NCBI RefSeq assembly: GCF_000166135.1
Contig: NC_014666.1
Location: 7,192,001-7,256,000 of the forward strand
DNA length: 64,000 nt
Direction of reading: 5' to 3'
From: Pseudofrankia inefficax
Lineage (GTDB): Bacteria > Actinomycetota > Actinomycetes > Frankiales > Frankiaceae
In this document: positions 1 through 64,000 of the stretch, piece after piece
Numbering within the stretch: the stretch's first letter is position 1
Layout: each line of letters starts with the position of its first letter
The notes under the pieces: generated by a model
The model's input: only the letters and a program-made list of their open reading frames with translations
Database searches by the model: none
What the model was told of the DNA's origin: nothing
Made by a program: the position numbers and the translations under genes

Positions 1-123
1 GGTCACGCCACTTTCCCCGATCATCGTCCACCGGGCTGCTGTCCGGCCGAGTCCGGGCGGTCGCGGACTATGCGCGGACGAGTGCCGCCCCCACAGGGGA
101 TGTCCGCTCCGAGCCCCGAACAT

Positions 124-196
124 GATCGCGAGTTCGGCCCTCAAGTGGTTGCGGCGAGGCCCGATTCACGACCACCTGAGGGCGAAAACGGCGATC
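124..196. repeat. 73-bp palindromic intergenic repeat, copy A
   Basis: An imperfect inverted repeat whose two arms of about 30 nt begin and end with GATCG/CGATC. The arms contain GGCCCTC/GAGGGC and GTGGTTG/CGACCAC blocks. Two further copies of almost the same length lie at 12048-12120 and 43869-43940. This copy lies just 3' of the GH26-like gene, which reads leftward, so it could act as a terminator-like hairpin or be a non-autonomous mobile palindrome. The repeat relationship is seen directly; the role is inferred. Confidence 0.75.
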
Positions 197-220
197 ACTT
201 CCTCGACGACGCCCGCGGCT

Positions 221-1522
221 TTACCAGAGCTGGGCGTAGAGGGCCGCGCTGTTCGGGTTCTCGTCCGGGTTGACCAGCGAGGAGTGCACGTTGTCCGGCG
301 ACGAGTCGCTGAAATAGGCCTCGTAGGCGAGGTCGTCGGAGTTCGCGCGCAGAACGTTGTACATGGCCCGGATGTAGACCGGGTTGTCGCCGCCCGCCTG
401 GCCCGCCCGGCCCGCGCCGGTGTCCTGTGTGCCGACGAGGCCCCACTCGGGGACCGAGAACTGCTTGCCGTGCGCCCGCGCGAACGCGATCACCGAGCAC
501 AGCCCGGTCGCCTCGTGGCACTGCTGGTCGAAGGTCGCCTGGGTGAGGCTCGGCGGCCAGTGGTCGTAGGTGTCGATGCCGACGATGTCGACATAGCCGT
601 TGCCCGGGTAGGCGTCGAGGCCGCCGCTGTGGGAGTTCAGCGTCCAGTCGATCCGCACCTTCGGATCGGTGGCGCGGATCGCGGTGACGACCTGCTGGAA
701 GCAGCGGATCCACGTGCTCGTGTCGGTCTTGCTGACCGACCAGGGTTCCCAGTCGCCGTTGGCCTCCCAGGCGAGCCGCACGATCGTGTCCGACCGGCCC
801 TGGGCGGTCAGCCAACTGCCGAACTGATTCCATTTCGCGGCGTATCCGCCGTTCGCGCAGGTGCCCATGTCACCTCCGCCGTCCGGGTAGAACGACTCGG
901 AGATCACCCAACGGCCGTTGAAGGTGGAGAACTTCTCCGGACCGGAGCCGATCCACGGGTGGACCATCGTGTCCCAGCTGCTCAGGTCGGCGAACGTCTG
1001 CACGACGTTGACCGGCGTGCCGCGGAACCGCTCCCACGCCTGCACCTGGCTCAGGCTGCCGGCGGTGATCCCCGACAGGCCGCCCGGAACGCGCCCACCG
1101 CCTGGCGCGGCGGCCAGGGCGGCGGGCGGCTTCGCCGTCGTGGCCCCCGGTGTCGGGGTCGGTGTCGTCGTCGGCGTCGCCGCGGCGGGCGAGGTCGGCG
1201 CCGCGGTGGTGGCGAGCGCCAGCGCCCGGCTGAGCCCGTTCCCGAGGCTGGGGGCCACGACGACGCTGCTCCCGCCGTGCGGGGTCAGCACGAGGAATCC
1301 AAGGGCCGCCGCTGCCACGGTCAGAGCGGTGGCGGCGGCCGTCCAGCCGAGCCTGCGCCGACCGCCGCGCCCGCCCTCGCTGCCCGGAGTCCGCCTGGCT
1401 GGGGTGCGCGCATCGGCCGGCCGTACGTCGGGCGCCTGTGAGGCCACCGTGCTCGCCGAGACGCCTGCCCGATGTCGCACCCGAGATCCCTTCCGCCCGA
1501 CGGCCTCGCAATCGGCGACCAC
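221..1522 (-). CDS. Membrane-anchored or secreted GH26-like glycoside hydrolase
   Basis: The 433-residue protein has a basic N-terminus, one hydrophobic segment at about residues 60-80 (TAAATALTVAAAALGFLVL), a Thr/Pro/Ala linker to about residue 135, and then a single catalytic domain. The domain carries a WEANGDW motif (candidate acid/base Glu) and, about 120 residues later, a VPEWG motif (candidate nucleophile Glu). This pair and the spacing fit family GH26 (beta-mannanase type), so the protein probably hydrolyses a polysaccharide outside the cell. The start is GTG with a weak ribosome-binding site, and a later in-frame start is possible. The next gene upstream (RCC1 propeller) has the same direction but is separated by about 350 bp and a strong hairpin, so it is probably a separate transcript. 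The substrate cannot be told from the sequence. Confidence 0.75.
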   Translation of the reverse strand: MVADCEAVGRKGSRVRHRAGVSASTVASQAPDVRPADARTPARRTPGSEGGRGGRRRLGWTAAATALTVAAAALGFLVLTPHGGSSVVVAPSLGNGLSRALALATTAAPTSPAAATPTTTPTPTPGATTAKPPAALAAAPGGGRVPGGLSGITAGSLSQVQAWERFRGTPVNVVQTFADLSSWDTMVHPWIGSGPEKFSTFNGRWVISESFYPDGGGDMGTCANGGYAAKWNQFGSWLTAQGRSDTIVRLAWEANGDWEPWSVSKTDTSTWIRCFQQVVTAIRATDPKVRIDWTLNSHSGGLDAYPGNGYVDIVGIDTYDHWPPSLTQATFDQQCHEATGLCSVIAFARAHGKQFSVPEWGLVGTQDTGAGRAGQAGGDNPVYIRAMYNVLRANSDDLAYEAYFSDSSPDNVHSSLVNPDENPNSAALYAQLW

Positions 1523-1798
1523 GCTCGAACCGGGTGCACGGGGACGGGATTGCTCGCTGTGTCGTCTCGCACGCTAACTTCCGGCGAGATGCCTTTGCGC
1601 ACCGGTGTGCGGTCCCGCCCGGGATGTCGCGGTGACGAAGGTATTTCGTTGTTTCGCCGGTGTCCTAGGGGTCGGACCGCGCCGAGCCGATGAACGAACA
1701 GGCCGGGCTCCCTGACCAGCAGCCGGGAGTCCTCCGGAACCCGCGGTGGGTGCGCTATCTCGTCGTTGTCAGGGCAGCCCCTCCGGGTCAGCACAGCG

Positions 1799-1834
1799 CG
1801 AAGCCCGGCCGCGTCGCGACGCGGCCGGGCTTCG
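1799..1834 (-). terminator. 36-bp perfect palindrome, likely terminator
   Basis: Both halves match perfectly (left half CGAAGCCCGGCCGCGTCG), giving a 15-bp stem with a TCGCGA loop about 40 bp past the stop of the RCC1 gene on the minus strand. No U-tract follows, as is common for actinobacterial hairpin terminators. The rest of the 1523-1873 gap shows nothing else. Confidence 0.7.
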
Positions 1835-1873
1835 GCAGTCGGTCGGGTGGACCTGGGCGGTGCGAGGCCCGCC

Positions 1874-3019
1874 TCAGTTCACCGCGTACCCGCTGAGGCC
1901 GCCGCCGGCGATCGTCGTGATGCCGCTCAGGCCGGTGACCTGGGCCGGGGTCGACCGGTTGGTGGTGGTGCCGTTACCGAGCGCGCCGCCGGCGCCGGAT
2001 CCCCAGGCCCGGACGGTGCCGTCACGGCGCAGCGCGTACCCGGTGTAGGCGCCGGCCGCGATGGCGGTGGCCCGGGTCAGGCCGGAGACCTGGACCGGCG
2101 TCGAACTGTCCGTCGTGGTGCCGTTACCAAGCTGGCCTTCGTAGTTGTATCCCCAGGCCCAGACCGTGCCATCGCTGCGCAGCGCGTACCCGCTGTTGCT
2201 GCCGGCCGCGATGGCGGTGATCTGGGTCAGGCCGGCGACCGGCACCGGAGTCAGGCTGTCCGTCGTGGTGCCGTCTCCAAGCGCGCCGAAGCTGTTGGAG
2301 CCCCAGGCCCAGACCGTGCCGTCACTGCGCAGCGCATATCCCCGGTACACCCCGCCGGCGATGGCGTTCACCTGGGTCAGACCGGAGACCTGGACAGGCG
2401 TCGGGCTGTCCGTCGTGGTGCCGTCACCAAGCTGCCCGGCGTTGTTCTCTCCCCAGGCCCAGGCGGTCCCGTCGCTGCGCACCGCGTACCCGGTGTGCAT
2501 ACCGCCGGCGACGGCGGTCACGTCGGTCAGGCCGGCGACCTGGACCGGAAGCGAGCGGTTGACGGTGGTGCCGTCGCCGACGGAACCGTCGCTGTTCTCT
2601 CCCCAGGCCCAGGCGGTCCCGTCGCTGCGCACCGCATAGCCGTTGTGCGCGCCGGCCCCGATGGCGACCACGTCGACCAGGTCGTTGACCTGCACCGGGG
2701 TCAGGCGGTCAGTGGTGGTGCCGTCACCGAGCTCGTTGTGTGAGTTGTCACCCCAGGCCTGGACGGCGCCGTAGGCCATCGCATACCCGGTGCCCTCGCC
2801 GGCCGCGACGGCGGTGAGTTCGTCTATACCCAGGACCTGAACCGGGGTCAGGCGGCCCGTGGTCGTGCCGTCGCCGAGCTGGCCCTGGCCATTGGCACCC
2901 CAGTCGAGCACGAAGCCGGGCCCGGTCGCCGCGGCTGTCGGGGCCGTGGACAGGACGATCACTCCCACGGCGGCCAGCACCGCCGAGCACATCCCTGTTC
3001 GCCATTGTCGCTGAGACAT
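1874..3019 (-). CDS. Secreted RCC1-repeat beta-propeller protein
   Basis: The 381-residue protein starts MSQRQWRTG and has a signal peptide (hydrophobic run VLAAVGVIVLSTAPTAAA). It then consists almost wholly of seven RCC1-type repeats of about 50 residues with the consensus WGxNxxGxLGDGTTTxxxTPVQV…GYAxRSDGT. Seven repeats would close one seven-bladed propeller. The repeats are also very similar at the DNA level, which points to recent internal duplication. I chose the internal ATG because the signal peptide directly follows it; an upstream in-frame start would add 11 residues. Bacterial secreted RCC1 proteins are usually surface binding proteins of unknown ligand. No catalytic residues are visible. 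Confidence 0.85.
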   Translation of the reverse strand: MSQRQWRTGMCSAVLAAVGVIVLSTAPTAAATGPGFVLDWGANGQGQLGDGTTTGRLTPVQVLGIDELTAVAAGEGTGYAMAYGAVQAWGDNSHNELGDGTTTDRLTPVQVNDLVDVVAIGAGAHNGYAVRSDGTAWAWGENSDGSVGDGTTVNRSLPVQVAGLTDVTAVAGGMHTGYAVRSDGTAWAWGENNAGQLGDGTTTDSPTPVQVSGLTQVNAIAGGVYRGYALRSDGTVWAWGSNSFGALGDGTTTDSLTPVPVAGLTQITAIAAGSNSGYALRSDGTVWAWGYNYEGQLGNGTTTDSSTPVQVSGLTRATAIAAGAYTGYALRRDGTVRAWGSGAGGALGNGTTTNRSTPAQVTGLSGITTIAGGGLSGYAVN

Positions 3020-3062
3020 GTCTGCTCTTTCTGCCTGAAGGACGGGCCACATCCCCCGTGGC

Positions 3063-3094
3063 CACTCTATGTGCTATTTCTAGTACACAGAGTG
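3063..3094. promoter_or_regulatory. 32-bp inverted repeat upstream of the RCC1 gene
   Basis: Two 14-nt arms, CACTCTATGTGCTA and TAGTACACAGAGTG, pair at 12 of 14 positions around a TTTC centre. The element begins 44 bp before the RCC1 start codon and is AT-richer than its surroundings. Position and symmetry suggest an operator or promoter-proximal hairpin. No matching regulator is identified. Confidence 0.45.
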
Positions 3095-3548
3095 TTGAGC
3101 AGACCCAAATATCTTGACCAAGCGTGCCCGTGTTGCGCCATTACGTTGTCACCCAGGCGAGAAAGGGCGAACAGAACCCGGGGCTCCGGCCTCCGCCACG
3201 AACCGTCGACGATGCGGCGTGATCACGGGAGCCCTGGGACTCGTCCGGCCAGATACCGGGGTGAATGGTGGCTGAGCGGGCCGGTGAGGTGTCGCCGGAC
3301 GGGATGCGGCGGCTGTCGCGGCGGGCGGACTCGGACGGTGACGGGTCCCGCCGTTCGCGCCGTTCGCACGCACTTGGTTCAGGCAGGCGCGGTCGTAGGC
3401 CGGAGGTCATGCGCGATCGGCCGGGATGAGCGCGTGAGGTGACGCGGAGGCGGCGGCACACGAAAGTCTCCGGCAGGACCGCTCCGGTCGACCGTGCCCC
3501 TCACGACATGGTGGGACCGGGGCGGTCTTCTGGCGGGACCGCGGAGCG
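3095..3548. other. Gene-free interval
   Basis: About 450 bp between the RCC1 gene and the 3' end of the deacetylase gene, both on the minus strand. Only short open frames with arginine-rich, low-information translations are present. No repeat, RNA gene or clear terminator was recognised. Confidence 0.4.
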
Positions 3549-5333
3549 TCAGGCGGGCTCCACGATCATCCAGGCGATCGTCGACGCGTCGGACGACGAA
3601 GCCGATGTGATCGTGAAGCTCGTTCCCGCTGTTCTCGCGGAGACAGCCATCGCCTGGGGCGTGCCGACCCCGGACAGGTTCTGTGGCGTCAGGTAGATCC
3701 TGCTGTTCGCGGTGACGGCACTCGTGGAGACCGTGGCCGAACCGCTGGACAACGTGGCGGCACCGAGGCAGGCGTTGGTCCCTTCCTTGACCAGGAGCCC
3801 GTTTCCGGCGTTACCTACGATCAGATCGCCAGCCGTCTGGAAGGTCACATTGGCGGCGAGGTTTCCGCTCCCGTCCCGCTGGAGTGTCACGTCCTCGGCC
3901 GCGCCGAAATCAAGGCCGTCCTTGGCGGCGCCCAATCGCAGACGTTCGGTGCCGTCCTCGCTTCGGATCCTGGTCGCGAATCCCTTGATGTTCACGTAGG
4001 ACCCGCCGCTGCCCGAGTCGACGGTCATCTCGCCACCGGCGCCGCCAGTACCGTTGTTGATCCACTGGTTCGCGCTGATGGACCCTTCCACCGTCGATTC
4101 AAGGCGCGCGAAGTACACCACCTGCGACGCGGTCCCGTACAGGGCGAGCCCGTTGTACAGGCGCATTGCTCCCGCGGACGTGACGTCGCCGGACGCGGGC
4201 CGGCCGAGCGTGACCGTCACATTCGCCCCGCTGGCCGTCGCGGCAGCCGACATGGTGGCCTGAGTGGGCGACACGACAGCCGCGATCGTCGTGGCGCCCG
4301 GGATGCCGGTACCGCTGATGGAGAGACCCACGTCGTCGGCCCGGAACCCCGCGCTCCCCGACGAGACGGTCGTCGAGGCGTTGGTCGTCGTGAAGTCGGC
4401 GAACACCTGGCGGCGCCCCACAGAGAGTGCGGCAAGCGCCAGGAGGTCCTTTCTGAATTCAAATGGCGTTCCACTCGACGCGTCCACGTACGGCGCGTTC
4501 GTCGACTCGTCCAGGCCCAGCAGGTAGTAGCCGCCGATGCTGTCGTCGCGGTCGACGATCACCTCGTTGGTGTGGACGGTCGGATTGAACGCGTTGCCCT
4601 GGGCATCGATCATCGCACGCGTCGACAGCCATTTGGTCCGCTGGCTCATCGCCCGGTAGAACGTCCCCTGATCACATCCCGCGCTACTCGCGTAGGAGAT
4701 CAGGTTGGACACCTTGGTCAGCTGCGTCGAGTCAATGGAGCCGTGGTGGAAGAGGACGACGATGCTGCGGTTCGCCACAGCCTCGTCGATGTACCCCTTG
4801 ATATCCGACTCGGACGGAGCAAGGATGTCTATCCCTGGGACGTTGAACGGATCCGGTGCGTTTTGGCTGACGACGCCCCGGCTGCACCGGAAGTACTCGT
4901 GCCGACGGCTGACTATTTCCTTTACCCGGTCGTTCGCAGACCCACCCGGATAGGAGCCCGTCTTGACCGAGAAGCCGAATTTCGTTTGAATCTCGCCGAT
5001 CGCGGCACCAAGCAGGAGGTCGAGCGCCGCCGAGCCATAGGTCGTGTAGTAGCTCGTAAGATCTTCATGGTTCTTGCCATGGGTGGCGACCTCGTGGCCG
5101 GCGGCGACGATGGCTTCGACCTGGGACGTCGTGATGTAGGCGTCCCCGTATACAGGGGATGTCCCGGCCTGGTCCACCCAGTCGACCGACAGGAAGAAGG
5201 TTCCCATGATCCCACTGGAGGCGAGCAGGGAGAAGTATCCCGCCTGGGTGTCGTAGCCATCGTCGCCAGCCCAGACCACGAATGGACCAGGCACATCAGG
5301 CGTCAGGCTGACTGGACCGACGTCAAACTGCAT
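3549..5333 (-). CDS. NodB-type polysaccharide deacetylase fused to phage-tail-like C-terminal domains
   Basis: The 594-residue protein starts MQFDVGPVSL behind a GGGGGAA ribosome-binding site; longer in-frame starts lack one. Residues 1 to about 240 form a NodB-like domain, with a DDGYD metal motif, the HGKNH metal-binding pair, a YPGG loop and a late LFHHG motif. The rest resembles tail-fibre or collar proteins: a beta-rich repeat (VSSGSAGFRADDVG… GIPGATTI), a central Gly-rich part, and a C-terminus of the type TANSRIYLTPQ… SARTAGTSFTITS…IAWMIVEPA that is common in phage tail proteins. There is no signal peptide. The domain types are recognised from family knowledge; a role in cell-wall or capsule binding, or in a domesticated tail, is inference. 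No other phage genes lie nearby. Confidence 0.75.
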   Translation of the reverse strand: MQFDVGPVSLTPDVPGPFVVWAGDDGYDTQAGYFSLLASSGIMGTFFLSVDWVDQAGTSPVYGDAYITTSQVEAIVAAGHEVATHGKNHEDLTSYYTTYGSAALDLLLGAAIGEIQTKFGFSVKTGSYPGGSANDRVKEIVSRRHEYFRCSRGVVSQNAPDPFNVPGIDILAPSESDIKGYIDEAVANRSIVVLFHHGSIDSTQLTKVSNLISYASSAGCDQGTFYRAMSQRTKWLSTRAMIDAQGNAFNPTVHTNEVIVDRDDSIGGYYLLGLDESTNAPYVDASSGTPFEFRKDLLALAALSVGRRQVFADFTTTNASTTVSSGSAGFRADDVGLSISGTGIPGATTIAAVVSPTQATMSAAATASGANVTVTLGRPASGDVTSAGAMRLYNGLALYGTASQVVYFARLESTVEGSISANQWINNGTGGAGGEMTVDSGSGGSYVNIKGFATRIRSEDGTERLRLGAAKDGLDFGAAEDVTLQRDGSGNLAANVTFQTAGDLIVGNAGNGLLVKEGTNACLGAATLSSGSATVSTSAVTANSRIYLTPQNLSGVGTPQAMAVSARTAGTSFTITSASSSDASTIAWMIVEPA

Positions 5334-6211
5334 GTGATTCCCCCAAAGAAACGCGCCATTGTATGCGCTTTTCGTTAAAATGGACATATGTCGCCATGAC
5401 CAACAGCGATGTCCCCCCGTCCCGGGTTTTCCCGGATGCCCGCGGTTGGCCTGGATGCCCTCGGTCGGCAAGGGGAGGATGGCCCGGCGGTGAAGCCGAC
5501 ACGGCGGGGCGCGGGCGCGGTGGACATAGCGGTAGCGGGTGTCCCAGGCACCAGGCGGCGGCGAGGCCGCGGCCGGCGTCGAAGGGGAGTTCGGAGCGGC
5601 CGGCCACGTGGGGATGCCGTGTCTGCGGGACGTGGTCAGGTCGTGGACCGGGCCGGGCATCCCTCCGGCGCTCAAGATCATCCGATGAGGCCCCTAGCGT
5701 CCGCGGGCATGGCGGCGGTCAGGGCGGGGCCGAGGCGCTGGCCGTGGGTGGGTGTACCCGGCGCCGCACGCATGATGGGGCCCGTGTCTCCGCCCGTCGT
5801 TCTGGCCTCGGGACGGGCGGGCAGAGGCACCCCGATCCTGGGCGCGAAGTACCAGCCCATAACCAAGGGCAACATCAGGTTCCACTGAGGCCGCGGGGCT
5901 CGGCGTCCAGGCCTGGCAGGTACGGCCAGAACACCACTACCTCCTGGCCGCCGAGCCGCGCGGACCACGAGGCGCGTCCTGTTGGTGATCTCTGGCGTGC
6001 GCCTGTCCGGATCAGGACGGGATGGCCGCCGTCGCGACAACCCTCTCGAGGAGGCCCATGCGCTGGAAGGAATCGGCCGAGGTGCCGACCTCGGAGCCCA
6101 GACGCGGGTCTCCGCCCCGCCACGCCGTTCCGGCCAATCGCGGAGAAACGCACCGTGTGATGACTCGGGTCATCCCCGCCACGTGGAGGTGACTTTCGGT
6201 GACAGATCAGT
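5334..6211. other. Gene-free interval
   Basis: About 880 bp separate the deacetylase gene (leftward) from the TIR–STAND–WD40 gene (rightward), so promoters for both should lie here. Open frames exist on both strands, but their translations are Arg/Pro/Gly-rich without recognisable domains and look like high-GC artefacts. A GGAGG stretch at 6185-6189 lies upstream of the TIR gene, somewhat far from its ATG. Nothing else was identified. Confidence 0.4.
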
Positions 6212-9200
6212 ATGTGGCATCCTGTCACCGTGCGGACGGGGGCGGAGGCACGGGCCGGCGGCCAGCCCGGTGATGATGGCGCGGACTTCTTCGTGTCGTA
6301 CGCCCACGGCGACGAGGCGTGGGCGGAGTGGATCTCCTGGCAGCTGGAGGAAGCCGGCTACCGGGTCGTCGTGCAGGCCTGGGACTTCCTGGCGGGCACG
6401 CATTTCGTGCACGAGATGCACCGGGCCGCGATGTCGGCCGCTCGGACGCTGGCGGTGGTTTCGGCCGCCTATCTGACCTCGGCGTTCAGCGAGGCGCAGT
6501 GGCAGGCAGCCTGGATGTTCGACCCGTCGGGACGTGAGCGCAGGCTGGTGCCGGTCCGGGTGGAGGACTGTCCGCTGCCGGGACTGCTCGGACAGCTCGT
6601 CAGCGTCGACGTGTTCGGACGCAGCCGGCAGACGGCCCGGGAACAGCTACTCGCGGCGGTAGCGAGCGAGCGGGCCAAACCCGATCAGCCCCCGAGGTTC
6701 CCCGGCCAGCAGGCCGCCGCCGGCGCGCCGGGGTCGCCGCGCTTTCCCGGGCCGGCGGAGGCCGGGGACGGGTTCTGGCGAGGCCGGTCCCCGTTCCCTG
6801 GTCTGGAGGCGTTCGACGCGAGCCGGGCCGCGGTGTTCAAGGCCCGCGACGAGGACACCCGGCTTCTGGCCGCCCGGCTGCGCGCACCGGCAGGGGACGC
6901 GGCCGGGCTGCTGACGGTGGTGGGTCCGTCTGGCTGCGGCAAGTCCTCGTTGGTCGCCGCCGGCCTCGCCCCGGCCCTGGGCAAGGACAGCGACTGGCTG
7001 GTGCTCCGCCCCATCACGCCGAGCGGCGATCCGCTGGTCGCGCTCGCGGGTGCGCTGGCGTCCGCGGGAAGGCACCTCGGTCTCGGCTGGGACGCGCCCC
7101 GGCTGGCGGACCGCCTCGCCAGACCCGAGACCGCGGCGCAGCTCGTCGACGAGTTGCTGGCCGCGGCCGAACCGACGGCACGACGACTACTGCTGATCAT
7201 CGACCAGGCCGAGGAACTGCTGGCCCGCGGCAGCCCGGCCAGCCAGGTGCGGTTCCTGGTCCTGCTCGCCGCGCTGACCCGCGGACCGGTGCGGGCGGTC
7301 GCCACGCTGCGCTCCGAGTACCTTGACCAGCTGATCGAACTGGCGGCCCGCGCGGGTCTGCCGGTGCGCGCCGAGGCGCTCAATCCGCTGCCCCGCGAGC
7401 TCCTGCACCTGGTCATCGTGGAGCCGGTGCGCCTGGCCGGCCTGACGATCGAGGACGAGCTCGTCGCCCGCATGGTCGCGGACACCGGCGACGGGCAGGC
7501 GCTGCCGTTGCTCGCGTACACCCTGCAACGGCTGCACGCCGCCGCCGGCGAGGCTGGTACCGCCGTGCTGTCCGCTGCCCTGTACGCCCACACCGGCGGC
7601 GTCCGCGGCGCGCTCATCGACCACGCCGACGCGGCGCTCGCCGAGGCCGTCACGACGTTCGGGTGTACCGACGGCCAGGTGCTGGCCGGCCTGCTCCGGC
7701 TCGTCACCGTCGATGGCGAGGGTCGTCCCGTCAGTCGCCGCGTTCCTCTCGACCAGCTCCCCGATGGGGTTCGCGGCGTGCTCACCCCGTTCGTCGCCCA
7801 CCGGCTCCTGAGCGTCGGCCGAGACCCGGCCGGCGGGCCGGTCACCGTCGAGCTGACCCATGAGCGGCTGCTGACCGCGTGGCCGCCGCTCGCCACCGCG
7901 ACCCGCGACCGGTCGGCGGCGCTCGTCGAAACCAGGCGCGTCGAGCAGGCCGCCGCGGAATGGGACCACCACGACCAGGACGACGGCTACCTGTGGCCGG
8001 GTACCCGCGTCGACACGGCGCTGAGCCTCCTGGACGTGGCCGACGACACGCCGAAAACCGGCGGCACGCGGGGAGCCGGCATCGCTGCCGGGGACGATCG
8101 AACCAACGGCCTCCTGACCGCGCTCGATGCTCGTAGCCGGCGGTTCCTCACCGTCTCCGCCGACCGGGCCCACCAGCGTGCGCGACGCGAGCGGCGGCAA
8201 CGGCGCACCATCCGCGGCACGGCGGCGCTCCTCGCCCTGATCGTGCTCGTCGTGCCGACGGTCCTGTTCCTCAACCAGCGGGGCGCGGCCGACCGGGCTC
8301 GCCGCCAGACGGCAGTCCTCGACCTGCTCTCGCGCGCCGACGCCGCCAGGGGAGCGGACCCGGCGCAGGCGGCGCGGTTCGCGCTCGCCGCCCGATCCGT
8401 CGCCCCCGACGGCGCCGGACGCACCCGCGCCGAAGCGACCCTCCTGAGCCTGCTGACCGCGCCGCATCCGGTCGGCGGTCTGCTGACCGGCTACACGGAC
8501 CCCGACACGGTGATCACGTCCGGGTCGTCGGTGGCATCGGTGGCGTACTCCCCCGACGGGCTCACGCTGGCCAGCGGCTCCGACGCCGGCCTCCGCCTGT
8601 GGAACGTGACCAACCCTCGCGCACCCGCCCCGCTCGGCAAGCCACTGAGCGGCGACGCGGTGACGGCGGTGGCCTTCTCCCGCGTCGGCCACATCCTCGC
8701 CGGCGGCTCCGAGAACGGCATCCAGCTCTGGGACCTGACCAACTCCAGCGCGCCAGCCCCGCTCGGCAGGCGACTATCCAGCAGCGGCGCGGTGACGTCA
8801 GTGGCGTTCTCCCCCGACGGACACGTCCTGGCCAGCGGCTCCGACGGCGGCCTCCGGCTCTGGAACCTGACCAATCCCAGCGCACCAGCCCCACTCGGCA
8901 GGCCACTGAGCAGCGACGCGGTGACGGCGGTGGCGTTCTCCACCGACGGACACACCGTCGCCAGCGGCTCCGATGACGGCACGATCCGCCTCTGGAGCCT
9001 GACCAACCCCGGCGCACCGAAACCGCTCGATGAGCCACTGATCAACAGCAGCGCGGTGACGGCGGTGGCGTTCTCCCTCGACGGACACACCCTGGCGAGC
9101 GGCTCAGTCGACCACACGATCCAGCTGTGGAACCTGACCAACCACAGTGCGCCAATCTCGCTCGGCGGCCCACCGATCCCCGTCGGCAACCCGGTGTGGT

Positions 9201-10489
9201 CGGTGGCGTTCGCTTCCGACGGGCACACCCTGGCCAGCGGTTCCCGGGACGGCGTCCAGCTGTGGAACCTGACCAACCCCACCGCGCCAGCCCCACTCGG
9301 CAGCCCGCTGATCAACGTCGACGCGACGACGGCGGCGGCGTCGGTGGCGTTCTCCCCCGATGGTCACACCCTGGCCAGCGGCTCCGACGTCGACACGATC
9401 CAGCTGTGGGACCTGGCGAAGGCCAGCGCGCCGGCCCCACTCGGCAAGCCGCTGACCAGCGGCACCGGAGTGGCGTCGGTGGCCTTCGCACCCGACAGCC
9501 ACGCCCTCGCCAGCGGCTCAGACGACAACAAGATCCAACTGTGGAACCTGGCCGACTCCAGCGCAACGGCGCCAGTCGGCGAGACGCTGACCGACGTCTA
9601 CAACGCCGTGGTGTCGGTGGCGTTCTCCCGTGACGGGCACACCCTGGCCAGCGGCTCCGAGGGCGGCCTTCGGCTGTGGGACCTGACCAACCCGACCGCG
9701 CCAGCCCCACTCGGCGACCCGTTGACCAGCGACGATGTGACGTCAGTGGCTTTCTCCCGCGACGGGCACACTCTGGCCGGCGGTTTCAACGACGGCACGG
9801 TTCGGCTGTGGAACCTGACCAACCCCAGCGCGCCAACCCCACTCGGCAAGCCGCTCCCCGGCAGCGACGACACGGTGACGTCGGTGGCGTTCTCCGCGGA
9901 CGGGCACACCCTGGTCAGCGGCTCAGACGCCGGCACGATCCGGCGCTGGAACCTGACCAACCCCAACGCGCCAACCCCACTCGGCAAGCCACTGACCAGC
10001 ACCGACCCGGTGACGTCCGTGGCGTTCTCCCCCGACGGGCACACCCTGGCCAGCGGCACCGAAACCGGGACGATCCGGCTGTGGAACCTGACCAACCCGA
10101 CCGCGCCAGCCCCACTCGGCAACCCGTTGACCGGCACCGACTGGGTGACGTCGGTGGCGTTCTCCCCCGACGGAGACACCCTCGCCAGCGGCTCCCGCGA
10201 CCACACGATCCAGCTGTGGAACCTGACCAACCCCACCGCGCCAGCCCCACTCGGCAACCCGTTGACCGGCCACACCCGCGAGGTGATGGCGGTGGCGTTC
10301 TCCGCCGACGGACACACCCTCGCCAGCGGCTCCAAGGACCACACCATCCGGCTCTGGGACCTCAGGCCGCTGGCCAACCTACGTTCCAGCGTCGCGGCCG
10401 AGACCTGTGCCTGGGCCGGCGAACTGCCGAAGGCCGAGTGGAACAGTCTGATGCCAGGAATCTCCTTCCGCGCGGCCTGTAACTCCTGA
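6212..10489 (+). CDS. TIR–STAND ATPase–WD40 (14 repeats) conflict/signalling protein
   Basis: The 1425-residue protein has a TIR domain at about residues 25-150 (FFVSYAHGDEAW start, QAWDF, SAAYLTS). A STAND/NACHT-like ATPase follows at about 190-560, with Walker A GPSGCGKSS and Walker B LLLIIDQAEEL. One transmembrane segment lies near residue 670 (TAALLALIVLVVPTVLFL). Fourteen WD40 repeats of about 44 residues follow, enough for two seven-bladed propellers, and then a Cys-containing tail. Proteins of this build are predicted sensors: the repeats recognise a target, the ATPase oligomerises, and the TIR acts on NAD or signals. In the usual xEW motif the catalytic Glu position reads Gln (AQWQAAW). 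The repeats are nearly identical in DNA. The convergent Nudix gene ends 26 bp away. Function as antiphage defence is inferred from architecture only. Confidence 0.85.
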   Translation: MWHPVTVRTGAEARAGGQPGDDGADFFVSYAHGDEAWAEWISWQLEEAGYRVVVQAWDFLAGTHFVHEMHRAAMSAARTLAVVSAAYLTSAFSEAQWQAAWMFDPSGRERRLVPVRVEDCPLPGLLGQLVSVDVFGRSRQTAREQLLAAVASERAKPDQPPRFPGQQAAAGAPGSPRFPGPAEAGDGFWRGRSPFPGLEAFDASRAAVFKARDEDTRLLAARLRAPAGDAAGLLTVVGPSGCGKSSLVAAGLAPALGKDSDWLVLRPITPSGDPLVALAGALASAGRHLGLGWDAPRLADRLARPETAAQLVDELLAAAEPTARRLLLIIDQAEELLARGSPASQVRFLVLLAALTRGPVRAVATLRSEYLDQLIELAARAGLPVRAEALNPLPRELLHLVIVEPVRLAGLTIEDELVARMVADTGDGQALPLLAYTLQRLHAAAGEAGTAVLSAALYAHTGGVRGALIDHADAALAEAVTTFGCTDGQVLAGLLRLVTVDGEGRPVSRRVPLDQLPDGVRGVLTPFVAHRLLSVGRDPAGGPVTVELTHERLLTAWPPLATATRDRSAALVETRRVEQAAAEWDHHDQDDGYLWPGTRVDTALSLLDVADDTPKTGGTRGAGIAAGDDRTNGLLTALDARSRRFLTVSADRAHQRARRERRQRRTIRGTAALLALIVLVVPTVLFLNQRGAADRARRQTAVLDLLSRADAARGADPAQAARFALAARSVAPDGAGRTRAEATLLSLLTAPHPVGGLLTGYTDPDTVITSGSSVASVAYSPDGLTLASGSDAGLRLWNVTNPRAPAPLGKPLSGDAVTAVAFSRVGHILAGGSENGIQLWDLTNSSAPAPLGRRLSSSGAVTSVAFSPDGHVLASGSDGGLRLWNLTNPSAPAPLGRPLSSDAVTAVAFSTDGHTVASGSDDGTIRLWSLTNPGAPKPLDEPLINSSAVTAVAFSLDGHTLASGSVDHTIQLWNLTNHSAPISLGGPPIPVGNPVWSVAFASDGHTLASGSRDGVQLWNLTNPTAPAPLGSPLINVDATTAAASVAFSPDGHTLASGSDVDTIQLWDLAKASAPAPLGKPLTSGTGVASVAFAPDSHALASGSDDNKIQLWNLADSSATAPVGETLTDVYNAVVSVAFSRDGHTLASGSEGGLRLWDLTNPTAPAPLGDPLTSDDVTSVAFSRDGHTLAGGFNDGTVRLWNLTNPSAPTPLGKPLPGSDDTVTSVAFSADGHTLVSGSDAGTIRRWNLTNPNAPTPLGKPLTSTDPVTSVAFSPDGHTLASGTETGTIRLWNLTNPTAPAPLGNPLTGTDWVTSVAFSPDGDTLASGSRDHTIQLWNLTNPTAPAPLGNPLTGHTREVMAVAFSADGHTLASGSKDHTIRLWDLRPLANLRSSVAAETCAWAGELPKAEWNSLMPGISFRAACNS

Positions 10490-10515
10490 AACAGCAGCCA
10501 GAGCCGCGAACGCGG

Positions 10516-11145
10516 TCACCGGGTCCGGGCGGTGAGCGGGGCCGGCCAGGGGAGGTCGGCCGGACGCAGGGGCTTCCAGCCGAGGGCCCGGGCGCTTGCC
10601 GCTGCGAGCAGGCCGGCGACCGTGGCGGAGTTCTGGATCTCGCCGGCGTGTACCCGCGCGACGGCCTCGTCAAGGCTCAGCCACTCGGTGCGGAAGTCGG
10701 CCTCCTCGAACTCGCCGGCCTGGCCGAGTTCGTAACGCTCGTCGTCCGGGACGACCGTCAGGTCGCGGGCGAGGTAGACGCGGGCCAGCTGGTTGACCGC
10801 CCCCGGCGATACGCGCATGTCCGCGAGGATGTGCCAGGTGGCGGCCCGGAGCGCGGCCTCTTCGTACAGCTCTCGCCTCGCCGCCTCGAAGGGCGTCTCT
10901 CCCGGCTTGTCGGCCAGCCCGGCCGGTAGCTCGATCAGGTAGCCGCCGACGGGGTGACGGTACTGGGAGAGCAGGAAGACCCGGTCGGTGTCGTCAAGCG
11001 GCACGATCGTCACCGCCGCGGGCCGATCGAGGACCGCACGCTCGGCGACCTGGCCGCCGGGCATCCGGACGTCGTCGACCCGCAGGGACATCACCTTGTC
11101 CGCGTAGACCGGCCGCGACGCGACCGTCTCGTAGCCCGCGCTCAT
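10516..11145 (-). CDS. Nudix hydrolase, ADP-ribose pyrophosphatase type (copy 1)
   Basis: The 209-residue protein has the ADP-ribose pyrophosphatase layout: LLSQYRHPVGGYLIELPAG before the Nudix box, then GETPFEAARRELYEEAAL. The final Gly of the Nudix signature is Ala here, while the catalytic REL.EE core is intact. It is a close paralogue of the divergent gene starting at 11369; both begin with the same GYETV motif, which together with an AGGAGG site supports the MSAGYE start rather than the longer frame. The predicted reaction is ADP-ribose to AMP plus ribose-5-phosphate. It converges on the TIR–STAND–WD40 gene, which may matter because TIR enzymes can release ADP-ribose. Confidence 0.85.
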   Translation of the reverse strand: MSAGYETVASRPVYADKVMSLRVDDVRMPGGQVAERAVLDRPAAVTIVPLDDTDRVFLLSQYRHPVGGYLIELPAGLADKPGETPFEAARRELYEEAALRAATWHILADMRVSPGAVNQLARVYLARDLTVVPDDERYELGQAGEFEEADFRTEWLSLDEAVARVHAGEIQNSATVAGLLAAASARALGWKPLRPADLPWPAPLTARTR

Positions 11146-11368
11146 CGGGTCCAGATCCTCCTCGGAGTGGGTGCCGTGCGGCTTCATGCTCTCAACAGGC
11201 CTCGACCGGCCGCCGGCCTCATCGACTGGCCTGGTGCCGAAGCGGCCTGTGACGGCAGGCTGGGGCGGGTCGGTCATGCTTCTGGCCTGGGGGTTCACGC
11301 GTGTACCTGATGGGCCGTCGGCTGGGCTGCCCTGGCCACGCGGGCGGGGATGACGAGAGGCGAGCGGC

Positions 11369-12049
11369 ATGGGCGACGGCTACGAGACGGTGGACTCGCG
11401 GTTGGTACACGAGAACCACATCATGTCGATCCGGGTCGAGCAGGTCCGGATGCCCGGAGGTCAGATCGCCGAGCGCGACGTCATCGACCGGATGGGCGCC
11501 GTGGTGATCGTCGCCCTCGATGGCGACGGACGGGTCTTCCTGCTCTCGCAGTACCGGCATCCGGTGGGTGGGTTCGTCGTCGAGCTTCCCGCCGGGTTGC
11601 TCGACAAGCCGGACGAGACGCCTTTCGAGGCGGCCCGGCGCGAGCTCTACGAGGAGGCGGGCCTGCGCGCTTCGACCTGGCACACGCTGCTGGACCTGCG
11701 ACTGACCCCGGCGGCCATGAACCACCGGGTGCGCGTCTATCTGGCCCGCGACCTGACTGTCGTCCCGGACGACGAGCGTTACGAGCTGGGCCAGGGTGGG
11801 GAGTTCGAGGAGGCGGACTTCCGCTCCGAGTGGGTCGACCTCGGCGAAGCCGTCGGCCGGGCACTCGCCGGCGAGCTCCAGAACGACGCCGCCGTCGCCG
11901 GCCTGCTCGCGACCGCCGCCGCCGCCGCTCAGACCGACGACTGGCATTCGCTGCGGCCCGCCGACCTCCCCTGGCCACCCCGCCTCGTCACCGGCCAGGC
12001 ACCTCGAGTACCTAGCGCCGGGTCCGCCGAGGTCGGCCCGCCAGCTTGA
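11369..12049 (+). CDS. Nudix hydrolase, ADP-ribose pyrophosphatase type (copy 2)
   Basis: The 226-residue paralogue of the neighbouring minus-strand Nudix gene is similar along its whole length (GYETV…HIMSIRV, LSQYRHPVGGFVVELPAG, VPDDERYELGQGGEFEEADF). Its Nudix box is canonical, ending EEAGL. The predicted activity is hydrolysis of ADP-ribose or a related nucleotide sugar. The two genes are divergent with 223 bp between them, so they arose by inverted duplication and may share control elements. The C-terminal extension of about 20 residues is low-complexity. The stop codon overlaps the first bases of palindromic repeat copy B. Confidence 0.88.
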   Translation: MGDGYETVDSRLVHENHIMSIRVEQVRMPGGQIAERDVIDRMGAVVIVALDGDGRVFLLSQYRHPVGGFVVELPAGLLDKPDETPFEAARRELYEEAGLRASTWHTLLDLRLTPAAMNHRVRVYLARDLTVVPDDERYELGQGGEFEEADFRSEWVDLGEAVGRALAGELQNDAAVAGLLATAAAAAQTDDWHSLRPADLPWPPRLVTGQAPRVPSAGSAEVGPPA

Positions 12050-12120
12050 TCGTCGTTTCGGCCCTCGCCTGGTCACAAAACCGCCGCGATTACGACCACG
12101 CGAGGGCCAAAACAGCGATC
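12048..12120. repeat. 73-bp palindromic intergenic repeat, copy B
   Basis: The element has the same length and ends as copy A (GATCG at the left, GCGATC at the right). It has arms containing GTTTCGGCCCTCGCCTGGTC and GACCACGCGAGGGCCAAAAC. It sits between the convergent Nudix copy 2 and cysM genes and starts within the Nudix stop codon, consistent with a shared hairpin terminator or an inserted palindromic element. Confidence 0.8.
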
Positions 12121-12185
12121 TTGCCGGTCTCAGGACGCGGCCGACCTCGGCGGGCCGGCCTCGCGGACCCGGGGGCAGGGCGGAC

Positions 12186-13139
<954 letters not shown>

Positions 13140-13168
13140 CTACCGATCCGTGTGTCGCCGGTCGACGA

Positions 13169-13450
13169 TCAGCCGCCAGCGACGGCGGGCAAAATGGTGA
13201 CACTGTCGCCATCGGACAGCTTCGCGTCCAGGCCGCCGAGGAAGCGGACGTCCTCGTCGTTGATGTAGACGTTGACGAAGCGGTGCAGCTCGCCGGCGCC
13301 GTCACCGGAGATGAGCCGGCCGCGCAGCCCGGGGTGGCGGGTGTCGAGGTCCGTGAACAGCGCGGCCAGGGTGTCCCCCGAGCCGTCGACGACCTTCGAG
13401 TTGCCGGTGTAGCTGCGCAGGATGGTCGGCACGCGGACCTGGACTGCCAT
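13169..13450 (-). CDS. cysO: Sulfur carrier protein CysO
   Basis: The 93-residue ubiquitin-like (ThiS/MoaD fold) protein ends in the diagnostic Gly-Gly (PAVAGG). It has typical motifs VNVYINDEDVRFL and LSDGDSVTILP. The C-terminal glycine is thiocarboxylated and receives the cysteine built by CysM, which the Mec metalloprotease then clips off. It lies between the leader peptide and cysM. The ATG is preceded by an AGGAG-type site (GAGAAGAGGAGCACC). Function is well supported by the adjacent partners. Confidence 0.93.
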   Translation of the reverse strand: MAVQVRVPTILRSYTGNSKVVDGSGDTLAALFTDLDTRHPGLRGRLISGDGAGELHRFVNVYINDEDVRFLGGLDAKLSDGDSVTILPAVAGG

Positions 13451-13774
13451 GGTGCTCCTCTTCTCAGGGGCCGCGGCCCGGCCGGGCTACGGCATCCCGG
13501 CCGGGCGGCCAGGCGCGGAACGATAAAGCTAACGAATGTGGCGCCGCTCGGGGCGCTGTGGCCGGACCCGGATGGCCTGACCACGCGGCGTCGTGCGGTC
13601 AGAGCAAACGCCGCGAGCGCCCTCCAGTGTTCCAGGCTTGGCCGCCGTTCGGCGCCCGTCGAGATCTGGCCGTCGGGCGAGACCGGCGCGCGGGCCTGAG
13701 CGCAGCGGGCCAGGCGATGGCAGCGGGCGCTCAGACGGCGGCTGGGCGGCGCGGCGCGGGCCGGGCGGCGAGCG
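13451..13774 (-). promoter_or_regulatory. Long untranslated leader between the leader peptide and cysO
   Basis: About 325 bp separate the small peptide gene from cysO on the same strand. Protein-like frames here are Arg-rich and unconvincing. The spacing is what a leader-peptide attenuation region would need, but I did not identify a specific terminator/antiterminator pair by eye. The regulatory call rests on the neighbouring peptide. Confidence 0.35.
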
Positions 13775-13837
13775 TCAGCGCGTGCCAGGACAGCGGGCGC
13801 TGTTCACCCGCAGCAGGTCGACATGCAGTCGCGCCAC
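13775..13837 (-). CDS. Putative sulfur-metabolism leader peptide (RLHVDLLRVNSARC type)
   Basis: A 20-codon frame starts at GTG with a GGAG site 9 nt upstream and encodes VARLHVDLLRVNSARCPGTR. The core R-HVDLLRV-SA-C matches a short peptide family widely annotated as putative leader peptide ahead of sulfur and cysteine genes in actinobacteria. An upstream in-frame ATG at 13897 would give a 40-residue version. It lies between mec and cysO, with about 325 bp to cysO. The single Cys codon near the end could let ribosome stalling sense cysteinyl-tRNA. The family match is from memory; the attenuation role is inference. Confidence 0.65.
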   Translation of the reverse strand: MARLHVDLLRVNSARCPGTR

Positions 13838-14031
13838 GAGGAACAGCTCCGGAACGCCCACGGCCACGGCGGTGCGCGGGTGGCGGGGCGCAGTCATGAC
13901 GCCATCGTTGCACATGTGTGACGCTTCGCGGGGTCCCACGACTGTGACCCTGGCGGACCCGGGACCCGGTGGAACCCCGGAACCCGGTGGAACCCCGGGC
14001 CCCGGGCACAACCCCGGCCACACCCGGCCGC

Positions 14032-14445
14032 TCAGCCGATCTCGACCGGCTCCTCGGTGATGACGCCGTCGACGATCCGGAACGAGCGGAACTCGGTGGT
14101 CTCCGGCTCCCGGGTGGACGCCAGCACGTAGTGCGCGCCGGGCTCGGACGCGAACGAGACGTCGGTCCGGGACGGGTAGGCCTCGGTGGCGGTGTGCGAG
14201 TGGTAAATGACGACGGGCTCCTCGTCCTTGTCGTCCATCTCCCGCCACACCTTGAGCTGCTCCATCGAGTCGAACCGGTAGAAGGTCGGGGAGCGCTCGG
14301 CGTTCTCCATCGGGATGAACCGCTCCGGGCGGTCCGAGCCGAACGGTCCGGCGATCACACCGCACGCCTCATCCGGGTGGTCCCGCCGGGCATGATCGAT
14401 GATGGCCTCGTAGAGGGCGCGGTCGATGCGCAACACGTCGACCAC
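14032..14445 (-). CDS. mec: Mec metalloprotease (JAMM/MPN+) releasing cysteine from CysO
   Basis: The 137-residue MPN+ domain protein has a complete JAMM motif: an upstream Glu in HPDEACGVIAG, then HSHTATEAYPSRTD (HxHx7Sx2D) as zinc ligands. Its role in the CysO pathway is to cleave the CysO–cysteine bond to free cysteine and regenerate the carrier. It sits 27 bp after DUF2017 and upstream of the leader peptide, cysO and cysM, all in one direction, which supports the pathway assignment. Confidence 0.92.
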   Translation of the reverse strand: MVDVLRIDRALYEAIIDHARRDHPDEACGVIAGPFGSDRPERFIPMENAERSPTFYRFDSMEQLKVWREMDDKDEEPVVIYHSHTATEAYPSRTDVSFASEPGAHYVLASTREPETTEFRSFRIVDGVITEEPVEIG

Positions 14446-14472
14446 GGTACGACGGATCTGCCCCGCGTTGGT

Positions 14473-15060
14473 TCAGTCGAGGGTGCGGATCAGGTTGTCC
14501 ACCAGGATGGTCAGCAGCTCGTACATCTCGATGACCGGCAGCCGCCTGTCATCGGGGGGAAGCTCACCGAGCTCGTCGAGATAGTTGTCATCGGTGATCC
14601 CCAGCCGGGTCCCGAACACCAGCCGCAGGTCGTTCAGCGTGGTCAGCCAGTCCTGCGCCACCTCGTCGTCGAGGAGCAGCACCTCACCGGGGCCCGGCAC
14701 GGTCGCGAGCACCCGGCGGGCCGCCGCGCGCTTGTGTGCCAGCGCGTCGTCGGTACGACGGCGGCGGAAGTCACCCGACGCCATCGGGTCCTCCGGGTAC
14801 GGGTCGGGCAGCAGCCGGGCCAGGGCCGGGTCCTCCGGCGGCGGCGGCGCGGTGTCGCGCAGGCCTACCAGCGCTTCCAGCGGGTCGTCGACCGGCGGCG
14901 GCTCCAGCATCCGGTCCATCTGCTTGACCAGCTCGATCAGCACCGAGCCCTCCCACTGGGGGAGACGGAGCTCGATGCCATGGCGCGTGCGCCGGAAGCT
15001 GTCCGGCAGCCGGCCGTACCCCTGCGCCACGTCCCCGTCCTCGTCCAGCGGTGTGCTCAT
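14473..15060 (-). CDS. DUF2017 family protein
   Basis: The 195-residue acidic protein has no signal peptide or transmembrane segment. N-terminal (FRRTRHGIELRLPQWE) and C-terminal (WLTTLNDLRLVFGTRLGI, YELLTILVDNLIRTLD) helical motifs match DUF2017, a family nearly always found immediately after clpS in actinobacteria. The gap to clpS is only 8 bp, so translational coupling is likely. A role connected to Clp proteolysis is suggested by context but is not established. Confidence 0.9.
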   Translation of the reverse strand: MSTPLDEDGDVAQGYGRLPDSFRRTRHGIELRLPQWEGSVLIELVKQMDRMLEPPPVDDPLEALVGLRDTAPPPPEDPALARLLPDPYPEDPMASGDFRRRRTDDALAHKRAAARRVLATVPGPGEVLLLDDEVAQDWLTTLNDLRLVFGTRLGITDDNYLDELGELPPDDRRLPVIEMYELLTILVDNLIRTLD

Positions 15061-15068
15061 TCGGGCCC

Positions 15069-15359
15069 TCAGTCCTGGCGGACGGTGGCCCAGAGGCCGT
15101 AGGTATGCAGGCGGGCGGCGTCGCGTTCCATCTCGTCGCGGGTCCCGTTGCTGACGGATGCTCGGCCCTTCTCGTGGACGTCGAGCATCAGCTTGCGCGC
15201 GGTAGGTCGGTCGTAGCCGAACAGCTTCTGAAAGACGTAGGTCACATAGGACATCAGGTTGATCGGGTCGTTCCAGACGATCGTGACCCAGGGTCGGTCG
15301 TCACTGAGCGCCTCTTCGATCTCCTCGACGTCCGCGGGTGAGACGGCGGTGGCGGTCAC
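15069..15359 (-). CDS. clpS: ATP-dependent Clp protease adaptor ClpS
   Basis: The 96-residue protein has the ClpS core: WVTIVWNDPINLMSYVTYVF (the N-degron pocket region), followed by the helix with LMLDVHEKGRA. ClpS binds proteins with bulky hydrophobic N-terminal residues and hands them to ClpC/ClpA–ClpP in the cytoplasm. It heads the clpS–DUF2017–mec run. A 108-bp gap separates it from nrtR upstream, so its own promoter may lie there. Confidence 0.95.
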   Translation of the reverse strand: MTATAVSPADVEEIEEALSDDRPWVTIVWNDPINLMSYVTYVFQKLFGYDRPTARKLMLDVHEKGRASVSNGTRDEMERDAARLHTYGLWATVRQD

Positions 15360-15467
15360 GGCATCTATTGTTACGCACCCCGCCCCTCTCTACCCGTCGG
15401 CTGGTGAACCTCCGACACGGTCCGTCGCGGGCACGCACCTCTCGGACACCGAGTCCCCAGCGGTCCG

Positions 15468-16166
15468 TCAGACGGAACGGCGCAGCAGCGGGGGGTACAG
15501 CGCGGTCGCCGAACCCCGCCGGTAGAGCTGGGCCGGCCGGCCGCCACCGCGCGGCGAGCTGACGGCGCCGACCGGGAGGACGAAGTCCGGCGTGCTCAGC
15601 ACCTTGCGGCGGAAGTTCGGCGGGTCGAGGCTCACGCCCCAGGCCGCCTCGTAGACCCGGCGCAGGTCGGCCAGGGTGAACGGCTCCTCGCAGAAGGCCG
15701 CCGCCATCGGGGTGTACTCCAGCTTGCCGCGGGCGCGCTCGACCCCGTCGGCGACGATGCGCGGATGGTCGAACGCGAGGGTCGGCCCGTCGGGCGAACC
15801 GAGGTCCTCGACCGGCCACCAGCGGGCCTGCTGCCCCCGGCGGCCCGGCTCCGGCTGCGGCAGGTTCGGCAGCAGGGCCAGGTAGGCGACGCTGACGACC
15901 CGGGTGCGCGGATCGCGCCCGGGGGCTCCGTAGCTGTACAGCTGCTCCAGGTGGCCGGCCGTCGTCACGCCGGTTTCCTCGGCGAGCTGGCGGCGGGCCG
16001 AGTCGTCCAGGTCCTCGTCGGCGCCGACGAAGCCCCCGGGCAGCGCCCAGTAGTGCGCGAACGGCTCCTCGTCGCGCTGGATGACCAGGACGCACAGCCG
16101 TCCCGCTCGCAGGGTGAGCAGGACCACGTCGACGGTGACGCTGATCGCCGGGGGCTCTGGACTCAC
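15468..16166 (-). CDS. nrtR: NrtR-type Nudix transcriptional regulator of NAD metabolism
   Basis: The 232-residue protein combines an N-terminal Nudix domain (ALPGGFVGADEDLDD…RRQLAEETGV) with a C-terminal winged-helix region (FTLADLRRVYEAAWG…NFRRKVLSTPDFVLPVG). The Nudix box has RQL where hydrolases have REL, so a key catalytic Glu is Gln. This is typical of NrtR, where the fold senses ADP-ribose rather than hydrolysing it. It follows pncB by 23 bp on the same strand, and NrtR is known to control NAD salvage genes, so autoregulation of a pncB–nrtR unit is likely. A catalytic Nudix enzyme is less likely. Confidence 0.85.
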   Translation of the reverse strand: MSPEPPAISVTVDVVLLTLRAGRLCVLVIQRDEEPFAHYWALPGGFVGADEDLDDSARRQLAEETGVTTAGHLEQLYSYGAPGRDPRTRVVSVAYLALLPNLPQPEPGRRGQQARWWPVEDLGSPDGPTLAFDHPRIVADGVERARGKLEYTPMAAAFCEEPFTLADLRRVYEAAWGVSLDPPNFRRKVLSTPDFVLPVGAVSSPRGGGRPAQLYRRGSATALYPPLLRRSV

Positions 16167-16189
16167 GGCGTTCAGCTTCTCGCACGGCG

Positions 16190-17593
16190 TCAGGGATGCG
16201 GCACCGAGGTGATGACCGGCAGGCAGGGGTGGCCGAAGGCGACGTCGCGGGCCCGGCGAGGCAGGTCGGCGAGGGCGGCCCGGTGGTGGTCGCGGGCCCG
16301 GCGCAGCCCGACCGGGCCCGTCACCGTCGGGTCGACGACCGCCCCGTCGCGCACCAGCTCGACCAGCAGCGGCCGGTCGCGGCCGGGGCCCGCGAGGCTC
16401 CCGCCCACCGGCTGCGCCTGCTCGGCCGGCCCATCCAGGGCCGACGGGGCAAGCCCGCCCTCGGTCTGGCTGTGGCCCCGTGACGCGGCGTCGCCGCCGG
16501 GACGCTCGCCGGCCGGCAGCACGAGGTCGACGACGGCGACCCCGCCGGCGTCGTGCCGGCGCAGCACGTCCTTGCGGCCGCCGCGGGTGGTCTTGCCGAC
16601 GGACGTCTTCGCCACCGGCCGGCCGTCGATCTCGACAAGCTTGTAGACGAAGCCGGCGGTCGGCGCGCCCGAACCGGTGACGAGGCTGGTGCCGACGCCG
16701 TAGCCCGCGGCCGGGACGCCGGCGAGCCGGGCGATGCTGTGCTCGTCGAGGTCGCCGGTGACGATGATCCGGGTCTCGGTGGCGCCCAGCGCGTCGAGCT
16801 GGGCCCTGGCGGCCCGTACGCCCGCGGCCGGGTCACCGCTGTCGATCCGGATCGCGCCGAGGCCCGGCCCCGCCGCCGCGACGGCCGCCGCGATGCCCGC
16901 CTCGGTGTCGTACGTGTCGACCAGCAGCGTCGTGTCGACGCCCAGGGTGTCGACCTGGGCCTCGAAGGCTTCCTGTTCGGTCGGGTGCGCGAGCGTGAAC
17001 GCGTGCGCGGCGGTGCCACTGCTCGGCACCCCCCAGCGCCGGGCGGCCTCCAGGTTGGAGGTGGCCGCGAAGCCGACCAGGTACGCCGCCCGGGCGGCGG
17101 CGACCGCGGCCTCCTCGTGGGTGCGCCGGGAGCCCATCTCGATCAGCGGCCTGCTCCCGGCGGCCTGCACCATCCGGGCGCCGGCCGCGGCGATGGCGCT
17201 GTCGTGGTTCAGCACCGACAGCGTGAGCGTCTCCAGCAGCACGCATTCGGCGAACGGGCCCTCGACCACGAGCACCGGAGTGCCGGGCAGAAAGGGCTCC
17301 CCCTCCGCGAAGCCGCGAATGGCGCCGGAGAAGCGGTAGGCGGCCAGCCAGTCGGCGGTGGCCGCGTCCACGACGCCGCTGCCGGTGAGCAGGCTGAGCT
17401 CCTCGGGCCCGAACCGGAAGTCCGCGAGCGCGGCGAGCAGCCGGCCGGTGCCGGCGACGACGCCGTAGCGGCGGCCGGCGGGAAGCGAGCGGGCGAACAC
17501 CTCGAAGGTGGCTCGCCGGTGCGCCGCGCCGGACTTCAGCGCGGCGCGCAGCATGGTCAGCTCGTAATGATCAGTAAGAAGCGCCGTGGACAT
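16190..17593 (-). CDS. pncB: Nicotinate phosphoribosyltransferase
   Basis: The 467-residue protein starts STALLTDHYELTML, the classic N-terminus of the family. It carries the phosphorylatable-His region PSSGTAAHAF and the loop IRIDSGD, with GTSLVTGSGAP in the phosphate-binding region. It makes nicotinate mononucleotide from nicotinate and PRPP in NAD salvage. Compared with relatives there is a Gly/Ser/Pro-rich insertion of about 40 residues near residue 390. The start ATG was chosen because the family begins exactly there; a longer frame adds an Arg-rich tail. Its neighbour nrtR fits the pathway. Confidence 0.93.
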   Translation of the reverse strand: MSTALLTDHYELTMLRAALKSGAAHRRATFEVFARSLPAGRRYGVVAGTGRLLAALADFRFGPEELSLLTGSGVVDAATADWLAAYRFSGAIRGFAEGEPFLPGTPVLVVEGPFAECVLLETLTLSVLNHDSAIAAAGARMVQAAGSRPLIEMGSRRTHEEAAVAAARAAYLVGFAATSNLEAARRWGVPSSGTAAHAFTLAHPTEQEAFEAQVDTLGVDTTLLVDTYDTEAGIAAAVAAAGPGLGAIRIDSGDPAAGVRAARAQLDALGATETRIIVTGDLDEHSIARLAGVPAAGYGVGTSLVTGSGAPTAGFVYKLVEIDGRPVAKTSVGKTTRGGRKDVLRRHDAGGVAVVDLVLPAGERPGGDAASRGHSQTEGGLAPSALDGPAEQAQPVGGSLAGPGRDRPLLVELVRDGAVVDPTVTGPVGLRRARDHHRAALADLPRRARDVAFGHPCLPVITSVPHP

Positions 17594-18137
17594 CCGCACC
17601 AGGTTAGGTACCCGCGGCCCGCCGCGCGCCACAAAAGTCCGAATTCGGGCGTGCCAGTGGCGCATGGCTCGGAAGGTTCTTGCGCGCCTGCTCGCCACGC
17701 GCCGGTCGGGGCGCCTGGACGCCCCGACCAATGCTGGATTGCGGCGGACGGGTATGACGGGTGTGGTCCTGGTCCAGGGTCGGGATCCCGGCTGAGTCTC
17801 GCGGGGTGGCCCGTCCGCGGTTGAGTCCCGCTGGGGCTATAACCAGCCCGAACCGGCCGAAAAGGTCATGACTGGGTGTCCTGCTCACGGGCCGGTGTCC
17901 AGCGGCCGAGGGCCGGGCGGGGCCTGGATCGAGTGGTCCCGTAGATGCGGCCAACCGAGCACACAGGTAGATCACGCCCGACACGGGCCGTGGGCATAGA
18001 AAGCCGGGCGGGATCGGGCAGGCTGGGACGTGCACGGTCCGACCGGGGCGTGGGCTGATGAACAGGTCACATCATTCGCCCAGCACCGAAGTGCCGCGAG
18101 CGCGAGGTGGCCGCCGCGAACCCGAGCAGGGGCACCC
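17594..18137. other. Gene-free interval
   Basis: About 540 bp between pncB (leftward) and the small two-TM gene (rightward). The first part should carry the pncB promoter and possibly an NrtR site, which I could not assign. Short open frames here are not convincing. Confidence 0.4.
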
Positions 18138-18356
18138 GTGGTGGCGTGCGATCGTGACTGTGTGCATGGCAACTATGCGGGGGTTTTTCTCGTCGTGGTC
18201 GGCGGGGCCCTGTTTGCCCTACTCGTCATGGGACGGAGGGCCGGCCGGAGCCTCGCGCGGGACGTCTGGGGCCGGATGAGGCTGCTGCGCTGGATCGGAG
18301 TGGCGATTGTGATCGTCGTCGCACTGACTCTCGCGGGCGTGATTCCGGGCAGGTAG
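18138..18356 (+). CDS. Small two-transmembrane protein
   Basis: The protein of about 72 residues has two clear hydrophobic segments: YAGVFLVVVGGALFALLVM, and WIGVAIVIVVALTLAGVI near the C-terminus. They are separated by a basic loop (GRRAGRSLARDVWGRMRLLR). The GTG start is chosen for its AGGGG site 5 nt upstream; nearby GTG and upstream ATG codons are alternatives. It precedes a large XRE regulator by 116 bp in the same direction. The build (TM, basic loop with Trp, TM) resembles the two small proteins at 37186 and 42442, also next to XRE-type regulators. The function is unknown. Confidence 0.6.
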   Translation: MVACDRDCVHGNYAGVFLVVVGGALFALLVMGRRAGRSLARDVWGRMRLLRWIGVAIVIVVALTLAGVIPGR

Positions 18357-18472
18357 ACCGGGCAGTCCACAAAGATCTGCACGATTTATGCCAGTGAGTC
18401 CGCAGATGCACCACTAGCTAGGCTCACGTCCCGTAACCAACGTCCTGCCGCTACGACCCGAGAGGATCCCGG

Positions 18473-19978
18473 GTGACCGGTCAGACCTGGCTGTGGACAC
18501 CGCCACCGCCGAGCCCTGTTCCTGTCGGTGTCGGGCAGCTCCTCCGTGCCTACCGGCAGGCGCACGGGCTCACGCAGCAGCAGCTCGCGGACCAGCTCGG
18601 GTTCGACCAGTCCTACGTGTCCAAGGTGGAGAGCGGCCGTCGGGCGATCCACGACATCTCCACGCTGCGCCACATCGCCCGCCACCTGGAGCTCGCGCCC
18701 GAGGACGTCGGCCTGGCCCCCGGCACGCTCGCCGAGCGGCGCCGCGAGCCCGGCCGGGACTCCCTGTCCGAGCAGGCCACGGCCAGCCAGCGGGGCTGGC
18801 GGGTCACCCGGGACACCCTCAACCGCAACCGGATCCGGTTGGCCAAGGCCGCGGCCGGGCTCTACCCGGAGGCCTACCGCCTCTGCCCCGGCCTGCTGAC
18901 CAGGCCCGGCTGGATCTGGCCGCAGCCGCTGGACATCAGCGAGGTCGGCCTGCGCTGGGCCGACGAGGTCCCCGAGCCGGCCATCACCGGCGGTGAGCCC
19001 GAGACCGACGGCGCGCGCCCGCTGATCGCCGACGGTGGCCCGTACGTGCGCTACCAGCGCTACACCCGCGCGATGCGCGACCTGGACCGCCCGACGCTGT
19101 TCGAGAACCGGCTGAGCTTCCGCCTGGTCGACATCGCCCGCGACGACGCGAGCCCCGCGCTGACCGGCCAGCCGGCCGACGGCGGCCGGCCGCTGCTGTC
19201 CTTCGGCCACACCACCTACTTCGACGCCGTCGACGTCTGCGAGACGGTCGCGCACGAGACGGCCGCCGCGATGATGTCCAGCGGGCTGTCCTGGCCGGCG
19301 CTGCCGTTCCGCCGCCGGATCGGTGACCCGTTCGACCTGGCCGCCCGGCCGGTGCTGCCGTCGATCAACACGCTGACCATCCGGGTCGACCGCGGCGCGG
19401 CGAGCTTCCTGCTGCATCGGCGCAGCGCCGGCTCGGTCGCGACCGCCGGCGGGGTCTACCACGTCATACCGGCCGGGGTGTTCCAGCCGTCCGGCATCAC
19501 CCCGGTCCACCATCGGGCCGACTTCGACCTGTGGCGCAACATCATGCGCGAGCTCTCCGAGGAGCTGCTCGGCAACACCGAACACGACGGGAACTCCTCG
19601 ACCCCGATCGACTACGCGGCCGACGAGCCGTTCCGGGCGTTCGACGAGGCCCGCAGGGACGGCCGCATCCGGGTCTCCTGCTTCGGCGTGGGCATCGACG
19701 CGTTGACGCTGTTCAGCGAGATCCTGACGGTCGTGGTCATCGAGGCCGACACCTTCGACGGCATGTTCGCCGAGATGGTGCACAGCAACGCGGAGGGCTC
19801 CGTCGTCTCGGCCGGGCCCAACCGCGCGGTCGCCGAGGGCATCCCGTTCACCTACGCCACCCTGCGAAGGCTGATCGACGGCGAGCCGCTCGCGCCGGCG
19901 GCCGCCGCCTGCCTGGAGCTCGCCTGGCGGCACCGGGAACTACTACTGCCTGGGCTGCGGCTGCGAGCGGCGTCCTAG
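18473..19978 (+). CDS. XRE-family regulator with large uncharacterised C-terminal domain
   Basis: The 501-residue protein starts at GTG. Residues about 17-80 form a Cro/C1-type helix-turn-helix (LLRAYRQAHGLTQQQLADQLGFDQSYVSKVESGRR). The remaining 420 residues form a cytoplasmic-looking domain that I do not recognise, with motifs RLVDIARDD, HTTYFDAVDVCETVAHETA, YHVIPAGVFQPS and ANRAVAEGIPF-like segments. Large C-terminal domains on XRE regulators usually sense a ligand or partner. The NAD-dependent epimerase starts 22 bp downstream, so the two are likely co-transcribed. The DNA-binding part is firm; the ligand is unknown. Confidence 0.8.
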   Translation: MTGQTWLWTPPPPSPVPVGVGQLLRAYRQAHGLTQQQLADQLGFDQSYVSKVESGRRAIHDISTLRHIARHLELAPEDVGLAPGTLAERRREPGRDSLSEQATASQRGWRVTRDTLNRNRIRLAKAAAGLYPEAYRLCPGLLTRPGWIWPQPLDISEVGLRWADEVPEPAITGGEPETDGARPLIADGGPYVRYQRYTRAMRDLDRPTLFENRLSFRLVDIARDDASPALTGQPADGGRPLLSFGHTTYFDAVDVCETVAHETAAAMMSSGLSWPALPFRRRIGDPFDLAARPVLPSINTLTIRVDRGAASFLLHRRSAGSVATAGGVYHVIPAGVFQPSGITPVHHRADFDLWRNIMRELSEELLGNTEHDGNSSTPIDYAADEPFRAFDEARRDGRIRVSCFGVGIDALTLFSEILTVVVIEADTFDGMFAEMVHSNAEGSVVSAGPNRAVAEGIPFTYATLRRLIDGEPLAPAAAACLELAWRHRELLLPGLRLRAAS

Positions 19979-20000
19979 GTTGCCTCCCTACGGGGGCGGC

Positions 20001-21020
20001 ATGCGGGTCCTGGTCACGGGAGCCGGCGGCTTCATCGGGGCTGTCCTCACCGACCTGCTGGCGGCCCGGGGCGACCAGGTCACCGCGCTCGTGCACGGCC
20101 GCGAGGGCGGCACGCACCCGGACCACCCGCCGGCGACGGCCGCCGGGCGGCCACCAGCTCGCCGGCTCGCGCCAGGCGTCGAGGTCGTCGCCGCGGACCT
20201 GCTCGACCCACGTTCCCTGCTGGCCGCCCGGCTCGACCGGGGCTTCGACGCCGTCTGCCACCTGGCCGCGCTGACCCGGGTCCGCCAGTCGGGCGCCGAG
20301 CCGCTGCGGTACTTCGAGACCAACGTGACGGGCACCGTCAACCTGCTGGCGGCGCTCGACCGCGCGGTGGCCGCCGGCGGGCCGGCGCCCGCCGTGGTGT
20401 TCGGCTCGACCGGCACCGTCTACGGCGACCCGGGCGGGGGGCCCATCCCCGAGAGCCGGCGGCCCGAGCCGAGCCACCCGTACGGCGCCTCGAAGCTCGC
20501 CGCCGAGCTGGCCATCACGCACCAGGCCGCGACCGGCCGGATCGGCGCCATCGTCCTGCGGTCGTTCAACGTGGCCGGCGGCGCGGCGGGGCACATCGAC
20601 CGGGACGTGTCCCGGATCATCCCGGCCGCGCTGCGGGTCGCCGCCGGCGAGGCGGAGTCCTTCCGGATCAACGGCGACGGCGAGGCGCTGCGCGAGTACG
20701 TGCACGTCGCGGACGTCGCGGCGGCGTACGCGCTGGCCGTGGACGCGGCCCGTCCGGGCGATTTCCGGGTCTACAACGTCGGCGGCGCCGGCGTGACGGT
20801 CAACGAGGTGCTCGCCGCGGTCGAGCGGGTCACCCGCCGCCCGGTGCGCAGGGTGACCGGGCCGCCGGTGATCGAGCCGCGCACGCTCGTCGTCGACAGC
20901 AGCAAGCTCCGCAAGGAGCTCGGCTGGGAACCGCACCGCTCGACGATCGACCAGATCATCGCCGACGCCTGGGCCTGGTCACACGCGGCGGTCGCCGAGG
21001 GTCCTGCCGCATTGATGTGA
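20001..21020 (+). CDS. NAD-dependent sugar epimerase/dehydratase (GalE-like)
   Basis: The 339-residue extended short-chain dehydrogenase has the N-terminal NAD motif GAGGFIG, the catalytic Ser in GSTGTVYG, and YxxxK in YGASK. The C-terminal region VYNVGG…VNEVLAAVERVTRRPVRR is typical of UDP-sugar epimerases. It probably converts a nucleotide sugar such as UDP-glucose/UDP-galactose, but the substrate cannot be fixed. The ATG at the Rossmann motif is chosen, with a GGGGGCGGC site just upstream; a TTG 21 bp earlier is possible. It follows the XRE regulator in a likely operon. Confidence 0.88.
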   Translation: MRVLVTGAGGFIGAVLTDLLAARGDQVTALVHGREGGTHPDHPPATAAGRPPARRLAPGVEVVAADLLDPRSLLAARLDRGFDAVCHLAALTRVRQSGAEPLRYFETNVTGTVNLLAALDRAVAAGGPAPAVVFGSTGTVYGDPGGGPIPESRRPEPSHPYGASKLAAELAITHQAATGRIGAIVLRSFNVAGGAAGHIDRDVSRIIPAALRVAAGEAESFRINGDGEALREYVHVADVAAAYALAVDAARPGDFRVYNVGGAGVTVNEVLAAVERVTRRPVRRVTGPPVIEPRTLVVDSSKLRKELGWEPHRSTIDQIIADAWAWSHAAVAEGPAALM

Positions 21021-21300
21021 GGACAGTCACAATCGGGAGCGTTACCGCGTCCTGGACCGTCCCGATTGGCTTCGCTCAGTCACTCTGACGTCGCCGCAGC
21101 TGACGAGCGTCGTCACGCCGATACTTCTCGGCGACCCCAAGGGCACACATCACCAGCTCCGCACACTAATCTGGCGTCTAACGGCTGGCGATCTCCTCCA
21201 TGTACGCGCGTCTGGCGCGTCGTGGCGGGGGTCGCCTTGGCGGAAGTCAGCGGGGCGCGCCCGCCCGGCTTCCGGATGAACACGTTCCTGGGGGAACACA

Positions 21301-21897
21301 GTGGACGAACAGAGCGCTGGCGCGACCGGGTCGCGGTCCACCTCGCGGTTGGTGGTGGACGTCGTCCGGGCTCTTCGCGGCTGGGTGGTGATCGCCGCCG
21401 GCGGGGTGCTGCTGCTCAGCTGCTACCTGGGTGTCTCGGCGGAGAGCGACCCTGGCCTGCAGCTTCCCTACCTGGCGTCTGGTGGGTTGACCGGGCTTGC
21501 CCTGGTCCTCATCGGCTGCGCCCTGTTGATCGCCGACCGGATCGAGGCGACCCGCGGCGGCGGCGCCTCGGCCGCGCAGGCACGGCTGGCCGAGCAGGTC
21601 GACGACCTGCACGCGCTGGTGGTCGCCGCGGCGAACGCGACGCCAGGGGCACCCGCCGCGGCCGCTCCGGCCCCTGACATCCGAGCAACACCGGCTCAGG
21701 TCGCCGTCCCGGCGCCGGCGCCCGCACCGGCCGCGGCCGACGACGGCTCGGTCTACGCGGTGTCGGGCGGTCGCACGTTCCACCGGCCGGGCTGCGAGCT
21801 GCTCGCCGGCAAGTCGGCGCAGCGGGTCGAGCCGTCGCAGGTCTCCGCGCGTGGGCTGTCGCCCTGCTCGGTCTGCGCGCCTATCCTGGTCGCCTGA
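21301..21897 (+). CDS. Two-TM protein with C-terminal Cys/His metal-site-like motif
   Basis: The 198-residue protein starts at GTG behind GGGGGA. Two hydrophobic segments (GWVVIAAGGVLLLSCYLGV and LASGGLTGLALVLIGCALLIA) are followed by a short helix and an Ala/Pro linker. A compact C-terminal motif, FHRPGC…GLSPCSVC, spaces one His and three Cys as in small Zn-binding or Ada-like modules. It ends 4 bp before the LivHM start and so probably leads that operon. The function is unknown; a metal-dependent sensor or chaperone at the membrane is a guess from the motif. Confidence 0.7.
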   Translation: MDEQSAGATGSRSTSRLVVDVVRALRGWVVIAAGGVLLLSCYLGVSAESDPGLQLPYLASGGLTGLALVLIGCALLIADRIEATRGGGASAAQARLAEQVDDLHALVVAAANATPGAPAAAAPAPDIRATPAQVAVPAPAPAPAAADDGSVYAVSGGRTFHRPGCELLAGKSAQRVEPSQVSARGLSPCSVCAPILVA

Positions 21898-21901
21898 CCC
21901 G

Positions 21902-24157
21902 GTGGCCAGCATCGACCTTGCGATCGCCGGCCTCGCCATCGGAGCGATCGCGGCGCTCTCCGGCATCGGCCTGCTGGTCACCTACCGCACCAACGGCGTC
22001 CTGAACCTCGCGCAGGGCGGTATCGCGACCCTCATCGCCTATGTCTACCGCGAGATGGCGGTCGTCTGGGGCCTGCCGGTCTGGCTGTCGGCGGTGCTCG
22101 CGCTCGCCGTGCTGTCGCCAGGCATCGGAGTACTGCTCGAACGGCTCGTCTTCCGGCCGCTGGCCCGTCGGCGCGCCTCGGCGGCCGAGTCGCTGGTGGC
22201 CAGCCTCGGCGTCATGGTGCTCACGCTCGGCATGTGTGCCGGGATCTGGGGACTGGGTGCGCAGACCGACACCCCGGCGGTCTTCCCGAACAAGTCGGTG
22301 GGCATCGGCGGGCACCATGTCGGCGTCGACACGATCAGCACGCTGATCGTGATCCTGGTCGCGTGTGTCTCGCTCGGCCTGCTGCAGAGCCGCACCAAGT
22401 TCGGCCGCCAGATGCGCGCCGTCGTGGACGACCGCCAGCTGGCCGAGCTCTCGTCGGTTCCGGCCGACCGGGTCGCCGCCGCCGGCTGGGCGTTCGGCAC
22501 GACGCTGGCCGGCTTCACCGGCATCCTGCTCGCCCCTCGGGTCTCGCTGTCGCCCTACTCGCTCTCGCTGGTGGTGCTCGAGACCTTCGCCGTCGTCGTC
22601 GCCGCCCGGCTGGTCAGCCTGCCGGCGGCGGTGTTCGCGGGTCTCGCGATCGGCATCCTGCAGAGCGAGCTGACCCAGTTCACCGTGAACGGCAGCCTGG
22701 CCGACATCTACCGGACGCTCGGGTCGAACCTGTTCGTGGTCGTCCTGCTGGTGCTGCTGCTCGCCATTCCGAACCTGCGCGAACTTGGTGACGCCGGTTC
22801 CGCCGGCAGCTTCTCCAGCCGCGGCGGCCAGGAGGACACCGGCACGGTCGCGGAGCGCAGCAAGGACCTGGTCTGGCGCGTCGCCGGCTTCGTCATGCTG
22901 CTGGCGCCGATGCTGTTCGCGCCGTCGGACCTGCGGCACGCGTTCATGGTCCCGGCGCTGGCGCTCATCTTCCTGTCGATCGTCATCGTCACCGGGTACA
23001 GCGGTCAGGTCTCGCTCGGCGTCGCCGGCTACGCGGGCCTGGGGGCGCTCTTCTCGCTGAAGCTCGCGTCCGGCGGGATGGTCGGCATTCCGCACCTACC
23101 GGGGCTGCTCGCGATCCTGGTCGGCGCCATCCTGGTGGCCCCCATCGGGCTGGTCACCGGCTACCCGGCCATCCGGCGTCGCGGGCTCACCCTCGCGCTC
23201 GTCACGTTCGCCGTCGGCGCCGTGGTCAGCCGGTTCGTCTTCGAACAGCCGTCGCTGGCCGGCAACCTGACCGTGAACCCGCTGTACATCGGCGGTTGGG
23301 AGCTCGGGGACAAGTCCTTCTACGTCATCGAGCTGCTCGGGCTGGGCCTGGGCATGCTGGCCGTGCGCAACCTGCACCGCGGCCGGCTCGGGCGCGCCCT
23401 GCTCGCGGTCCGGGACAACACCGGTGGTGCCGCGGCGGTCGGCGTCGACGTCCGCAACCTGAAGCTGCTGGCCTTCACCATGTCCTCGGTGGTCGCGGGC
23501 CTGGGCGGCGCGCTGCTCGCGTACAGCGCGTCCTCGTTCTCGTCGGACACCTTCCAGCCGATCCAGAGCCTGCTGTGGTTCACGGCCGTGGTCGTGTTCG
23601 GCGCGGACAGCGCGGTCGGCGCGATCGTCGGCGCGGCCTTCATCGTCGCGATCGACGTGATGGCGCCGTCCGGCTCCTCGACGCTGGCCGTCGGCATCCT
23701 GGCGCTGGCGCTCGGCTGGCTGCCGGGTGGGCTCGCCTCCGCGGTGCGCGGGGTGATCCGGTACGTCGCTGAGCAGCTCGCCGACCAGTTCGTCGCGCCG
23801 GCCTCACCCATCCGGGGAATCTCGGCGCTGGCGCCCGCGGCTCTGCCTGCGGGCCCTGGAGCCGTCGCCCCGTCGAGCGTGGGAACGAAGCCCGCTGTCG
23901 CGTCGGCGCGGGCGTCCGGCTCGACGGCCGGTGTCGCCGCCGCCGACCGGGTCGCGGCCGACCGCGGTCTCGCGCTCACTCCGTTCGGCCGCACGCTGCT
24001 CGGCCTGGTCGGCGGGGGCGGAACCGCTCGCCCCACGCCGGCTCCCGCCCGCGCGAACGGGGCCGGCCCCGGCGCCGCCGGTGACATCGACCGGCACGCG
24101 ACGGTCGGCGCTGGCGACTTCGGCTCGCGCAACCACGTCGAAGGGGGCCACCGGTGA
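21902..24157 (+). CDS. Fused LivH–LivM branched-chain amino acid/amide ABC permease
   Basis: The 751-residue protein joins both permeases of a LivHM-type importer. Residues 1 to about 300 are LivH-like (NGVLNLAQGG near the N-terminus, eight or so TM helices). A linker with GGQEDTGTVAERSK leads to a LivM-like half (TGYSGQVSLGVAGYAGLGAL, VRDN). A disordered Ala/Pro/Gly tail of about 130 residues follows. Separate genes are usual, so the fusion and tail are distinctive. The GTG start right after the previous stop was preferred over a longer frame. LivG overlaps the stop by 4 bp. Substrates in this class include Leu/Ile/Val, urea and amides; which one applies here is not visible. Confidence 0.92.
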   Translation: MASIDLAIAGLAIGAIAALSGIGLLVTYRTNGVLNLAQGGIATLIAYVYREMAVVWGLPVWLSAVLALAVLSPGIGVLLERLVFRPLARRRASAAESLVASLGVMVLTLGMCAGIWGLGAQTDTPAVFPNKSVGIGGHHVGVDTISTLIVILVACVSLGLLQSRTKFGRQMRAVVDDRQLAELSSVPADRVAAAGWAFGTTLAGFTGILLAPRVSLSPYSLSLVVLETFAVVVAARLVSLPAAVFAGLAIGILQSELTQFTVNGSLADIYRTLGSNLFVVVLLVLLLAIPNLRELGDAGSAGSFSSRGGQEDTGTVAERSKDLVWRVAGFVMLLAPMLFAPSDLRHAFMVPALALIFLSIVIVTGYSGQVSLGVAGYAGLGALFSLKLASGGMVGIPHLPGLLAILVGAILVAPIGLVTGYPAIRRRGLTLALVTFAVGAVVSRFVFEQPSLAGNLTVNPLYIGGWELGDKSFYVIELLGLGLGMLAVRNLHRGRLGRALLAVRDNTGGAAAVGVDVRNLKLLAFTMSSVVAGLGGALLAYSASSFSSDTFQPIQSLLWFTAVVVFGADSAVGAIVGAAFIVAIDVMAPSGSSTLAVGILALALGWLPGGLASAVRGVIRYVAEQLADQFVAPASPIRGISALAPAALPAGPGAVAPSSVGTKPAVASARASGSTAGVAAADRVAADRGLALTPFGRTLLGLVGGGGTARPTPAPARANGAGPGAAGDIDRHATVGAGDFGSRNHVEGGHR

Positions 24158-24918
24158 GCCGCGCCGAACTGCGGGCGATCGGTCTGGTCCGCCGCTACGG
24201 CGGGCTCACCGCCGTCGACCACGTGGACATGTCCGCGCCGCCCGGGATGATCACCGGGTTGATCGGGCCGAACGGTGCCGGCAAGTCGACGCTGTTCAGC
24301 CTGCTCACCGGCGTCGAGCAGCCCGACGAGGGCCGCGTCATGCTCGGCGACCGGGACATCACGAAGCTGCGGCCGGACAAGCGCTCCCGGCTGGGGCTGG
24401 TGCAGACCTTCCAGGTGCCGTCGCTGTTCACCAGCATGACCGTGCGGGAGAACCTGCTCGTCGGCGTGGAGAACAGGCGGCGGGACTACGCCGGTGGCCT
24501 GTTCGGCCTCGGCATCCGGCGCAACCCCAAGTACGAGCAGGTCGTCGACGACATGCTCGCCTCGCTCGGCCTGACCGACCTCGGCCCCGCCGTCGCCGGT
24601 TCGCTGTCGACCGGGGCGCTGCGGCTGGCCGAGTGCGCCCGGGCGCTGTGCACCCACCCGGACGTGCTGCTGCTCGACGAGCCGGCGAGCGGTCTCGACG
24701 GCGCGGAGACCGACCGGTTCTCCCAGCTGCTGCGCCGGATCGCGGACGCCGGCGTGGCGATCGTCCTGGTCGACCACGACGTCGATCTGGTGTTCACCGT
24801 GTGCGACCAGGTCTACGCGATGGTGGGTGGCAAGGTGGTCGCGCAGGGCGACCCGGCGACGGTCCGCTCCAACGCGACCGTCCAGTCCGTGTACCTCGCG
24901 CAGGGAGCGATGACATGA
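24154..24918 (+). CDS. livG: ABC transporter ATP-binding protein, LivG type
   Basis: The 254-residue ATPase has Walker A GPNGAGKST, a Q-loop at LVQTFQVPSLF, signature LSTGALRLAECARAL (less canonical than LSYG), Walker B VLLLDEPASGLD and H-loop VLVDHDVD. It overlaps the permease stop by 4 bp and LivF by 4 bp (ATGA), indicating coupled translation. It powers uptake by the LivHM permease together with LivF. Confidence 0.92.
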   Translation: MSRAELRAIGLVRRYGGLTAVDHVDMSAPPGMITGLIGPNGAGKSTLFSLLTGVEQPDEGRVMLGDRDITKLRPDKRSRLGLVQTFQVPSLFTSMTVRENLLVGVENRRRDYAGGLFGLGIRRNPKYEQVVDDMLASLGLTDLGPAVAGSLSTGALRLAECARALCTHPDVLLLDEPASGLDGAETDRFSQLLRRIADAGVAIVLVDHDVDLVFTVCDQVYAMVGGKVVAQGDPATVRSNATVQSVYLAQGAMT

Positions 24919-25703
24919 GTACTCCTCCCCCGCGGGCGCCGCTGGACAACGCCGACGCGATCGCGGCCGGCAGCTCGGCCGCCGCGCTGGCGGCCGCCGT
25001 CGGCGGCCGGGTGCCGCACGCGCCGGCGCCCGGCGGCATCGAGCTGCGGCTGACCGGCGCGCGGGCCGGCTACGGCGCCGTCGAGGTGCTGCACGGCCTC
25101 GACCTCGTCGTCCCGGCCGGCAAGGTGACCGCCCTGCTGGGCGTGAACGGAGCCGGCAAGAGCACCACGCTGCGGGTGCTGGCCGGGCTGGTGCCGCTGC
25201 GCAGCGGCACGCTGGCCTGGCGCGGGGATGTCATCACCAAGCTGTCCGCGCTCGACCGGGCCCGCCGTGGGCTGCTGCTGGTGCCGGACGAGCGGGCCGT
25301 GTTCGCGAGCCTGTCGGTGCGCGACAACCTGCTGGTCGTCGCCGAGGCGACCGGGAACCCGAACGGCATCACCCCCGCGCTGGACGCGTTCCCGAAGCTG
25401 CGCGACCGGCTGCCACAGCGGGCCGGCTCGATGTCCGGCGGTGAGCGCCGGATGCTCGCCCTCGCGCGGGCGCTGCTGGCCCGGCCTACCGTCCTGATGG
25501 TCGACGAGCTGTCCCTGGGCCTGTCGCCCAAGGTGGCCGCCGAGCTGTTCGAGTGGCTCGCCACGATCGCCGCGGCGGGCACGACGGTGATCCTGGCCGA
25601 CCAGTACACGGACGCGGCGCTCGCGATGGCCGACATCGCCTACGTCCTGCACCGCGGCGAACGCTCCTTCGTCGGCGACCCCGCCGAGCTCGCGAACGCC
25701 TAG
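24915..25703 (+). CDS. livF: ABC transporter ATP-binding protein, LivF type
   Basis: The 262-residue ATPase has an Ala-rich N-terminal extension of about 45 residues, then Walker A GVNGAGKST, signature MSGGERRMLALARAL and Walker B VLMVDELSLGLSP. The LSLGLSPK wording is characteristic of LivF. The H-loop position reads ADQYTDA, which is usual in this subfamily. It is the last gene of the operon and is followed by two strong hairpins. It overlaps livG by ATGA. Confidence 0.92.
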   Translation: MSTPPPRAPLDNADAIAAGSSAAALAAAVGGRVPHAPAPGGIELRLTGARAGYGAVEVLHGLDLVVPAGKVTALLGVNGAGKSTTLRVLAGLVPLRSGTLAWRGDVITKLSALDRARRGLLLVPDERAVFASLSVRDNLLVVAEATGNPNGITPALDAFPKLRDRLPQRAGSMSGGERRMLALARALLARPTVLMVDELSLGLSPKVAAELFEWLATIAAAGTTVILADQYTDAALAMADIAYVLHRGERSFVGDPAELANA

Positions 25704-25718
25704 GACAGCCCAGCTCGT

Positions 25719-25760
25719 CACGAAAGCCGGACCACCCGCGGGGGTGGCCCGGCTTTCGTG
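25719..25760 (+). terminator. Hairpin terminator after livF
   Basis: The stem pairs CACGAAAGCCGG…CCACCC with GGGTGG…CCGGCTTTCGTG, with only a small bulge and a GCGG loop. TTTC follows on the plus strand. It lies 15 bp after the livF stop. Confidence 0.85.
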
Positions 25761-25800
25761 TTTCTGCCTGGAGCCGGGCTGCCCAGTGCCCGTACACGAC

Positions 25801-25846
25801 TGAGGGGCGGTCTTCCGGGAGGGTTTTCCCGGAAGACCGCCCCTCA
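25801..25846. terminator. Perfect 20-bp hairpin between convergent livF and livK
   Basis: Twenty perfectly paired bases (arm TGAGGGGCGGTCTTCCGGGA) enclose a 6-nt loop. It lies 18 bp past the livK stop on the minus strand and about 100 bp past livF, so it should stop transcription from livK and act as a back-up for the opposite operon. Confidence 0.85.
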
Positions 25847-25863
25847 GGGCTGGCTGGCCGCGG

Positions 25864-27225
25864 CTAGGTGGCCGGGATGCTGTAGGTCGGGACGTTGAAG
25901 CAGTTCTTCTGCATGTCGTTCGTCTGCGAGGTCCAGCCGGCCACGCCGGTCGGGGCCTTCTGCGTCCAGCGCACGACGTTCAGGCAGCCGGTCTCGGACT
26001 TCGGCGCCGGGACGACCGGCTTGAAGTCCCGCGGGATCATCAGGCCGTTCGCGTCGTACGAGGTGGTGTCCATGTAGTTCGTGACGCACTTGCGGGTCAG
26101 GTCGGACCCGCAGGACTTCATCGCGTCACTCAGCCACATGGCCGAGAGGTAACCCTCGAACATCCACATGTTCATCTTCTTGACCCGGTCCGGGAAGTAC
26201 TTCGCGATCGCGTCGCGGTACGCCTTGACCCCTGGGTCGTTCACGTTGTTGTAGTTCTGGTCCTGGCTTACCGCGTAAAGGTTGTTCAGGCAGGTCGGCG
26301 TCGAGGCGTACTGCGCGCCGGCGTCGTCCGTCCAGCTCTGCGTCGTGGTGATCTTCGCCTTCAGCGGCATGCCCTGCGACTGGATCGACTGGCAGATCTT
26401 CACGTTCGCGTCCGCCGTCAGCGCGTCGTAGACCAGGTCGACGCCGTTCTTCTTCATGTCGAGCACAGCGGCGTCATAGTTCGGCAGCGAGAGGTTGATC
26501 TGCTCGGGGATGACCTTGAATCCCTCGGTCTCCAGCCCCTTGCTGATCTGCTGGGCGTACTGCTGCGACTGCCCGATGTTGAAGAACACGATGGCGGCGG
26601 TCTTCGCGCCGAGCTTCTCCTTGAACCAGCGGTAGTCCTGGGTGTCGGCCACGAGCTGGCCGTTGTAGCCCGGGGACTTGCCGTCACGCGGGTAGCCGAA
26701 CCCACCGTAGATCGAGTACAGGTTCGGGTACTGGTTGTACGCGTTGCCGGAGACCGGCTGACCGCCGACGTCCGGGACGCCCTTGGAGTTCACGTACTGG
26801 GCACCGGAGTACTGGAACGACGTGGTGCCAGCCATCGCGAAGATCTTGTCGTCGTCGATCATCTTGTGCACGCAGGTGACGTTGCCGTCAGGGCTGCTCT
26901 TGTCGTTGCACGGGTCGACGGTGACCTTGCGGCCGTTGATCCCGCCAGCGTCGTTCAGGCTGTCGAAGTACGCCTGGGCGCCGTAGAGCGAGGACGAGAA
27001 CACGTCCCCACCGAGGAAGCCGTCCTGGCCGGTCATCACACCGACCTTGATCGAGGTCGGGGTGACGCCCGTGTCGGAGGCCGTGTTCGTGGCGTTGGTC
27101 GGCGCCGCGCCGGTCGCGCCTCCGCCAGACGTACTCCCGGCATCATGAACGCGACTGCCGCAGGCGCTGAGCGCCAGCGTCGACAGCGCCACAGCGGCGA
27201 CGAGCGCTCGGGCTCGGATAGACAT
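25864..27225 (-). CDS. LivK-type substrate-binding lipoprotein
   Basis: The 453-residue protein has a lipoprotein signal (lipobox LSAC at about residue 22), a Ser/Gly/Thr linker, and a type-I periplasmic-binding fold (IKVGVMTGQDG start, FDSLNDAGGINGRKV). It should be anchored outside the membrane and deliver the ligand to the LivHM–LivG–LivF importer encoded convergently next door. Several cysteines (CNDKSS…CVHK, CQSI, CLNN) suggest disulfides. Ligand identity is unknown; this fold also serves urea, amides and aromatic compounds. Confidence 0.92.
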   Translation of the reverse strand: MSIRARALVAAVALSTLALSACGSRVHDAGSTSGGGATGAAPTNATNTASDTGVTPTSIKVGVMTGQDGFLGGDVFSSSLYGAQAYFDSLNDAGGINGRKVTVDPCNDKSSPDGNVTCVHKMIDDDKIFAMAGTTSFQYSGAQYVNSKGVPDVGGQPVSGNAYNQYPNLYSIYGGFGYPRDGKSPGYNGQLVADTQDYRWFKEKLGAKTAAIVFFNIGQSQQYAQQISKGLETEGFKVIPEQINLSLPNYDAAVLDMKKNGVDLVYDALTADANVKICQSIQSQGMPLKAKITTTQSWTDDAGAQYASTPTCLNNLYAVSQDQNYNNVNDPGVKAYRDAIAKYFPDRVKKMNMWMFEGYLSAMWLSDAMKSCGSDLTRKCVTNYMDTTSYDANGLMIPRDFKPVVPAPKSETGCLNVVRWTQKAPTGVAGWTSQTNDMQKNCFNVPTYSIPAT

Positions 27226-27419
27226 GCTCTCCCCTGACTAGTTCCGTGACGCTGCCACGCTACGTCCGGTCGACGCCGCCCCGGCACCCACTGGCCGGGA
27301 CGCGGCTCACACCCTGCGCGACTGGCGGGCCAGCGAGACCAGCCGCGACAACTCTCCGCGAGATCACAACCGCGGCGCGCGACGACCCTCCGGGGGTCGA
27401 ATGCGCGCCGCAGCGGCTC

Positions 27420-28160
27420 TTAACGCAACGGCAGCAGGCGCCGCCACCAGGACCGGCGCACGCCGCTCGCCGACCTCGTCGGGGCCGGCGCGGGCGCGCT
27501 GCTCGGCGCCACGTTCTCGACGTCGGCGTCCTCGATCTCGGCGTCCTCGATCTCGGCCTCGTCCGCCTGCGCGACGGGCTCCATCGGCTCCGCGATGATC
27601 TCGACCTCGGCGACCTCGGCGACCTCGGCGGGCGGCTCGACCGCGACCGGCTCGACCGTCGCGACCGGCTCCGGCGTGACGGCCGGCTCCGGGACGGCCG
27701 GCTCCTCGACGGGCGCCGGCTCCGCGACAGCGGCCGGCTCCTCGGCCACCGGCTCCTCGGCCACCGGCTCCTGCGCCACCGGCTCGGCGACGGCCGGCTC
27801 GGCCGCTACCGGCTCGGCGGCCTCGGTCACCGGCTCGGGCGGAATCCCGTCGTCGCCCGGTAGCCGGGCCGCCGGAATGCCGGGCACGTCGTCAGGGCCC
27901 TGGCGCGCCTCGGGGATGCCCGGGACGGCCGCCAGGCCCTCGCCAGCAGCCCCGTCGGCCGTGGAGCCACTTGGGATGAGGTTTACGATCTTGCCGTCGG
28001 TCCCGACGGCACGCACAAGTCGCCCCTGCTCGGCGAGCTTGCGACACACATTGTTGACAGAGCTGCGGCTGGCGCCGATCGCCTCCGCGAGCCTGCCGTC
28101 GTCCAAACCACCCGGTGCCTCGGCCAGATGACCAAGGATCCGGTCCGCAACAGTAGCCAC
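27420..28160 (-). CDS. Winged-helix protein with acidic Pro/Glu/Ala repeat linker and basic Trp-rich tail
   Basis: The 246-residue protein has residues 1-65 forming a MarR/GntR-like winged helix (LAEAIGASRSSVNNVCRKLAEQGRLVR). Residues about 100-220 are low-complexity, with repeated EPVAEEPVAE units and runs of Glu, Pro, Ala and Val. The C-terminus is short, basic and aromatic (RRSWWRRLLPLR). The acidic linker could keep the tail away from DNA, and the tail could bind a membrane or acidic partner; this is inference. The DNA coding the linker is repetitive. The neighbour DUF5709 reads the same way, about 80 bp upstream. No known gene name fits. Confidence 0.75.
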   Translation of the reverse strand: MATVADRILGHLAEAPGGLDDGRLAEAIGASRSSVNNVCRKLAEQGRLVRAVGTDGKIVNLIPSGSTADGAAGEGLAAVPGIPEARQGPDDVPGIPAARLPGDDGIPPEPVTEAAEPVAAEPAVAEPVAQEPVAEEPVAEEPAAVAEPAPVEEPAVPEPAVTPEPVATVEPVAVEPPAEVAEVAEVEIIAEPMEPVAQADEAEIEDAEIEDADVENVAPSSAPAPAPTRSASGVRRSWWRRLLPLR

Positions 28161-28239
28161 GAAGCTGGACGCTATACGTTATCCGCACCTCACGGACCAG
28201 CGGGGTCTTTCTTCGCGCCTCGCGCGACCGGCCTGGGTC

Positions 28240-28728
28240 TCAGTCGAGGTGCAGGGCGTCGTCTTCGGCGGCGAGCGGCCATCCGAGATCGCCGGTCGCG
28301 TCGAGGGGCCGGGCGACGGACCTGCCGGTCAGCTGCTCGCCGAGCAGTCCGCCGTCGGCGACCAGACCGGCTGGGCGCGGGTCCGGGTCGCCGTCCGTGA
28401 ACGGCGTGCCGATCCCCGCGACGTCATCGTCCAGTACGAGTCCCGATTCGGTGCGCTCCGCGTCCACATAGGGGTCCACGTCCGGGATCTCCTGGGCGAG
28501 CTGGTCGTCAAGCGACGTGCCGGCGAGCAGCTCGGTCGCGGTCGGCCGCGTCCGAACCTCCTCGCTCGGCCGGTCCGGGGCGTCCCAGCTGTCGTCGAGA
28601 GGGTCCAGGCCCGCGTCGGTGTCACCGAGATCGTCACTGTCCAGGCTTTCCTCGACGGTCAGCGGCACATCGTCGAGAACCCCAGACAGGTCACTGCCGT
28701 TCTGCGGGTACTCCGCGGGCTCGGTCAT
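28240..28728 (-). CDS. DUF5709 family protein
   Basis: The 162-residue highly acidic protein starts behind a GGGAGG site. Motifs DSDDLGDTDAGLDPLDDSWDAP, TATELLAGTSLDDQLAQEIPD and the late AED mark the actinobacterial DUF5709 family. There is no signal peptide or TM helix. The family has no established function. Confidence 0.85.
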   Translation of the reverse strand: MTEPAEYPQNGSDLSGVLDDVPLTVEESLDSDDLGDTDAGLDPLDDSWDAPDRPSEEVRTRPTATELLAGTSLDDQLAQEIPDVDPYVDAERTESGLVLDDDVAGIGTPFTDGDPDPRPAGLVADGGLLGEQLTGRSVARPLDATGDLGWPLAAEDDALHLD

Positions 28729-28960
28729 CACTGCCTCCCGGTGGGTCTGGGTCGAGGCCCCGGTATCCCGGTGCGCCGGCGCGGGCTGCCCGTCTGCCGG
28801 TACTCGGGTCGCTTGCCCGAGCGATTCCCAGCAGGAACGGCGGTAATCAGCGCCCGGCACGCCGCGCCTGTTCCGGGCCGGCCCGAGGACCGCGAGTTCG
28901 GTATCCGGCGGCGGAAACTGGTTCGCGGTCGCCTCGTCCGGGAAAACCGTATGTCGGAGG

Positions 28961-29797
28961 TCAGGCCGCCGGGGCGCCCGCGTCGGTTCCGTCATCCTCG
29001 GTAAGCAGCGCGTCGCCCGTCGAAACCGCGTCTGTATGGTCCTCGGCGCCATCCGACCGCGCCACCGCGTCGTCGGCCGGCCGTGCCTCCAGCACGAGGC
29101 GGCCTTCGGCCAGCACGGCCACCCGGTCCGCGACCGCCGACGCCTCGCCGGCCGACCGCGTCGCGTACAACAACGTGACCCCGACCTGGCGGTGCAGCAC
29201 GCGCAGGTCCTCTGCCAGCCGGACGCGCAGGCCCTCGTCGTCCAGCGTCCCGAGCGGCTCGTCGAGCACCAGCACCTTCGGGCGCCGTACCAGCGCCCGC
29301 GCGATCGCCACCCGCTGCTGGTGGGCCGCGGACAGCTGCGGCGGGCGGCGGCGGGCGTAGTCGCCCATCCGGACCAGCTCCAGCGCCTCGCGGACCCGCC
29401 GGGAGGTGCCCGCCTGGCCTGCCGGCGTCGCCGGCGCCCGGCCACGCAGCTCGGGTGCGCCGCCGCGCAGCCCGAAGGCGACGTTGGCCGCGACGTCGAG
29501 GAACGGGAAGAGGCCGTAGCGGCCGAACACCGCGGCGACCGGCCGGCGGGCCACCGACAGCCCGGCGACGTCGACGCCATCCACCAGCGCGTGCCCGTCG
29601 GTCGGCGTCTCCAGACCCGCGACCAGCCGCAGCACGGTGGTCTTGCCCGCGCCCACCGGGCCGACCAGCGCGAGCGACTGACCAGCGGCGACGGAAAGGT
29701 CCACGCCGACCAGCGCGGCGCCTGGCGCCCCTGGGAGATGATGTGTCAGGCCAACGAGCCTGACCTCGCCCGCACGCGGGTTCGCGCCATGCGTCAT
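28961..29797 (-). CDS. Degenerate ABC-type ATPase, orphan
   Basis: The 278-residue ATPase resembles PotA/AfuA-type import ATPases. Walker A GPVGAGKTT and Walker B VLVLDEPLG are intact, but the signature reads LSAAHQQ instead of LSGGQ. The Q-loop Gln is Gly (VFGRYGLFPF), and the H-loop His is Arg (ATRSAGEA). Such losses usually impair ATP-driven cycling. No permease or binding protein lies beside it. The start is the ATG after GGGGGTGAGG; upstream in-frame starts exist. It could be a regulatory or decaying ATPase, or could pair with a distant permease. Confidence 0.8.
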   Translation of the reverse strand: MTHGANPRAGEVRLVGLTHHLPGAPGAALVGVDLSVAAGQSLALVGPVGAGKTTVLRLVAGLETPTDGHALVDGVDVAGLSVARRPVAAVFGRYGLFPFLDVAANVAFGLRGGAPELRGRAPATPAGQAGTSRRVREALELVRMGDYARRRPPQLSAAHQQRVAIARALVRRPKVLVLDEPLGTLDDEGLRVRLAEDLRVLHRQVGVTLLYATRSAGEASAVADRVAVLAEGRLVLEARPADDAVARSDGAEDHTDAVSTGDALLTEDDGTDAGAPAA

Positions 29798-30008
29798 CCT
29801 CACCCCCACAGGTGCCGCCGCTGCCTGGCCGGACCCCCGAACTGTAGCGAAGCCGACCAAGTCACCGAATCCCTGCTTCCTCCAGCAAGCGGGCCGGGCG
29901 ATCGGCCGGACACCTTTTCAGGTCACCGCCCCATGCCCGGTCCGGCGGCCCCGAAGCCGGGCTCTGTAGCCCGGGGGCACCAGACGTGAACGTGATCAGG
30001 AGGCACCG

Positions 30009-30713
30009 ATGCCGGCCGTCACCATTCCCGGTGGGACCACCACGCCAGAACTGGGCGGATATCTCGCCACGCCACCTGCCGGCTCCGGCCCCTGGCCGGG
30101 AATCGTCATCGTGCACGACGCTTTCGGGCTGACGGACAACGCCCGCAAGCATGCCGACCGGCTGGCCGCGGCCGGCTACGTCACGGTCGTACCGAACCTT
30201 TACTCGGCGGGTGGGCTGCGCTGCGTACGGGCGACGATCCGGGCCGCGGTCGCCGGGACGGGAGCGGCGCACGCCGACCTCGAGGCCGTCCGCGCCTACC
30301 TGGCCGCCCGCGACGACTGCACCAGAAGAATCGGCGTCGTCGGGTTCTGCATGGGCGGCGGGTTCGCGTTGATGGCGGCGACCCGTGGCTTCGACGCGTC
30401 GGCGCCCAACTACGGCATGCTGCCGAAGGGCGATCTCGAGGAGCTTCTCGCGGGCGCCTGCCCGGTCGTCGCCAGCTACGGCGCCCGCGATCTTGGGCTG
30501 CGCGGCGCCGCCGCCAAGATCGAGACCGCGCTGACCGCCGTCGGCGCGCCGCACGACGTCAAGGAGTACCCGAAGGCCGGGCATTCCTTCATGGACCGCT
30601 ACCCGGTCCTCTCGGGCGCGGTCGGGAAGGTCATCGGCATGCACCACGACGGGCCGGCGGCCGAGGACGCCTGGCGACGCATCCTGGCCTTCTTCGGCGA
30701 GCACCTGCGCTGA
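30009..30713 (+). CDS. Dienelactone hydrolase family protein
   Basis: The 234-residue alpha/beta hydrolase has nucleophile Cys in GFCMGG, Asp in SYGARD and His in KAGHSF, which form the dienelactone-hydrolase Cys-Asp-His triad. It starts behind a strong AGGAGG site. Family members hydrolyse dienelactones or other small esters in the cytoplasm. No aromatic degradation genes are next to it, so the substrate is open. Confidence 0.9.
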   Translation: MPAVTIPGGTTTPELGGYLATPPAGSGPWPGIVIVHDAFGLTDNARKHADRLAAAGYVTVVPNLYSAGGLRCVRATIRAAVAGTGAAHADLEAVRAYLAARDDCTRRIGVVGFCMGGGFALMAATRGFDASAPNYGMLPKGDLEELLAGACPVVASYGARDLGLRGAAAKIETALTAVGAPHDVKEYPKAGHSFMDRYPVLSGAVGKVIGMHHDGPAAEDAWRRILAFFGEHLR

Positions 30714-30749
30714 CGGGGCCCGGGCCGCTGGGAGGGGCCGCCGGGAGGC

Positions 30750-31304
30750 CTATGAGTGCAGCCAGTGGCCGACGGGGCCCGGCGTGTTGCGAATGATCCA
30801 GAAAGCGATCACGGCGATCGGGATCGCCCGGTTCAGCAGGCTCGGCATCCTCGGCGTCCGGACGCCGACGCCGAGCAGGCGCAGGACCGCGACGAACCAC
30901 CCGACCACCAGGCAGGGCGCAGCGACGACCAGCAGAATGTTGTAGTTCGCCGCCGCGCCGAGATGGCCGTGCAGCAGCTGGTGCAGGCCCCGCATCGATC
31001 CGCAGCCCGGGCAGTCCAGCCCGCGGGTCGCCCACTTGAAGGGGCAGGGCGGGTAGTGCCCCGGCTGGGCCGGGTCGACCAGGTAGATCATCGTCGAACC
31101 GGCCACCGCGACGGCGGCGACGCCCAGGTACCCGGCGAGCCGGGCCCGGCGCGACCAGCTGCGGATCGGCCACGACGGCAGCTCGGGCCCGACAGACGCT
31201 GCACTGGTCGGCACGGCACCCGTCGGCCCCGCGCTCGCCGGCACGGCGCTCGGGTGATCGGCGGGGCGGCCCGGTCCGGGCGGCTCAGCGGGAACGGACA
31301 CCAC
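30750..31304 (-). CDS. DUF2752 membrane protein
   Basis: The 184-residue protein has a Pro/Ala/Ser N-terminus, then three or four TM segments (LAGYLGVAAVAVAGSTMIYLV, YNILLVVAAPCLVVGWFVAVL, IPIAVIAFWII). The family motif is CPFKWATRGLDCPGCGSMRG, with four conserved Cys around the first TM boundary. The GTG start is placed so that it does not run far into the divergent agmatinase gene; the open frame itself continues upstream without a convincing start. Function of the family is unknown. Confidence 0.8.
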   Translation of the reverse strand: MVSVPAEPPGPGRPADHPSAVPASAGPTGAVPTSAASVGPELPSWPIRSWSRRARLAGYLGVAAVAVAGSTMIYLVDPAQPGHYPPCPFKWATRGLDCPGCGSMRGLHQLLHGHLGAAANYNILLVVAAPCLVVGWFVAVLRLLGVGVRTPRMPSLLNRAIPIAVIAFWIIRNTPGPVGHWLHS

Positions 31305-31403
31305 GGACGATCCCAGGTGCGCGGGTCCGCGTGACGCGGCCGTGGGCGGACATACTCGGCAGCGTAACCGTCGCCCCAGGATCCGGGCGAGAGCGGAGGT
31401 CCG

Positions 31404-32504
31404 ATGACGGGATCGCACGACGGGCCGGGCGCGGGCGCAGACCCGGTGCCGCAGACAGGTGCGCCGACCGGCGCGCCGGTGCCGCCGTATGCCGCGCGGG
31501 AGGCCGCGGCCGAGCTGCCGGACGGCCCCGGCTACGCGGGCCTCGCGACGTTCTGCGGCCGGCCGTGGCTGGAGACCGAGGCCGAGCTGCTGGCCCGGCG
31601 CCCGGACGTGGCCGTCGTCGGCGCCCCGTTCGACATCGCCACCACGCACCGGCCCGGCGCCCGGTTCGGCCCGCGGGCGCTGCGTGCCCTGGCCTACGAC
31701 CCGGGTACCTACCACCTCGACCTCGGCATCGAGATCTTCGAGTGGCTGGACGTCGTCGACGCCGGCGACGCGCACTGCCCACACGGGCTGACCGAGGCGT
31801 CTCACGCCAACATCCGTGCCAAGGTCAACCAGGTGGCGAGAAACGGGATCTTCCCGCTCATCGTCGGCGGCGACCACTCGATCACCTGGCCGGCGGCGAC
31901 GGCCGTGGCCGAGGCGGTCGGCTGGGGCGAGCTCGGCCTGCTGCACTTCGACGCCCACGCCGACACCGCCGACATCATCGACGGCAACCTGGCCTCGCAC
32001 GGCACCCCGATGCGCCGGCTGATCGAGTCCGGCGCGGTCCGGGGACGCAACTTCGTCCAGGTGGGCCTGCGCGGCTACTGGCCGCCGCCGGACGTCTTCG
32101 CCTGGATGCGCGAGAACGGGCTGCGTTGGCACCTGATGCACGAGGTCTGGGAACGGGGCTCGCGCGCCGTCATCGCCGACGCCATCGCCGAGGCGGTCGA
32201 CGGCTGCAAGGCGCTGTACCTCTCCGTCGACATCGACGTGCTGGACCCCGGGTTCGCGCCCGGCACCGGCACGCCCGAACCGGGCGGGATGAACCCGGCC
32301 GACCTGCTGCGCGCCGTCCGCCAGATCGCGCTGGACACCCCGCTGGTCGCCGCCGACATCGTCGAGGTCTCGCCGCCCTTCGACCACGCCGACACGACGG
32401 TCAACAGCGCCCACCGGGTGGCGATGGAGGTTTTCGCCGCGCTGGCCCACCGCCGCCGCACCGCCGCCGGCGGCGTCCCCGACCTCCCGGGCACAGCGCC
32501 TTAG
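31404..32504 (+). CDS. Agmatinase/ureohydrolase family enzyme
   Basis: The 366-residue protein has all manganese-binding motifs of the arginase superfamily: GGDHSI, HFDAHADT and SVDIDVLDP. The SHGTPMRR segment is typical of agmatinase/guanidinobutyrase-type members. It hydrolyses a guanidino compound to urea plus an amine. It starts behind GAGGT, with an Ala/Pro-rich N-terminal extension of about 40 residues. It is divergent from the DUF2752 gene. The exact substrate (agmatine, guanidinobutyrate or other) is not decided. Confidence 0.88.
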   Translation: MTGSHDGPGAGADPVPQTGAPTGAPVPPYAAREAAAELPDGPGYAGLATFCGRPWLETEAELLARRPDVAVVGAPFDIATTHRPGARFGPRALRALAYDPGTYHLDLGIEIFEWLDVVDAGDAHCPHGLTEASHANIRAKVNQVARNGIFPLIVGGDHSITWPAATAVAEAVGWGELGLLHFDAHADTADIIDGNLASHGTPMRRLIESGAVRGRNFVQVGLRGYWPPPDVFAWMRENGLRWHLMHEVWERGSRAVIADAIAEAVDGCKALYLSVDIDVLDPGFAPGTGTPEPGGMNPADLLRAVRQIALDTPLVAADIVEVSPPFDHADTTVNSAHRVAMEVFAALAHRRRTAAGGVPDLPGTAP

Positions 32505-32562
32505 TCCCGGGCCGGCGGGCCGGGGCTCACCGCCGGGTCCGAGGGAACGGGGTCCGGCTCGA

Positions 32563-33519
32563 TCAGGGATTGGTGCCCGGTGCGGGCGCGGCGGTGGGAA
32601 GGTCGGCCGCGGACGCCTGCTCGTAGATAAAGATCGCGTCCGTGGTCGCCAACGGCCCCCTGTAGAGGTCGTCGTCTCCGTAAGTGACCGTAGCCGAGGA
32701 CCAGCCGAGACTGGTCGGCGTCAGCGACCCACTGGCCGAGCCGTCGCGGACGGGGACCTTGACGTCCTTACCGTCGTACTGGAACCGCACGCTGCCGATC
32801 AGCGGTGGTCCGCCCGGCTGGGTCGGGCGGACGCTGGCCGTCACGGTGAACGCGACCCCCAGTCGCTGCCTCGCGGGAACCGGCCCGACTGTGATCGTCA
32901 CCGAGTAGATCGGCTGGAAGAGGGTGGCGGATTGGGCGGGCGCGTACTGGGCGTCACCCGCGTAGTCGGCCCAGATCTCGTGGTCCCGTTGCGTAACCCG
33001 GGTTCGGGCCGTCGACCCGTTCTGCCCAGGCTGCAACGTCAGCGCGTACACGTCCGAGAGCGCCCGGCCGTCGGTGACCGTGACCCTGCCGGTGGGTGCC
33101 GGGCGACCGGTCTCGCCGACGACCAGAACGTCGACGAAACCGCCGCGCACATAGGTCATGGTCACTGTCGCCCGGCCTGACGCCGCCGCCGGCCGGGCCG
33201 GCTGGGCCGGCGCCACGACCGCGGAGGCGGCGGTCGGACCTCGACGCGACGGCGCCGGCGTCGCGGCCCCGGACGGATTGCCTGGCGGCGTTGGTGTCAC
33301 TCCGGTCGAGCCAGGGGTAGCCGGCCCGACGGCGCTCGGCGACGCCGACGCGGCGGCCTGAGTCGAGCGGGCGGCGGTAGTCGGCGTCGTGACGAAGCCC
33401 CGGCGGCTGGCGTCGCTGTTGTCGACGGAGGTGGCGGAACACCCGCCGACCGCCAGCCCGCACAGGACCGCGGCCAGCGCCACGAGTGGCCGTGTACCGC
33501 TCCAGCGCCGTTCGCGCAT
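32563..33519 (-). CDS. Lipoprotein with Ig-like (big) domains
   Basis: The 318-residue protein has a lipoprotein signal (LAAVLCGLAVGGC, lipobox ending at the Cys). A long Thr/Pro/Ala/Ser linker reaches to about residue 110. Two beta-sandwich repeats of the bacterial Ig type follow (GRVTVTDG…YAGDAQYAPAQSAT and IGSVRFQYDGKDV…VTYGDDDLYRG). It is probably anchored outside the cell as an adhesin-like or scaffolding protein. No catalytic motif is seen. The start follows AAGGGGG. Confidence 0.8.
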   Translation of the reverse strand: MRERRWSGTRPLVALAAVLCGLAVGGCSATSVDNSDASRRGFVTTPTTAARSTQAAASASPSAVGPATPGSTGVTPTPPGNPSGAATPAPSRRGPTAASAVVAPAQPARPAAASGRATVTMTYVRGGFVDVLVVGETGRPAPTGRVTVTDGRALSDVYALTLQPGQNGSTARTRVTQRDHEIWADYAGDAQYAPAQSATLFQPIYSVTITVGPVPARQRLGVAFTVTASVRPTQPGGPPLIGSVRFQYDGKDVKVPVRDGSASGSLTPTSLGWSSATVTYGDDDLYRGPLATTDAIFIYEQASAADLPTAAPAPGTNP

Positions 33520-33719
33520 CGGTCCGCCCCCTTCGCCCGGATCACGCCGTCGCCCAGGCCATACACGGACAAAATCGAACAGGGGGGCGAGGCTATCGGG
33601 TCCCGTTGCCGACCCGCACGGTTTGGGCCGGCGGTGGGATTCCGTCGTCCGCCTCGGATGGATCGTCCCTGGGCCGTCGCCCGCGGCACCGACCGAGGCA
33701 CGCGGCCCGCCACAGACCG

Positions 33720-34565
33720 TCAGCGGCGGCCGAGGGCGTAGCAGGCGATGGCGGCGGTGGCGGCGACGTTGAGGGAGTCGACGCCGGCGGCCATCGGGAT
33801 CCGGACCCGGCGGGTGGCCGCCGCCTGGGCCGCCGCGGAGAGGCCCTCGCCCTCCGTGCCGAGCAGGACGGCGAGCCGTGCGTCCGCCACCGGGCGGAGG
33901 GTGGCGAGGTCGGCGGCGTCGGCGGCCGGGGTGAGCGCGAGGGTCTCGAAACCGCGGTCGGCCAGCGTGTCGAGAGCCGCGGGCCACGGGTCGAGGCGGG
34001 CGTAGGGGACGGCGAACACCTCACCCATCGAGACGCGGACCGAACGGCGGTACAGCGGGTCGGCGCAGCGCGGGCTGAGCAGGATGGCGTCCATGCCGAG
34101 GCCGGCGGCCGAGCGGAACACAGCCCCCAGGTTCGTATGGGAGACGAGATCCTCCAGCACGAGGACACGCAGCGCCCACGAGAGCAGTTCGGCCGGGTCG
34201 CGGGCGGGATGACGGGCCATGGCCGCCAACGCGCCGCGATGCACCTCGAAGCCGGTGATCTTGGCCATCAGCTCGGGACCGGCAAGGTAGACCGGAACCT
34301 CGGGGCCTAGCTCGGCAGGGACGGCGTCGAGCCGGTTCGGTGAGACCAGCACGGAACGCGCCCGGTATCCGGCCCGCAGCGCCCGCTGGATCACCCGCTC
34401 GCCTTCGGCGATGAAGAGCCCCTCGGCCGGCTCCTTGCGCCGTCGTAGCACGACATCGGTCAGGGCGACGTAGTCGGCGACCCGCGGGTCGGCCGGATCA
34501 TCGACCGGGATGATCGTCAAGGCTATCGAGGCAGGCAGCGGGTCGGGCGGCATCGATGCCGTCAT
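33720..34565 (-). CDS. SpoU/TrmH-family RNA 2'-O-methyltransferase
   Basis: The 281-residue protein has an N-terminal RNA-binding substrate domain and a C-terminal SPOUT domain. The three SpoU motifs are visible: SHTNLGAVFRSAAGLG, LLGTEGEGLS and IPMAAGVDSLNVAATAAIA. It methylates a 2'-OH in rRNA or tRNA using SAM, and position specificity cannot be told. A second Met four codons in is an alternative start. It is divergent from the amidohydrolase gene with only 35 bp between, so promoters overlap coding regions. Confidence 0.9.
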   Translation of the reverse strand: MTASMPPDPLPASIALTIIPVDDPADPRVADYVALTDVVLRRRKEPAEGLFIAEGERVIQRALRAGYRARSVLVSPNRLDAVPAELGPEVPVYLAGPELMAKITGFEVHRGALAAMARHPARDPAELLSWALRVLVLEDLVSHTNLGAVFRSAAGLGMDAILLSPRCADPLYRRSVRVSMGEVFAVPYARLDPWPAALDTLADRGFETLALTPAADAADLATLRPVADARLAVLLGTEGEGLSAAAQAAATRRVRIPMAAGVDSLNVAATAAIACYALGRR

Positions 34566-34600
34566 GCGGCCGTAATCCCAGGCCAGCAGAATCGGCGCTC

Positions 34601-36037
34601 ATGACCGCGCAACCGGGTGCCCCCTCTCCCACCGCCGACCGGCCCGCCGACCTGCTGGTCGTCGGGGCCGAGCTGGTTGCCACCGTCGACGCGGAGCGCC
34701 GGGAGTTGCCCGGCGGCTGGGTGGCGATCACCGACGGGCTGGTGAGCGCCGTCGGTGCCGCCGGCGACCCGCCGCCGCGGGCCCAGCGCACGGTGCAGGC
34801 CGAGGGCTGTCTCGTGACCCCCGGACTGGTCAACACGCACCATCACATCTACCAGAACCTGACTCGAGCCTTTGCGCCGTCGCTGCACGGCACACTCTTT
34901 CAGTGGTTGTCCACGCTGTACCCACTGTGGTCGCGGCTGGACGAAGAAGCGGTCAACGTCTCGGCCTATGTCGGGCTTACCGAGCTGGCTCTCGGTGGCT
35001 GCACGACCTCGACCGATCACCTGTACGTCCACCCGAAGGGCGGCGGCGATCTGATCGGGGCGGAGATCGCCGCCGCGCGCGAGCTGGGCATGCGGTTCCA
35101 CCCGACACGCGGGTCGATGTCACTGTCGCAGAAGGATGGTGGCCTGCCGCCCGACTCGGTGGTGCAGGACCCGGACGAGATCCTTGCCGAGTCGGCCCGG
35201 CTCGTAGCCGCGCATCACGACCCGTCTCCGGGCGCGATGGTGCGGATCGCGCTCGCGCCCTGCTCGCCGTTCTCCGTCAGCCCGGAGCTCATGAAGGCGA
35301 CAGCCGAGCTGGCCGAGCAGCTGGACGTCCGGCTGCACACCCATCTGGCGGAGGATCCCGAGGAGGACGAGTACTGCCTCGCGGTCTACGGCCGGCGGCC
35401 CATCGACCACTTCGCCGAGGTTGGCTGGGGCGGGAGCCGGGCGTGGGTAGCGCACTGCGTCTGCCCGAACGAGGCGGAGGTCGCCCGGTTGGGCGCCTGG
35501 GGTACCGGAGTGGCCCACTGCCCCAGCAGCAACATGATCCTGGGCGGTGGGCTCGCGCCCATCCGGGAGTTCCGGGCCGCCGGGGTTCCGGTCGGCCTGG
35601 GCTGCGATGGGTCGTCGTCGGCCGACTCGGCCTCGCTGTGGATGGAAGCGCGCAACGCCATGTTGCTGGGCCGGCTGCGGCACGGGTCCGCGTCGATGTC
35701 GGCCCGGGACGCCTTGGAGATCGCGACACGCGGTGGCGCGGGCTGTCTGGGCCGGGTCGGCGAGATCGGGGAGCTTTCCGTCGGTTCGGTCGGCGACCTG
35801 GTCGTCTGGCCGTTGACCGGAGTGGCCTTCGCCGGTGCGCTGTCCGACCCGATCGAGGCGTGGCTGCGCTGCGGCCCGGTCGCCGCGCGGCATACGGTCG
35901 TCGCCGGGAGGCTCGTCGTCGAGAACGGGCTTCCAACGCATCCCGCGCTCGACGAGATGCTGGCCCGGCACCGCTCCATCGCTGGCGGGATCCAGGCGGC
36001 CGTCGAGGACGCCGGCCCGCTCCCGGCCCGTGCATGA
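34601..36037 (+). CDS. 8-oxoguanine deaminase-type amidohydrolase
   Basis: The 478-residue amidohydrolase has metal and active-site motifs THHHIYQNLTRA, HTHLAED, HCVCPNEAEV and GCDGSSSAD. The HHHxYQ wording is typical of 8-oxoguanine deaminase and the related hydroxydechloroatrazine hydrolases. The predicted reaction is deamination of 8-oxoguanine (giving urate) or guanine-like purines. Adenosine deaminase follows 76 bp later, and a purine-degradation locus lies 7 kb away, which favours a purine substrate. The ATG immediately after the divergent SpoU start was preferred over an upstream TTG/ATG-like frame. Confidence 0.85.
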   Translation: MTAQPGAPSPTADRPADLLVVGAELVATVDAERRELPGGWVAITDGLVSAVGAAGDPPPRAQRTVQAEGCLVTPGLVNTHHHIYQNLTRAFAPSLHGTLFQWLSTLYPLWSRLDEEAVNVSAYVGLTELALGGCTTSTDHLYVHPKGGGDLIGAEIAAARELGMRFHPTRGSMSLSQKDGGLPPDSVVQDPDEILAESARLVAAHHDPSPGAMVRIALAPCSPFSVSPELMKATAELAEQLDVRLHTHLAEDPEEDEYCLAVYGRRPIDHFAEVGWGGSRAWVAHCVCPNEAEVARLGAWGTGVAHCPSSNMILGGGLAPIREFRAAGVPVGLGCDGSSSADSASLWMEARNAMLLGRLRHGSASMSARDALEIATRGGAGCLGRVGEIGELSVGSVGDLVVWPLTGVAFAGALSDPIEAWLRCGPVAARHTVVAGRLVVENGLPTHPALDEMLARHRSIAGGIQAAVEDAGPLPARA

Positions 36038-36093
36038 CCGGCCGGTTCCCGATGCGTGACTGGCCCGGTCCCGGCCCGTGCGTGACCGGCCGG
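36021..36093. repeat. Short degenerate tandem repeat between deaminase genes
   Basis: Three roughly 24-bp units share the core CCCG-TGCRTGACYGGCC. The first and third are 25-bp copies with a single mismatch, 48 bp apart. The first unit spans the stop codon of the amidohydrolase gene. This is probably a local duplication by slippage. Confidence 0.6.
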
Positions 36094-36113
36094 GACAGGC
36101 GAGGATGACGGGC

Positions 36114-37184
36114 ATGGGCACCAGCACGACCGAGCCGCTGACGCTGGCCACCGCACTCGACCTGTTGCCGAAGGTGGAGCTGCACTGCCACGTCGAGGGC
36201 ACGATGCGGCCGGGAACGGTCCTCGAACTGGCCCGACGGCACGGGTTGACGCTGCCGACGGAGAACCTGGACGAGCTGTACTCCTACGGCTCGTTGAACG
36301 AGTTCCTGGCCATCTTCTGGCTGGTGCAGTCGACGCTGGGCGGACGTGACGACTGGGCCCGGCTCGGCTACGAAAGCGTGGTCGACGCCGCCGGGCACGG
36401 CCGGGTCTACGCGGAGATGTTCTTCACCCCGGCGCGGCACCTCGAGGCCGGTCAGCGGCTGGCCGACATCGTCGCCGGGCTCGCCGCCGGGATCGCCGCG
36501 GCTGAGGCGGAGACCGGCTCGAAGGCGATGCTCATCGCGGACATCGACCGGGCGTTCGGTCCTGGGCCGGGCCTTCAGCTGGTGACCGAGTTGGGCGAGC
36601 TACGTCGTTCGGGCGCTCCAGGCATCGAGCGCGTACTCGGCGTCGGGATGGACTCCACCGAGCTGGGCGTCGACCCGAAGTCGTTCGCCGAGGCGTATCG
36701 GACCGCCGCCGGCTTCGGCTTCCGGTTGACCGGGCATCAGGGCGAGAACTCGCCTCCGTCGGCCATCGCCGAGGTGGTCGACGTCCTCGGCGCCGAACGC
36801 ATCGACCACGGTCTCTCCCTGGTCGACGACCCGGCGCTGGTCCGCAGGTTCGCCACCGAGCGGATCCCGCTCACTGTCTGTCCGAACTCCAACATTCGCA
36901 TCGCCAACGCGTTCCCGACGCTGGCCGCCCATCCGTACCCGAAGATGCGCGAGGCCGGCCTGCTGGCGACGCTCAACACGGACGACCCGGCCATGACCGA
37001 CCTGGACCTCGGCTACGAGTACTTCTCGGTCGCCGAGGCCTTCGGCTACCGGTTCGACGACATGGTCGGCATCGCGCTGGACGGCGTCGAGGCAACCTGG
37101 CTCGACGAGACCGGCAAGCGCGACCTGCGCGACCGCGTCGTCGCGGAGGCCTCGACCCTGTCCGCGCGCCTGGAGAAGGCCTGA
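36114..37184 (+). CDS. add: Adenosine deaminase
   Basis: The 356-residue protein has the zinc motif HCHVEG, HQGE for the catalytic Glu (usually HAGE), RIDHG, and LNTDDP (usually STDDP). It converts adenosine to inosine. The start is chosen because GAGG lies 9 nt upstream; an ATG 9 bp earlier abuts that site. The HQGE and LNTDDP variants are seen in actinobacterial members and in 6-aminodeoxyfutalosine deaminases, so that alternative role should be kept open. It follows the oxoguanine-deaminase-type gene in the same direction. Confidence 0.85.
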   Translation: MGTSTTEPLTLATALDLLPKVELHCHVEGTMRPGTVLELARRHGLTLPTENLDELYSYGSLNEFLAIFWLVQSTLGGRDDWARLGYESVVDAAGHGRVYAEMFFTPARHLEAGQRLADIVAGLAAGIAAAEAETGSKAMLIADIDRAFGPGPGLQLVTELGELRRSGAPGIERVLGVGMDSTELGVDPKSFAEAYRTAAGFGFRLTGHQGENSPPSAIAEVVDVLGAERIDHGLSLVDDPALVRRFATERIPLTVCPNSNIRIANAFPTLAAHPYPKMREAGLLATLNTDDPAMTDLDLGYEYFSVAEAFGYRFDDMVGIALDGVEATWLDETGKRDLRDRVVAEASTLSARLEKA

Positions 37185-37185
37185 C

Positions 37186-37509
37186 CTAGATCTGTGGCGC
37201 CAGACCCGGCCGCGCTGACGTCGTGATCTGCGCCGGGGGAACCGGCGACCCCGCCGACGCATGCCTGGGAGCCCCGCCAAGCAGCACGACGATCACGATG
37301 ATCGTCGTGAGAAGGGCGCAGGCAAGCGCCAGGACCGGTCGTACCAGTGGCGCGATGACCTCCCACGCCGCGCGCAGGAGACGGATCAGCACCATCGCGG
37401 CGATCAGCGCCATCACCAGCGCGAATGCCGTGGCCCCATCGCCTCCGGACCGGCCCATCGACTCGACCGGAGCGGCTGTGAAGAACGACTCTGCCAGGTT
37501 CACGTCCAT
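37186..37509 (-). CDS. Small two-TM protein of the mirror cassette (copy 1)
   Basis: The 107-residue protein has a first TM segment AFALVMALIAAMVLIRLL, then a short loop RAAWEVIAPLVRP, then a second TM segment LALACALLTTIIVIVVLL, and a Pro/Ser/Ala tail. The same pattern, including the GG-rich start, Arg-x2-Trp loop and RP before the second helix, is present in the 114-residue protein at 42442. Both are divergent from a 352-residue XRE regulator at nearly identical distance. The function is unknown. It converges on adenosine deaminase with 1 bp between stops. Confidence 0.75.
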   Translation of the reverse strand: MDVNLAESFFTAAPVESMGRSGGDGATAFALVMALIAAMVLIRLLRAAWEVIAPLVRPVLALACALLTTIIVIVVLLGGAPRHASAGSPVPPAQITTSARPGLAPQI

Positions 37510-37897
37510 GCTTTCCGTGCTCCACCCATCTTCTATGACACGCCGCCGGGCGGCCGCGTCGTCAGTGCGGTTCCATCTCGCCTCCGGCCTTGGCACCCGA
37601 GGCCCAGCTGCCCCATTCATCGGTCGCTTCCAGGAAAGTCCCCAGGCGGTTGTTCCAGACACCCGAAACGAAAGGGAAGCCGAACAGGGTGGTGCACGAA
37701 GGTCCAGGTGTTCCGTATCTGACACACGGTCGCCGGGAGTGGGGCGAACCGTTGTCCAACCCGGTTCAGCCGGTCCACGACGGGCTGTCGGCGTCAACGT
37801 CTAAGTCGGCCACCCGACTGGTGGGGCCTAATACAGGCCAAACGGTCCACGTTGGGCTACCATGGACTCCACTGGGATCGCCCGGGAGGGGGTCGGC
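37510..37897. promoter_or_regulatory. Divergent control region of mirror cassette 1
   Basis: The 388-bp gap between the two-TM gene and its regulator matches the 387-bp gap of cassette 2. It contains a direct repeat CGGTCCACGnnGGGCT (37771 and 37843) and an inverted pair GAACCG/CGGTTC (37746-37767, 10-bp spacer), both possible operator sites. An upstream in-frame ATG at 37862 precedes the chosen regulator start. Site assignments are by eye only. Confidence 0.4.
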
Positions 37898-38956
37898 GTG
37901 TCTCCAGCTCAAAGACGGACGCCACTCGCCCGACGTCTTCGAGAGCTGCGAACCACTCATTTGCCTCGGCAGCTGACTCAGGCGACGCTCGCCAGGCTCC
38001 TCCTCGTCGCGGAGACGACCGTGTCGAGCTACGAGACCGGGCAGGCCTCGCCCGGCGACGACAAGCTCCGCACCTATGCCAGTTTCTTCGCGACGCCCCG
38101 TTCCATCGCCAATGGCCAGGTACGCGTTCTGGCCGAGGAGGAGCTCTCCGCCGACGAGCGCCATGGGCGCGACGTGCTCCTTCTGGAGCTGAGGCGGTTA
38201 CGCGACCATGGAGCGCCGGCACACGCGCGCGCCCGCCGACGGACCTGGCACTTCCCCGACGACACTCCTATACGACTGGTGTGCGGCAAGATCCCCTCGG
38301 AAGACGTCTCGCGGCTGGCCGATCCACGCCACCCCAACTTCACCCGGCTCCTGGGCTATGCCGACCTCGACCCCATGGTCGAGCTCTTCGGCCACATCCG
38401 CGCCGAGAACCCCACCACCGACGTCCGCTTCATGCAGCCTGACGACATGTCCGACGACGACTTCTCCCATCACGTGGTCGCCGTGGGCGGACTCGAGTGG
38501 AACGATATGACCGAGTCCTTTCTGAGCGAGCTCGAGGATCTACCCGTCAAGCAGATCGGGCACCGGGACTTCCCTGACGGTGAAATATTCGTCGTAAAGC
38601 CATCCGACGGCAGCGAACGCGTGGAATACACACCCCATTACCGGGCCCAGCTTAACAAGGGAGCAACGTCCCGGTATGTCGAGGACGTCGGGTATTTTGC
38701 CCGGGTGCCGAACCCGTACAACATGACCGCCACGCTCACCATCTGCAACGGAGTTCATTCGCGCGGCGTCCTGGGTGCGGTACGCATGTTCACTCACGCA
38801 GTTCTTCGCGAACGGAACGAGGAGTATCTCGCCAGCCGTTTCGGCGACGCACCGCGGTATGGCATGCTGTTCCGGGTCCCGATCAACAACGGGAAGACCG
38901 TGACTCCCGACCTCAGCAACCCAAAGATCAGACTCTTCGAGTGGCCAGAGGAATGA
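37898..38956 (+). CDS. XRE-type regulator with conserved C-terminal domain (mirror cassette 1)
   Basis: The 352-residue protein has an N-terminal Cro/C1-like helix-turn-helix (LTQATLARLLLVAETTVSSYE), an acidic middle (AEEELSADERHGRD), and a C-terminal domain of about 220 residues. That domain begins RRTWHFPDDTPIRLVCGKIP and ends with PNPYN…LTICNGVHSRGVLGAVR and GKTVTPDLSNPKIRLFEWPE. The gene at 40996 encodes a paralogue of exactly the same length with these motifs conserved. The GTG start has a GGGAGGGGG site and aligns with the paralogue start; an ATG 36 bp earlier lacks one. The C-terminal domain looks like a nucleotide- or ligand-binding sensor, but I do not recognise its family. A GNAT gene follows. 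Confidence 0.82.
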   Translation: MSPAQRRTPLARRLRELRTTHLPRQLTQATLARLLLVAETTVSSYETGQASPGDDKLRTYASFFATPRSIANGQVRVLAEEELSADERHGRDVLLLELRRLRDHGAPAHARARRRTWHFPDDTPIRLVCGKIPSEDVSRLADPRHPNFTRLLGYADLDPMVELFGHIRAENPTTDVRFMQPDDMSDDDFSHHVVAVGGLEWNDMTESFLSELEDLPVKQIGHRDFPDGEIFVVKPSDGSERVEYTPHYRAQLNKGATSRYVEDVGYFARVPNPYNMTATLTICNGVHSRGVLGAVRMFTHAVLRERNEEYLASRFGDAPRYGMLFRVPINNGKTVTPDLSNPKIRLFEWPEE

Positions 38957-39090
38957 GCGGGGCCGGACTACTCCGCCCAGTCAGCTGACGCCCCCACGAA
39001 GCGCCGGCCACCGTGACGAGGCTTACCCAGTCGGATACACCGAGGGGTGGCGGCCCACGGCGGCCCCCGGTTCGCGCCGGTCTGTAACGG

Positions 39091-39651
39091 ATGAACCGGA
39101 CAAGCGAATCTGCCACCGTGGTAGTGGTGACCCACAGCTTCGAGATCCGCACGCTCGAACACGGGGAGTGGGCCTTGCTCCGTCAGCTCCGGCTGCGGGC
39201 ACTGCGAGAGGCTCCCGAAGCCTTCGGCCCGAGCGTCAGACGCGAACGTCTACGCACCGCTTCCTATTGGCACGAACAGATGAACCTCTGCCGCTGGTTC
39301 GTCGCCGAAGCCGGCCGCGGCCAGATCGGGTTCGCCGCGGGATCGGCGCCCTTGGCCGATCACGTCGACGAACGCCACCTCCTCAGCCTCTGGGTCTCAC
39401 CAGACTGGCGACGACGCGGGGTGGCCCGCCAGCTCATCGAGGCGGTCGCCAGCTGGGCCGCCGCAGACTCGGCCCGGTCGCTGTCACTCTGGGTCTTCGA
39501 GCAGAACAAGGCGGCCATCAACGTCTATGAACGACTCGGCTTCACCGGGACCGGGCACAGCAAGCCCTTCGACAGCCGCCAGGAGATGCGCATGATCATG
39601 AGCGTCCTTGGCCGGCGGCCAGAAACCGGAACCCACCCAGCCGAGTTCTGA
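39091..39651 (+). CDS. GNAT family N-acetyltransferase
   Basis: The 186-residue single GNAT domain has acetyl-CoA motif A at LLSLWVSPDWRRRGVARQLIEAV and motif B at LWVFEQNKAAINVYERLGF. It transfers an acetyl group to an amine on an unknown small molecule or protein. The start is uncertain: the ATG has no obvious ribosome-binding site, and GTG codons 33-36 bp later are possible. It lies 134 bp after regulator 1 in the same direction and faces the glycosyltransferase of cassette 2. Confidence 0.85.
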   Translation: MNRTSESATVVVVTHSFEIRTLEHGEWALLRQLRLRALREAPEAFGPSVRRERLRTASYWHEQMNLCRWFVAEAGRGQIGFAAGSAPLADHVDERHLLSLWVSPDWRRRGVARQLIEAVASWAAADSARSLSLWVFEQNKAAINVYERLGFTGTGHSKPFDSRQEMRMIMSVLGRRPETGTHPAEF

Positions 39652-39744
39652 CCGCCATCGGGCGACGGCACCGCGGGCGCGGCCGGGCCGTCGCCCGAAG
39701 GCCGACCACCGACGCCGCCGAAGGCTGGAGGACGAGTCAGGGCG

Positions 39745-40992
39745 TCAGCCGCAAACCAACGCGTCCAGTTCGGCCACCGGCGCGGGCTCGGCCGCGGGCT
39801 CGGCCGCGGGCACAGGCTCGGCCAACGAGCAGTCGTTCTGCTCGCCGATGGAGATCGCCCGGCCGGAAAGGTCCAGCTGCGCGAGTCCGTCAGCCAGCGT
39901 CTGGCACTGGGCGAATCGCGTGCGTAGCTCGCGCCAGTCGGCCAGGTCGTCCCGCCACCGTCGCAGATAGTCCTCCAGCTGCGCGGCCTGGATGTTCGCC
40001 CGGCTGCGTTCCGCGGCGGCCAGCGCGGCCAGCGCCCGCGTCGTCACCGGTCCCGGCAGTTTTTGCGTCTCCAGCGTTTCCGCGGCAGCGGCGATGAAGA
40101 CACGGCGGCTCTGCAGGAACTCCCGCCAGTAGCCGACATTCGCGTCCGCATCGGTGAGGTCGAGGTGCCGCAGCGTCCACAGTCCCTCGGCGAGGATGTC
40201 ACCGAACTCCTCGGCCGCGGCGCGCTGCGGGTCCGCGAACGGCTCGTATTCGAGCTGACGGACCGTCCCGGTCGCTCCTAGTCGGCCCCGCGCCAGGGGA
40301 TCGTGGAAGAAAAGCCAGTCCTCGTTGTAGACGCGCGGAAAGAATCCCAGCGTCTTTGTCGGGTCGAGCACGGCCGCTGAACCGCTGACGAATACACCCT
40401 GGCTGCCACCCGCCAGCCGGTTGGCATGACAGACCACGGAGTTGTCCGGAAAGCTCCTCGCGACCATGCCGACGATGTCGAAATGCGCGAGCCCGGCGGT
40501 CGCGCGCAGGACGAGCTCCGGCCGCACGTCGCGGATGTCGTCGTCCAGGAACAACAACGACCTCCAGCCGGCGGCGGCGCCGAGCAGGAGACCGAGATTC
40601 CGTTTCAGGCTCAGGTCGCCCAGATGCCGGGGCACGGCCGCTGCCACCGCCGAGGTCCGGAAGTCGTCCAGCCAGCCGCCCCGGTAGGTGCTCAGGTCCA
40701 GGACGGTCGCCCGGAGGTCCGGCACCTCTCGCGCGACCCCGGCGACCTTCCTCACCTCGGCGTTCCCGCTGCACATCGCCACAAGACGGGCGCCGACGGC
40801 GGTAGCCAGTTCCATCGAGGCGACGAGGCTGTAAGCCGGACGGGAGGCCGGTACGACGATCGCGTCCAGCCGCGCGGCTCTGCCCGGGCCGCACCACTGC
40901 AGCAGATCGCGGTGGGAGGTCCGATGGTCGATGGACGAGTTCCCACTACCGGGTCTGTCGCCGATCTCCTCCGGCCCTTCGACCTCAGCCAC
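39745..40992 (-). CDS. GT-A fold glycosyltransferase-like protein
   Basis: The 415-residue cytoplasmic protein has a GT2-like N-terminal half: VVPASRPAYSLVASMELA, then RNLGLLLGAAAGWRSLLFLDDDI, where DDD is the expected metal-binding DxD. NEDWLFF follows about 95 residues later. The C-terminal 130 residues are helical and end in a low-complexity PAAEPAAEPAPVAE tail. It probably transfers a sugar, substrate unknown. It starts with GTG 3 bp after the stop of regulator 2, so the two are co-transcribed. Confidence 0.75.
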   Translation of the reverse strand: MAEVEGPEEIGDRPGSGNSSIDHRTSHRDLLQWCGPGRAARLDAIVVPASRPAYSLVASMELATAVGARLVAMCSGNAEVRKVAGVAREVPDLRATVLDLSTYRGGWLDDFRTSAVAAAVPRHLGDLSLKRNLGLLLGAAAGWRSLLFLDDDIRDVRPELVLRATAGLAHFDIVGMVARSFPDNSVVCHANRLAGGSQGVFVSGSAAVLDPTKTLGFFPRVYNEDWLFFHDPLARGRLGATGTVRQLEYEPFADPQRAAAEEFGDILAEGLWTLRHLDLTDADANVGYWREFLQSRRVFIAAAAETLETQKLPGPVTTRALAALAAAERSRANIQAAQLEDYLRRWRDDLADWRELRTRFAQCQTLADGLAQLDLSGRAISIGEQNDCSLAEPVPAAEPAAEPAPVAELDALVCG

Positions 40993-40995
40993 GGA

Positions 40996-42054
40996 TCAGG
41001 TCCCTTCCGGCCATTCGAAGATGACCGAATATGTGTTAACGAGATCCGGGGTGACGGTCTTCCCTCTGTGCACCGGGACACGCATCAACACGCCGAATTC
41101 GGGAACATCGCCAAATTTATCTAGGATGTGCTGCTCATTCCGATCCCGGAAATTAGCGTCGGTAAGGCAGCGCACAGCACCCAACACCCCACGGGAATAC
41201 ACGCCATTGCAGATGGTCAGGGTACGCGCCTGGTTATACGGATTAGGCGTCCTGACCAGCAGCCCGACATCCTCTACGAGAAGCGAGTCAGTGGTCTTGG
41301 GGTAATGGCGGGTGGCTTTGTCGCCGCGCCGCGTCTCGAAGACCTCACCGTCGGGGTACGCCGGGTCCTCGACCTGCACCACAGGGAACGAAGTCTGCCT
41401 GTTGTACCACTCTGTCGACTGGTTCCAGCCGAGGCCCCCGAGTAGCACGAGGTGGGCGGACAGGTCGTCCGAGGTGATGTTGGCCGAGGTTAAGAACCGC
41501 ACGTCGAGAGCAGGATTCTCCGCCCGGATATGGCCGAACAACTCCACCAACGCGTCCACGTCCGCGTACGTGAAAAGCTCCGTGTAGTTGACGCTGTCGG
41601 CGAGGCCCATCCGTGGTCGCGCGGCCGGCGGGATCTGCCCGCAGATGATCCGGACGGGCGCGCCGTCATTGAAGTGCCAGGTACGGCGTTGCGAGGCGCC
41701 CGGCAGGGACGCCAGACCTGGAACTGACGCGGGTTCCGGCGCCGGAACCGCCGCGTCCGCGAGAAGCGCCTTCAGCTCGGCGAGCAGGTCGTCCCGCTCG
41801 GTCCGTTCCTCGTCGGTCAGTTCCTCTTCGTCGGCGAGCCGCGGTTGGGCCTCTGTGTCCGCCCGCGGCGCGGCATGCAACCGGGCATACGCCGCGAGCC
41901 TGCCGACCGGGACTCTGGCGACGTTCTCGTCGGAGGAGACGGTCGCCACCGAGACGCCGAGCGCCTTGGCCACCATCGACTGCGACAGCCGCGGTTCGCC
42001 AGACTCGCGTAGCTGCCGAAGCCGGCCGGCTAGCTGCGCGTTTGGGTGGGACAT
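40996..42054 (-). CDS. XRE-type regulator with conserved C-terminal domain (mirror cassette 2)
   Basis: The 352-residue paralogue of the regulator at 37898 has a weaker helix-turn-helix (LSQSMVAKALGVSVATVSSDE) and an acidic LADEEELTDEERTERDD segment. The same C-terminal domain follows: RRTWHFNDGAPVRIICGQIP, YADVDALVELFGHIRAENP, PNPYNQARTLTICNGVYSRGVLGAVR, GKTVTPDLVN…FEWPE. The ATG start is preceded by GGAGGAGGTGG and aligns with the paralogue; a GTG 21 bp upstream is the alternative. It heads an operon with the glycosyltransferase and is divergent from the two-TM gene at 42442. Base composition at its 3' end is AT-richer than neighbours. Confidence 0.82.
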   Translation of the reverse strand: MSHPNAQLAGRLRQLRESGEPRLSQSMVAKALGVSVATVSSDENVARVPVGRLAAYARLHAAPRADTEAQPRLADEEELTDEERTERDDLLAELKALLADAAVPAPEPASVPGLASLPGASQRRTWHFNDGAPVRIICGQIPPAARPRMGLADSVNYTELFTYADVDALVELFGHIRAENPALDVRFLTSANITSDDLSAHLVLLGGLGWNQSTEWYNRQTSFPVVQVEDPAYPDGEVFETRRGDKATRHYPKTTDSLLVEDVGLLVRTPNPYNQARTLTICNGVYSRGVLGAVRCLTDANFRDRNEQHILDKFGDVPEFGVLMRVPVHRGKTVTPDLVNTYSVIFEWPEGT

Positions 42055-42441
42055 CAGGGGTTCCACCTCCTCCACCTGTATTCACTGAACTTCAGCGCCA
42101 GCTTGAATCTGTGAACCAGCGCAGCCTAGCAGTCGAACCCCCAGACAACCATACGGGACAGTGCGTGCCGCGACGGTTTAGGCATTGGTTTGTTGGGGAG
42201 TTGGCCTTAGAGTGATTTGTACCCCCACTCGACTCTAGGAGTCATAGGGTGGGACTTCAAGATTACAGCTTGATACAGCTGAAGTCGAGAGAATCACCTG
42301 GAGGTGGAGTCCAGCTAGGCCAGAACGCAGAACACCCCTGGCACACCGTTGCCGCGATGTACCAGGGGCGTCTTTCAAACCGGGCGCCTGTCCGTCCCCG
42401 TAGCGCAAGAGCAAACAAACGCACTTGAACGGAGGTAACCC
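42055..42441. promoter_or_regulatory. Divergent control region of mirror cassette 2
   Basis: This 387-bp region is notably less GC-rich than its surroundings. It holds an inverted pair TTCACTGAA…TCTGTGAA (42081-42115), a tandem TACAGCTTGA/TACAGCTGAA motif near 42266, and a small CCCCTGG/CCAGGGG hairpin near 42336-42362. These are candidate operator or leader structures for the divergent regulator and two-TM genes. None is matched to a known protein. Confidence 0.4.
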
Positions 42442-42786
42442 ATGTCCAGAGTAGCGCCGCCGGTACTGCCGGTAAATGGCCTGCTAGCGCAGGCCGGCAC
42501 CGGTAGCGGTGGCGGTGGCGGCCTCGTCCTGGCCGTCATCGTGACCATCGGAATCTTCGCCCTGATGACCTTGCTCGCCCGGCACATCCGGTCGATGTGG
42601 CAGCTCGCCCAGACGTTCCTGCGGCCGATGATGTCAGCCATCAAGACGCTGATACTGGTCGGTCTCATCTGTGTCGTCGTCTTGATCGAAATGGCGCGGT
42701 CGGCCACCGGCCACGCGGCGATCGGCCCACCGGCCCCAGAGGCAGCCGGAGTACGGCCCGCGCCCGTCCTTCGCAGCCTCACTTGA
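42442..42786 (+). CDS. Small two-TM protein of the mirror cassette (copy 2)
   Basis: The 114-residue protein starts behind GGAGGTAACCC. A Gly-rich stretch leads into a first TM helix (LVLAVIVTIGIFALMTLLA). A loop RHIRSMWQLAQTFLRP follows, then a second TM helix (TLILVGLICVVVLIEMA) and an Ala/Pro tail. The layout matches the 107-residue protein at 37186. It is divergent from the cassette 2 regulator and followed by a perfect 17-bp hairpin, so it is a single-gene transcript. The function is unknown. Confidence 0.78.
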   Translation: MSRVAPPVLPVNGLLAQAGTGSGGGGGLVLAVIVTIGIFALMTLLARHIRSMWQLAQTFLRPMMSAIKTLILVGLICVVVLIEMARSATGHAAIGPPAPEAAGVRPAPVLRSLT

Positions 42787-42815
42787 ACACGGAGTCCGAA
42801 CAGCACCTGAACTCC

Positions 42816-42855
42816 CGACGACGGTCGCCCTCAGCGCCGAGGGCGACCGTCGTCG
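42816..42855 (+). terminator. Perfect 17-bp hairpin after the two-TM gene
   Basis: The arms CGACGACGGTCGCCCTC and its complement pair fully around an AGCGCC loop, about 30 bp after the stop codon. This is a strong intrinsic-type terminator without a U-tract. Confidence 0.85.
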
Positions 42856-42988
42856 TATCCGTGTGCAAACCAAGACAGCGGAAGTACCGGCGGACTGGGG
42901 GTGTTGGAGCCGACCAGCGGGCCGAACAGCGCTGGACTGGTCGGAAGACCGCGATGCGCGAGCCGAGTCGGAAGGCGACAGGGTGCCG

Positions 42989-43822
42989 ATGACCATCCTC
43001 ATTACGGGCGCGACGGACGGGCTTGGCCGGGCGTTGGCGCACCGGCTCGCGGCCGACGGGGAGGCGCTGATCCTGCATGGGCGCGACGCTGCCCGGCTTC
43101 AGCGGACAGCCGACGAGATCCAGGCGATCGGGACGGCCCGGCCGGCGACGGTCCTGGCGGATCTGTCGGAGCTCGCGCAGGTGCGGCGACTGGCGGCCGA
43201 GGTGCGCGGGACGACCGACAGGCTCGATGTGCTGGTCAGTAACGCTGGGATCGGCTCCGGGGAGCCGGCCGGGCGGGAGCGGGGGGTCAGCGCCGACGGG
43301 TACGAGCTGCGGTTCGCGGTGAACTATCTGGCGGGTTTCCTGCTGACGTTGGAGCTGCTTCCGCTGCTGCGGGAGACGGCCACGCACGCCGGGAAACCGG
43401 CCCGGATCGTCAATGTGGCCTCGCTCGGGCAGGAACCGATCGACTTCGACGACCTCATGATCGAGCGCGGCTACGACGGAATGCGGGCCTATCGGCGCAG
43501 CAAGCTGGCCCAGATCATGTCCGGCTTCGAACTCGTAGAGCGGCTGCCGTCGGGCGAGGTGACGGTGAACAGCGTGCACCCGGGCACTTTCATGCCGACG
43601 AAGATGGTCACGTCGGAGAACGTCACACCGATCGACACGCTCGAGACCGGAGTCGAGTCCACCCGCCGCCTCGCGGTCGAGCCGGCCCTGGCCACCGTGA
43701 CAGGACGTTTCTTCGACCGGTCCCGCGATTCCAGGGCTAATGGTCAGGCATACGACCCGGCCGCCAGGGCCGAGCTGTGGGAACGCAGCCTCAAGCTGGT
43801 AGACCACGACGACCTGACCTGA
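42989..43822 (+). CDS. Short-chain dehydrogenase/reductase
   Basis: The 277-residue classical SDR has the cofactor motif GATDGLG, NAG in LVSNAG, a Ser in VNVASLG and the catalytic YRRSK. The Arg in GRDAARL after the second beta strand suggests NADP preference. The substrate is unknown; relatives are often annotated as retinol-dehydrogenase-like. The ATG directly before the Rossmann motif is chosen. It converges on the DUF6986 gene, with a palindromic repeat between. Confidence 0.88.
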   Translation: MTILITGATDGLGRALAHRLAADGEALILHGRDAARLQRTADEIQAIGTARPATVLADLSELAQVRRLAAEVRGTTDRLDVLVSNAGIGSGEPAGRERGVSADGYELRFAVNYLAGFLLTLELLPLLRETATHAGKPARIVNVASLGQEPIDFDDLMIERGYDGMRAYRRSKLAQIMSGFELVERLPSGEVTVNSVHPGTFMPTKMVTSENVTPIDTLETGVESTRRLAVEPALATVTGRFFDRSRDSRANGQAYDPAARAELWERSLKLVDHDDLT

Positions 43823-43868
43823 GCAGATCTGCCGCCGATCGTCTGGCCGGCCGAGGTCACCGGCGGCT

Positions 43869-43940
43869 GATCGTTGTTTGGGACCTGGGTGGTCGTCTTC
43901 CGAGCCTGGTAACGACCACCCGAGGGTGCAAGCAGCGATC
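43869..43940. repeat. 72-bp palindromic intergenic repeat, copy C
   Basis: The third member of the palindromic family begins GATCGTTGTTTGGGACCTGG and ends GAGGGTGCAAGCAGCGATC. The arms share the GGTGGTCG/CGACCACC block with copies A and B. It lies between the convergent SDR and DUF6986 genes. Confidence 0.75.
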
Positions 43941-43950
43941 AGTTGGCCGA

Positions 43951-44079
43951 GCCCGGCCAGGCCGCGCCGGGCCGGGCCGGCCCAGGCCAGGCCAGACCGC
44001 GCCACGCCGGGCCGGGCTGCGACCCGACGCGAACGCGATCAGCGTCCGCCAGTTCAGCGGGTTCAGCGGGGTTCAGCTG
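43951..44079. repeat. GGCC-rich low-complexity tract and GTTCAGCGG triplet repeat
   Basis: A run of short GGCC/CCGGG/CCAGGCC units is followed by three near-identical copies of GTTCAGCGG in tandem (44052-44079). It lies immediately beyond the stop of the DUF6986 gene. It is a simple-sequence tract with no clear function. Confidence 0.55.
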
Positions 44080-44098
44080 GACCAGGCGACTGGGCCGT

Positions 44099-45382
44099 TC
44101 AGGAGACGCGGCCGCCCAGCTTCGTGACGACGGCGCGGTCGAGATCGGCGGCGGCCAGGCCCGCGTCGTCCAGCAGACCCGCGTCCAACGCGCGAAGGAC
44201 GTGGCCGGCCAGCGCCCGGGCCGTCGCGGGCTCGTCCGCGACCGCGCCGGCGAACCGGGCCTCGGCATAGGCGGACAGCCGGCCGAGCGCGGCGGGCAGG
44301 CCGGCGAGCAGGTTCGCGGCGACGGCGGCGTGCCGGCTGACGAGCTGTGCCGGGTGCAGGTCCCAGCCCTGGTAGAGGCCGCGCCGCCAGGCTCGCGTCA
44401 CCAGCCCGGCGTGCCGCTGCCAGGCGGCCCGCACGACCGGCGTCGGGCCTACGGGCAGGAAGTTCGACGAGCCGTCGGCCACCCGGATCCCCGTACCGGC
44501 GGTGACGAGCTGCATGAGGGTCGTGGCGTACTCGACCGAAGGATGGTCGCTGGCCTGGTGTTCGGCGGCGATCCCGAGCGCGGCCGAGTAGTCGTAGGTG
44601 CCGACGTGCAGGCCGGTCACGCGGCCCCGGCCGGCCTCGACGAGCGCGGGCAGGGCCAGCACGGCGGCGGGGGTCTCGATCTGCAGCTCGACGGCCGGCG
44701 GGCGCAGGTCGATCCGGGGAATCAGCTCGTCGAGCACGGCGAGGAACACCGTGACCTGCTCGGGCGCGCTGACCTTCGGCAGGGTGAGCACGAGGCCGGG
44801 CGGGCCGCCGTCGTCGCCGGCGAGCGCGGTCAGGAACAGGTCGAGGCTGCGCAGGCCGCGGTCACGCACCGCCGGGTCGAGGGACTTGGGCCGCAGTCCG
44901 TAGCTCGCGGGCAGGGCACCGGCCTCGTGGGCCGCTCGCAGGGCCGTCGCGGCGGCGATGGCGTGCTCGTCCTCGACGTCGTCGGGGCGGATGCCGTAGC
45001 CGTCTTCCAGGTCGGCCCGCAGGTCCTGGATCGGTTCGAGGGACAGCGCCGCGAGGACGTGTGCGTACACCCGTTCGGCGAGCGCGGGGTCGGCGGCGGC
45101 CTCGGCGGGGTTCGGGGCCGCTCCGCCTGGGCCGCTGGTCGCGCCGAGGCCGGTCGCCGCGGCGAGGGCCGCGGGCGACGGCGCGTGCGCGGCGAGCGCC
45201 TCGCGGGCGCTTTCGCCCCAGTCGAGGACGACGTCGGGATGCAGCCGGTCGGCAGGGATGTAGCAGGTGTGCACCGGCTGACGGGTACCCGGGTCCCCGG
45301 GGTGACGGGCCGCGAGCTGCGCGTCGACCGGCGCCAGCGACGCGGTCAGCCGGGCGAGCAGGTGTTCCGACAGGGTGGGCAC
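44099..45382 (-). CDS. DUF6986/HpcH-HpaI aldolase-like protein
   Basis: The 427-residue TIM-barrel-like protein resembles CoA-lyase/aldolase enzymes of the HpcH/CitE type (RADLEDGYG, LPKV, ELQIETPAAVLALP, TGLHVGTYDY). Actinobacterial homologues are named DUF6986 or aldolase/citrate lyase. The GTG start (VPTLSEHLL) is preferred; an upstream GTG adds 16 residues without a better site. It lies 91 bp downstream of uraH in the same direction, so it may act on a C2 or C3 product of purine breakdown such as glyoxylate. That role is inference. Confidence 0.78.
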   Translation of the reverse strand: MPTLSEHLLARLTASLAPVDAQLAARHPGDPGTRQPVHTCYIPADRLHPDVVLDWGESAREALAAHAPSPAALAAATGLGATSGPGGAAPNPAEAAADPALAERVYAHVLAALSLEPIQDLRADLEDGYGIRPDDVEDEHAIAAATALRAAHEAGALPASYGLRPKSLDPAVRDRGLRSLDLFLTALAGDDGGPPGLVLTLPKVSAPEQVTVFLAVLDELIPRIDLRPPAVELQIETPAAVLALPALVEAGRGRVTGLHVGTYDYSAALGIAAEHQASDHPSVEYATTLMQLVTAGTGIRVADGSSNFLPVGPTPVVRAAWQRHAGLVTRAWRRGLYQGWDLHPAQLVSRHAAVAANLLAGLPAALGRLSAYAEARFAGAVADEPATARALAGHVLRALDAGLLDDAGLAAADLDRAVVTKLGGRVS

Positions 45383-45473
45383 CCCCCGAGTGTCTCCCGT
45401 CGGGATGCGGCGCTCCTGTTGAAAGCTCACGGGGTGACGCAGTCAGCGCGTTCCACCTGCGGTACCGCTGGGT

Positions 45474-45815
45474 TCAGCTGCCGCGGTAGGAGGACAGCCC
45501 GTAGGGGGCGAGCAGCAGCGGGACGTGGTGGTGCGCCGCCGGATCGTCGATGTTGAAGGTGATCGTCACCTCGGGAAAGAACGACGAGCGTTCGGCGGTG
45601 TCGAAGATCAGCCGCCACCGGCCGGGGGCATCCGCCGGAAGCGTGGCGATCCGGCCGTCGGCGTCGGTCTCGGCCTCGGCGACCAGCCTCCAGCCCCTCG
45701 GCTGGCCGTCGAAGCCCAGGATGATCTTTTCGAGGCGAACCGCGATGCCGGCCGCTGGCCGGCCGGCTCCGGTGTCCAGCACGTGGGTGGACAGCGACAT
45801 CTGGCCCTCACTCAT
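45474..45815 (-). CDS. uraH: 5-hydroxyisourate hydrolase (transthyretin-like)
   Basis: The 113-residue protein has the diagnostic N-terminal STHVLDTGAGRPAAG and C-terminal YRGS motifs, plus HHHVPLLLAPYGLSSYRGS carrying active-site His and Arg/Ser. It hydrolyses 5-hydroxyisourate to OHCU, the step after urate oxidase. OHCU decarboxylase is present as a fusion 4 kb away, but no urate oxidase is seen. A Met 5 codons downstream is an alternative start. The LuxR-type regulator is divergent. Confidence 0.95.
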   Translation of the reverse strand: MSEGQMSLSTHVLDTGAGRPAAGIAVRLEKIILGFDGQPRGWRLVAEAETDADGRIATLPADAPGRWRLIFDTAERSSFFPEVTITFNIDDPAAHHHVPLLLAPYGLSSYRGS

Positions 45816-46205
45816 CGGCGGGCCCCGGCGGCCGCCCATCCGCAGTATCTGGCCGCATCCGGTACGCGGCCCCTCACCCCTGCCGGGAGGCACCAATGTG
45901 GCACCACCGAGTAACGAACGTGAAACGTCGAGGCGCACGCGACGGGGCCGGCGTCACCGCCGCCCTCGCCCGGGACCACAGGCAGGCCGGGCAGGAACAG
46001 GCAGACGTCCCGAAACGGGCCCATGGACGATGCCAACCGGTCCCCCGCCCACCGCCACACACCCGGTTCGTCGCCGTCATCAAACGGCCACAGGGCGTCT
46101 ACTATGCGCCGTACCCGCATGCGGCCGTATTCGGCCTAATCCGGGGCGGGGGACGCAGTTTGGGGGTGAGCGACGGGCCGGAACAGAGTGGGCTGAGGCG
46201 GCGGC
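45816..46205. other. Divergent intergenic region uraH / LuxR-type regulator
   Basis: About 390 bp that should carry promoters for both directions. A GGCCGTATTCGGCC palindrome lies near 46122-46135, about 70 bp before the regulator start, and is a candidate operator. No gene is supported here. Confidence 0.4.
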
Positions 46206-49200
46206 ATGGTGCGGTTTGTCGGACGGGGATCCGAGCTCGATCGGCTGTCGGCCCAGTACGCGGCCGCCGTCGTATCCGGTCTGCGGTGCGTCCTGGTCGA
46301 GGGCCAGGCGGGCATCGGCAAGACCACGCTCCTCGACCAGTTCCTCGCCCGGCTCCCGACCGGCGGCGGCGGCTCGGACGGCACGGCTGGCCCCGGTGGG
46401 CCTGGCGGTCCGGACGGACCCGGCGGCTCCGGTGGCCCGGCCGTCTCCGTTCCTCCCGTGATCGCCCGGGTCGAGGCCGCGGACAGCGTCCGCTCCCACG
46501 ATCTGGACCTCGCCAACCGGCTGCTCGCCGTGCTGACGGCGGCGGCGGAGCAGGCCACGCCCGGCTTGCGCGTCGACCCAGCCACGCCGAAGCCGCCGCC
46601 TGAGGCGACGGCGACACCCGCGTCTGACGCGGCTCCCCAAACGGACACGGCTCCCCAAACGGACGCGGCTCTTGAACCGGACGCGGATCCAGGAGCGGAC
46701 GCGCCCATCGAGGCCGACGCGGACATCGCCGCCGCCGAGCGGATCCGCCAGACCGGCGAGCTGCTGCTGGGGGCGGCGGCCCGCCGCTGCGCCGCCGGGC
46801 CGCTCGTGATCCGGATCGACGACGTCCACTGGTGCGACGCCCCGTCCCTGCGCGCCGTCCACTACCTGCTCCTGCACGGGGCCCGGCTGCCGCTGCTGCT
46901 GGTGGTCGCGGGCCGCAAGCACGATTCGCCCTGGCTGGACGGTGTGCGTCGGCGCGCGGAGGTGGCCGGCGCCGTCCTCGACCTGGCCGGGTTCGGCGAG
47001 GACGAACTGGCCGAGCTGTGCGCGGCCACCGGCCGACCCCCGCTGCCACCACGCCGGTCGCGGTCCCTGGTCGAGGCGACCAGCGGCAACCCACTGTGGA
47101 TCACGAAGTGGCTCGCCGCGCACGGCGACTCCGACGCCGTCGCGACCGGTGGCGGGCCTGTGTCGGCCGTCGGCCAGGCCGTGGTCGGCGCGCTGCGCGC
47201 CCCGGAGTCGCTGGGGTCGCTCGTCGCGCGCGACCTGGCCAGCTGCCCGCCGGCGGGGCGGCAGCTGGCAGCCGCCGTGGCGGTGCTGGGCCGCACGGCC
47301 CGGCTGGCCGACCTCGCGGCCATCGCCGGGATCGCCGACCCGGCCGGTGCCCTCGCCGAGGCGGTCCGCCACGACCTGGTCGACACCGTGGGGCAGCCAC
47401 CGGCACTGCGGGTGAGCCCGCCGCACGCGCTGGTGCGCGCCGTCATCTACCACGCGATCGACCTGCCGCGGCGGTCCGCGCTGCACCTCGCCGTGGCCGA
47501 GGCGGCCACCGACCGGGCGACCGCGCTGGAGCACCGGGCCGCGGCCGCGCTGACTCCGGACGGCGGGCTCGCCGACGAGCTGATCAAGCTGGCGACCACC
47601 GAGGCCACGACCGGCCGCTACGTCCGCGCCGCCGACCATCTGCTGCTGGCCGCGCCGCTCACCCCCGACCCGGCCCAGGCGCACACCCTGCGCCTCGACG
47701 CGGCGATGTCCTTCCTGCAGGCGGGCGAACGGGCGGAGGCGGCGGCGATCCTCGCCCAGGATGATCGCGACGGCGCCGAGGCCGACGGCGGCCGAGCCGG
47801 TGACGACTCACCGCGGCGTCGGTACGTGCGGGCGCACCTGGACCTGCTGGCCAACCGCGCCGAGCAGGGGGTTCTCGGGTTCATGGCCAGCTGGGAGACG
47901 GCCAGCGCGGCCGGCGACGCCGAGACCGCCGCGCAGAGCGCTGCCTGGCTCGCCCAGGCGTTCATCCCGGCCGGCTTCTACGACGAGGCCGGGCTGTGGG
48001 CGGCCCGCGCGTTCGACGAGCGGAGCGCGCCGTCGCCGCTGCGGGCGCAGGGACTGGCCCTGCTCGCGGCGTCCCGGACGGCCTCGACCGGAGACGGCGG
48101 GCGGGCGCTGGCCGAGCTCACGGCCGGCGAGGGGGCGCTGGACCCGACACCGCACACCAGCGCGGCCCTGCGGATCGGCCGCGGCGTGGTGCGGCTGTGG
48201 TCCGGCGACCTGCCGGGCGCCGCCGCCGACCTCGACCCGGTCACCTATGCCCCCGACACCGCGATGCACCTGCGCCTGCTCGCGATGACCCACTTCGCCG
48301 AGGCGACATTCCGCGCCGGGCGGTGGGCCGAGGCCCTCGCCTGCGGGCAGGACGCCGTGGCCCTCGCCGAGTCGGCCGGACACATCTGGGTGCTGCCGTT
48401 CGTCTACGCGAACGCCGCGCTGGTACCGGCGGCGCGCGGCGACGCCGCGGCGGCGGGACGGCTGCTGGCCCGGGCCGCGGAGCTGGACGGCGACGGCGTG
48501 CCCGCCATGTGGGCGTACCACGCGACCGCCACCGCCCATCTGGCCGCGGCCCTCGACGACCCGGCCAGGGTCGTCGAGGCCTGCGCCCGGGTGGAGACGC
48601 TGGCGAATCCGGCCGGCGCGCTCGCTCCGGGAGTCTTCGAGTGGCGCCACCTGTTCGTCGAGGCACTCGTCCGGCTGCGCCGGTTCGACGAGGCCGCGAG
48701 CGAGCTCGCCCGGCTGGAGGACGAGGCGGGCCAGCGCGGGTCCGCGGTCACGCTCGCGGTCGCGGCCCGGGCCCGCGGCCTGCTGGCGGCCGGCCAGCGC
48801 CGGCTGGACGAGGCGGTCGCGCTGTTCGAGCGGTCGGCCCGGGAGGCCGCCGCGCTGGGCATGCCCTACGACGCTGCCCAGGCCACGTTGCGGGCCGGCG
48901 AGATCCATCGACGCCAGCGGCGGACCCGGCGGGCGGCCGACGCGCTGACCGACGCGCTCGGTGCGTTCGAGGCGCTCGGCGCGACGACCTACGCCCGGCG
49001 CTGCCGCGAGCTGCTCACCGTCGTGACGGGACCCGCGGCGAGCGGCACCCGGCGGCCCGCGAGCGCCCCGGCGCAGTCCTCGTCGCCGCCCACGGCCGGC
49101 TGGGAGCCGGCCATGGCCGGCAGGACCGGTGAGGTCGTCCCGGGGCAGCGGGCGCTGACCGACCGGGAGCGGGCACTGCTGGTGTGCATCCTGCGCGGGG

Positions 49201-49406
49201 ACGACTTCGAGGCGATCGCGCGCGAGCTGTACCTGTCCCGCGGGCACGCGGAGAACCTGGCCCGCGAGCTGTACCGGATGCACGGAGTCTCGTCCCGCGC
49301 CGAGCTGGCCGGGCTCTACCTCGGGCTGCGCGACCCCGCCGCCGTCGCACTGGTGCTGCCGGACCCGGGCGCGACCGGCTCCGGCCAGCCCGCTCCCGGC
49401 CAGTAG
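46206..49406 (+). CDS. Large AAA/LuxR-type (LAL/MalT-like) transcriptional regulator
   Basis: The 1066-residue protein has a STAND ATPase at the N-terminus (Walker A GQAGIGKTT, Walker B LVIRIDDVHWCD), TPR-like helical repeats through the middle, and a C-terminal LuxR helix-turn-helix (LTDRERALLVCILRGDDFEAIARELYLSRGHAENLARELYRM). Two insertions between Walker A and B are odd: a collagen-like Gly/Pro stretch (GPGGPGGPDGPGG) and an acidic Ala/Asp/Thr/Pro segment coded by near-identical direct DNA repeats. Such regulators are ATP- and ligand-controlled activators. Its position inside the purine cluster suggests control of uraH or the convergent alc–allantoinase–xdh set; this is inferred. Confidence 0.85.
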   Translation: MVRFVGRGSELDRLSAQYAAAVVSGLRCVLVEGQAGIGKTTLLDQFLARLPTGGGGSDGTAGPGGPGGPDGPGGSGGPAVSVPPVIARVEAADSVRSHDLDLANRLLAVLTAAAEQATPGLRVDPATPKPPPEATATPASDAAPQTDTAPQTDAALEPDADPGADAPIEADADIAAAERIRQTGELLLGAAARRCAAGPLVIRIDDVHWCDAPSLRAVHYLLLHGARLPLLLVVAGRKHDSPWLDGVRRRAEVAGAVLDLAGFGEDELAELCAATGRPPLPPRRSRSLVEATSGNPLWITKWLAAHGDSDAVATGGGPVSAVGQAVVGALRAPESLGSLVARDLASCPPAGRQLAAAVAVLGRTARLADLAAIAGIADPAGALAEAVRHDLVDTVGQPPALRVSPPHALVRAVIYHAIDLPRRSALHLAVAEAATDRATALEHRAAAALTPDGGLADELIKLATTEATTGRYVRAADHLLLAAPLTPDPAQAHTLRLDAAMSFLQAGERAEAAAILAQDDRDGAEADGGRAGDDSPRRRYVRAHLDLLANRAEQGVLGFMASWETASAAGDAETAAQSAAWLAQAFIPAGFYDEAGLWAARAFDERSAPSPLRAQGLALLAASRTASTGDGGRALAELTAGEGALDPTPHTSAALRIGRGVVRLWSGDLPGAAADLDPVTYAPDTAMHLRLLAMTHFAEATFRAGRWAEALACGQDAVALAESAGHIWVLPFVYANAALVPAARGDAAAAGRLLARAAELDGDGVPAMWAYHATATAHLAAALDDPARVVEACARVETLANPAGALAPGVFEWRHLFVEALVRLRRFDEAASELARLEDEAGQRGSAVTLAVAARARGLLAAGQRRLDEAVALFERSAREAAALGMPYDAAQATLRAGEIHRRQRRTRRAADALTDALGAFEALGATTYARRCRELLTVVTGPAASGTRRPASAPAQSSSPPTAGWEPAMAGRTGEVVPGQRALTDRERALLVCILRGDDFEAIARELYLSRGHAENLARELYRMHGVSSRAELAGLYLGLRDPAAVALVLPDPGATGSGQPAPGQ

Positions 49407-49787
49407 TCGGGCCTCCGGATGGCCGTCCGCGACGCGCCGATTCCAGAGAGTCCTGTGGTTGGCGGACAGCGAGGAAAACCACGTCCCCCAGCGGTGGCGC
49501 CCGCACCCAGGCCACCCGGCCGGCAAACGGGAATCCTGCCCGGCGATTTTCCCGGTTCGGTGCATGGGTTTTTCCACTGTCGAGCGCGGATTGGACCCCT
49601 TTACGCTCGGTCCGGGCGGATCCGATCGACACGACGTGCCTGACCGCGAGCCAGGTGCGTGGACGCCATCGCGGGCCGGCCGGCGGGCCGTCCGGCGACA
49701 CCGAACGGCCCGGGCCGCCGGAGACGGGGGGCGGCGGCCCGGGCTCGGTGCGTCTCGTCCAGGTTCCGCTGGCCGGGCTCGGCAGCC
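49407..49787. other. Convergent intergenic region
   Basis: About 380 bp between the LuxR-type regulator and the allantoicase fusion gene, which converge. Apart from the hairpin at 49708-49744, nothing is recognised. Confidence 0.4.
49708..49744 (-). terminator. 13-bp GC hairpin after the allantoicase fusion gene
   Basis: Arms GCCCGGGCCGCCG and CGGCGGCCCGGGC pair perfectly around an 11-nt loop about 45 bp past the stop of the allantoicase–OHCU decarboxylase gene. Confidence 0.65.
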
Positions 49788-51338
49788 TCAGGAACCGGTG
49801 ATCAGGCGGTGCAGCCGCATCGCCGTGATCTCGGCCTGCTGGCCCGCCGCGACCCGCAGCTCGCGGGCGGGCTCGTTGCCGAGGCGTTCGCGCAGCAGCG
49901 CGAGGATCTCCTCGGCGGAGCGACCGGCGGCCCGGATCAGGAAGATGTAGCCGAAACGCTCCTCATAGGTCTCGTTGCCCTCGGCCATCGCGGCCCGCAC
50001 CTCGGCGCTGGCCGACTCCATCGCCGCCTGCTCGCGGCGCGGCGCGTCCAGCCCCGCGATCGTCGCGCGCGACGAGGTCGTCGGCGCCCCCGAGAGGATC
50101 GGTCGCTCGCCGATCCGCGGATGCGCGGTGAAGGCCTCCAGCCAGGCCGTCTCGGGCAGCTTCCACCACTCCTGCTCGGCGACGGCGAGCAGCTCCTCCA
50201 GGGTGCCGAACGGCCGGCGGGCGGCGACGGCGTCCGCCCAGTCCTCCGACCCACAGCAGGCGAGCAGCTCCTCCTTGGCCGCGCCAGCCGAGAGCGCGTC
50301 CAGCCAGCGGACCGCCAGCGACTCGCGCCCCTGCTCGGTCGGGGCGCCGAGCAGCCGCAGCCGGGCGAGGCCGCCGTCGGGGATCGCGTCGACGCGGACG
50401 TGCGTCGCCTCGACCGGCACCTCCAGGTCGAACAGGTGGCGGGTGTTCGGCTGGGTCCTGGTCGGGGGCAGCATCGGACGCCAGTCGGTGATCGTCGAGA
50501 CGTCGTCCGAATGCGTCAGTTCGGGCGCGTACGCCGCCCACAGGGCGACCGCACGCGGCGCGTTGCCGCGGAAATGACGGGTGTCGACCTCGGCGCGCAC
50601 GACCCGGCCGGCCGTGGCCAGCCGGATGACGGCCCAGTCGTAGCCGGCCGTGCGCCGGCGCCGGGTCTCCCAGCCCTCGCCCATCACCCGGGCCTCGCCG
50701 CCGGCGTTCAGGTTGTGCCGGTCGCCGTAGTGCATGTCGCTCGCGGCGACGACGACGCCGCCGAGGTAGGCGGCGGCCAGGTCGGAGGTGACCCGGTCGA
50801 GCAGCCGCGGGTCGGGCACGACCTCGCCGTGCGCGCGCAGCCGGGCGACGCCACCGTCCGGGTAGATCGTCAGGCGCAGGTGGGTGATCCGGATCCGGCC
50901 GTCGCCCTCGACGGGCAACACGTTCACGGCGTCCGGGTTCACCGGTGTGCGCGCCACCAGCGTCACCCACTGGACGGACTCGTCGAGCAGTTCCTCCGGC
51001 GACGGGTAGCCGCCGACGGTGGCGCCCTGGATCTCGACCGCCTCGGGCGAGTTGCCGGTGAAGTGCGACGTGTCGACGGTCACGGCGTGCACGATGCCGG
51101 GCACGCCGAGGCGGACGACGGCCCAGTCGGCGCCGGGCAGCACCCGGCGGCGGCGGGTCTCCCAGCCGTCGGTCCAGCTCCCGCGCTCGGTGAAGACGCC
51201 GGGGCGCCTGACCGGCGGCTCCGGCAGCAGCATCCGCTCGGCGAACGCGAAGAACTCGTCGTTGACGGCCACCACCGAGCCACCGAGCCGCGCACCGGCG
51301 AGGTCGACGAGATTGGTCAGGTCGGGGGCGTCAGACAT
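49788..51338 (-). CDS. Allantoicase fused to OHCU decarboxylase
   Basis: The 516-residue protein has residues 1 to about 335 forming an allantoicase with its characteristic internal duplication: two halves each with GG(S/V)VVA, GWETRRRR and DWAV(V/I)RL. Residues about 350-516 form a UraD-type 2-oxo-4-hydroxy-4-carboxy-5-ureidoimidazoline decarboxylase, with the catalytic HPRIG motif and E…RFGYIFLIRAAGR. The protein thus carries two non-consecutive steps of urate breakdown: OHCU to allantoin, and allantoate to ureidoglycolate plus urea. These are separate proteins in most bacteria. The start follows AGGGAGGAAAA. Confidence 0.93.
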   Translation of the reverse strand: MSDAPDLTNLVDLAGARLGGSVVAVNDEFFAFAERMLLPEPPVRRPGVFTERGSWTDGWETRRRRVLPGADWAVVRLGVPGIVHAVTVDTSHFTGNSPEAVEIQGATVGGYPSPEELLDESVQWVTLVARTPVNPDAVNVLPVEGDGRIRITHLRLTIYPDGGVARLRAHGEVVPDPRLLDRVTSDLAAAYLGGVVVAASDMHYGDRHNLNAGGEARVMGEGWETRRRRTAGYDWAVIRLATAGRVVRAEVDTRHFRGNAPRAVALWAAYAPELTHSDDVSTITDWRPMLPPTRTQPNTRHLFDLEVPVEATHVRVDAIPDGGLARLRLLGAPTEQGRESLAVRWLDALSAGAAKEELLACCGSEDWADAVAARRPFGTLEELLAVAEQEWWKLPETAWLEAFTAHPRIGERPILSGAPTTSSRATIAGLDAPRREQAAMESASAEVRAAMAEGNETYEERFGYIFLIRAAGRSAEEILALLRERLGNEPARELRVAAGQQAEITAMRLHRLITGS

Positions 51339-51456
51339 CCGGAGTTTTCCTCCCTGCGTGCCCTGGGCTGTCCGTCCCGGGCGACGCGTCCTCGAATGCC
51401 CGGGCTCGGGCACCGTGTCACCTGTACAGCGGGCGGCTGGCGACGGCTGCCGCCGG

Positions 51457-52854
51457 TCAGCGGGCGAGCAACTGGCCCCGTGCGGGACGGGGGCCGTCGA
51501 TCCGCTGACCGCGCAGGTAGGTCGCGTGGACCACCCCGTCCAGCGTGCGTCCAGCGTAGGGGGTGAGCGGGTGTCGATGGGCCAGCGTTGCGGCGTCCAC
51601 CACAGCTGAACTTTCGGGGTCGAAGACGACCAGGTCGGCGTCGGCGCCCACGGCGATCCGGCCCTTGTGGCCGAGCCCGGCGTGGTCGGCCGGCCCGGTG
51701 GCCACCCAGCGGGCCAGCTCGGCCAGCCCGTGGCCGCGCCGGCGGGCTCCGGTCCAGACCGCGCGGGGGCCGAGCTGGACCGAGGCGATGCCGCCCCAGG
51801 CCGTGCCGAAGTCGCCGGTGTCGACCGACTTGACGTCGGGGCTCGCCGGCGAGTGGTCGGAGACGACGCCGACGAGCAGGCCCTCGGCCAGCCCGTCCCA
51901 GAGCCGCTCCAGGTTGGCGGCCTCCCGGATCGGCGGCGCGCACTTGAACTCGGTGGCGCCGTCGGGGACCTCCTCGGCGATGAAGCTGAGGTAGTGCGGG
52001 CAGGTCTCGACGGTCAGCGCGAGGCCCTCGTCGCGGGCGGCGAGCACGTCGTCGAGCGCCTCGGCCGCGGCCAGGTGCAGCACGTGCAGCCGCGCCCCGG
52101 TCGCGGCGGACAGCGCGGCCAGCGACGCGATGGCCTCGGTCTCGGCGGCCGGCGGGCGGGAGCGCAGCCAGCTGGCGAACGACCGGCCGGCCGCGGGTGG
52201 CGCCGTGTCGAGGACCGTCGGGGACTCGGCGTGCACGACGGTGAGGGCGCCGAGCCGGGCGGTCACCCGGGCGGCGGCGGCCAGCGCGTCCAGCGAGACG
52301 TGCGGGAACTCCTCGACTCCTGAGGGCGCGAGGAACGCCTTGAAGCCGAACACGCCGGCGTCGTGCAGCTCCGCCAGGTCGCGCAGGTTGTTCGCGTCGG
52401 CGCCGATGATCCCGCCCCAGAACCCGACGTCGACGAAGACCTGCCCGCTGGCCGCGGCCCGCTTCGTCGCGAGCGCGTCGACGGACGTGGTCGGCGGGAT
52501 CGAGTTGAGCGGCATGTCGATGATGGTCGTGACCCCGCCGGCCGCCGCCGCCCTGGTCGCGGTCGCGAAGCCCTCCCAGTGGGTGCGGCCGGGCTCGTTG
52601 ACATGCACGTGCGTGTCGACGGCCCCGGGCAGCAGCGCGAGATCACCGAGATCGGTGACGTGCGCGCCGGGGGGAATCTCGTCCGGCCCGGTGACCGCGG
52701 TGATGCGGCCGCCGGCGACGTGGACGGCTGCCGCGATCACCCCGTCCGGGGTGACGACGCGCCGCGAGCGCAGCACCTCCACCCGCTCCGGCAGCGCGAG
52801 CGGGGTCGGCGCCTCGCCCGCCCGGCCGCCGGGCTCGGTCACGTCAGCCGTCAT
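51457..52854 (-). CDS. allB: Allantoinase
   Basis: The 465-residue cyclic amidohydrolase has metal ligands HVHVNEPGRTHWEGF, a carboxylated Lys in GFKAFL, HAES, HLAAAEA and Asp in VSDHSP. It opens allantoin to allantoate, the step between the two activities of the neighbouring fusion protein. The start after GGAGGGTGG overlaps the end of the xanthine dehydrogenase Mo-subunit gene by 11 bp, indicating coupled translation in the xdh–allantoinase–allantoicase operon. Confidence 0.95.
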   Translation of the reverse strand: MTADVTEPGGRAGEAPTPLALPERVEVLRSRRVVTPDGVIAAAVHVAGGRITAVTGPDEIPPGAHVTDLGDLALLPGAVDTHVHVNEPGRTHWEGFATATRAAAAGGVTTIIDMPLNSIPPTTSVDALATKRAAASGQVFVDVGFWGGIIGADANNLRDLAELHDAGVFGFKAFLAPSGVEEFPHVSLDALAAAARVTARLGALTVVHAESPTVLDTAPPAAGRSFASWLRSRPPAAETEAIASLAALSAATGARLHVLHLAAAEALDDVLAARDEGLALTVETCPHYLSFIAEEVPDGATEFKCAPPIREAANLERLWDGLAEGLLVGVVSDHSPASPDVKSVDTGDFGTAWGGIASVQLGPRAVWTGARRRGHGLAELARWVATGPADHAGLGHKGRIAVGADADLVVFDPESSAVVDAATLAHRHPLTPYAGRTLDGVVHATYLRGQRIDGPRPARGQLLAR

Positions 52855-55414
52855 CGGCCCCACCCTCCAGGTGCGCGGGCAATACCGGTGGGTCGGACGG
52901 CGCCGCCGGCCGGTCCAGCGCGATCGGCGTGTAGACGGTCGTCTCGGTGCGGGCGGCCGCGCTGACGGCCGGTGTCGCCACCAGGTCGCCGGGGCGGACC
53001 GGCACACGGCGCAGGTCCCGTCCGACGGCGTCCCGGATCGCCGCGACGATGGCCGGCGTCGCCGTCCCGGTGGGCGCCTCGCCGACGCCCTTCACCCCGT
53101 ACGGCGCGTCCTGCTGCGGGTAGGTGACCGCGACGAAGTCGAGGTCGGGCACGTCGGCGATCGTGGGCAGCAGGTAGTCGTGGAACGTCGGGTTGGCCAC
53201 CACCCCGTCGACGGTGACCAGCTCCTCCATCACCGCGATGCCCAGGCCCTGGGCGGTGCCGCCCTCGACCTGGCCGAGCAGCGACAACGGGTTGAGCACG
53301 GTCCCGCAGTCCTGGGCGAGCGCCAGCGACACCACCCGTACCAGGCCGAGATCGAGGTCGACGTCGACCACCGCGCGGTGCGCGGCAGCGGCATAGGCGA
53401 CATGCGCGTGGCCCTGGCCGTAGGCGTCCATCGGCTCTGTCTCGCGGTGGCGGTGGGTGAACTCGGCCTCGACCGGCCCGTCGGCCAGCGCCTCGGCGAG
53501 CGGGATGCGCACCCCGACCTCCGGTCCGATGATCTCGCCGTCGCGCAGGCTGAGCACCCGCCGCGGCGCCTCGACGACCGACGGGGGCAGGCCCAGCGAG
53601 CGGGCGACCCGGGCCAGCAGCCGGTCGGCGACGCCGACGCAGGCGCCGCGCACGGCCCCGCCGCTCATCCACGTCTGCCGCGACGCGCTGGTGGAGCCGG
53701 CGCTGCCGATGTCGGTGTCCGCCGGGGCGAGCACGACCTCCTCGACGGCGAGCTCGGTGCGCGCGATCTGCCCGGCGATCGTCACGAAGCCCTGGCCGAC
53801 CTCGGCGCAGGCGGTATGGACCCAGGCCCTGGCCTGGCCGTCCGGGCCGATCTCCAGCCGGGCCCTGGCGACCGCGAAGTCGTCGAAGCCCTCGGAGAAC
53901 AGCAGGTTCTTCACCCCGAGCGCGTAGCCGACGCCACGGCGGACCCGGGACGGGTCGGCCCCGGCCGGCCGGCCCCCGGGCAGCGCCAGCCCGCTGGTCG
54001 CGTCCGGGCTGGCCGGGTCGAGGGCGGGCGGCAGCGGCCGGGCCGCGACCAGCTCGATCAGCTCACGGGCCGGCATCGGGCCGGGGATCGGCTGGCCGGT
54101 CGGCAGGATGTCGCCCGCGGCCAGCGCGTTGCGGGCCCGCAGCTCGACCCGGTCCAGCCCGAGGGCGGCGGCGAGCCGGTCCAGCTGGGCCTCGTGCCCG
54201 AACGTCACCTGCGGGACCCCGAAGCCGCGCATCGCCCCGCACGGCGGGTTGTTCGTGCGGGTGGACGCGCCGTACAGATGGGCGTTCGCCACCCGGTAGG
54301 GACCGGCGGCATGGGTGACGGCGTTCGCGATCACCGCGCGCGACGACGAGGCGTACGCGCCGCCGTCCAGGATGACCCGGGCCTGCACGGCGACCAGCTG
54401 GCCGTCCCGGGTGGCCGAGTGGCGGAACCACATGATCGCCGGATGCCGGTGCGGATGGCCGAGGAACGACTCGACCCGGTCGTAGCCGATCCGGACCGGC
54501 ACGCCGGTGCGCAGGGCCAGCAGCGCGCCGTGGACCTGCAGGGTGACGTCCTCGCGGCCGCCGAACGCGCCGCCGACGCCGGCCAGCGTGAGCCGGACCC
54601 GCTCGTCGGGCAGCCCGAGGCAGGCTGCGATCTGCTCACGGTCGGAATGCAGCCACTGGGTGGCCACCGCCAGCTCGACCCCGCCGTCGGCCGCGGGCGT
54701 GACCAGGGCAGCCTCCGGGGCGAGGAACGCCTGGTCCTGCATGCCGAAGACGTAGGTGTCCTCGACGGCGACGGGCCCGACGAGGTCCGGGTCCGGGCCG
54801 TGGCGCAGGTCGATCGCGCGGAAGACGTTCGGGTGGCCCGAGTAGGCCCAGCCGTCCGGCCCGTACGCGGGGCTGTCCGGATGCAGCGGCTCGGCGCCGG
54901 GCGCCATCGCCGCCTCCGGGTCGACGATCGGCGCGAGCGGCTCGTAGTCGACCCGGATCGCGGCCAGCGCGCGGCGGGCGGTGGCCGCGTCGACGGCGGC
55001 GACCGCGGCGACCGGCTCGCCGGCGTACCGGGCCTCCGTCGACGCGAACACCGGCTGGTCGAGGCCGATCAGACCGTAGGTCGCGACGCCGGGGACGTCC
55101 GCGGCGGTGACGATCGCCGCCACCCCGGGGATCCGGCGCGCGGCGGCGGTGTCGACCGCCCGGATCCGGGCCCGGGCGTGCGGGCTACGCAGGGTACGGG
55201 CGTGCAGCATGCCGGGGCTGGCCAGGTCGCCGGCGTAGGGGAACACCCCGGTCACCTTGGCGGGGCCGTCCGGGCGCAGCGAGGGCGCGCCGATCCGCTC
55301 CCGGCCTGGCGCCGGCAGCGCCGTCGAGGCCGGTTCTCCGGTTCGCCGTACCGCCGGCCGGCCGCCGGCTGGCGAGGCCGGCCCGGAGCCGTTCACCGAT
55401 CCGCCCGCGCTCAC
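52844..55414 (-). CDS. Xanthine dehydrogenase, molybdopterin-binding subunit
   Basis: The 856-residue protein has an N-terminal Gly/Ser/Pro region of about 45 residues, then the aldehyde oxidase/xanthine dehydrogenase fold: GVFPYAGDL, GVGGAFGGRED, MRGFGVPQ, and the C-terminal GVKGVGEAP with the catalytic Glu. Together with the 2Fe-2S and FAD subunits it oxidises hypoxanthine/xanthine to urate. The GTG start overlaps the 2Fe-2S subunit stop (GTGA). The gene order FAD, 2Fe-2S, Mo, allantoinase supports purine rather than CO or nicotinate substrates. Confidence 0.93.
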   Translation of the reverse strand: MSAGGSVNGSGPASPAGGRPAVRRTGEPASTALPAPGRERIGAPSLRPDGPAKVTGVFPYAGDLASPGMLHARTLRSPHARARIRAVDTAAARRIPGVAAIVTAADVPGVATYGLIGLDQPVFASTEARYAGEPVAAVAAVDAATARRALAAIRVDYEPLAPIVDPEAAMAPGAEPLHPDSPAYGPDGWAYSGHPNVFRAIDLRHGPDPDLVGPVAVEDTYVFGMQDQAFLAPEAALVTPAADGGVELAVATQWLHSDREQIAACLGLPDERVRLTLAGVGGAFGGREDVTLQVHGALLALRTGVPVRIGYDRVESFLGHPHRHPAIMWFRHSATRDGQLVAVQARVILDGGAYASSSRAVIANAVTHAAGPYRVANAHLYGASTRTNNPPCGAMRGFGVPQVTFGHEAQLDRLAAALGLDRVELRARNALAAGDILPTGQPIPGPMPARELIELVAARPLPPALDPASPDATSGLALPGGRPAGADPSRVRRGVGYALGVKNLLFSEGFDDFAVARARLEIGPDGQARAWVHTACAEVGQGFVTIAGQIARTELAVEEVVLAPADTDIGSAGSTSASRQTWMSGGAVRGACVGVADRLLARVARSLGLPPSVVEAPRRVLSLRDGEIIGPEVGVRIPLAEALADGPVEAEFTHRHRETEPMDAYGQGHAHVAYAAAAHRAVVDVDLDLGLVRVVSLALAQDCGTVLNPLSLLGQVEGGTAQGLGIAVMEELVTVDGVVANPTFHDYLLPTIADVPDLDFVAVTYPQQDAPYGVKGVGEAPTGTATPAIVAAIRDAVGRDLRRVPVRPGDLVATPAVSAAARTETTVYTPIALDRPAAPSDPPVLPAHLEGGADDG

Positions 55415-56016
55415 GGCCGGTCCGCCAGCTCGGCCTGGACGGCCCGGACCGCGGCGAGGATCCGGCCGTAGCCGGTGCAGCGGCAGATGTTGCCGGCGAG
55501 GGCCTCGCGGATCTCCCCCTCGGTCGCGTCCGGCCGTCGGCCGAGCAGGTCGGTGACGGCGACGACGAAGCCGGGCGTACAGAACCCGCACTGGACCGCG
55601 CCGTCCCGCAGGAACGCGGCCTGCACGGCTGGCCCGAGGCCGTCCGCCGGCAGGCCGGCCAGGGTCGTCACCCGTGCGTCGACCGCGTCCGCGGCGAGCA
55701 CCGTGCAGGCGGCGACGACCTTCTCGTCGAGCAGCACCGAGCACGAGCCGCACCGGCCCTGTTCGCAGCCGTCCTTGACGCTGGTGATCCCGAGCCGCTC
55801 GCGCAGGACGGCCAGCAGCGAGTCCGCGAGGGCCGCGCCGGAGATGGCCCGCAGCGTGCCGTCGACGCGTAGGTGATAGATGGCGGCCATCGGGTCCGCC
55901 TCCCCGTCGAACAGGTCGTCGCCGGCCGGCGCGGCACTGGAGCGGTCCAGTACCCGGCGGCCGGGCGCCGCGGCGCCCTGGTCCTGTCTGGGGGTGGGGT
56001 CGGTTCCCGCCGTCAC
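55411..56016 (-). CDS. Xanthine dehydrogenase, 2Fe-2S subunit
   Basis: The 201-residue protein has two [2Fe-2S] sites: a ferredoxin-like CEQGRCGSCSVLL…CTV site and a C-terminal CGFCTPG…NICRCTGYG site. Electrons pass from the Mo centre through these clusters to FAD. An N-terminal extension of about 45 residues precedes the usual start. GTG was chosen because it overlaps the FAD-subunit stop (GTGA). MAAIYHLRV about 43 codons later is the alternative. Confidence 0.93.
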   Translation of the reverse strand: MTAGTDPTPRQDQGAAAPGRRVLDRSSAAPAGDDLFDGEADPMAAIYHLRVDGTLRAISGAALADSLLAVLRERLGITSVKDGCEQGRCGSCSVLLDEKVVAACTVLAADAVDARVTTLAGLPADGLGPAVQAAFLRDGAVQCGFCTPGFVVAVTDLLGRRPDATEGEIREALAGNICRCTGYGRILAAVRAVQAELADRP

Positions 56017-56942
56017 GCCGTCCCCGTTCCGCGCGTGCCGTCGCCGTCCGCGCCACCGCGGGCGCCGCTGTCGCTGTCGCCGCTCGCGGCGGCCAGCGCC
56101 CGGGCCAGTGCCCGGGACGCGAGCACCCCGGCGGCGTGCCACCGGTAGTCAGCCGGGTCCCGCGGACCGGCCGGCAACTGCTCGGGGGCCTCCTGAGCCG
56201 CCAGGGCGACCAGCTCACCAAACCGCTGGGCGACGCCGGCCCCGGACGGCAGCGGCGCCGACCAGTCGATCTCGCCGGCCGCGAAGTCCTCGGCGTCGCC
56301 CGGCCGCAGCCGGCCGGTCGTGACGCCGCCGATGGCGCAGCGGATCCGTCCCGCGGCCCCGTCGACGACCAGGGCACAGTTCAGCAGAGCCGGGTAGGCC
56401 GCCTGACGGCCCCCGATCTTCAGGAAGACCTGGGGCCCGCGGGTCACCGGGACGCGCACGGCGGTCACCAGCTCGCCGCGCCGCCGGCCGGTGGCCAGGA
56501 AGCCGACCAACGGCACGGCGCGCGAGCCGGCGCGGGCCGAGCGGGTGAGCACCTCGGCGTCGACGGCGGTGAGGAACGTCAGCAGGTCACCACGCGGGTT
56601 CGCCGAGCCGAGCGCGCCGCCGACCGTGCCGGTGTTGCGGATCTGCGCGGAGCCGACGGCGCGGGCGGCCGCGGCCAGGCCAGGCGCCGGTTCCCAGTCG
56701 GCGAGCTCGGCATAGGTCACGCCGGCACCGATCGTCAGCCGGTCCGGGGCGACGCCACGGGCCCGCAGCTCCAGGACGCGGCGCAGCGCGACGAGCGCCC
56801 GCGGCCGGCGCAGGCCGGCACGCAGCGCCGGGACGAGGTCGGTCCCGCCGGCGAGCAGCTCCACGTCGCCGACCTCGGCGAGCATCCGGACCGCCTCACC
56901 GACCGTGCCGGGCCGGTGCAGCACGGCCGTGGCGCCTGTCAC
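56013..56942 (-). CDS. Xanthine dehydrogenase, FAD-binding subunit
   Basis: The 309-residue FAD domain has LLAGGTDLVPALRAG and the second FAD motif GTVGGALGSANPRGD. It is the first gene of the xdh operon, starting with GTG behind GAGGGGAG. A Gly/Ser/Asp-rich tail precedes the overlap with the 2Fe-2S subunit. It is divergent from the Rieske oxygenase with about 330 bp between. Confidence 0.92.
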   Translation of the reverse strand: MTGATAVLHRPGTVGEAVRMLAEVGDVELLAGGTDLVPALRAGLRRPRALVALRRVLELRARGVAPDRLTIGAGVTYAELADWEPAPGLAAAARAVGSAQIRNTGTVGGALGSANPRGDLLTFLTAVDAEVLTRSARAGSRAVPLVGFLATGRRRGELVTAVRVPVTRGPQVFLKIGGRQAAYPALLNCALVVDGAAGRIRCAIGGVTTGRLRPGDAEDFAAGEIDWSAPLPSGAGVAQRFGELVALAAQEAPEQLPAGPRDPADYRWHAAGVLASRALARALAAASGDSDSGARGGADGDGTRGTGTA

Positions 56943-57275
56943 CTGGCTCCCCTCTCGCCTGTCACTCCCCGTCAGTACAGCTCGGGACCGCCGCGCGCAC
57001 CATGACCACCACGTCACGCGGCTGGGCCGTCGGTCACCGTCCGACCGGCCCGGCGCCGAACGCGGCCGGCGGCGCGGGCACCGCGCGGCCGAACCGGCCC
57101 GAATGCCGCCAACCGGCCCCAACGACCCGCGCTGCGACGATAGGACCCGCAGGTTACGAGCATGTTCAGGACCAACTCTCACTGAGTGTTACCTCGCACC
57201 GGGCCCTCGGGAAACGGCGACGCCATGTGGGCAGAGGATGATGTGCTGGGCGCTCCGCGAGGAAGGGTGGTGTAC
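56943..57275. promoter_or_regulatory. Divergent control region xdh / Rieske oxygenase
   Basis: This 333-bp gap must hold promoters for the xdh–allantoinase operon (leftward) and the Rieske gene (rightward). An AT-richer stretch with an ACTCTCACTGAGTG partial palindrome lies near 57174-57187. No specific promoter boxes could be assigned with confidence. Confidence 0.35.
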
Positions 57276-58391
57276 GTGTCGCTCCGTCTGACGAACACGG
57301 ATCCGGCGTTGCGGCATGGCTGGCACCCGGTGGCGCTGTCCACCGAGCTCGGCGACGAACCACTCGCGGTGCGCCTGCTCGGCGAGCCGTGGGTGCTCGC
57401 CCGCCTGAACGGCGTGCTCACCGCGTTCGAGGACCGCTGCCCGCACCGCCTCGCGCCGCTGTCGGCCGGGCGGGTCGACGGCGAGACGCTGGTCTGCCCG
57501 TACCACGGCTGGCGGTACGCCGCGGACGGTGGCTGCACGCTCGTTCCGGCCCTCGGCCCGGGTGTCCCGGCTCCTCGGCGTGCCCGCGCCACCACCGCCT
57601 GGGGTGTCACGGAGCGCCACGGCCTTGTCTGGATCGCCCCCGACGAGCCGTTCGCCGAGATCCTCGCCCTGCCCGAGGCGGGTGAGGACGGGTTCGACTC
57701 GACGTGGCTGGAGCCCGCGCGCTCGACCGCCGCCGCCGGGCTGCTCGCCGACAACTTCCTCGACACCGCGCATTTCCCGTTCGTGCACGCCGCCACCATC
57801 GGCGACGTCGGTGAGGACATGCTGGTGCCGCCCTACCGGGTGGACGCCGACGGGGACGGCTTCCGCGTCGTCATGGAGCAGGACGTCTCCAACCCGGAGG
57901 ACCCGGGGGTCGCGGCCGGCCTGCGCCCGCTGGTGCAGCGCCGGGTGTCGACCTACGTGTTCCGCCCGCCGTTCATGCTGCGGCTGCGGATGGAGTACCC
58001 GGACGCGGGGATCATCAACGCCATCCTGTTCTGCCTGCAGCCCGAGGACGACGGCGCGAGCCGGGTCTACACCCGGCTGATGCGCAACGACCTCGGCGGG
58101 GACACGGCCCGGCTGGCCGAGGCGGCCCGGTTCGAGCAGGCGATCCTCGACGAGGACCTGGCTCTGCAGCACCGGTTCGCCGTCGACGGGCTGCCGCTGA
58201 TCAGCGGGGACGGTGACCTGGCCGAGGAGGTGCACGTCCGGGCCGACGCCGCCGGGGTGGCGCTGCGCCGGGTGCTCGCCGCCTTCCTCACCCGGGCCGC
58301 CCGCTACCCGCGCCGGGCCGCCGCCGGGGCCGAGCCGGACGGCCGCTTCACCCGCGCGCCGCGACGCCCACCGACCCGCGCCGGCCGTTGA
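57276..58391 (+). CDS. Rieske-type non-haem iron oxygenase (alpha subunit-like)
   Basis: The 371-residue protein has the Rieske [2Fe-2S] motif CPHRLAPL…CPYHGW (CxH…CxxH) at about residues 50-75. The catalytic domain follows, with the mononuclear iron site DNFLDTAHFPFVH (two His plus a later Asp expected). It hydroxylates an organic substrate using O2 and electrons from a separate reductase, which is not in the window. The GTG start follows AGGAAGGG; longer in-frame starts lack that spacing. Being divergent from xdh inside a purine locus lacking urate oxidase makes a purine-related substrate worth testing, but this is inference. Confidence 0.85.
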   Translation: MSLRLTNTDPALRHGWHPVALSTELGDEPLAVRLLGEPWVLARLNGVLTAFEDRCPHRLAPLSAGRVDGETLVCPYHGWRYAADGGCTLVPALGPGVPAPRRARATTAWGVTERHGLVWIAPDEPFAEILALPEAGEDGFDSTWLEPARSTAAAGLLADNFLDTAHFPFVHAATIGDVGEDMLVPPYRVDADGDGFRVVMEQDVSNPEDPGVAAGLRPLVQRRVSTYVFRPPFMLRLRMEYPDAGIINAILFCLQPEDDGASRVYTRLMRNDLGGDTARLAEAARFEQAILDEDLALQHRFAVDGLPLISGDGDLAEEVHVRADAAGVALRRVLAAFLTRAARYPRRAAAGAEPDGRFTRAPRRPPTRAGR

Positions 58392-58553
58392 CATTCGTCT
58401 GACAGATCCTCGTCAGCACCCGAGACTGGGAGTAACGTCAGCCGAACGGTCAAGATCGACCGAAGGCGGCGTCCCAACCAGGCGAGCGCCTATGCGGGAC
58501 GAGCGTCGGACACGCGGCTTCGCAAGAGCCGCTCTTCTTTCAGGTGGCACCCT

Positions 58554-59840
58554 GTGCGAAACGCTGATGGCGCCCCGGGCGGCCAGGGAACGCCCGCCTG
58601 CCCGGTGACCGGGGCGGTCGACGTCACCGGTCGGGTCGTGCCCGGCGCTTCGTGGGCGGACCTGGACCCGGTCGAGTTCGACCGGCTGCGCCGCCTCATC
58701 GGGGCCGCCCGGGAGAAGGCCGACCAGCGGCTCGCCGTTCTCGACGACCTGGCGCTGGCCCGCGAGCTCGGCGTGGTGCGCCTGGCCGCGCCGGAGGGCG
58801 CCACGGACGGGTCCGAGCCGAACGGGCCGTCGGCCGAGGGCGCGGACCCGGCGCGGGTCGAGATCCTGCTCGCCGGGCTGCTGCTGTTCGGCCGGCCGGA
58901 GGCGCTGCGCAGGCTCGCGCCGACCCACGAGGCCGCCATTCAGGTCTTCGACCGGATCGACGGGCTGGCGACCGGGACCAACGTGTTCCTGCGCTGGCCG
59001 CTGCTGCGGCTGGTCGAGGAGTTCCTGGCCCGGTTCCGGGAGCTGAACCCGAACCGCGAGGTGCGCTTCGACCTGGTCCGGATGCGGGTGCCGGTGTACT
59101 CGGAGGCCGCGTTCCGGGAGGCGCTCGCCAACGCCCTCATCCACCGCGACTACACCGCGCCGGGCGCGGTGCACGTCCAGTGGTCCGAGGACCAGATCAT
59201 CGTCTCGAACCCGTCCGGCCTCCCGGCCGGGATCACGGTGGACACCCTGCTGTCGGCGCCGCCGAGCCCGCGCAACCCCCTGCTCGCCGACGCGTTCCGC
59301 CGGGCCGGCCTGGTCGCGCGCACCGGTCGGGGCATCGGCCAGATCTGGCGGGAGCAGCTGCGCCACGGGCACGCGCCGCCCGACCACGGCCGCAGCGGTG
59401 ATCACGCCGTGGTCGTGGTCCTCCCGGGCGGGCGGCCGGACCTGGGGTTCGCCCGGTTCGTGCTCATGCACGAGCTGGTCGGCCGGCCGCTGTCCCTGCC
59501 CGAGCTGCAGATCATCAACCGAATGCGCCGGCAGCCGCGCCTGCGGACCGAGGAGGTCGCGCAGATGCTGGCCGTCTCGAAGACGGAGGCCCGCCGGGCG
59601 CTGTTCCGGATGGTCCGCGCCGGCCTCGTCGAGATCGAGAACGCGGCCACGCCACGGCGTTCCTGGACGTTGTCCGACTACACCCAGCGGGCGTTGCGGG
59701 ACTCCGCCGCCGCCGTCGCCACCGGGGAGGCGGTCGCCGCCGGAGCCGAGGCGCCGGCGGGCGCAGCCGCCGGCGGCCCGGACCTGGCGAAGGCGCCGCC
59801 CACAGACAAGGCCGCCCCGCCCGCCGAGGCCGCGGGCTGA
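58554..59840 (+). CDS. RecG-like GHKL regulator lacking the N-terminal AlbA_2 domain
   Basis: The 428-residue protein has a GHKL ATPase-like core of the RecG-like transcriptional regulator family: AGLLLFGRPEALRRLAPT, EALANALIHRDYTAPGAVHVQW, VSNPSGLPAGI and ARTGRGIGQI. A winged-helix region follows (LRTEEVAQMLAVSKTEARRALFRMVRAGLVEIE), then an Ala/Pro/Gly tail. Family members normally begin with an AlbA_2 (Schlafen-type) DNA-binding domain of about 120-150 residues, which is absent here. The gap upstream is only 160 bp. The start is GTG behind AGGTGG. It follows the Rieske gene and may regulate the locus. Confidence 0.78.
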   Translation: MRNADGAPGGQGTPACPVTGAVDVTGRVVPGASWADLDPVEFDRLRRLIGAAREKADQRLAVLDDLALARELGVVRLAAPEGATDGSEPNGPSAEGADPARVEILLAGLLLFGRPEALRRLAPTHEAAIQVFDRIDGLATGTNVFLRWPLLRLVEEFLARFRELNPNREVRFDLVRMRVPVYSEAAFREALANALIHRDYTAPGAVHVQWSEDQIIVSNPSGLPAGITVDTLLSAPPSPRNPLLADAFRRAGLVARTGRGIGQIWREQLRHGHAPPDHGRSGDHAVVVVLPGGRPDLGFARFVLMHELVGRPLSLPELQIINRMRRQPRLRTEEVAQMLAVSKTEARRALFRMVRAGLVEIENAATPRRSWTLSDYTQRALRDSAAAVATGEAVAAGAEAPAGAAAGGPDLAKAPPTDKAAPPAEAAG

Positions 59841-59904
59841 GCTGACCCGGCCGGGTGCCGGCCGGCTCGGGTAGGCGGCCACCTCTCGCGGACCGGCCCC
59901 CGAG

Positions 59905-61554
59905 TCAGGGAGCGGGACGGGTGAACAGGGCCGTCCCCAGGTCGGCCAGGGTCTGGAGCGGCCCGGCGAGCCGGCAGCCGATCGCCGCCGCCGCGGCGTC
60001 GGCGGCGGCGAGCTGGCCGTCGACGGCCTCCCACGGCGCGTCGCTGACGATGCCGGCGACGGGCAGTGGGCAGGCGGCCTGCACCCAGCCCCGGTCGATC
60101 ACCACGTACCCGCCGCCCATGCCCTCCAGGGCGCGGGCGGCGGTGAGCATGTCGGCGTCGTTGGTGCCGACGAGCACCAGGTCACCGGGCGGGTCGCTGG
60201 TGGTGACGCCGACGGCGCCGCTGGTCAGCCCGACCCCGCGCAGCAGCCCGACCCGGACCGGCTCGTGGCTGCCGGACCGGTCGACGACGGCCACCTTGAG
60301 CAGATCGTGGTCGGGGTCGGCCACGATCAGGCCGTTGCGGACCGCGGGCTCGATCCGCACCTGCCGTGGGACGGCCGCACCGGCCGACGCCGTCGCCAGC
60401 GGCTGAATCGGCACCGTCGGAGCGAGGCCGCCGCTCCCGGGCAGCCCAGGGCGCCCTGGGAGCAGCCCCGCCAGGCCGGGTGTCCGGGACGAGGGCACCA
60501 CCGGAGTGGAGATCCGGGAGACGATCTCGACGGCCACCGGCAGCGGCGCCGGATGCCCCGGCCAGCCGGGCAGCGCGAACGAGTCGACGTGGAGGTTCAC
60601 CGGCAGGCGCACGGTGTCCAGGGCCCAGCGGGGGGCTCGGTCGGGGTTGTCGAACAGCGGCCGCCCCTGGCCGGCGGCGATGCGCCCGCCGGCGACGACG
60701 AGGTCGGGTGGTTCGATACCGCCGATCTCGGTGACGATCAGCAGGTCGGCCAGATGGGCCGGCAGGATCGCGCCGAGGACCTGGTCGAGCCCGTGCCGGC
60801 GGGCGGGCGCGAGCGTCGCGCGCCGGACGGCCTCGGCGGGCGCCAGCCCGGCCAGGATCCCGGACCGCACCGCGCAGGCGAGCTGGCCGTAACCGACCAG
60901 GTCGGCGAGCGCCCGGTGGCCGACGGTCTGCTCGCCGGGCAGCAGGTCCCCCGCCGCCGGGCCGGGTGCGCCGGGCCGGCGGGCCAGCACCCGCAGCGGG
61001 GTGTCGGTCGAGGTCGCGATCCCGGCGCCACGAGGGCCGCAGCGGGCGACCAGGCCGGTGGGGTCGGTCAGCACGGTCACGGTGCCGCGCGGCACCAGCA
61101 GCCGGGCGGCCTCGCCGGGCAGCAGCAGGGTCCGTTCCGGGCGGACGTGGGCGTCGAGGTAGGCGGGCAGCAGGTAGCGGCCGGTCGCGTCCAGCGAGCG
61201 GCGCCCGGCGAGCGCACCAGGCCTCGTCACGGCGGCGATGAACCGGCCGACGATCGCGACGTCCCGTTGCAGCAGCTCGCCGGTCTGCACGACGACGACG
61301 GTTCCGCTGTGCACCAGCAGGTCGGCGTCTTCCTCGCCGACGGCGACCCGCCGCAGCCGCGCGAGCTCGCCGTCGCTGGGCCCCAGCCGGCCGGCCCCGC
61401 CGGCAGGCGCCGGCCCGCGGCTCCCGGTGGTCATGGCGGGCAGTAACGCCGGCCCCACCGCGAGATCCGCGGAACTCATCCCAGGCGCCGTGGTCCCCGC
61501 GCCCGGCCACCCCGCCGCCAGCGCCGTCCCCACGCCGGCCGTCGTCACACTCAC
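59905..61554 (-). CDS. Adenine-deaminase-like pseudoenzyme
   Basis: The 549-residue protein aligns with adenine deaminase at both ends. The N-terminal beta-domain and PAYLDAHVRPERTLL match, but the metal-binding HVH is HVR. The C-terminal domain (KVAVVDRSGS…VLVGTNDADMLTAARALEGMGGGYVV…LPVAGIVSD) also matches, but its catalytic HDSHN segment reads TSDPPG. Between them about 150 residues of the catalytic barrel appear missing, while EAVRRATLAPARRHGLD and LADLLIV remain. The frame is open, so the gene is still translated, but deamination is very unlikely. It may have a binding or regulatory role in the purine locus. Starts at GTG behind GGAGGG. Confidence 0.75.
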   Translation of the reverse strand: MSVTTAGVGTALAAGWPGAGTTAPGMSSADLAVGPALLPAMTTGSRGPAPAGGAGRLGPSDGELARLRRVAVGEEDADLLVHSGTVVVVQTGELLQRDVAIVGRFIAAVTRPGALAGRRSLDATGRYLLPAYLDAHVRPERTLLLPGEAARLLVPRGTVTVLTDPTGLVARCGPRGAGIATSTDTPLRVLARRPGAPGPAAGDLLPGEQTVGHRALADLVGYGQLACAVRSGILAGLAPAEAVRRATLAPARRHGLDQVLGAILPAHLADLLIVTEIGGIEPPDLVVAGGRIAAGQGRPLFDNPDRAPRWALDTVRLPVNLHVDSFALPGWPGHPAPLPVAVEIVSRISTPVVPSSRTPGLAGLLPGRPGLPGSGGLAPTVPIQPLATASAGAAVPRQVRIEPAVRNGLIVADPDHDLLKVAVVDRSGSHEPVRVGLLRGVGLTSGAVGVTTSDPPGDLVLVGTNDADMLTAARALEGMGGGYVVIDRGWVQAACPLPVAGIVSDAPWEAVDGQLAAADAAAAAIGCRLAGPLQTLADLGTALFTRPAP

Positions 61555-61952
61555 ACGGGCCCTCCGGTTGGGGGGTCTGGGGGGTCTGACCCCCAGGTGA
61601 CGTAGCGGGCCGGCGGAAAGTCACCCGAAGGATGGCGAACGGGTTTGTCCGCCTCGACTTCACCTACCGGCTTGCCCTGAACGGCCGCCGCCGATGTCAT
61701 TGTCGCAGCCACGGACCGGACAGTCACCGATTGCTGCCGCGCATCGAGTGCTCTCCAGCACAAAGGCCGCTGACCAGGAATGATGCGAGCTGTTCGGCCG
61801 GCCCGGCGCGTCTCGCCGGAAGACCAGCGGAAATGGCGCTCCCGCCGATCCGGCGTGAATCGGCGGGAGGTCCAGGTCAGCATCGCCGACCAGTAACGTG
61901 CGTCACCCTCGCGGTCGGAAACCGCGGGTGAACGACGGGCCGGCTCAGGGGG
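61555..61952. other. Gene-free interval
   Basis: About 400 bp between the downstream end of the ABC permease operon and the adenine-deaminase-like gene, both on the minus strand. It contains the hairpin at 61839-61869. The rest likely carries the promoter of the deaminase-like gene, although no boxes are obvious. Confidence 0.4.
61839..61869 (-). terminator. 11-bp hairpin after the ABC permease operon
   Basis: Arms CTCCCGCCGAT and ATCGGCGGGAG pair perfectly around a 9-nt loop, about 85 bp past the stop of the second permease gene on the minus strand. Confidence 0.65.
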
Positions 61953-62849
61953 TCACTTCCCGCGGGCTGGCGCCGGGCCGTACCGGGCGAGGACGACCGT
62001 CTCGATGATGCCGACGACGCCGTAGAGCGCGACGCTCACCGCCGTGATCACGATGACCGACGCCCAGACGCCGCCGTAGTCGAACACCTGCTGGGAGTGC
62101 TCCATGTAGTAACCGAGCGCCTTGCCGGTGGCGAGCCATTCGGCGAGCAGCGCGCCGATGATGGCTCCCGGCACGGCGATTCGCGCGGAGGCGAACAGCG
62201 CCGGCAACGCGCTCGGAATGGCCACCTTGCGCAGCACGGTGAACGGGCTGCCGCCATACGCGGTGACCAGGTCCGCTGCGGCCTTCGGGGTGGAGCGCAG
62301 ACCGAAGACGATGTTCACCAGCGACGGGAAGAACACCACGATCCCGGCGATGACCGTGACACCCATCACGGCACGGCCGAAAACCAGCGTGATGATCGGG
62401 GTCATCGCGACCAGCGGGACCGAGCGCAGCACCATCGCCACCGGCAGGAACGCCTGCTCGACGGGGCGGTACAGCACGAACAGCACCGACACGACGATCG
62501 CCGCGACCGTGCCGGCGACGTAGCCGTACAGCGCGTCGAGAAGGGTCTCCAGCAGGCCGTGGAAGATCACGTGCCGATGCTCGTGCGCCTTCGGGACCGT
62601 GAACAGGTAGTGATAAACGGCCTTCGGGTCCTTGGCCACCAGCGGGTTGAGGTGGAAGACCTTCAGGAAGGCGTACCAGAGAATCACGATCACGACGACG
62701 GACGCGAGGACCTGGCCGAAGGTGCGGCCCAGCCGGGCGAGCGCGGTGACGAGCAGCAGCGAGCCGGGCGAGCGCTGCTCCACCGGCGGCGCGACGGCCG
62801 GGGCCGGCACCGGCCCGGACTCGGTCGCCGGAGCGGCCGTGGTGGTCAC
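61953..62849 (-). CDS. ABC transporter permease, NitT/TauT–NMT1 type (second subunit)
   Basis: The 298-residue protein has a Pro/Ala N-terminal tail and six or so TM helices. The EAA-like loop reads AYGGSPFTVLRKVAIPSALPALFASARIA. It is similar in plan to SsuC/TauC and pyrimidine-precursor (NMT1) importers. It starts GTGA-overlapping the previous permease stop, behind GGAGGTGG. The two different permeases would pair as a heterodimer driven by the ATPase upstream. The neighbourhood suggests a purine, allantoin or thiamine-precursor ligand, but this is undecided. Confidence 0.9.
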   Translation of the reverse strand: MTTTAAPATESGPVPAPAVAPPVEQRSPGSLLLVTALARLGRTFGQVLASVVVIVILWYAFLKVFHLNPLVAKDPKAVYHYLFTVPKAHEHRHVIFHGLLETLLDALYGYVAGTVAAIVVSVLFVLYRPVEQAFLPVAMVLRSVPLVAMTPIITLVFGRAVMGVTVIAGIVVFFPSLVNIVFGLRSTPKAAADLVTAYGGSPFTVLRKVAIPSALPALFASARIAVPGAIIGALLAEWLATGKALGYYMEHSQQVFDYGGVWASVIVITAVSVALYGVVGIIETVVLARYGPAPARGK

Positions 62850-63694
62850 GATCCACCTCCGGGGTTGCCGCGCGGCGCCCACGGGGTGAGCAGCCGGGCG
62901 ATCAGCGAGGTAATGCCGTAGCCGACGGCGGCGATCGCGGAGGCGATGATGGCCAGCGCCCAGGTGCGCGGGACGTCGAACGCCTGCTCCGAGGCGATCA
63001 TGGTGATCCCGATGCCCTTGTCCGCACCCAGGTACTCGCCGATGATCGCGCCGAGCAGCGCGGCGGGCGGCGCGATCTGCAGCCCGGCGAACGTGCTGGG
63101 CAGCGCGGCGCGCAGCCGGACGAACCGGAGCTGGGCGAACCTCCCGCCGCCGAAGGCGCGGATGGCGTCCAGGGTCGTCTGGTCGGCCGCGCTCAGGCCG
63201 GTGAGCGTGCCGACCAGGGTGGTGAAGAAGACCGAGATCCCGGCGAGCGCCATCTCCGGCGCGGTGCCGTTGAAGACCGTCGTCAGGATCGGGCCGATCG
63301 CGATGATCGGCAGGCAGTAGGAGGCCACCCCGATCTGCAGCAGGATGCGGTCGACGACCGGGATGCCGAAGCAGAGGATCGACAGGCCGATGGCCAGGCC
63401 GTTGCCGATCAGATAGCCCTGGAAGGCGATCCACACGGTCGTGGCGACCGGGGTCGGCCACAGGTGGCGGTCCGTCCAGAAGTCCTTGACGACCGCCCAC
63501 GGCGTCGGCACCGCGCCGCCGTGCTTGAACGCGGTGACCGCGAGGATCCACCAGAGCGCGATGATCGCCAGGGTGCCGATCAGGCCGCCCAGCCAGGAGG
63601 GCGCGCCCGCGCGGGCCCGGGAACCGTCCTGGGATGGGCTGCCGCTGGGCGGGGCGGCGACCGCGCCGGCGGGAGTGTCCTGGAGCGCTGTCAT
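62846..63694 (-). CDS. ABC transporter permease, NitT/TauT–NMT1 type (first subunit)
   Basis: The 282-residue inner-membrane permease has about six TM helices starting with LGGLIGTLAIIALWWILAVTAF. The EAA-type loop reads RAFGGGRFAQLRFVRLRAALPSTFAGLQIA. It lies 7 bp after the ATPase gene and overlaps the second permease by 4 bp. No binding protein is inside the window; it may lie upstream beyond the edge. Confidence 0.9.
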   Translation of the reverse strand: MTALQDTPAGAVAAPPSGSPSQDGSRARAGAPSWLGGLIGTLAIIALWWILAVTAFKHGGAVPTPWAVVKDFWTDRHLWPTPVATTVWIAFQGYLIGNGLAIGLSILCFGIPVVDRILLQIGVASYCLPIIAIGPILTTVFNGTAPEMALAGISVFFTTLVGTLTGLSAADQTTLDAIRAFGGGRFAQLRFVRLRAALPSTFAGLQIAPPAALLGAIIGEYLGADKGIGITMIASEQAFDVPRTWALAIIASAIAAVGYGITSLIARLLTPWAPRGNPGGGS

Positions 63695-63701
63695 GCCGGG
63701 G

Positions 63702-64000
63702 TCACGCGGCCCGCTCGTCTTCGTCCTGGCCCCCGAACAGCAGGCCGGACAGCTCGTCGTGCAGCTCGTGGAAGCGCGGGGTCCGCAACATCTCCGAGGT
63801 GCGCGGGCGAGGAAGGTCGATCTCGACGATCTCCTTGATCCGGCCGGGCCGCGGCGTCATGACCGCGACCTTGTCGGACAGGATGACCGCCTCCGGGATC
63901 GAGTGGGTGACCAGCAGGGTCGTGGTCGCCCGCTCGGTCCAGATCCGCAGCAGCTCGAAGTTCAGCCGCTGGCGGGTCATGTCGTCCAGGGCGCCGAACG
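63702..64000 (-). CDS. ABC transporter ATP-binding protein (C-terminal part, cut by window edge)
   Basis: About 99 codons are visible. The D-loop FGALDD directly after the expected Walker B, then [32 protein letters not shown] with the H-loop His, and [17 protein letters not shown] are typical of NitT/TauT-type ATPases (SsuB/TauB). The Walker A and signature lie outside the window. It is the upstream partner of the two permeases. Confidence 0.9.

Follow-up and report, generated by a model that had tools for sequence, protein, structure and literature searches.

The window analysed, a 64,000-nucleotide stretch of the Pseudofrankia inefficax genome, carries two head-on copies of a conserved locus in which a gene for a small membrane protein (S) is divergent from a regulator gene (R), itself followed by a gene for a GT-A-fold enzyme (GT), with or without an acetyltransferase gene (GNAT). 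In the first copy, S1 (37186..37509, minus strand) encodes a 107-aa protein with two transmembrane (TM) segments and is divergent from R1 (37898..38956, plus strand), which encodes an XRE-type helix-turn-helix (HTH) with a C-terminal domain of ~230 aa and has no GT behind it. The second copy consists of GT (39745..40992, minus strand), R2 (40996..42054, minus strand), encoding an XRE-type HTH with a C-terminal domain predicted to adopt a fold like those of BcsB and glycosidase N-domains, and S2 (42442..42786, plus strand), encoding a 114-aa two-TM protein and divergent from R2. A GNAT gene (type GNAT-A, 39091..39651, plus strand; Pfam Acetyltransf_1, 9e-19) lies tail-to-tail with the GT-R2 pair. 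Immediately upstream of R2 is a putative operator (42073..42097, core TTCACTGAA), with a weaker, inverted operator-like second copy on the S2 side of the gap (42278..42294), and the S2 leader contains a G+C-rich hairpin (42332..42371, plus strand).

The observations of the preliminary description were confirmed as a whole: both regulators are 352 aa long, each is divergent from a small two-TM protein (R1/S1 and R2/S2) across gaps of 388 and 387 bp, and the GNAT and a GT that starts three bases past the R2 stop codon lie between them. R1 and R2 are 46% identical over 355 columns (E 1e-94) and share the distinctive C-terminal motifs listed there. Its interpretation fared unevenly. An undescribed, recurring pairing with a flavour of surface modification stands, while the swappable cargo and the strict geometry do not.

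Linkage and history of the locus

A class-wide sample of 393 genomes contained 10 with R and 9 with GT; 8 carried both. Within one actinomycete family the system occurs in 72 of 341 sampled genomes (about a fifth, weak matches included), and it is also present in the atypical Frankia genus. A family common throughout the phylum was rejected, as strong matches in a sample of 296 genomes were confined to the window's own genome, three others giving weak ones (E 5e-7 to 1e-8). No relatives were found in plasmids (R and GT searched), phages (R searched) or viral contigs (R and GT searched), and on this ground a mobile or phage origin was also rejected. This bacterial gene set is undescribed, and no publication on this locus was among the literature matches listed.

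The cassette idea withstood the check that the preliminary description set for it, as a divergent two-TM gene is present at most R genes and the S proteins are homologous. Of 65 R genes, 44 have such an ORF (less than 260 aa, with two hydrophobic peaks); applied to 542 other genes of these loci, the same rule picked up 19, several of which are S genes viewed from a different gene of the cassette. A previous control, smaller and based on almost the same rule, had 2 positives out of 145, one of these being S1 itself and the window genes being counted twice, since locus L019 lies inside the window. Of 67 R genes, 57 are followed on their own strand by GT, 55 of them at a distance of no more than 100 bp; this count takes a locus with a 195-aa GT fragment (L140) as having GT, and the stricter cut-off applied to S linkage takes it as lacking one. 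The 67 include the weak loci L143 and L144, which are outside the 65, and 14 located places were left out of the analysis (G443:C558, G687, G422, G408, G521 and nine rows with E 6e-10 or worse).

The presence of S tracks GT and not R by itself: S was found at 48 of the 56 R genes that have GT and at none of the nine that lack it (Fisher p 8e-7, without correction for relatedness; a single R' clade accounts for five of the nine). No S was detected at eight R-GT loci, one of which stops at a contig edge while another is a second tandem copy. The ten R genes with no downstream GT comprise five R' loci (L025, L053, L136, L137 and L141), where no S was found, together with L091, which is a second tandem copy, L099, L142, L143 and L144; in the last of these, GT is weakly matched on the other side of R, upstream. 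In L053, whose R' has the same C-terminal domain as R, a GT25-family protein (Pfam) follows the regulator, and the enzymes of L025 and L136 cluster with it. It is only in this distant R' branch that an alternative enzyme was seen; elsewhere a single GT-A family follows R and the differences within the genus are losses, which disposes of the swappable cargo. Nor is the geometry strict, the R-S gap of relatives ranging from ~190 to more than 1000 bp and R ORFs being mostly 340-410 aa.

A GNAT, on the same strand, follows immediately in 34 of the 57 R-GT loci; all 34 fall into a single sequence cluster, represented in the Pfam search by one member. The Pseudofrankia GNATs are just distantly similar to those of family f17 (three of six found, E 2e-7 to 4e-7), and for this reason the GNAT position may, judging by sequence, have been filled more than once. 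In L018, GT is fused to a hexapeptide acyltransferase.

The same locus position is kept in seven members of Pseudofrankia, and the six genomes of the genus with R each retain one or more copies of R, GT, GNAT and S. Both R-GT pairs are retained in G005, GT1 is missing from G000 and G002, and GT2 from G006; G003 has no R1-GT1, G001 has just a fragment of R2, and G004 has fragments of GT and GNAT only. R1 groups with members of the genus (G001, G002, G005 and G006). The place of the window GNAT is shared by G002, G003, G005 and, as a fragment, G004. G005 carries two GNAT types, and comparison with it assigns the window GNAT to the type that is tail-to-tail with GT-R2; the alternative that this gene is the tail of an R1 operon was thus rejected. 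The type associated with R1-GT1 is gone from the window, and no GT1 remnant was found there between R1 and GNAT. Variation within Pseudofrankia reads as loss, a doubled locus shedding redundant copies, and the window is such a doubled locus that has lost its first GT.

Putative operators and leader hairpin

Putative operators of the form TTCAnTGAA sit between R and S. The exact sequence TTCANTGAA occurs 21 times in 37,287 upstream positions versus twice in 935,833 positions elsewhere. As the sites of the operator matrix were picked by score, only scans with a matrix from which the clade had been left out count as a test. The matrix trained without this genus gives a single match above 8 on both strands of the window, the operator in the R2-S2 gap (score 23.2), and it finds this gap in all five genomes with a full or nearly full R2. 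The second copy is a 17-nt arm that is 82% complementary to positions 42080-42096; it scores 9.1 with the full matrix and does not exceed 8 with the clade-left-out one.

With the latter matrix, no operator match was found in any of the five R1-S1 or R1 gaps. A weak match (8.2) occurs at the S1 start in G001, and stray matches outside the gaps occur in L020 (15.7), L023 (8.1) and L024 (9.3). The R1-S1 gap of the window yielded no operator, just a near-repeat of 16 nt at 37771 and 37843. A hairpin pattern of the S2 type occurs in the upstream regions of 17 of 55 S genes and in 25 of 815 others, an enrichment that is partly circular, the pattern having been written after the leaders of the window and a few others were viewed.

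Protein families and predicted folds

Both regulators belong to the XRE family, each having at its N-terminus a lambda-repressor-like HTH that scores over the threshold of Pfam (HTH_31, cut-off 27 bits; R1 30.7 bits, E 4e-7; R2 36.4 bits, E 7e-9), and XRE structures are also among the fold matches of the R model. The C-terminal part matches no Pfam family. Its modelled fold resembles the flavodoxin-like unit of BcsB, the N-domains of GH67, GH84 and GH115 glycosidases and a Methanococcus S-layer domain (Z 8.6-10.3), and the first 17 matches all belong to these groups; the best BcsB match is 9fmt_A (Z 10.3, rmsd 3.3, 163 residues aligned), followed among glycosidases by GH67 (Z 9.9), GH84 (9.1) and GH115 (9.0). 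The best Foldseek E-value is just 2e-3, and hhalign of R against E. coli BcsB, the sole profile tried, revealed no significant sequence similarity (P 0.036, probability 1.4%). In other proteins, which are extracytoplasmic or carbohydrate-active, units of this fold serve as accessory domains, whereas R combines it with a domain that binds DNA. A BcsB-like fold is by itself no proof of sugar binding. The fold is otherwise seen in carbohydrate-handling proteins, and the domain is proposed to sense a sugar, which might be a nucleotide sugar, a precursor of a glycan or the product made.

GT matches no Pfam family. Its model (pLDDT 78.8) is nearest to the GT75 NDP-pyranose mutase MtdL (Z 18.6), with mannosyl-3-phosphoglycerate synthase (15.6) and rice UAM2 (15.2) next. 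In 66 sequences, the columns of DDDI 150-153, Y222, N223, D225 and W226 are 97-100% conserved (E224, between them, less than 90%). Within this set, the DDD motif (D150-D152, 98-100%) occupies a place equivalent to that of MtdL, with which GT shares the GT-A fold (excerpt of PMC9937993). GT differs from MtdL in having conserved CHA.R and YN.DW motifs, no match to PF03214 (RGP) and a catalytic half that is unaligned by sequence. The GT tree was built with the quick version of the method.

S1 and S2 each have two hydrophobic segments, with a basic loop between them in S1; S proteins were called by a hydrophobicity rule rather than by a curated predictor. Their direct similarity is weak (19 of 58 identical, E 1e-5, one-sequence search), but the two are linked as homologues through relatives, the S protein of L024 matching both window S2 (40%, E 3e-18) and the S1 of G001 (31%, E 1e-7), which is 58% identical to window S1. 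Homologues of S2 are present in G002, G003 and G005. The loop is net positive in 54 of 55 S proteins and should therefore face the cytoplasm, which would place both termini outside (N-out/C-out). S evolves fast (dN/dS 0.17-1.1, some pairs using over-long ORFs), with values of 0.67 for S1 against G001 and 0.17 for S2 against G002.

The nearest pairing of an XRE regulator with a small protein in actinomycetes is that with DUF397. DUF397 is not known to be a membrane protein, whereas S carries two TM segments and matches no Pfam family significantly. In XRE-DUF397 pairs such as Scr1/Scr2 of Streptomyces, DUF397 follows the regulator (excerpt of PMC6262351), while here S is divergent and it is GT that follows R.

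Proposed function and alternatives

A probable role of the locus is to control the modification of a sugar on the cell surface. More specifically, we regard it as an even call whether it is an autoregulated, sugar-sensing envelope-glycosylation locus in which S is the membrane partner of GT. R would act as a self-regulating XRE-type regulator that binds the TTCAnTGAA operators and whose C-terminal domain senses a sugar ligand. Since these operators precede both the R-GT operon and the divergent S gene, GT and S would be made together. GT, a GT-A enzyme, would be anchored or assisted at the membrane by S, a GNAT or hexapeptide-type enzyme would then acylate the sugar, and the output, on demand, would be a modified membrane- or envelope-linked sugar.

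A narrower version is more doubtful, and we offer it tentatively: R would respond to the sugar that its GT produces and co-control S through the shared operators, forming a novel type of self-regulated switch for glycosylation, with a Dpm2/Dpm3-like two-part membrane glycosyltransferase held under feedback from its product. Dolichyl-phosphate mannose synthase is a GT-A enzyme with tiny membrane subunits, Dpm2 and Dpm3. The likeness to this synthase (excerpt of PMC7728079) is one of analogy only, and S is divergently transcribed.

S could instead be a membrane-bound anti-regulator that sequesters or signals to R rather than an enzyme subunit. Where S is present, the two genes are indeed divergent around shared putative operators, but the lack of a detectable S at all nine R genes without GT makes this role unlikely. 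The same observation, which fits a GT partner better, bears on a module for conflict or defence, with S as a holin-like toxin or pore that R silences and with GT and GNAT as modifiers of a target. Small two-TM proteins are common as effectors, S evolves quickly, and the locus shows patchy gain and loss. Holin matches of three S proteins are also consistent with this scenario, though all are below Pfam cut-offs: Phage_holin_3_6 in window S2 (9.9 bits against 28.4, E 0.97) and in another protein (E 0.07), and Holin_BhlA (E 0.15), the best scores among six further S proteins being 13.6 against 28.4 and 12.4 against 22.6. PADLOC added a weak match of S2 to the type III membrane protein Mem_04 (E 0.07). 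Its remaining matches, of R1 and R2 to RmrA, HTH_VI and mad1, are through the HTH only, with none for GT or GNAT and none significant outside the HTH. Together with the lack of plasmid, phage and viral relatives in the searches above, the N-out/C-out topology implied by the basic loop and the constant locus position within the genus, this makes a toxin distinctly improbable, and nothing was found that points to a conflict role.

As for the enzyme, GT might be an NDP-sugar pyranose-furanose mutase like MtdL rather than a transferase, the locus then supplying furanose sugars. MtdL tops the fold matches, the DDD motif is equivalently placed and there are weak profile matches in the N-terminal half. 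Catalysis in MtdL involves an autoglycosylated Arg (R159), Asp260 and a Mn-binding His287 (excerpt of PMC9937993). However, the hhalign alignment covers just 91 columns and ends at the DDD motif, so the catalytic Arg and His of MtdL could not be placed in GT; PF03214, unmatched by GT, is also absent from the window's own genome. A mutase is held to be quite unlikely.

The sugar-sensing glycosylation locus proposed here brings together four linked parts with no family name in the libraries searched, namely the sensor domain of R, GT, S and the operator. The operator provides an immediate handle on the regulon, and the fold of the sensor hints at ligand candidates. If S is indeed the membrane subunit of GT, the locus would represent a compact bacterial two-part membrane glycosyltransferase under direct sugar control.

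Cassette organization and decay within Pseudofrankia

Two head-on copies of a cassette lie in the window, each pairing a regulator (R) with a small two-TM protein (S) that is transcribed divergently from it. The regulators R1 (37898-38956, + strand) and R2 (40996-42054, - strand) are each 352 aa long, combine an XRE-type HTH with a common C-terminal domain and are 46% identical. Their partners S1 (37186-37509, - strand) and S2 (42442-42786, + strand) are separated from them by divergent gaps of 388 and 387 bp, respectively. Between R1 and R2 lie a GNAT acetyltransferase (39091-39651, + strand) and a GT-A-type enzyme (GT; 39745-40992, - strand) that begins three bases past the R2 stop codon. 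With R2 as the query at E 0.01, the host genome (one contig of 8,815,781 bases) yielded the R1 and R2 places only. The surroundings of the cassettes (34556-37184 and 45474-45938) resemble a purine-breakdown region (amidohydrolase, adenosine deaminase and a 5-hydroxyisourate-hydrolase-like ORF, as judged from sequence).

R is present in six of the eight genus genomes examined, including that of the window (G000), and the same genes flank the locus in these six and at the decayed locus of G004 (seven genomes). The fullest locus, in G005, consists of R1-GT1-GNAT facing a second GNAT, followed by opposite-strand GT2-R2, plus S2. Judged from sequence, the loci of the other genus members are reductions of a G005-like form. 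GT1 is absent from G000 and G002, GT2 from G006 and R1-GT1 from G003; a fragment of R2 remains in G001, while G004 holds GT and GNAT fragments only. A stop codon interrupts R2 of G006, and R2 of G003 has one close to its end. Divergent S genes are kept at 7 of the 10 genus R genes, the exceptions being R1 of G002, R1 of G005 and R2 of G006. Because the R1 and R2 groups are separate in the R tree, both with good support, the copies look old and redundant; redundancy is also suggested by all six R-bearing genus genomes having kept, despite these losses, one or more copies each of R, GT, GNAT and S.

Occurrence and gene associations beyond the genus

In a class sample of 393 genomes, R was found in 10, GT in 9 and both in 8, the mismatches being the decayed GT-only locus of G004 and two loci (G016, G341) of a distant R branch, R'. 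In another actinomycete family (f17), R occurs in 72 of 341 genomes, weak matches included. The same cassette was recovered from L018, a Pseudonocardiaceae MAG locus, where GT is fused with a hexapeptide acyltransferase. Among 67 R genes (60 fetched neighbourhoods and loci L018, L025, L051, L052 and L053), 57 have a same-strand GT downstream, one of them a fragment, and in 55 the GT lies within 100 bp of R; a GNAT of one cluster directly follows GT in 34 of the 57. The main groups agree between the R tree and a GT tree built by a quick method.

At 44 of the 65 better R genes there is a divergent ORF showing two hydrophobic peaks, versus 19 of 542 other genes under the same rule, and four further R genes with a third peak in this ORF bring the S total to 48. 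All 48 belong to the 56 R genes that have GT; at the nine R genes lacking GT, no S was found. Of 55 S proteins, those of Pseudofrankia counted, 54 have an inter-helix loop with a net positive charge; by the positive-inside rule, such a loop would lie in the cytoplasm.

The R' proteins have the C-terminal domain of R and a different N-terminal part. R' is followed by a GT25-family enzyme at L053:9291-12702, with which the enzymes following R' at L025:5677-9643 and in L136 cluster. At L053 and L025, R' also has for neighbours a hexapeptide acyltransferase and a protein that, on its sequence, is alpha/beta-hydrolase-like. S was sought beside R' genes and not found.

Predicted operators and the S2 leader

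The predicted R site is TTCAnTGAA. Across 75 regions spanning -450 to +60 relative to R, exact TTCANTGAA occurs 21 times in 37,287 positions (18 of the 75 regions), versus twice in 935,833 positions elsewhere in the same loci. Predicted sites concentrate in two places, one by the R start and one some 150-250 bp upstream of it, toward S. With a clade-left-out matrix, trained on 65 regions outside Pseudofrankia, the sole hit scoring above 8 in the 64-kb window falls in front of R2 (42073-42097, score 23.2); a second, weaker inverted operator-like copy lies at 42278-42294. Because this matrix also matches the R2-S2 gap in the four other genomes with a full or nearly full R2, and gave no hit in the five R1 gaps scanned, R2 and S2 seem to share a predicted operator and R1 seems to have diverged. 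A weak hit (8.2) was found at the S1 start in G001, and loci L020 (15.7), L023 (8.1) and L024 (9.3) each have one stray hit away from the gaps. Such shared predicted operators say that R would co-control GT and S.

The R1 gap, devoid of the common operator, contains a 16-nt near-repeat at 37771-37786 (CGGTCCACGACGGGCT) and 37843-37858 (CGGTCCACGTTGGGCT), the second copy bordering a stretch upstream of R1 that is conserved among relatives; this is perhaps an R1-specific site.

The S2 leader contains a G+C-rich hairpin (CACCCC..GGGGCG; 42332-42371, + strand), possibly an attenuator. Similar patterns occur in 17 of 55 S upstream regions; among other upstream regions the count is 25 of 815, and among random windows 122 of 4000. 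The pattern was chosen partly after examples had been looked at. Its covariation score was equalled in 0 of 500 shuffles and its three doubly changed pairs in 152 of 500, so that pair counts are mixed.

Folds and proposed function

R2 was modelled from eight sequences (mean pLDDT 75.8). Its C-terminal domain is alpha/beta, with BcsB as the best fold match (Z 10.3, rmsd 3.3, 163 residues). Next come GH67 (9.9), GH84 (9.1) and GH115 (9.0), and an S-layer anchoring domain from Methanococcus reaches 8.6; Foldseek E-values are weak (2e-3 at best). E. coli BcsB and R have no significant sequence similarity; a GG loop and a PYN...RG stretch line up. The modelled domain suggests that the R ligand may be a sugar. 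Further hints at a sugar role are the GT-hexapeptide acyltransferase fusion of L018 and the GT25-family enzyme that follows R' in L053.

For GT, modelled from six sequences (mean pLDDT 78.8), the closest fold match is MtdL (Z 18.6, 259 residues), ahead of mannosyl-3-phosphoglycerate synthase (15.6) and rice UAM2 (15.2). MtdL is reported to interconvert NDP-pyranoses and NDP-furanoses, and its DDD motif, Arg159, Asp260 and His287 to be important (PMC9937993). The DDD motif is present in both enzymes, but the second half of GT does not align with MtdL in sequence. Since, in addition, a PF03214 search with GT gave no match, GT is placed as a GT-A enzyme outside named families. We infer sugar transfer by GT; with MtdL as its nearest fold, it is also possible that GT is a mutase. 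Two other roles are possible for S, that of a toxin and that of a signal to R; as judged by gene neighbourhood, S is associated more closely with GT than with R.

In the simplest account, to which we give an even chance, the cassette is a sugar-responsive envelope-glycosylation locus. R would sense a sugar ligand and bind the predicted operators, controlling GT and S together, the product of GT would be an envelope glycosylation, and S would contact GT and aid it at the membrane.
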